Translations under genes and position numbers: made by a program | Part shown: positions 1 to 18,924 of the stretch, piece after piece | How the letters are laid out: each line of letters opens with the position of its first letter | Numbering within the stretch: the stretch's first letter is position 1 | NCBI GenBank assembly: GCA_035528375.1 | Contig: DATKYS010000045.1 | Location: 1 to 18,924 of the forward strand | Direction of reading: 5' to 3' | Source: a bacterium | Lineage (GTDB): Bacteria > RBG-13-66-14 | DNA: 18,924 nt | Notes under the pieces: generated by a model | The model's input: only the letters and a program-made list of their open reading frames with translations | The model's database searches: none | What the model was told of the DNA's origin: nothing

Positions 1-23
1 GGGTGTGGGTGGGGGTGTGGGGC

Positions 24-58
24 GGGCCGACCTAAAGGTCGGCCCCTACATTATCGCA
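24..58 (+). repeat. hairpin repeat with conserved tail, copy 1
   Basis: Stem arms GGGCCGACC (24-32) and GGTCGGCCC (37-45) enclose the loop TAAA and are followed by the tail CTACATTATCGCA (46-58). The same tail follows hairpins with different stem sequences at 8237, 8278 and 8423, and in reverse orientation at 3569 and 11537. No T-tract follows the stem, so it does not look like a simple terminator. The G/T-rich tract at 1-23 just upstream shows no other recognisable feature. Confidence 0.7.
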
Positions 59-96
59 GCGATGTGTGAACCGACCGTTGTGCATCGTCTCATTTA

Positions 97-125
97 AATT
101 CCCCGGTTTACAGCCCGGGATTTTT
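97..125 (+). terminator. candidate rho-independent terminator of a gene left of the window
   Basis: CCCGG (102-106) pairs with CCGGG (115-119). The stem can be extended by AAAT/ATTT pairs, and five T follow (121-125). It lies upstream of iorA, so it would end transcription of a gene outside the window. It overlaps the only visible promoter candidate for iorA, so one of the two readings may be wrong. Confidence 0.5.
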
Positions 126-135
126 ATCCTAGACT
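107..135 (+). promoter_or_regulatory. weak sigma70-like promoter candidate for iorAB
   Basis: TTTACA (107-112) and TAGACT (130-135) are separated by 17 bp, which puts transcription start near 142 and gives a leader of about 35 nt to the iorA ATG. The match to consensus is only moderate, and the -35 box lies in the loop of the candidate terminator at 97-125. Confidence 0.3.
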
Positions 136-176
136 CGCCCGCGTAGTTCTATGGCTTTTTTAAAAAGAGGCGCCAG

Positions 177-2072
177 ATGGCCGAGCCGACCTCACTCTAC
201 ACCGCGCCCGCCGGGAAGCGCGAGCTCCTGATGGGCAACTACGCCCTGGTCCGCGGGATGTTCGAGGCCGGGGTCCGCGTGGCGACAACCTACCCCGGCT
301 CGCCCACCCCGGAGATCGCCCGGGCCATCCTGGACGCCCACGCGCCGAGCCTCTTCTTCGAGTATTCGACCAACGAGATAGTGGCGACGGAGTTCGCCCT
401 CGGGGCGGCGCTGGCCGGCCACCCCAGCGTGGTGTTCATGAAGAGCGTCGGGCTGAACGTGGCCTCGGACGCCGTGGTCCAGCTCCCGCTCTACGAGCTG
501 CCCGGCGGGATGGTGGTAATCGTCGGCGACGACCCCGCCGCCTACTCCTCGCAGAACGAGCAGGACGACCGCCATTTCCCCCGGATGGCCTACATCCCCA
601 TGCTCGAGCCCTCGGACGCCCCCGAGGCCAAGGCGATGTTCAAATGGGCCGTCGAGAAGGCGCGGGAGCACCGGACGGCGGTCCTGATCCGGGTGACCAC
701 CCGTGTGTGCCACGCCACGATGGAGGTGGAGCTCGGCCCGCTGCCGGATAATCTTCCCGAGCCCGAGGGGGTGCCCAAGCGCATCCAGGTGCCCATCGCC
801 AAGGATTTTCTGGTGATGAAGCGGCGGGCGCTGGAGCGGCTGGATATTTTCGAAAAATACGCCGAGGAGGGACCGTGGAACCGGACGGTCGAGGCGCCGG
901 GCGAGGACGTCGGCTTCGGGATAATCACCGGCGGCGCGGCCTACCTCAACACCCGGACCGCCCTCGACCTCCTGGGCCGGGGGGCGCACATCTTCAAGCT
1001 CGGCCTCTCCTACCCCCTGCCGCGGAAGAGGCTGGTCGAGTTCTGCAAGGCCCGCGGCGAGGTCCTGGTTATCGAGGAGCTGGACCCGGTGGTGGAGACC
1101 GAGCTCAAGGCGCTGGCCTACGAGGAGGGTCTGGGTACGAAAATAACCGGCCTGGGCAAGAAGCTCCGCTCGGGCGACGGCGCTTTCGAGGCCCACCTGG
1201 GCGAGCTGGACCCGGGACGCATCGCGGAATTTTTGGCCGAAAGGCTCGGGCGGGAGTATCCTTTGGAAGTACTGGATTTGGCGGATAAAGCGCCGGCGCG
1301 CCTGCCGCAGCTCTGTCCCGGCTGCGGCCACCGCTCCGCCGTCTACGGCACGAAGATGGCCGTGGGCCTGCACGGGCACCCCCAGGCCGACATCGGCTGC
1401 CACACCATGAGCTACTTCCCGCCCTACGAGCTGGGGGAGAGCCTGGTGTGCATGGGGGCCGGCCCCAGCGTGGCCCAGGGCGTGGGGCACGTCCTGCCCG
1501 AGGGCAAGGTGACTTCCTTTTTGGGCGACTCGACCTTCTTCCACGCCGGCATACCGGGGCTCATAAACGCCGTCTGGAACGATCACGACGTGACGGTTCT
1601 GTTGATGGACAACGAGATAACGGCCATGACCGGCCACCAGCCCAACCCCCGGTCGGGCCGGAACCGGGAGGGCCCGCGGCCGGCCATTGACCCCAAGGCC
1701 GTCCTCTCCGCCATCGGCGTGCCGTACATTGACGAGGTGGAGGCCTGGGACATCAAGGCGGTGCGCGAGGCGGTGAAGAAGGGGCTGGAGTTCGACGGCC
1801 CGGCGGTGGTTATCCTCAAGCACCCGTGCATGCTCTACACCACGCGCGCCTGGAAGCGCGAGGGGAAGATGCCGCCGCCCTACCGGGTCAACCGGGACAA
1901 GTGCCGGCTCAAGAAGACCTGCATAAAGTATTTCTGCTGCCCCGCTTTCTCATTCGAGGACTCGGGCGGGGTGCAGATAAACCCGGAGCTCTGCATCGGC
2001 TGCGGATGTTGTGCACAGATATGTCCGGTGGGAGCCATCGAACAGGACCTGGAATACGAGCGCGCGTACTAG
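177..2072 (+). CDS. iorA: indolepyruvate ferredoxin oxidoreductase, alpha subunit
   Basis: IorA with IorB oxidatively decarboxylates indolepyruvate and other aryl-pyruvates to aryl-acyl-CoA in the cytoplasm and reduces ferredoxin. The protein has 631 residues, a normal family length. The N-terminal pyrimidine-binding domain starts with LLMGNYALVRG and has the YPGSPTPEI motif. The thiamine diphosphate domain (about 380-540) has LCPGCGHR, DIGCHTM and the GDSTFFHAG...MDNEITAMTGHQ region. A C-terminal double-cluster ferredoxin domain ends the protein. Its second cluster motif is complete (C606, C609, C612, C616-Pro). The first is atypical: C576, C582, C587 and C588 are present, but a Lys stands where the family normally has Cys at 579. 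The ATG at 177 follows AGAGG (166-170). The iorB ribosome-binding site starts inside the stop codon, so the two genes form an operon. Confidence 0.96.
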   Translation: MAEPTSLYTAPAGKRELLMGNYALVRGMFEAGVRVATTYPGSPTPEIARAILDAHAPSLFFEYSTNEIVATEFALGAALAGHPSVVFMKSVGLNVASDAVVQLPLYELPGGMVVIVGDDPAAYSSQNEQDDRHFPRMAYIPMLEPSDAPEAKAMFKWAVEKAREHRTAVLIRVTTRVCHATMEVELGPLPDNLPEPEGVPKRIQVPIAKDFLVMKRRALERLDIFEKYAEEGPWNRTVEAPGEDVGFGIITGGAAYLNTRTALDLLGRGAHIFKLGLSYPLPRKRLVEFCKARGEVLVIEELDPVVETELKALAYEEGLGTKITGLGKKLRSGDGAFEAHLGELDPGRIAEFLAERLGREYPLEVLDLADKAPARLPQLCPGCGHRSAVYGTKMAVGLHGHPQADIGCHTMSYFPPYELGESLVCMGAGPSVAQGVGHVLPEGKVTSFLGDSTFFHAGIPGLINAVWNDHDVTVLLMDNEITAMTGHQPNPRSGRNREGPRPAIDPKAVLSAIGVPYIDEVEAWDIKAVREAVKKGLEFDGPAVVILKHPCMLYTTRAWKREGKMPPPYRVNRDKCRLKKTCIKYFCCPAFSFEDSGGVQINPELCIGCGCCAQICPVGAIEQDLEYERAY

Positions 2073-2084
2073 GAGGTGTGGCGG

Positions 2085-2684
2085 ATGGCAGAGACCTGCT
2101 GCATCTACATCGTCGGTGTCGGGGGCCAGGGTGTCGGTGCCGCCTCCCGTGTGATTACCTCGGCGGCCGAGACCGCCGGGGTCCCGGTGAGGAGCGTGGA
2201 GACCCACGGGCTGGCCCAGCGCGGCGGTGTGGTCGTTTCCACCGTGCGCATCGGCGGGGCGCCCGATTCCAGCCCCCTCATCGTCCCGGGCGAGGCCGAC
2301 GTCCTCTTCGCCCTGGAGCCGGTGGAGGCCGCCCGCTCGAGCCGGTATCTGCGCCGGGGCGGCGTCGTCCTCATCAACACCTCGAAGATAGACCCGCTGT
2401 GGGTGCGGCTGGAGAGGGAACCTTACCCGCCGGTGGAGGAGATTATCGCCGCGTTCGAGGGGTTCGCCGGGCGGGTCATCGCCCTGGACGCCACCGCCTT
2501 CGCCGTGGAGCGGGGGAGCTGGATTTCGTCCAACGCCGTCCTGTTGGGGGCGCTGGCGGCGACCGGCGCCCTGCCCTTCGACGGGCGGCTCCTCGAGGAG
2601 GGAATAAAGGCTCAGAGCAAGCCCTCGCACCTCGAGCGCAACCTGGCCTGCTTCCGGCGCGGATTAGAGGAGAAGCCCCGCTGA
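2085..2684 (+). CDS. iorB: indolepyruvate ferredoxin oxidoreductase, beta subunit
   Basis: This is the small subunit of IorAB, belonging to the gamma-type pyruvate/ketoisovalerate oxidoreductase family, 199 residues long. The N-terminal [12 protein letters not shown] nucleotide-type loop and the [10 protein letters not shown] motif are diagnostic of the family. A start at ATG 2085 is preferred over the in-frame GTG at 2076, because AGGAGG (2071-2076) sits 8 nt before the ATG and itself overlaps the GTG. It follows iorA by 12 nt and must be co-transcribed with it. Rubredoxin 1 begins 49 nt after the stop and may share the transcript, since no terminator is seen in between. Confidence 0.95.
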
Positions 2685-2733
2685 GCGTGAATTGACGAAT
2701 CATCCCAACGCCCGACATTCGAGAGGAGTCGGC

Positions 2734-2892
2734 ATGGACAAGTACGAGTGCACCATCTGCGGCTACATCTACGACCCGAAGAAGGGCGACCCGGACTCGG
2801 GCGTCAAGCCCGGCACCGCCTTCGACGACCTGCCCGACGACTGGGTCTGCCCGGTGTGCGGGGCGGATAAGGACGCGTTCGAGAAGATATAG
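2734..2892 (+). CDS. rubredoxin 1
   Basis: This 52-residue Fe(SCys)4 electron carrier is the normal rubredoxin length. Iron ligands lie in CTICGY (C6, C9) and CPVCGA (C39, C42). The family core residues Y-(D/N)[13 protein letters not shown] and the terminal DAFE are all present. The ATG at 2734 follows GAGAGGAG (2721-2728). An in-frame TTG at 2692 would add 14 residues unlike any rubredoxin and is rejected. It lies directly downstream of iorAB. Together with rubredoxin 2 and rubrerythrin it probably passes electrons from reduced ferredoxin or NAD(P)H oxidoreductases to peroxide or oxygen reductases; that role is inferred from context. Confidence 0.96.
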
Positions 2893-2961
2893 GGTGGTGC
2901 TCGCGGGGACCGCTTCGTCCTGAAGAAAGTCCGCGTCGCGGAGCCGGCCCCGGTCCCACCG

Positions 2962-2982
2962 GATGCGTTCGAGAGAATTTAG
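2962..2982 (+). pseudogene. possible relic of a rubredoxin C-terminus
   Basis: Codons gat-gcg-ttc-gag-aga-att-tag read DAFERI-stop. Rubredoxin 1 ends DAFEKI-stop at 2872-2892, and 17 of 21 bases match. The segment lies between the two intact rubredoxin genes, where a decayed tandem copy would be expected. No CxxCG motif is readable upstream of it, so if it is a relic only the tail survives. A chance match over 21 bases cannot be excluded. Confidence 0.3.
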
Positions 2983-3131
2983 ACGCAGCTCGCGGAGTTT
3001 TTTCGGGAAGGGAAACGAGCGCCCGTAGCGGAATCGGCCACGGCGACTCGCCGGGGCGGGCCTTCGCCCGGTTTCCCGGCGCGGAACCGCGTCGCCCCAC
3101 CCCCGCCTCCTTGACGCCCGGCGAAAAATGC

Positions 3132-3159
3132 TTGCTTTTTTTGAAAAGATGGCGATAAT
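3132..3159 (+). promoter_or_regulatory. sigma70-type promoter for rubredoxin 2
   Basis: TTGCTT (3132-3137) and GATAAT (3154-3159) are separated by 16 bp in an A/T-rich island within very GC-rich surroundings. The predicted start near 3166 gives a leader of about 73 nt to the TTG start codon. Confidence 0.5.
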
Positions 3160-3238
3160 TCCCCTAGGCTCAGCCACGCATTGGGTGAAAGACGAACCGC
3201 GTCCAACCGGGGCCGAACGGTCCAGCCAAGGAGGCACA

Positions 3239-3400
3239 TTGGAGAAATACGAATGCACCGTTTGCGGTTACGTGTACAACCCCCGGCGCGGTGATCCGGC
3301 GGGTGACATCGAGCCCGGAACCGGCTTCGATGACCTGCCGGACGACTGGATCTGCCCGGAGTGCGGTGCCGACCTGGATGCCTTCGAGATTCTCGATTGA
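3239..3400 (+). CDS. rubredoxin 2
   Basis: A second rubredoxin of 53 residues, with ligands in CTVCGY and CPECGA and the same FDDLPDDW(I)CP core as rubredoxin 1. It differs at several positions (for example [16 protein letters not shown]), so it is a diverged paralogue and not a fresh copy. The chosen start is TTG at 3239, because AAGGAGG (3228-3234) lies 4 nt upstream and because translation from it begins (M)[10 protein letters not shown], matching [11 protein letters not shown] of rubredoxin 1. An in-frame ATG at 3128 lies upstream of the likely promoter. A strong terminator follows at 3422, so it forms its own transcription unit or the end of a longer one. Confidence 0.93.
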
Positions 3401-3421
3401 ACCGGAAGTTTTTTTGCGAAC

Positions 3422-3456
3422 GGGGCGGAGGCGATGCGCCGACCGTCCCCTTTTTT
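3422..3456 (+). terminator. rho-independent terminator after rubredoxin 2
   Basis: GGGGCGG (3422-3428) pairs with CCGTCCCC (3443-3450) with one bulged T. An inner GGCG/CGCC stem (3430-3440) lies within it, and six T follow at 3451-3456. It separates rubredoxin 2 from the rubrerythrin gene. Confidence 0.7.
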
Positions 3457-3507
3457 ATCCCCCGGGTGAACGATTTATGTGCGAATGCTGATTGAGAAGC
3501 CGTCCAC

Positions 3508-3538
3508 TTAACCCCCGGTCCCACCTTTCGTGTAAAAT
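3508..3538 (+). promoter_or_regulatory. weak promoter candidate for rubrerythrin
   Basis: TTAACC (3508-3513) and TAAAAT (3533-3538) have a long 19-bp spacer. A promoter is expected here because a terminator lies upstream at 3422-3456. A start near 3545 would place the hairpin repeat at 3569-3600 in the leader of the mRNA. Confidence 0.3.
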
Positions 3539-3568
3539 AGGCGGGCAGACTACAACGACCGTCCTCCA

Positions 3569-3600
3569 CGATAGTAGAGACAAGGGGTTTAAACCCCTTG
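3569..3600 (-). repeat. hairpin repeat, reverse copy; perfect 20-bp palindrome
   Basis: Half-sites CAAGGGGTTT (3581-3590) and AAACCCCTTG (3591-3600) form a perfect palindrome with no loop bases. On the minus strand it is followed by TCTCTACTATCG. That tail resembles the CTACATTATCG tail of the other hairpin repeats in this window, so I read it as the same family in reverse orientation with another stem. It lies in the rubrerythrin leader and could alternatively be an operator. Confidence 0.55.
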
Positions 3601-3638
3601 CCTTAGGCGAGAGCCTCAACCGTTCCCGAGGAGTCCCC

Positions 3639-4175
3639 ATGCACAAGATGACCGAGCAGTCCCTCTGGGCCGCCTTCGCCGGCGAGTCCCAGGCCCACAT
3701 GAAGTACGCCGCCTTCGCCGACGAGGCCCACAAGGCCGGCCTGGCCAACGTCGCCAAGCTCTTCCGCGCCGTCAGCTACGCCGAGCGCGTCCACGCGACC
3801 AATCATCTCAAGGCGCTCGGGGGGTTGAAGGGCACGGGCGACAACCTCCAGACCGCCATCGAGGGCGAGAACTTCGAGGTGGACGAGATGTACCCGGCCT
3901 ACGACGCAATCGCCAAGCTCCAGGGTGAGAAGGACGCCGAGAGGAGCATCCACTTCGCCATCGAGGCGGAGAAGATTCACGCGGTCATGTACGCCGACGC
4001 CAAGCGGTCCGTGGATTCCGGGAAGGATTGGGCCATCGGCGACGTTTACATCTGCCCCAACTGCGGCTACACGCACATCGTCTCCGGGGATAACCCCCTG
4101 CCCGATTTCTGCCCGGTGTGCTCCTGGAAGAGGGGAACCTTCAAGAAATTCTCCGGCTACGACGAGCTGGTTTAA
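3639..4175 (+). CDS. rubrerythrin
   Basis: This cytoplasmic diiron peroxidase reduces H2O2 with electrons from rubredoxin, a main oxidative-stress defence in anaerobes. It has 178 residues. The N-terminal ferritin-like four-helix domain carries the expected carboxylate and histidine ligands: E16 in GESQAHMKY, E49-xx-H52 in YAERVH, E80/E83, and E111-xx-H114 in EAEKIH. A C-terminal rubredoxin-like iron site has C139, C142, C158 and C161 (CPNCGY and CPVCSW). The ATG at 3639 follows CGAGGAG (3627-3633). The frame is open further upstream to 3492, but that stretch reads through the hairpin repeat and is not protein-like. The two adjacent rubredoxins are plausible electron donors. Confidence 0.96.
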   Translation: MHKMTEQSLWAAFAGESQAHMKYAAFADEAHKAGLANVAKLFRAVSYAERVHATNHLKALGGLKGTGDNLQTAIEGENFEVDEMYPAYDAIAKLQGEKDAERSIHFAIEAEKIHAVMYADAKRSVDSGKDWAIGDVYICPNCGYTHIVSGDNPLPDFCPVCSWKRGTFKKFSGYDELV

Positions 4176-4188
4176 TCTCGTCGGCGCG

Positions 4189-4217
4189 AAAAAAGGGAGC
4201 CGTTAGCTCCCTTTTTT
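4189..4217. terminator. bidirectional rho-independent terminator
   Basis: A6 (4189-4194), GGGAGC (4195-4200), loop CGTTA and GCTCCC (4206-4211) are followed by T6 (4212-4217). It has a T-tract on both strands and sits between the stops of the convergent rubrerythrin (+) and secreted-protein (-) genes, so it can serve both. Confidence 0.88.
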
Positions 4218-4232
4218 ATTTCCGGTCCGGCG

Positions 4233-5756
4233 TCAGCGGGCGATAACCAGGCGGCGGGTAACCTTTTCACCGGAGGCCTCCAGGACGGCGGTGTAAACGC
4301 CCGGGGCGTAGCCGGAGCAGTCCACCTCCACGGCGTGCCCGCCGGGTTCGAGATTTAACACGGAAATCCGGCGGCCCGCCAGGTCGTAGACGGCCAACCT
4401 CGCGGCGGTGCAATCGGCCGGAAGGGCGTATTCAAGCGTCACGACGGCCCCGGCCGGGTCGGGGTAGGGTGCGTTAAGCACCGGACGGGCGAGGACGTCT
4501 CCATCGACCCGCACCTCCACCGGACCCACGCGGAAGGAATCCCCGCCCGGCGGCGTCACGGAGAGGGAGTAGCGGTACACGCCGGGGCCGGGGAGGTTCC
4601 GGTCCAGGTATCTGTACTCGGCGTCGCCGGAAAGACTCGCCAGCTCTTCGCCGTCGCGCTCCAGCGTCCAGCTCGACCCCGCGAGCCCGGCCTCCTCGAC
4701 CCAGGACGCGAGGACGCCGTCGTCGGTCGCCCGTCCCTGGAGGTTGACGACGGGGGCATCCGAATGCCAGTCGTTGTAGAAAGAGACCATTCCCCACGAA
4801 TATTCGGAGAGTCCTTTCCGCCCTATGATAAAGATTTTTCCATCCTGGCGGAAAACGCACGAAGCCTCTTCCAGGTTATCCCAGCTCTTGTACTGCTCTC
4901 CGTACCAATCCCCCTGGCAGTTTTTGTAATAGAACATTATGTCGGTGGCGACGATAGGACCGTCAGCGTCGGCGAAGAGCTGGGGGTGGTTGATGTTGTA
5001 CTGATCGGTCGCAAGGTACTCGTCAACCGGCTCGTCGGATACGGTGTCGGTGATTACGTGCAGCTCATGGTTCGCGTTGACGTAGGCGATATACACCGTT
5101 CCATCCTCGGTGACCCACCCCTCGGCCTCACTGCCCGCTCCGATGTAGTAGTCGGTGGAGCCCACACCTACTTCGATGAGTCTATAGTACACGCCGAACC
5201 TGCCGAAGACGAAAACCCCCAGGTCCGGCCAGTACACGTGTGATACGTCGCCGTCGCACCCATCCCATTCGGCATACGTTTCTACGTCGTTGCCCGATAC
5301 ATAGGCGGTGTACAGGGTACCGTAGGATTCGAAGGCGAAGGCGGACGGGTAGTTGTACAGCGGACAGAAATCGTGGTAGTTGTCTATGTCCCAGGTGATG
5401 CCGGTGTCGTAGGATGAAGATCCATTGTAGAGCATCATTCGGTTCCCATCGCTGTATATGGCCCAAAAACTCCCCCCGTCACTATCAATGGCAAAAACAT
5501 AATAGGTGGGCGTATCGAATAAATCTCCTACTTCGCCCCAGCTAATCCCATCCCCCTCGTACCGGTAACGGTAGCCACCGTGCTCAATCACGACTACGCG
5601 CCAGGTGGAACCCCCGTGGTAAACCGCGGGTCCGGCGTACGGTGCGTAATCCCAGAGAAACTCAGTGAGGATGGAGTAATTCCATGAGCCAAAGGCCGGC
5701 GTCAGGCCGAGGAGCGCCAGAACCGGCAGAATAAAACGCTTTAGAATGCTGGACAT
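4233..5756 (-). CDS. secreted beta-rich protein with C-terminal sorting domain
   Basis: 507 residues. An N-terminal signal peptide (SSILKRFILPVLALLGLTPAFGS) is followed by about 340 residues rich in Tyr, Trp, Gly and Asp, with repeated short strand-turn patterns such as DGTVYIAYVN and DGKIFIIGRKG. These suggest a beta-propeller-like fold, but I recognise no specific family. Residues about 370-430 look like an Ig/fibronectin III-type domain. The last 75 residues (from NAPYPDPAGAVVTLEYALP through YDLAGRRIS to GVYTAVLEASGEKVTRRLVIAR) match the pattern of type IX secretion (Por) sorting/FlgD-like C-terminal domains. ATG 5756 is chosen because AAGGAGG (minus strand, 5762-5768) precedes it by 5 nt and the signal peptide begins there. 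The longer frame to 5888 would run over the promoter. Function unknown; extracellular or surface location is inferred. Confidence 0.85.
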   Translation of the reverse strand: MSSILKRFILPVLALLGLTPAFGSWNYSILTEFLWDYAPYAGPAVYHGGSTWRVVVIEHGGYRYRYEGDGISWGEVGDLFDTPTYYVFAIDSDGGSFWAIYSDGNRMMLYNGSSSYDTGITWDIDNYHDFCPLYNYPSAFAFESYGTLYTAYVSGNDVETYAEWDGCDGDVSHVYWPDLGVFVFGRFGVYYRLIEVGVGSTDYYIGAGSEAEGWVTEDGTVYIAYVNANHELHVITDTVSDEPVDEYLATDQYNINHPQLFADADGPIVATDIMFYYKNCQGDWYGEQYKSWDNLEEASCVFRQDGKIFIIGRKGLSEYSWGMVSFYNDWHSDAPVVNLQGRATDDGVLASWVEEAGLAGSSWTLERDGEELASLSGDAEYRYLDRNLPGPGVYRYSLSVTPPGGDSFRVGPVEVRVDGDVLARPVLNAPYPDPAGAVVTLEYALPADCTAARLAVYDLAGRRISVLNLEPGGHAVEVDCSGYAPGVYTAVLEASGEKVTRRLVIAR

Positions 5757-5780
5757 CTCCGCCTCCTTTTCCACATCCAT

Positions 5781-5809
5781 AAAATAGTACACTGACGGGG
5801 CGCTGTCAA
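5781..5809 (-). promoter_or_regulatory. strong sigma70-type promoter for the secreted protein
   Basis: On the minus strand, TTGACA (5804-5809) is a perfect -35 box and TATTTT (5781-5786) is the -10 box, with a 17-bp spacer. Transcription would start near 5775, about 20 nt before the ATG at 5756. It is back to back with the promoter at 5838-5846. Confidence 0.75.
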
Positions 5810-5837
5810 CACGACTCCCCGGAGGCGGGCTCGGGGA

Positions 5838-5846
5838 TGGTATAAT
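5838..5846 (+). promoter_or_regulatory. extended -10 promoter for the membrane/TPR protein
   Basis: TGGTATAAT (5838-5846) is a perfect extended -10 element (TGnTATAAT). No good -35 box is present. Transcription would start near 5853, about 25 nt before the ATG at 5878. Confidence 0.6.
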
Positions 5847-5877
5847 TCTTCTTTCAACGCCATCCGACGGTCGTTCC

Positions 5878-8172
5878 ATGAGCTTCAAAGCCTACCGCTG
5901 GGTCGAGGATCGGGTCGTCCGGCTGCTGGACTACTTCGAGTCGGCACCCGTCACCCTCGGGCGTGCGCTGGCGCTCCTGGCCGCCGTGTTCGCCTTCCGC
6001 AACGTCTTCGAGGCGCTGGCCGCGGGCTCTCCCCTCTACTACCCCGCCGCCTTCCTGGTCCACTTCCCCCTGGCCTACCTGCCCGGCATCGTGCTCATAC
6101 CGCTGGTCCTGGCGGCGCTCTCCGGCGAGCGGGTGGAGCGGGTGACCAAGGTGCTCGTCGTCGCCTGGGCGCTGACCGTCCTCCCGCCGCTCTTCGAGCT
6201 GGTCGCGGGCCACGCCGGGGCGAAAATCAGCTACCTGCCCATCCAGCCCGGGCGGTTCTGGTGGAGCGTCGGCAACTACTTCAACCCGGGGGTGGAGTTC
6301 GCGGGGGCCACGGCGGGGGTGCGGCTCGAGGCGGCGCTGGGTGTGATTCTGGGCGGGTATTACGTCTACCTCAAGCGGAAGAAAATCTGGATCGCGCTGG
6401 TGAGCCTGCCGGTCATCTTCTTCGTGATGGTCAACGTCTTCAGCCTGCCCTACATCTTCCACCATCTGCTGCGGGCCTGCGGGTCCGGCATCCCGCACGT
6501 GGCGGCGCTCTTCGGCACGCGGGGGCTGGTCCTGCGGCCGGCGCTGGACCTCTCCGACTACTCCACGGCGCTGTTGGACCTGTTGTACCTGACCCCGCTC
6601 CTGGCCCTGTGGCTCCTGGTTTACGGAAGAAAAAAGCTGAAGGAGGTCGCGCGCTGGGCCTTCCGCCTCGACACCGGCGGGTACGCCCTGGCGACGGGCG
6701 TCGGGCTTTGGCTGGGCTGGCGGGCGGTGGGGGCCGGGCTTCCTCTGGACAATCCGCTGGACTGGATGGCGATGCTCGGCGCGGTCCTGGCCGTGTTCCA
6801 CGCCGCGCTGGGGATACGGATGCTGCTGCCCAAGGACGCGCCGGGGGATAAACCCTCCAGTGTAAACGACGGCCCGCTCACCGACCGGGAGCGGAGGAAC
6901 GTCGGGGTCGTCTGCCTCCTGTTGGCCGCGGGCTGCGCCGGGACGGTGAATTACTACCTGTTGGGGACGCTGGCGGTGTTCGCGGCGGCGCAGGCCTTCC
7001 TCCACCTGCGCCCGTTGAACCTGCGGCGCGTCTGGCCTCTGTCGGGTCTTTTCATCGGCGTCTCGGCGGTCGCCGCCCTGGGCGTGGGACTGGCGGCGTT
7101 CATCGGCGGGGCGGTGACCACGGCGCTCCCCGGCGCGCTGACCTGGGGCGTGCTGGCCGTTGCGGTTCTCGGCGCGGGTGTGTTGGAGCTGCGGCCGGAG
7201 GCGCTCGTGGGCGGCCTCTTCAAGGACAGGGGCCGACGCGTCTTCGCCGCGGTGACCGCATCGCTGGGAGTTCTCATTGTTATCCTGCTGCCCCAGCCCC
7301 TGTGGAGCCGTATCGCCCTGGCCGCCCTGGGAGTCGGTCTGGCCGCGCTGATTCTGGCGCGGGAGGGGATGCCGCGCTGGGCCCACCTCGCCTGGCCGCT
7401 GGGGGCGCTGGTGGTTTTGGGTGGGCGGATGGGCCTCGGCGAAGAGCCGGTGGCGTTCGAGGACCTGCCGCCCAACCCCGTCGCCGTCGCCGCGCTCGAC
7501 GAGGCGACGGACCTCGAGCGGAACGACCTTTACGCCCATGCGGCCCTCGAGTACGCCCGGGCGGTGGAGGCCGGTGACGAGCGGGCTTGGGTCCTCGGCC
7601 CCCTGGCCTTCAACCTGCGTCAGACCGGCAGGCTGGACGAGGCGGAGGCGGTCCTGGAGCGCTCGGTGGCTCTCCACCCCGCGCACGCCCCGGCCCTGGT
7701 GGACCTGGCGGCGACGAAGATCGCGCTGGGCAAAATCGCCGAGGGTGAGCGGCTGTACCTGAGCGCCCTGGGGCTCTGGCCGGACCTGATCCAGCCCCGG
7801 GTGGCCCTGGGGCGGCTGGCGCTGGACCGGGGGTTGTCGTACCGGGAGCGGGGGGAATCGGAGCTGGCCGCGGAGTTCCTGGCCGAGGCGCTGGACTGGG
7901 CTCGGGGGGCCTACGACCTGGCGCCGGGCGACGAGTCGGCGGCCGGGCTCCTGGCCGCGGTGCAGGAGGAGCTGGGCAATTATTCCGAGGCCTACGCCCT
8001 GTGGGAGAAACGAGCCCACGCCGCGCCCCTGGACCTCGGCGCCCGCATCGCCCTGGCCCGGTTGGCTCTCAATTTGGGAAAAGAAGACGAGGCGCGGATG
8101 TGGCTCGAGGAGGCCCGGTCGCTGGACCCCGGCTGCGAGGTGCCCCCGGGCCTGCGGGAACTCTTGCGCTGA
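5878..8172 (+). CDS. polytopic membrane protein with degenerate UbiA-like segment and C-terminal TPR domain
   Basis: 764 residues. Residues about 25-225 form several hydrophobic membrane segments of no family I recognise. Residues about 275-520 look like a worn UbiA prenyltransferase fold: DKPSSVNDGPLTDRE (from 324) resembles the NKPxRPLxxGxxS segment, and NYYLLG...LHLRPLNLRR resembles the YSxPPLRLKR segment. However, the Asp-rich NxxxDxxxD metal site is not there, so prenyl transfer is unlikely. Residues about 541-764 are TPR repeats (for example LRQTGRLDEAEAVLERSVALHP and EELGNYSEAYALWEKRAHAAP), which mediate protein contacts. No Shine-Dalgarno is visible before ATG 5878, but the promoter lies just upstream. 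The gene stands alone between a divergent promoter and a repeat region. Role unknown; assembly or scaffolding at the membrane is a guess. Confidence 0.8.
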   Translation: MSFKAYRWVEDRVVRLLDYFESAPVTLGRALALLAAVFAFRNVFEALAAGSPLYYPAAFLVHFPLAYLPGIVLIPLVLAALSGERVERVTKVLVVAWALTVLPPLFELVAGHAGAKISYLPIQPGRFWWSVGNYFNPGVEFAGATAGVRLEAALGVILGGYYVYLKRKKIWIALVSLPVIFFVMVNVFSLPYIFHHLLRACGSGIPHVAALFGTRGLVLRPALDLSDYSTALLDLLYLTPLLALWLLVYGRKKLKEVARWAFRLDTGGYALATGVGLWLGWRAVGAGLPLDNPLDWMAMLGAVLAVFHAALGIRMLLPKDAPGDKPSSVNDGPLTDRERRNVGVVCLLLAAGCAGTVNYYLLGTLAVFAAAQAFLHLRPLNLRRVWPLSGLFIGVSAVAALGVGLAAFIGGAVTTALPGALTWGVLAVAVLGAGVLELRPEALVGGLFKDRGRRVFAAVTASLGVLIVILLPQPLWSRIALAALGVGLAALILAREGMPRWAHLAWPLGALVVLGGRMGLGEEPVAFEDLPPNPVAVAALDEATDLERNDLYAHAALEYARAVEAGDERAWVLGPLAFNLRQTGRLDEAEAVLERSVALHPAHAPALVDLAATKIALGKIAEGERLYLSALGLWPDLIQPRVALGRLALDRGLSYRERGESELAAEFLAEALDWARGAYDLAPGDESAAGLLAAVQEELGNYSEAYALWEKRAHAAPLDLGARIALARLALNLGKEDEARMWLEEARSLDPGCEVPPGLRELLR

Positions 8173-8236
8173 ATGCGGCCGGTCGGGGAGGCTCGCCCTT
8201 GGGCCGGGGTGAGGGACAGGATCGGGAAGGTGGAAC

Positions 8237-8271
8237 GGGCGGGTGTGGACACCCGCCCCTACGTCATCGCA
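8237..8271 (+). repeat. hairpin repeat with conserved tail, copy 2
   Basis: GGGCGGGTGT (8237-8246) pairs with ACACCCGCCC (8249-8258) and is followed by CTACGTCATCGCA (8259-8271). The stem is unrelated to copy 1 while the tail is nearly the same. Confidence 0.75.
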
Positions 8272-8277
8272 TTTCGC

Positions 8278-8312
8278 GGCGGCCCGCAGAGGGGCCGCCC
8301 TACATCATCGCA
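8278..8312 (+). repeat. hairpin repeat with conserved tail, copy 3
   Basis: GGCGGCCC (8278-8285) pairs with GGGCCGCC (8292-8299) and is followed by CTACATCATCGCA (8300-8312). It starts six bases after the tail of copy 2. Confidence 0.75.
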
Positions 8313-8394
8313 ACCCACGTATGCAGCGGTCCCCCTCTCCCTGTGGGAGAGGGTTGGGGTGAGGGCTTCCTTTGAACAAAACGCGGCGGCCCGC
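8300..8394 (+). repeat. 95-bp direct repeat, unit A
   Basis: The unit begins with the tail of hairpin copy 3, continues through CCCACGTATGCAGCGGT and the palindrome CCCTCTCCC-TGT-GGGAGAGGG with its TTGGGGTGAGGGCTTCC flank, and ends in the first arm of hairpin copy 4. It matches unit B (8457-8551) at 92 of 95 positions by eye, and all three differences are C to T. Confidence 0.9.
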
Positions 8395-8416
8395 GGAGGG
8401 GCCGCCCTACACATTT
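8385..8416 (+). repeat. hairpin repeat with degenerate tail, copy 4
   Basis: GGCGGCCC (8385-8392) pairs with GGGCCGCC (8399-8406) and is followed by CTACACATTT. The tail departs from the family after CTACA, so this copy is partly decayed. Confidence 0.65.
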
Positions 8417-8422
8417 AAAATC

Positions 8423-8469
8423 GGGCTGACCTGAACGGCTCGCCGTCGGTCGGCCCCTACATCATCGCA
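8423..8469 (+). repeat. hairpin repeat with conserved tail, copy 5
   Basis: GGGCTGACC (8423-8431) pairs with GGTCGGCCC (8448-8456), including one T-G pair, and is followed by CTACATCATCGCA (8457-8469). The stem resembles copy 1 and the loop is longer. Confidence 0.7.
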
Positions 8470-8551
8470 ACCCACGTATGCAGCGGTCTCCCTCTCCCTG
8501 TGGGAGAGGGTTGGGGTGAGGGCTTCCTTTGAATAAAATGCGGCGGCCCGC
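8457..8551 (+). repeat. 95-bp direct repeat, unit B
   Basis: Second copy of the unit at 8300-8394, offset by exactly 157 bp. It ends in the arm GGCGGCCCGC (8542-8551) right at the stop codon of the ferritin-like gene. The matching second arm is missing, as if the repeat were cut at the gene boundary. Confidence 0.9.
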
Positions 8552-9025
8552 TCAAGCCCCCAAGCTCTTCCGGTACGCCTCGAGGCGCTCCACGTGCCGG
8601 TGCTCCTCCTCGATGATCCGCTCCAGCCGGTTCCGGTCTATCCCCCGCGCCACCTCCTTGACTTTTCCGAAAAAGCGGATCGTCTCGCGCTCGAAGCCCA
8701 GGGCGACCTCCACGAGCGCCGCCGTGTCGCCCGTCGCGGCCAGCCCCTTCGCCGCCTCGGCGGTGGTGAGGGTGTGGTCGCGGACGGCGGCGTCCATGAA
8801 GCGCGAGGTCTGCTCGTCCAGGGGCTTTTCCCCCTCGGGGGTCGCCCGGAGCATCTCGGAAAAAACGGCGTAGTGGACGCGCTCCTGGTCCCGGAGGAAG
8901 CGGAAGAGCTCCTGGGCCTCGGGCTTGACGGCCCGCTCCAGGGCCTCGCCGTAGAAGGCCTCGCCGGCCAGCTCTATGCGCCGGGCGACGGACAGCGCCT
9001 CGCCGAGGGTGAAGAGGTTCGACAT
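8552..9025 (-). CDS. ferritin-like (rubrerythrin-family) diiron protein
   Basis: 157 residues, almost entirely helical. It shows the ferritin-like pattern of two ExxH motifs: E48-RV-H51 in RDQERVH, and the IIEEEHRHVERL segment (E139-xx-H142 or E141-xx-H144). Further candidate ligands are E18 (RIELAGEAFYGEA) and E112/E114 (FERETIRFF). It lacks the C-terminal rubredoxin-like cysteines of true rubrerythrin, so electron supply must be external. Likely jobs are peroxide or oxygen detoxification or iron handling in the cytoplasm. The ATG at 9025 follows GGGAG on the minus strand. The gene is monocistronic, with a promoter candidate at 9061-9087 and the tRNA terminator upstream. I cannot name a narrower subfamily. 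Confidence 0.85.
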   Translation of the reverse strand: MSNLFTLGEALSVARRIELAGEAFYGEALERAVKPEAQELFRFLRDQERVHYAVFSEMLRATPEGEKPLDEQTSRFMDAAVRDHTLTTAEAAKGLAATGDTAALVEVALGFERETIRFFGKVKEVARGIDRNRLERIIEEEHRHVERLEAYRKSLGA

Positions 9026-9050
9026 CGCTTCTCCCGCCGTGGATTGACGA

Positions 9051-9072
9051 CCCCCGGAGGATAATCCGGGGG
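9051..9072. repeat. inverted repeat over the -10 region of the ferritin-like gene
   Basis: CCCCCGGA (9051-9058) and TCCGGGGG (9065-9072) are perfect 8-bp arms around the 6-nt loop GGATAA. The repeat overlaps the likely -10 box (9061-9066). It may be a repressor operator or a leader hairpin. No T-tract follows it on either strand. Confidence 0.55.
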
Positions 9073-9087
9073 CGTTTCCCGTGTCAA
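9061..9087 (-). promoter_or_regulatory. promoter candidate for the ferritin-like gene
   Basis: On the minus strand, TTGACA (9082-9087) is a perfect -35 box. GATTAT (9061-9066) is a fair -10 box at a short 15-bp spacing. The start would fall near 9054, about 29 nt before the ATG. The tight spacing and the overlapping inverted repeat suggest a regulated promoter. Confidence 0.42.
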
Positions 9088-9104
9088 ACCCCGCTCCCTG
9101 TCGG

Positions 9105-9133
9105 TTAAAAAGAGGGAACCCTCGCGGGTCCCC
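9105..9133 (-). terminator. rho-independent terminator of tRNA-Asn
   Basis: On the minus strand, GGGGACCC (9126-9133) pairs with GGGTTCCC (9114-9121) around a GCGA tetraloop, followed by TCTTTTT. The stem starts one base after the encoded CCA of the tRNA. Confidence 0.85.
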
Positions 9134-9134
9134 G

Positions 9135-9209
9135 TGGCTCCTCGGGCCGGACTTGAACCAGCAACCAATCGGTTAACAGCCGATTGCTCTACCATTGAGC
9201 TACCGAGGA
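9135..9209 (-). tRNA. tRNA-Asn (anticodon GTT)
   Basis: On the minus strand all four arms fold. The acceptor is TCCTCGG/CCGAGGA, the D arm GCTC/GAGC with the AATGGTA loop, and the anticodon arm ATCGG-CTGTTAA-CCGAT with GTT. The T arm is GCTGG-TTCAAGT-CCGGC, followed by discriminator G and a genome-encoded CCA (9135-9137). Between its promoter and the 5' end there is a strong leader hairpin (9217-9241), which is probably removed during processing. It forms its own transcription unit, with promoter at 9245-9273 and terminator at 9105-9133. Confidence 0.96.
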
Positions 9210-9244
9210 TCGCAAATCCGCTCCCCGACGGGGGAAGCGGACGT

Positions 9245-9273
9245 ATTTTGCCAGAGGGCCGGGGATGTGTCAA
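9245..9273 (-). promoter_or_regulatory. promoter of tRNA-Asn
   Basis: On the minus strand, TTGACA (9268-9273, perfect -35) and CAAAAT (9245-9250) are separated by 17 bp. It starts 12 nt after the dnaJ stop, so the tRNA need not depend on read-through from the chaperone operon. Confidence 0.62.
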
Positions 9274-9284
9274 CCCCGGCGGGC

Positions 9285-10376
9285 CTAGCCGCCGATTTTC
9301 GCGAACTCCTCGATCAGCTCGCGCTGCCTTTTGGTGAGCTTCTTGGGGATGGCGACCGCCAGGACGATGAAGTGGTCGCCGATGCGGCCGCTCTTCTCGG
9401 CGTGGATGCCCTTGCGCTTGAGGCGGAGCTTGGTGCCGGGCTGGGTCCCCGGCGGCACCTTGGCGCAGACCTCGCCGTGGATGGTCTGGGTGTAGACCTC
9501 GCCGCCGAGGATGGCGGCGGTCAGCGGTATCTCCTCCTCGGTGTAAATGTCGCAGCTCTCGCGGCGGAAGCGGGGGTGGGGGTTGGCGCGGACGCGGACG
9601 TAGAGGTCGCCGGGGGGGCCGCCGTTGACGCCGGGCTCGCCGCGGCCCGGGATGCGTATCTTCTGGTCCTCGGAGATACCGGCGGGAACGGTCACCGAGA
9701 GGGCGGTGTCCCCCTGGGCGCGGCCGGTGCCGTAGCAGGCGGAGCAGGTCTCCGCCGGAATCACCCCCCGGCCGAGGCAGTGGGGGCAGGTCTGGCTCAG
9801 GGCGAATCCGCCCTGGGACTTGGTCACGCGGCCGGTGCCGCCGCAGTCACTGCAAGTTTCATAGCTCGTCCCCGGCTTGCCGCCCGAGCCCTTGCACACG
9901 GGGCAGACGCCCGAGGCGGGGACGCGGAGCTTGACCTTCCCTCCCAGGGCCACGGTGAGGAAATCCACGCCGATGGTGAGGGTGATGTCCTCGCCGGCCC
10001 GGCGGGTGGAGCGGGCGCGTCCGCGCGCGGCGCCGCCGAAGAACTGCTCGAAGAGGTCGCCGACGCCGCCTCCGCCGCCGAAGAGGTCGCCCGGGTTGAA
10101 GCCCCGCCCGCCGAAGCCCCCGGCGCCGGGCTGCCCGCCCATGCGCGGGTCGTAGGAACCGCCGTAGCGCCGGATGGTGTCGTACTGCTCCCGCTTCGTC
10201 TTGTCGGAGAGGACGGAGTAGGCTTCGCCGATCTCCTTGAAGCGGTTCTCGGCGTCGGAGTTCCCGCTGTTGCGGTCGGGGTGGTATTTCTTGGCCAGCT
10301 CGCGGTAGGCGCGCTTGATGTCGGCCTCGGAGGCGTTCTCCGGCACGCCCAGAATCTGGTAAAAATCCTTAGCCAT
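9285..10376 (-). CDS. dnaJ: chaperone protein DnaJ (Hsp40)
   Basis: DnaJ binds unfolded proteins and stimulates the ATPase of DnaK. It has 363 residues, a normal full length. The J domain carries HPD at 32-34. A Gly/Phe-rich linker occupies about 72-115. The zinc domain has all four repeats: C158/C161 (CPVCKGSG), C175/C178 (CSDCGGTG), C197/C200 (CPHCLGRG) and C211/C214 (CSACYGTG). The two C-terminal beta-sandwich domains follow, including GDLYVRVRANPHPRFRR. The start overlaps the end of grpE by 8 nt, indicating translational coupling. No terminator is visible between the stop and the tRNA promoter. Confidence 0.97.
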   Translation of the reverse strand: MAKDFYQILGVPENASEADIKRAYRELAKKYHPDRNSGNSDAENRFKEIGEAYSVLSDKTKREQYDTIRRYGGSYDPRMGGQPGAGGFGGRGFNPGDLFGGGGGVGDLFEQFFGGAARGRARSTRRAGEDITLTIGVDFLTVALGGKVKLRVPASGVCPVCKGSGGKPGTSYETCSDCGGTGRVTKSQGGFALSQTCPHCLGRGVIPAETCSACYGTGRAQGDTALSVTVPAGISEDQKIRIPGRGEPGVNGGPPGDLYVRVRANPHPRFRRESCDIYTEEEIPLTAAILGGEVYTQTIHGEVCAKVPPGTQPGTKLRLKRKGIHAEKSGRIGDHFIVLAVAIPKKLTKRQRELIEEFAKIGG

Positions 10377-10947
10377 CGGCGCCGCCCCATCCGTCGGTCC
10401 CCTCTCCGTCGGCGGGGGACTGGGCCACCACCACCTGCGCCGGGCGCAGGACCACGTCCCCCCACAGGTAGCCGTAGGCGTGGACAGCGATGACGGTGCC
10501 GGGCTCGGCGTCGGGCGCGGGCCGGACCGCCAGGCACGCGTGGAAGCGGGGATCGAAGGGCTTCCCCAGGGGATCCATGCGCTCCACCCCCACGACAGCC
10601 AGGGCGGCGTCCAGCTTCTCGATGACCCGTAAAATCCCGGCGCGGTAAGCCTCGTCGGCGGTGTCGTGGGCGGCGGCGAGGTGCAGATCGTCCACCGCCG
10701 GCAGGATGCTCGCCAGCAGCGTCCGGTACGCCTCGGCGCGGACCAGATGACCCTGCGCCAGGCTGCGCTTGCGGAAATTGTCGAAATCGGCGGCCAGGCG
10801 GAGGTATTTGTCCCGGAGCTCCGCCAGCTCCTCCTCGGGCGCGGGCGGCCGCGGTTCCGGCTTTTCGGTCACCGGGACCTCCGCGTCGCGCTCCGGGGCG
10901 GACGGTTGCCCAAAATCCGCCGGCTCAGGCTTTCTTCTCTTCTCCAT
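10369..10947 (-). CDS. grpE: nucleotide exchange factor GrpE
   Basis: GrpE is the ADP-release factor for DnaK and works as a dimer through a long helix. It has 192 residues. The N-terminus (about 1-38) is Pro/Glu-rich and disordered. The coiled helix (about 39-85) contains ELRDKYLRLAADFDNFRKR, and LPAVDDLHLA follows. The C-terminal beta domain has GKPFDPRFHACLAV, GTVIAVHAYGYLW and VLRPAQVVV, the usual GrpE signature. Its start lies inside the end of the roadblock gene (23-nt overlap) and its stop overlaps the dnaJ start (8 nt), so all three are probably translated from one mRNA. The only upstream start with a plausible ribosome site is ATG 10947, after GAGGGAC. Confidence 0.95.
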   Translation of the reverse strand: MEKRRKPEPADFGQPSAPERDAEVPVTEKPEPRPPAPEEELAELRDKYLRLAADFDNFRKRSLAQGHLVRAEAYRTLLASILPAVDDLHLAAAHDTADEAYRAGILRVIEKLDAALAVVGVERMDPLGKPFDPRFHACLAVRPAPDAEPGTVIAVHAYGYLWGDVVLRPAQVVVAQSPADGEGTDGWGGADG

Positions 10948-11317
10948 GTCCCTCGATGAGGGGGCCGAGGTAGTCCTTCAGGCGGCGCATGGTCAAGAGC
11001 GCCTGGCCCAGGTTGCCCCCGAGGAAGACCCCCATCCCGACGAGGTAGTTCTCGGAAACGGGGGCGAAGACGACGTGGGTCATGTTCGAGGAGACGATGA
11101 TGTTGGCGATTTGGCCGTCGCCGCCGGAGTCCAGGGAGGCCTTCTTGGCGGCCAGAAGGACGCCGATGTAGGACATGGCGGCGTTGTCCACGTTGAAGCG
11201 GCCGCTGATGTCCACCTTGTCCACCATGATGCCGGTCATCTCGAACAGCACGGTGGCGAAGGCGCCTTTGGTGTCCTGAATCGCCTTCATCAGGGCGCCG
11301 CGAATCTCCTGCTGCAT
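10925..11317 (-). CDS. roadblock/LC7-domain protein
   Basis: A single-domain protein of 130 residues with the alternating helix and strand pattern of the roadblock/LC7 fold: GAFATVLFEMTGIMVDKVD, then a helix DNAAMSYIGVLLAAKKA, strands QIANIIVSS and THVVFAPVSENYLVGMGV, and a final helix. Bacterial members such as MglB usually regulate small Ras-like GTPases, but no GTPase gene is present in this window. The gene is instead the first of a three-gene unit with grpE and dnaJ. Its stop overlaps the grpE start by 23 nt, so its product is made in step with the co-chaperones. The family call is by pattern, and the link to chaperone function is inference from position only. Confidence 0.75.
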   Translation of the reverse strand: MQQEIRGALMKAIQDTKGAFATVLFEMTGIMVDKVDISGRFNVDNAAMSYIGVLLAAKKASLDSGGDGQIANIIVSSNMTHVVFAPVSENYLVGMGVFLGGNLGQALLTMRRLKDYLGPLIEGHGEEKKA

Positions 11318-11377
11318 GGGTTCCGCCTTTGGGGGAGGTGGAATTTGGTCGGGTCTCGGACCCGGTTCGTTTTACTC

Positions 11378-11406
11378 AGTATAGATTAATTCCGCCCGGA
11401 CCTTCA
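11378..11406 (-). promoter_or_regulatory. promoter candidate for roadblock-grpE-dnaJ
   Basis: On the minus strand, TATACT (11378-11383) is a good -10 box. The -35 position (TGAAGG, 11401-11406, 17-bp spacer) matches poorly. Start near 11371 would give a leader of about 54 nt. No CIRCE-type inverted repeat is seen. Confidence 0.38.
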
Positions 11407-11460
11407 GGTCGGTCGAAGGGCGGGCCCGCCGACCCGCCCTCTGGTTTTATCTAGGTTTGA

Positions 11461-11506
11461 CCCTCACCCTAACCCGTAGGCGAGCCTCTCCCTAGAAGGG
11501 AGAGGG
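11461..11506 (+). repeat. CCCTCACCC/CCCTCTCCC palindromic repeat, copy c
   Basis: CCCTCACCCTAACCC (11461-11475) is followed by CCTCTCCC (11485-11492) pairing with GGGAGAGG (11498-11505). The same module occurs in opposite orientation at about 8332 and 8489 inside the direct repeats. Confidence 0.7.
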
Positions 11507-11536
11507 GACATGGGGCGCCACGAGTCCAGGCTGCGT

Positions 11537-11579
11537 CCATGTAGGGCGGCCCCGTGGGATAAATCCCCTGCGGGCCGCC
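11537..11579 (-). repeat. hairpin repeat, reverse copy (copy 6)
   Basis: GGCGGCCC (11545-11552) pairs with GGGCCGCC (11572-11579) around a long loop that itself contains GGGAT/ATCCC. On the minus strand the hairpin is followed by CTACATGGA. The arms are identical to copies 3 and 4 and the tail matches the family only through CTACAT. Confidence 0.65.
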
Positions 11580-11597
11580 GCGCTTTTTCTAAGGCGG

Positions 11598-11651
11598 CCC
11601 TCACACTAGCCCGTGAGGCCGAGCCTCATCCCCAGAAGAGAGAGAGGGGAT
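11598..11651 (+). repeat. decayed CCCTCACCC-type repeat, copy d
   Basis: CCCTCACACTAGCCCGTGAGG is followed by CCTCATCCCC and an AGAGAGAGGGG arm. It is the same module as at 11461 and 11709, but the arms no longer pair cleanly. Confidence 0.5.
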
Positions 11652-11708
11652 AGCCCTCATCGCCGGCCCATGAGCGTATCCTCGTTCTACAGGGAGAGAG
11701 AGTTCCTA

Positions 11709-11743
11709 CCCTCACCCTAGCCCTCTCCCTAAAAGGGAGAGGG
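11709..11743 (+). repeat. CCCTCACCC/CCCTCTCCC palindromic repeat, copy e
   Basis: CCCTCACCCTAG leads into CCCTCTCCC (11721-11729), loop TAAAA and GGGAGAGGG (11735-11743). It lies just past the dnaK stop and might form the 3' end structure of the dnaK mRNA, but it has no following T-tract on the minus strand. Confidence 0.75.
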
Positions 11744-11758
11744 GAGAGGGGGCAGGAT

Positions 11759-13690
11759 TTATTTCTTGTCGTCGTCGTCGAGGACCTCGTAGTCGGCGTC
11801 CACGACGTCGTCCTTATCACCTACGCCGTCGCCCTCGGGCTCGCCGCCCGGCTGACCCGGTCCACCGCCGGGTTGACCGGACTGCGCACCAGCCTGCTGG
11901 TAGAGCTTGGCGGAGAGCTCATTCAGTGCGCCGTTGAGCCCTTCCATGGCCGACCGGACCTCGGCGGTGTCGTCGCCCTTGAGCGCCTCGCGGACCCGCC
12001 CCATGGCGGCTTCAATCTTGGCCTTGTCGTCGGCCGGGACCTTGCCCTCCATGTCCTTCAGGAGCTTCTCCGCGCCGTAGCAGGCGGAGTCGGCCTGGTT
12101 GCGCAGGTCCACATCCTCGCGCTTCTTCCGGTCCTCGTCGGCGTGGCTCTCGGCGTCCTTGACCATCTGGTCTATCTCGTTGTCGGTGAGCCCCGACGAG
12201 GCGGTGATGGTTATCTCCTGCTGCTTGCTGGTGGCCATGTCCTTGGCCGAGACCTTGACGATGCCGTTGGCGTCTATATCGAAGGAGACCTCGATCTGCG
12301 GCACGCCGCGCATGGCGGGCGGGATGCCGGTGAGGTGGAAGCGCCCGATGGTCTTGTTGTACATCGCCATCTCGCGCTCGCCTTGCAGGACGTGGACCTC
12401 CACGGTGGTCTGGTTGTTCTCGGCGGTGGTGAAAATCTGGCTCTTGTGGACCGGGATGGTTGTGTTGCGTTCGATGAGCCGGGTGAATACGCCGCCCAGG
12501 GTTTCGATGCCCAGGGAGAGCGGGGTGACGTCCAGGAGTAGGATGTCGGTCACCTCGCCGGCCAAGATGCCGGCCTGGATGGCGGCACCCACGGCCACCA
12601 CCTCGTCGGGGTTGACGCCCTTGTGCGGCTCGCGCTTGAAGAGCTCCTTGACCTTGGCCTGCACGGCGGGGATGCGGGTGGAGCCGCCGACCAGGATGAC
12701 CTCGTCAATGTCGGCGGGCTTTACGCCGGCGTCGCTCATGGCCTTTTTGCACGGCTCCACGGTGCGCTCCACAAGGTCGTCCACCAGGGACTCGAACACG
12801 GCCCGGGAGAGCTCCACGTTGAGGTGCTTGGGCCCCGAGGCGTCGGCGGTGACGAAGGGCAGGTTTATCGGGGTCCGGGTGACGGTTGAGAGCTCACACT
12901 TGGCCTTCTCGGCGGCGTCCTTGAGCCGCTGGAGCGCCATCTTGTCGGAGCGCAGGTCTATGCCCTGCTCCTTCTTGAACTCGTCGGCGAGCCAGTCTAT
13001 GACCCGCTTGTCGAAGTCGTCGCCGCCCAGGTGGGTGTCGCCGTTGGTGGATTTGACCTCGAAGACGCCGTCGCCGAGCTCGAGGACGCTGACATCGAAG
13101 GTGCCGCCGCCCAGGTCGAAGACGGCGATGGTCTTGTGCTCGGCGCCCTTGTCGAGGCCGTAGGCCAGGGAGGCCGCCGTGGGCTCGTTGACGATGCGCA
13201 GGACCTCGAGGCCGGCGATTTTCCCCGCGTCCTTGGTAGCCTGGCGCTGGGAATCCGAGAAGTAGGCCGGCACGGTGACGACGGCCTTGGTCACCTTCTC
13301 GCCCAGGTAGTCCTCGGCCGTCTGCCGCATCTTCTGCAGAATCATGGCCGAGATTTCCGGCGGGGTGTAGGTCTTGTCGCCTATCTGGACCTGGGCGTCG
13401 CCGTTGGCGGCCTTGACGACCTTGAACGGGACGGTCTTTATCTCCTCGGTGACCTCCTCGAACTTGCGGCCCATGAAGCGCTTGATCGAGAAGACGGTGT
13501 TGTCGGGGTTGGTGATGGCCTGCCGCTTGGCGACCGGCCCCACCAGGCGTTCATCGTCCTTGGTGAAGGCGACGACGCTGGGGGTGGTGCGGCCGCCCTC
13601 GGCGTTGGGGATGACGGTGGGCTCGCCGCCCTCCATCACCGCCACGCAGGAGTTGGTCGTCCCCAGGTCTATTCCGATTACTTTGGACAC
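11759..13690 (-). CDS. dnaK: chaperone protein DnaK (Hsp70)
   Basis: DnaK is the ATP-dependent cytoplasmic chaperone that works with DnaJ and GrpE. It has 643 residues, full length. The nucleotide-binding domain has [14 protein letters not shown] (phosphate 1), [12 protein letters not shown] (phosphate 2) and [12 protein letters not shown] (adenosine). The linker is [15 protein letters not shown]. The substrate-binding domain and helical lid follow, with a Gly/Pro/Gln tail ending [13 protein letters not shown]. The start is GTG 13690, preceded by GGAGGAAA (minus strand, 13696-13703). It lies 68 nt after the secreted hypothetical gene and may be read with it. No CIRCE operator or clear heat-shock promoter is visible. 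The other chaperone genes follow after a 441-nt repeat spacer. Confidence 0.98.
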
Positions 13691-13726
13691 GGGTGTTTCC
13701 TCCGGTATCTCGTATAGTTCGCCGAT

Positions 13727-13760
13727 CCCGGGGCGGCGTATCCGCCCGCGGGTTTTTTTT
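13727..13760 (+). terminator. plus-strand terminator-like hairpin in the dnaK leader
   Basis: CCCG-GGGCGG (13727-13736), loop CGTAT, and CCGCCC-GCGGG (13742-13752) are followed by T8 (13753-13760). The T-tract is on the plus strand, yet both flanking genes are on the minus strand. It therefore would stop antisense transcription. As minus-strand RNA it is only a strong hairpin in the dnaK leader without a U-tract. Confidence 0.55.
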
Positions 13761-14568
13761 AACGTTCGAAGAGCTCGTAGGATTCCGTCCCCGGAATCAG
13801 CCGGCTCTGGAGGTTGAGCTGGTTGAAGCCCTCCCTCAGCTCTATCCGTTTCGAGAAGAGGATGTTCGCGTTTATCTCGCTCTGGGAGGGCTTGCCGCGG
13901 TCCGAAGGCACCAGCGCCACGGCCACGTTGTGCGATCCCGGGTCCACCATCTCGGTGTAGCTGGTGAAGATGAACTTGTTGTACCGGGCCGAGCCGATGA
14001 TGGTGTCTATCTTGTCGTCCACCACCTCGCGCAGCACGTTCCCGTCGTAGAGGATGTAGAAGTAGATGGTCCTGCCGTTGCCGGTCTGGTAGTCGTCGCC
14101 GGTTATGATGATGTTGAGGTTGACCTTCTCCGGGGTCTCCACGACCTCCACGCCGACCGGTTTGGCGGCCATCATCGCCCGCTGCACGTCCTCGTCCATG
14201 TCCAGGTTACGGTAGACCATGTAGTCGTCGGTCTCGACCTTGAAATTGATCCCCGGGGAGGCGATGAGCTTGATGAAGTAGTCCTCGTCGAAATCAATGC
14301 GGGCGAGGTTTATCACGTGGTCCCGTGAGAGCGGCTCGCCCTGGAGGCACAGGTACATGAGCTCCGCATCCACGCGGTAATCGTCGTCCACCAGGACGAC
14401 CTCCTGGGCGCTGAACATGGGTTTGGAGCCGGTTTTTAAGATGGCGTCAATGAGAACTTCGTCCCGGGCTCCGGCGTTCAAGAGGGCCAGGATGTCCCTG
14501 GAATCCAGGGCCTGCGCGGAGAGGACGAGCCCGAGGAGGAAAACGAGTGCGAAGGCTGTTTTACGCAT
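13759..14568 (-). CDS. secreted hypothetical protein with tandem helical repeats
   Basis: 269 residues. The N-terminal signal peptide [18 protein letters not shown] is followed by a helical half and a beta-rich half. The helical half seems to hold two related units. [20 protein letters not shown]...F leads into a second element with a [15 protein letters not shown] turn, and [20 protein letters not shown]...F then leads into [22 protein letters not shown]. The C-terminal half (about 150-269) alternates strands and turns ([33 protein letters not shown]). I recognise no family. Its ATG overlaps the response-regulator stop by 8 nt, so the two are co-expressed. The stop lies 68 nt before dnaK. 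Confidence 0.75.
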
Positions 14569-14992
14569 TATTGGTCCCTTCTTTTACCGGCCCGTAGACG
14601 AATACGGGTCCCATCCGAACCGGAGCCGGCATGTAGGTGGTGAGGACTTCGGCGAGCATCTGCCGCAGGAGGTTTACGCTCACCGGCTTGGGCAGAAATC
14701 CGTAGGCGCCGGCGGCGTACGCGCGCAGGAGCGACTCCCGGGTCGCCGATCCGGTCAGCATCAGCACCGGGAGGCCGGGCTGGCTGACGCGGATCCGCTG
14801 GAGCACCGAAAGACCGCCCCCGAACGGCATCTCGAGGTCCAGGATGGCGAGGTCCAGGGTGGTTTTTTCCAAAAGCCACAGCGCCTCGGCGACGTCCACG
14901 GCCGGCAGGAACCGGCAGCCCCAGCGTTTCAGCATCCGCGCCAGGGAATCGCGGCATTCGCGGTTATCGTCGGCCAAAAGCACGGTGCGCAT
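14561..14992 (-). CDS. single-domain (CheY-like) response regulator
   Basis: 143 residues, a receiver domain only, with no DNA-binding or enzymatic output. The acidic pair is D8-D9 (LLADDN), the phospho-acceptor is D52 (LAILDLEMP), and the switch residues are T80 (LMLTGSA) and K102 (FLPKPV). A 30-residue tail (TTYMPAPVRMGPVFVYGPVKEG) follows the receiver. The ATG at 14992 is chosen because AGGTGAGG precedes it and the receiver starts there. The frame stays open to 15193, but that stretch is not domain-like. No histidine kinase gene is in the window. The translational overlap with the secreted hypothetical protein is unusual for a regulator. Confidence 0.9.
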   Translation of the reverse strand: MRTVLLADDNRECRDSLARMLKRWGCRFLPAVDVAEALWLLEKTTLDLAILDLEMPFGGGLSVLQRIRVSQPGLPVLMLTGSATRESLLRAYAAGAYGFLPKPVSVNLLRQMLAEVLTTYMPAPVRMGPVFVYGPVKEGTNNA

Positions 14993-15242
14993 TGCCCTCA
15001 CCTCGCCCTGGTTCAACGCAATTACCGTACCAGTCCCGCACGGGGGGCGACGCGGGGCGTTGCATCCCGGTTCCGCGACGACGGGTATGGATATTCGAAG
15101 GGTTGTCGCCGTGAGCGGTGCGATCGAACTGTTTGTGGGGCGCATCGCGGCTCCCGGCGGCCCGGAATCCACGGCGGTGCGCCGGCCGCTCACCTGCCAT
15201 TAAGTCGCCCCGCTCCCTCGGCGTGCCATATCGGCACAAATC

Positions 15243-16142
15243 TCACACCAGGTAGCTGACGGCGAAGCCGATCTGGCTCACCACCATGAGAAGGTACATG
15301 TGCTTCCACGACGGATGGTTGCTCTCCGTGGCCAGGCGGTTCGGGTCGGAGAGGATCAGGCTCACTATGTACGCCCCCCAGAGGACGAGGATTCCGGCCA
15401 GGATCGAAAGGGCCGTCGCGTCGCCCTCGAGGACGCCCAGGGCCAGGCCGAGGTACAGCAGGCCGAAGGGGACGACGAAGAAGGGCGCGATTATCCACGC
15501 CGCCCGGCGCACCCCGAACATCACGGGCAGGGTCCGGCAGCCGTACCGGGCGTCTCCCTCCATGTCGGCGAAGTCCTTGGTGGTCGAGGCCCCGAGGATG
15601 AAGAGGAAAAACACGGCGGCGATGAACCAGGGCTCGGCGAACCAGACGGGCTTCACCGCGCTCCAGCCCGCGATTACAAGGAGCCCCCCCCGGGGCAGCG
15701 CCATGGTGAAGTTGGCCGCGAAGGCGTTGCGCTTCGTCCTCAAGGGAGGGCCCGAGTAAGAGTAGGTCACGAGGCAGGTGACCAGGACGATGATAAAAAA
15801 CCGCAGGTTGACCAGGAGCGAGAGGCCGATCGCCGCGATGCAGAACGCGATGCAGGCCGCCGCCGCCCCCGGGAGGGTCACCTCGCCGGTCACCAGGGGC
15901 CGTGTCGGCTTGTTCACCGCGTCTATCTCCCGGTCGAAGATCTGGTTCACCGTGTTGGAGGCCATGTTGAGAGTGGCCGCGGCCAGGGCGCCGAAAAAAA
16001 TCTTCACCGCGAGGCCCCAGGTGAGCCCGATCTCGCCCCCCACGGGGGAGCCCGCGGCGACCAGGGCGAAACAGACGAATCCGAAGAAGGGAGCCAGCAG
16101 GGTGAAGGGCCGCGCCAGCCTCACGTATCCTGAGAAACTCAT
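15243..16142 (-). CDS. UbiA-family prenyltransferase
   Basis: An intramembrane aromatic or glycerol-phosphate prenyltransferase of 299 residues with about eight or nine membrane segments. Both Asp-rich metal-diphosphate motifs are intact: N66-D70-D74 in NQIFDREIDAVNKPTRPLVTG, and D190-D193-D197 in KDFADMEGDARYGCRTLPV. The YSYSGPPLRTKR loop lies between them. The KD-x-x-D-x-E-G-D-x-x-x-G-x-x-TLP form resembles chlorophyll-synthase and geranylgeranylglycerol-phosphate geranylgeranyltransferase branches more than UbiA or MenA proper, so the acceptor is uncertain. The ATG at 16142 follows a weak GGGGGGTG. It appears monocistronic: 250 nt without a gene separate it from the response regulator. Confidence 0.93.
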   Translation of the reverse strand: MSFSGYVRLARPFTLLAPFFGFVCFALVAAGSPVGGEIGLTWGLAVKIFFGALAAATLNMASNTVNQIFDREIDAVNKPTRPLVTGEVTLPGAAAACIAFCIAAIGLSLLVNLRFFIIVLVTCLVTYSYSGPPLRTKRNAFAANFTMALPRGGLLVIAGWSAVKPVWFAEPWFIAAVFFLFILGASTTKDFADMEGDARYGCRTLPVMFGVRRAAWIIAPFFVVPFGLLYLGLALGVLEGDATALSILAGILVLWGAYIVSLILSDPNRLATESNHPSWKHMYLLMVVSQIGFAVSYLV

Positions 16143-16172
16143 CGCACCCCCCGAGTGAAGCGGTAAAGGTCT

Positions 16173-16201
16173 ATTTTACCTTAAAATCCGGGTGCCCTTG
16201 A
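16173..16201 (-). promoter_or_regulatory. weak promoter candidate for the prenyltransferase
   Basis: On the minus strand, TAAAAT (16173-16178) is a fair -10 box. The -35 position (TCAAGG, 17-bp spacer) is poor. The start would be about 25 nt before the ATG. Confidence 0.3.
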
Positions 16202-16308
16202 CCCCCGGGCTCGGGTGCCGGCGGAACGCGATGTACCCGCTCTGAAACCCCTACTAAATTGAGCTTCCGCCCGGATCCAGAAACCCCACATCCGGGGGGG
16301 TCGGCGGG

Positions 16309-16338
16309 TTGACGCGCCTTGAATGTTAGTGGTAAAAT
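16309..16338 (+). promoter_or_regulatory. promoter of the secreted metallopeptidase
   Basis: TTGACG (16309-16314) and TAAAAT (16333-16338) are separated by 18 bp, with an extended -10 TGG directly before the hexamer (16330-16332). The leader to the ATG at 16478 would be about 130 nt. Confidence 0.65.
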
Positions 16339-16477
16339 GCCGGATGGAATTCTCTGCTCTTCGCTTTACCCTCTTTCGACCGCTGGTGACCGGACTTCAC
16401 CGCCCGGGGTGAATATGGCCGCCGGAAAGTTTCTGTATCATTTCCCGTTTCGGCTATTCCAAGAAAGGGGATTTTCA

Positions 16478-18924
16478 ATGCGAACCAAAGGCCTTGCCAT
16501 TCTGATCGCCTTGACGCTGGCGGCCGGAGCTTTCGCCAACACGGCAAGCCCGCCGACCACCATCGAGCTGATCGGGTCGGCCTACGAGCGGGGTGAGCTC
16601 ACCTACACCGACTACGCCCTCTACAAGCTCTACCTCGCCTTCGGCGACGCTGACCGCATCCCCGACGCCTACCGGGGCGACAACAGCCTGGCCGGCGTCT
16701 GCGGCACCATGCTGATCTACGACGCCAACATGTGCGTCCTCAAGGGGCTCTTCGACGAGAGCGACCTGGCCGACGCCCAACTGTACCTCGGACGGCCCAC
16801 CCAGGAAGGCACTCCCGGAGCCAGACGAGGTTACGACATCCCCGGCCCCGACATCCACCACTGGGACACCCCCGAGGGCAACTTCCGCATGTGGTGGGCC
16901 GGCGTGGGGCCCCACGCCCTGTGGTATCCCGAGGATGACAACAGCAACGGCGTTCCCGACATCGTCGAGCTGGTGGCCGAGGGTCTCGAGTACTCCCTCG
17001 GCCTCTTCATTGACGATGCTTGGCTGGGATTCGACTACCCGGTCAAGGACGGCAACTGGTATCCCGAGGGCGCCGACTACGGCTACTGCGACGGCGACAC
17101 CCAGGAGGACTGGGAGCGTTTCGACGCCTACTTCCGCAGTATGGGCGAGGACGGCATGGACCCCGGCGTCATGGCCTACTGCCAGTACGACTACTACTAC
17201 GAGGAGACCCCCGAGGACGACGCCAGCTTCCACATGGCCTTCCGCAACACCGTGGACCCCGACTCGGTGTCGGACGAGGAGAAGACCACCGCCGCCCACG
17301 AGCTGAACCACGGCGTCCAGGGCGGCATTGACGTGGACAGCCCCACCCACCACAAGGAGAAGACCTCGGTCTGGAGCGAGGAGAGGGCCTATCCCCTGGC
17401 CAACGACTACCAGCAAGGCCGCATCGGCACCTTCATGTTGAAAACCCACGTCGGGATCACCCGCGACGAGGACTACTCCTGGTACAACGGCGTCATCTGG
17501 AACCACTACATCGAGAGCCTGTTCTACGAGGACCCGGCGCTGTTCACCTACATGCTGAACACGGAGCAGCAGAAGGACGCCATCCCCATGATCTGGGAGA
17601 ACTACGAGCAGCGCACCGCCGAGGGGACGGAGTACGACTTCAACGACGGCTACGATCAGCTCTTCCGCAAAATCTACCCCGACATGGAGTTCGAGGACGA
17701 CATGGGCGCCCTGGCCTACGCCTACGGCCAGTTCGTCGAGTGGAACTGGTTCACCGGCCAGCGCAGCGCGTCCCGCGGCGGCAACTCGGCCAACAACCAC
17801 GGCTTCTACTACATAGACGACCTGAACACCACCGGCCACTCCTTCAGCAACAGCGGCTTCAGCATCGACTTCCCGTCGGAGCCGACCGCCGTGGCGTACG
17901 ACCTGGTGAACGACGTCGCGCCCGACGGCACCCGCGAGTTCACCGGCGCGCAGGTCGTCTCCGGGGTCGAGGTAGATATGGACAACGAGAACGTGAACAT
18001 CAAAGGTTGCCCCGACGGCCTCGGCTCGGTCTACATGCACGTCCTCCAGCTCGGACCCATCCCCGAGGATATGGTTTACGCCTTCAAGGGCTACCCCGAC
18101 AACGAGGAGGATTCCAAGTTCTGGGGCGGGGTATACATCCTGATGCAGAACGACGCCCGCCAGCATTCCGACCAGACCTCCCCGGACGGCCTCTCGACCG
18201 AGATGAACATCTTCGGCGACAAGGGGATCATCCGCGTCTACGACGCCGCCAAGTACAGCGAGGTCGCGTTCGTCCCCTACGTCCGCCGCGACGTGGGCTC
18301 AGACCTGCAGTTCCTGGTCCGGATCAACGCCGTGGACTCCTCGGACCGCGACGGCCCGAGCTTCCTCCCGTCCAGCGGAGGTGCGCTCCAACTGGCCGTG
18401 ATCCCCGGCCTCACCTCCCACATCGAGTTCACCGCCACCCCCAACGAGCGGCTCTTCGCCTGCCCGCGCTACGACGTGCACTTCACCGAGGTGGACGACA
18501 AGGGCGTTGAGGGGGATACCCATTACTGGGAGCTCAACGGCTTCCAGAACGGCGATACAACCTTCAGAACCTGGGACGACGGTCCCAGCATCTACACCGC
18601 TTTCTGGACGCTCCCCGACTACGACGGCACGGCTGACATAGACGTGACGGCGAGTGACCTGGGGGGCAACATCGGCACGACCTCCTTCGATGGCATTCTT
18701 TCGCAGGCCGACATCGGCGACGACGGCGGAGTGGTCGGCCGCAACGCGCCGGCGACTCTTGAGATACCGGCGGGCGCGGTGGGCCCGGGCGCGCGGGTGC
18801 TGGTGATGGGCCGTCCCGACATCTCCGGCGGTCTGTTGGAGACTTGGGCGCTCAGCTCGGCCCCGACGGACGCCAAGGTGATAGCCTCCCCGGCGGCCCT
18901 GGGCCGCGGGCTGGCGGCCGCCGC
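16478..18924 (+). CDS. secreted zinc metallopeptidase, MXAN_6640-like (3' end outside window)
   Basis: The frame from ATG 16478 is open for 815 codons and runs off the window with no stop. A signal peptide ends near AGAFA. D153-D161 (DDNSNGVPD, followed by IVELVAEGLEYS) is a calcium-loop-like motif typical of MXAN_6640-type putative metalloproteases. The zinc motif is H274-E275-L-N-H278 (AAHELNHGVQ), and E301/E302 in SVWSEERAYPL is a likely third ligand, as in gluzincins. A helical segment (WNHYIESLFYEDPALFTYML...MIWENYE) follows, as in that family. Beyond about residue 430 the protein is beta-rich. Near the right edge APATLEIPAGAVGPGARV looks like the beginning of a ZU5-type IPAGA domain. 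ATG 16478 is preceded by AAAGGGG. Role: extracellular proteolysis, by family inference. Confidence 0.82.
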   Translation, partial: MRTKGLAILIALTLAAGAFANTASPPTTIELIGSAYERGELTYTDYALYKLYLAFGDADRIPDAYRGDNSLAGVCGTMLIYDANMCVLKGLFDESDLADAQLYLGRPTQEGTPGARRGYDIPGPDIHHWDTPEGNFRMWWAGVGPHALWYPEDDNSNGVPDIVELVAEGLEYSLGLFIDDAWLGFDYPVKDGNWYPEGADYGYCDGDTQEDWERFDAYFRSMGEDGMDPGVMAYCQYDYYYEETPEDDASFHMAFRNTVDPDSVSDEEKTTAAHELNHGVQGGIDVDSPTHHKEKTSVWSEERAYPLANDYQQGRIGTFMLKTHVGITRDEDYSWYNGVIWNHYIESLFYEDPALFTYMLNTEQQKDAIPMIWENYEQRTAEGTEYDFNDGYDQLFRKIYPDMEFEDDMGALAYAYGQFVEWNWFTGQRSASRGGNSANNHGFYYIDDLNTTGHSFSNSGFSIDFPSEPTAVAYDLVNDVAPDGTREFTGAQVVSGVEVDMDNENVNIKGCPDGLGSVYMHVLQLGPIPEDMVYAFKGYPDNEEDSKFWGGVYILMQNDARQHSDQTSPDGLSTEMNIFGDKGIIRVYDAAKYSEVAFVPYVRRDVGSDLQFLVRINAVDSSDRDGPSFLPSSGGALQLAVIPGLTSHIEFTATPNERLFACPRYDVHFTEVDDKGVEGDTHYWELNGFQNGDTTFRTWDDGPSIYTAFWTLPDYDGTADIDVTASDLGGNIGTTSFDGILSQADIGDDGGVVGRNAPATLEIPAGAVGPGARVLVMGRPDISGGLLETWALSSAPTDAKVIASPAALGRGLAAA

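Follow-up and report, generated by a model that had tools for sequence, protein, structure and literature searches.

GTAG-tagged REP hairpins and a REP-flanked RAYT gene in an uncultured bacterial lineage

What kind of element would keep both arms of a hairpin paired while the sequence of the stem changes from copy to copy, and yet hold one short sequence fixed at its foot? The question is raised by an 18,924-nucleotide stretch of bacterial DNA (the window), which makes up the whole of contig C45 in a 2.63-Mb genome of 144 contigs (a MAG). The original prediction had described a family of at least seven intergenic hairpins of this kind, and had suggested a REP-like or RAYT-mobilised element, or a protein- or RNA-binding site. 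Six of the seven that it listed belong to a single family, each having CTAC/GTAG at one foot; GTAG lies on the minus strand in five of them and on the plus strand in the sixth. The seventh, at 3569, is part of a different palindrome family. The features of the window are as follows.

24–49, minus strand: REP of class T1, GTAG-GGGCCGACCT-tt-AGGTCGGCCC, preceded by GCGATAAT (50–57)
3581–3600, no strand assigned: CAAGGGGTTTAAACCCCTTG palindrome, non-REP, 38 bp upstream of the rubrerythrin start codon
8237–8262, minus strand: REP of class T2, GTAG-GGGCGGGTGT-cc-ACACCCGCCC, preceded by GCGATGAC
8278–8303, minus strand: REP of class T4, GTAG-GGCGGCCC-ctctgc-GGGCCGCC, preceded by GCGATGAT
8298–8394, no strand assigned: unit 1 (97 bp) of a direct repeat; unit 2, at 8455–8551, is 97% identical, with a spacing of 157
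8385–8410, minus strand: REP of class T4, GTAG-GGCGGCCC-ctccgc-GGGCCGCC, without GCGATGA ahead of GTAG
8423–8460, minus strand: REP of class T1 in a long-loop form, GTAG-GGGCCGACC-gacggcgagccgttca-GGTCAGCCC, with one mismatch, preceded by GCGATGAT
11541–11579, plus strand: REP of class T4 with a 19-nt loop, GTAG-GGCGGCCC-cgtgggataaatcccctgc-GGGCCGCC

Hairpins of the window and their relatives across the genome

The CTAC tail of the original prediction, when read on the other strand, is the GTAG that heads REP repeats, and on the GTAG-bearing strand the window hairpins consist of GTAG, a perfect or near-perfect GC stem, and a loop. Predicted single-stranded DNA folds of the window copies give the same hairpins, at −9 to −15 kcal/mol. 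The stems of the six differ while both arms pair, as had been claimed; the one mismatch, in 8423–8460, is C/A when read on the minus strand, and the plus strand has a G-T wobble there. The fixed one-sided tail, given as CTAC(A/G)T(T/C)ATCG(CA), stood in its core, since YGTAG (CTACR) is general, but its ATCGCA extension is restricted to a subset of copies (in the window, GCGATGA is present at 24, 8237, 8278, and 8423, partial at 11541, and absent at 8385). Among curated structured RNAs of the Rfam type, a tRNA was the sole match in the window, the hairpins being unmatched. The window hairpins are GTAG-tagged REP elements, of a super-family and with a tag described in 2013 (PMC3733652). The units of the 97-bp direct repeat contain a REP head, a linker, and a CTCTCCC palindrome, and the repeat as a whole (8298–8551) is BIME-like, resembling a local duplication of the BIME type; no such duplication was found in the aligned region of the sister genome G001.

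A search for further copies, which the original prediction had proposed, found hundreds of them. When exact 12–14-mers were counted across the 2.63-Mb genome, with the same patterns reversed as control, there were 209 matches for T1 (GTAGGGGCSGACC; control 4), 191 for T2 (GTAGGGGCGRSYGT; control 2), 146 for T3 (GTAGGGCGGGGW; control 2), and 78 for T4 (GTAGGGCGGCCCC; control 1), or more than 600 exact copies over the four stem classes. The pattern CCCCTACATCATCGC, with up to two mismatches allowed, had 142+152 genome matches against 13+10 for its reverse. All four classes are also present in genomes of the same genus. In three genomes in which no RAYT was detected (G004, G007, and G012), class counts were at or near the reversed control, in what is a rough test with patterns tuned to this genus.

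While these whole-genome counts come from pattern searches, individual copies were read in a sample of 22 stretches (420 kb) taken from contigs with matches. In this sample a hairpin follows GTAG at 219 of 2913 sites (7.5%), compared with mostly 1–2% for other tags; the exceptions among the control tags were TAGG (11%), which overlaps GTAG, and CTAG (15/310). Full sequences were read for about 170 copies, a density of 0.40 per kb that may overstate that of the genome, given how the stretches were chosen. At −1 to GTAG, 97% of these copies have C or T. GCGATGA, within two mismatches, was found in 58 of the ~170, chiefly T1 variants and T4, and the head was seen with each of T1, T2, T3, and T4. 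After a TGCGATGAY site there is almost always a REP or the remains of one. A search for a clean empty site for the GCGATGAY head found none.

Stem pairing and the RAYT gene

Covariation was measured at sites chosen for having GTAG and the loop tip CTTYAG a fixed distance apart, without regard to the arms; a test on hairpins selected for pairing was dropped as circular in favor of this tag-plus-tip picking. The arms pair at 45 of 47 such sites in the genome itself, with 12 distinct arms. At RAYT loci of other bacteria, pairing was found at 67 of 85 sites with 8-nt arms (37 distinct arms) and at 93 of 123 with 7-nt arms (49 distinct arms), while control tags gave 0–3. An alignment of 38 elements from many phyla, which omits the two non-pairing chance sites of the genome itself and some near-duplicates, had 91.6% of its cells paired. 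Cells altered on both sides numbered 92 against 25 after shuffling, and the covariation score was 0.638, compared with 0.206 for shuffled and at most 0.156 for slid alignments. Compensatory stem changes, a further check that had been proposed, were thereby found, with the tag fixed.

The RAYT (Y1 transposase) gene that was also to be looked for is present. The genome has one Y1_Tnp gene (L002:11737–12210, 157 aa), whose product scores 109 bits to NF047646 REP_Tyr_transpos (REP-associated tyrosine transposase; cut-off 80). Its closest solved structure by sequence is TnpA-REP 4ER8, and an HxH and a YD motif are invariant among its relatives. The same hairpins stand on both flanks: a T1 REP (L002 11699, plus strand) ends 12 bp upstream of the start codon, and an inverted T1 REP (12256, minus strand) lies directly 3' of the stop codon. 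Identity as an IS200/IS605 transposon was rejected, the score there being 42.3 bits, below the cut-off of 55, and the gene being single-copy.

Similar cassettes are found in sister species. One RAYT (L058) lies between T2 hairpins and others (L061, L100, and L059/L077) lie beside T3 hairpins, all with the cassette order of L002, and these RAYTs form a clade apart from that of the genome studied here. Stem classes therefore match RAYT lineages, a match based within the genus on about six RAYT loci. In the present genome, T2 and T3 are probably leftovers of lost RAYTs, or of RAYTs in assembly gaps; gaps could account for the missing genes because the 144-contig MAG has several contigs ending in REPs. 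No cognate RAYT for T4 was seen among the loci examined.

Within 200 bp of a RAYT, a GTAG hairpin was found at 40 of 80 loci from many phyla, compared with 5–12 for ten other tags; among these 80 loci, GTAG hairpins upstream of the gene commonly share its orientation, and those downstream are commonly inverted. On the RAYT tree, loop-tip classes cluster, though not as one clade each (CTTYAG requires 8 changes, against a shuffled mean of 12.6). As a separate observation, six RAYT loci (L144, L145, L151, L161, L171, and L181), belonging to Bipolaricaulota, Zixibacteria, Chloroflexota, and Planctomycetota, have GTAG hairpins with a CGTC stem foot (GTAGCGTC...). GTAG and CGTC repeats have been described as separate super-families, the CGTC REPs being without a dedicated transposase (Di Nocera et al., PMC3733652).

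Location, turnover and possible explanations

Copies are placed between genes, as a comparison with gene ends, likewise proposed beforehand, made clear. With genes called by a simple codon-usage model, none of the ~170 named-class copies in the sample lies inside a gene (expected 141); two unclassified matches do. Intergenic regions with at least one REP were 23 of 31 convergent, 27 of 164 tandem, and 3 of 35 divergent regions in the sample, and REP density per kb of intergenic region was 6.5, 1.7, and 1.3, respectively. Close pairs (≤10 bp apart) in the sample are all head-to-head with GTAG outward (25/25), as in BIMEs.

A 20-kb stretch is colinear with two sister genomes, at 82–93% identity. 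Corresponding intergenic slots nevertheless carry REPs that differ in class, number, and direction, which at this identity points to fast turnover. Behind dnaK, the sister genomes have an intergenic region several times longer.

It is very likely that the GTAG-tagged REPs, both singles and head-to-head BIMEs, have been spread by REP-associated tyrosine transposases (RAYT/TnpA-REP, of the HUH superfamily). The original suggestion of a REP-like, RAYT-mobilised element is supported by the many copies, the compensatory stem changes, the siting at gene ends, and the REP-flanked RAYT gene. In the proposed model, the putative mobile unit of GTAG, stem, and loop would fold on single-stranded DNA, and RAYT would read GTAG, as a guide, together with the loop tip, with a paired stem required and its exact sequence mattering little. 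The enzyme would then nick next to the unit and join it elsewhere. Stems would be free to drift, each change being compensated, with no change in GTAG or the loop tip, and the stem/loop classes within one genome would descend from different RAYT lineages. With one T1-flanked RAYT in the genome as assembled, T2 and T3 resemble orphan classes, the cognate RAYTs of which would have been kept in sister species. Copies would survive where they are harmless, between genes and above all between convergent ones. Transposition of REPs by RAYT is not known to have been demonstrated in vivo.

That this RAYT cleaves and joins the single-stranded DNA of these REPs is inferred by analogy with published biochemistry. 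TnpA-REP binds the folded single-stranded REP, with GTAG serving as its guide, and cuts at CT or CA; in perfect-palindrome systems it reads bases of the loop (PMC8266576). The TnpA-REP biochemistry (PMC8266576) thus predicts stems that are paired but free in sequence, next to a GTAG and a loop tip that are fixed, which is the pattern seen here.

On top of spread by RAYT, stem classes might be exchanged in place, through gene conversion or a RAYT-mediated swap, within a shared flank (GCGATGAY before; a T run and CCCTCACCC after), although we regard this as rather unlikely. In the convergent region 8172–8552, the T2 hairpin at 8237–8262 aligns with a T3 hairpin of G001; the head is the same, CTACGTCATCGCA follows both, and the flanks are 74% identical over 85 bp. 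This one T2-to-T3 difference is a possible exchange in place, and the GCGATGA head common to the four classes fits such an origin. It is, however, the single clear case, one or both flanks are absent from most copies, and the flanks are repeats too, so that independent insertion of mosaic blocks would look alike. A more general form of the idea is a little more doubtful still: hairpins of different RAYT lineages would be swapped within conserved flanks, the stem class of a slot changing between sister species while head, neighbors, and pairing stay, and RAYT or BIME conversion would swap cassettes rather than just add copies.

It is also unlikely that the hairpins are kept as transcript ends, either intrinsic terminators or mRNA 3' stabilizers, serving both directions between convergent genes. 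The density of REPs in convergent regions relative to tandem and divergent ones would fit this, as would the occurrence of TTTT within 10 nt after the stem in 46 of 128 copies without a head-to-head partner, compared with 4% of random intergenic 10-mers. However, purging from genes and promoters accounts equally for the location, and by this measure no such T run is found in the other 82 unpartnered or the 42 partnered copies. In tandem gene pairs, T-tailed copies run 10 with the genes and 8 against; this absence of orientation bias is unlike selected terminators. Sister species also differ in which REP classes, and how many REPs, they carry at the same gene ends. Host use of the T-tailed copies, as terminators or mRNA ends, is possible.

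Sites selected for chromosomal protein binding (gyrase, IHF, or a nucleoid protein) with no transposition are a very improbable explanation, for although the siting is dispersed and intergenic and REPs/BIMEs of known bacteria have been reported to bind several proteins (PMC2817692), free stem sequence with kept pairing fits recognition of a folded single strand and not of a duplex, and hairpins stand in inverted order around RAYT genes.

Relation to known systems and neighboring repeats

A REP/RAYT system of this description is of an already known kind and not a new one. As in the GTAG-tagged REPs of Di Nocera et al. 2013 (PMC3733652), GTAG stands at the foot of a 6–13 bp stem and many loops fit TY; several families share one genome as singles and head-to-head dimers, lying between convergent and co-directional genes, and RAYT genes are REP-flanked. 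In contrast to that set, the lineage is uncultured and outside the phyla listed there, Y precedes GTAG in nearly all copies, the GCGATGA head is partial, and at least four stem classes occur with one RAYT found.

The perfect palindromes resemble those of Group 3 REPtrons (S. maltophilia, Marinomonas; PMC8266576), in which loop bases and GTAG are important for cleavage, while much stem sequence is tolerated and mismatches are harmful (Corneloup et al. 2021, PMC8266576). The fixed GTAG and loop tip and the free, paired stems seen here suggest the same pattern, though with loop tips CTTYAG or GTCYAC that are known from sequence. The E. coli TnpA-REP/REP system (PDB 4ER8), the best structure match of this RAYT, likewise combines GTAG with a hairpin, but E. 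coli REPs have a bulged stem and those described here a perfect one. A Y1 HUH transposase and single-stranded DNA hairpins are shared with IS200/IS605 transposons, in contrast to which the hairpins here are dispersed in hundreds and the gene is single-copy.

These findings assign a dense REP/RAYT system to an uncultured phylum. They also provide a natural experiment on RAYT recognition, in which GTAG and the loop tip are fixed and stems are free across many phyla, in agreement with in vitro results on other systems. The genus allows comparison of several RAYT-REP pairs, of apparent RAYT loss, and of fast turnover, and the sister genomes make REP movement testable.

A second dispersed intergenic repeat, CCCTCACCC...CTCTCCC-n-GGGAGAG, is a palindrome found in the window at 8331–8365, 8488–8522, 11458–11512, and 11709–11751. 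In the 420-kb sample there are 107 intergenic CCCTCACCC-like sites, and the repeat often lies 14–18 nt 3' of a REP stem, many REPs being so linked.

The hairpin at 3569 (CAAGGGGTTTAAACCCCTTG) was rejected as a REP member; among its six copies in the sample, a GTAG neighbor is found at the window copy only. The five relatives beyond the window include one with CTTAAG and one that is shortened, and the palindrome could be an operator or a member of another repeat family. Nearby, at 2734–3400, two tandem rubredoxin-like genes (73% DNA identity over 161 bp) are followed by a rubrerythrin-like gene.
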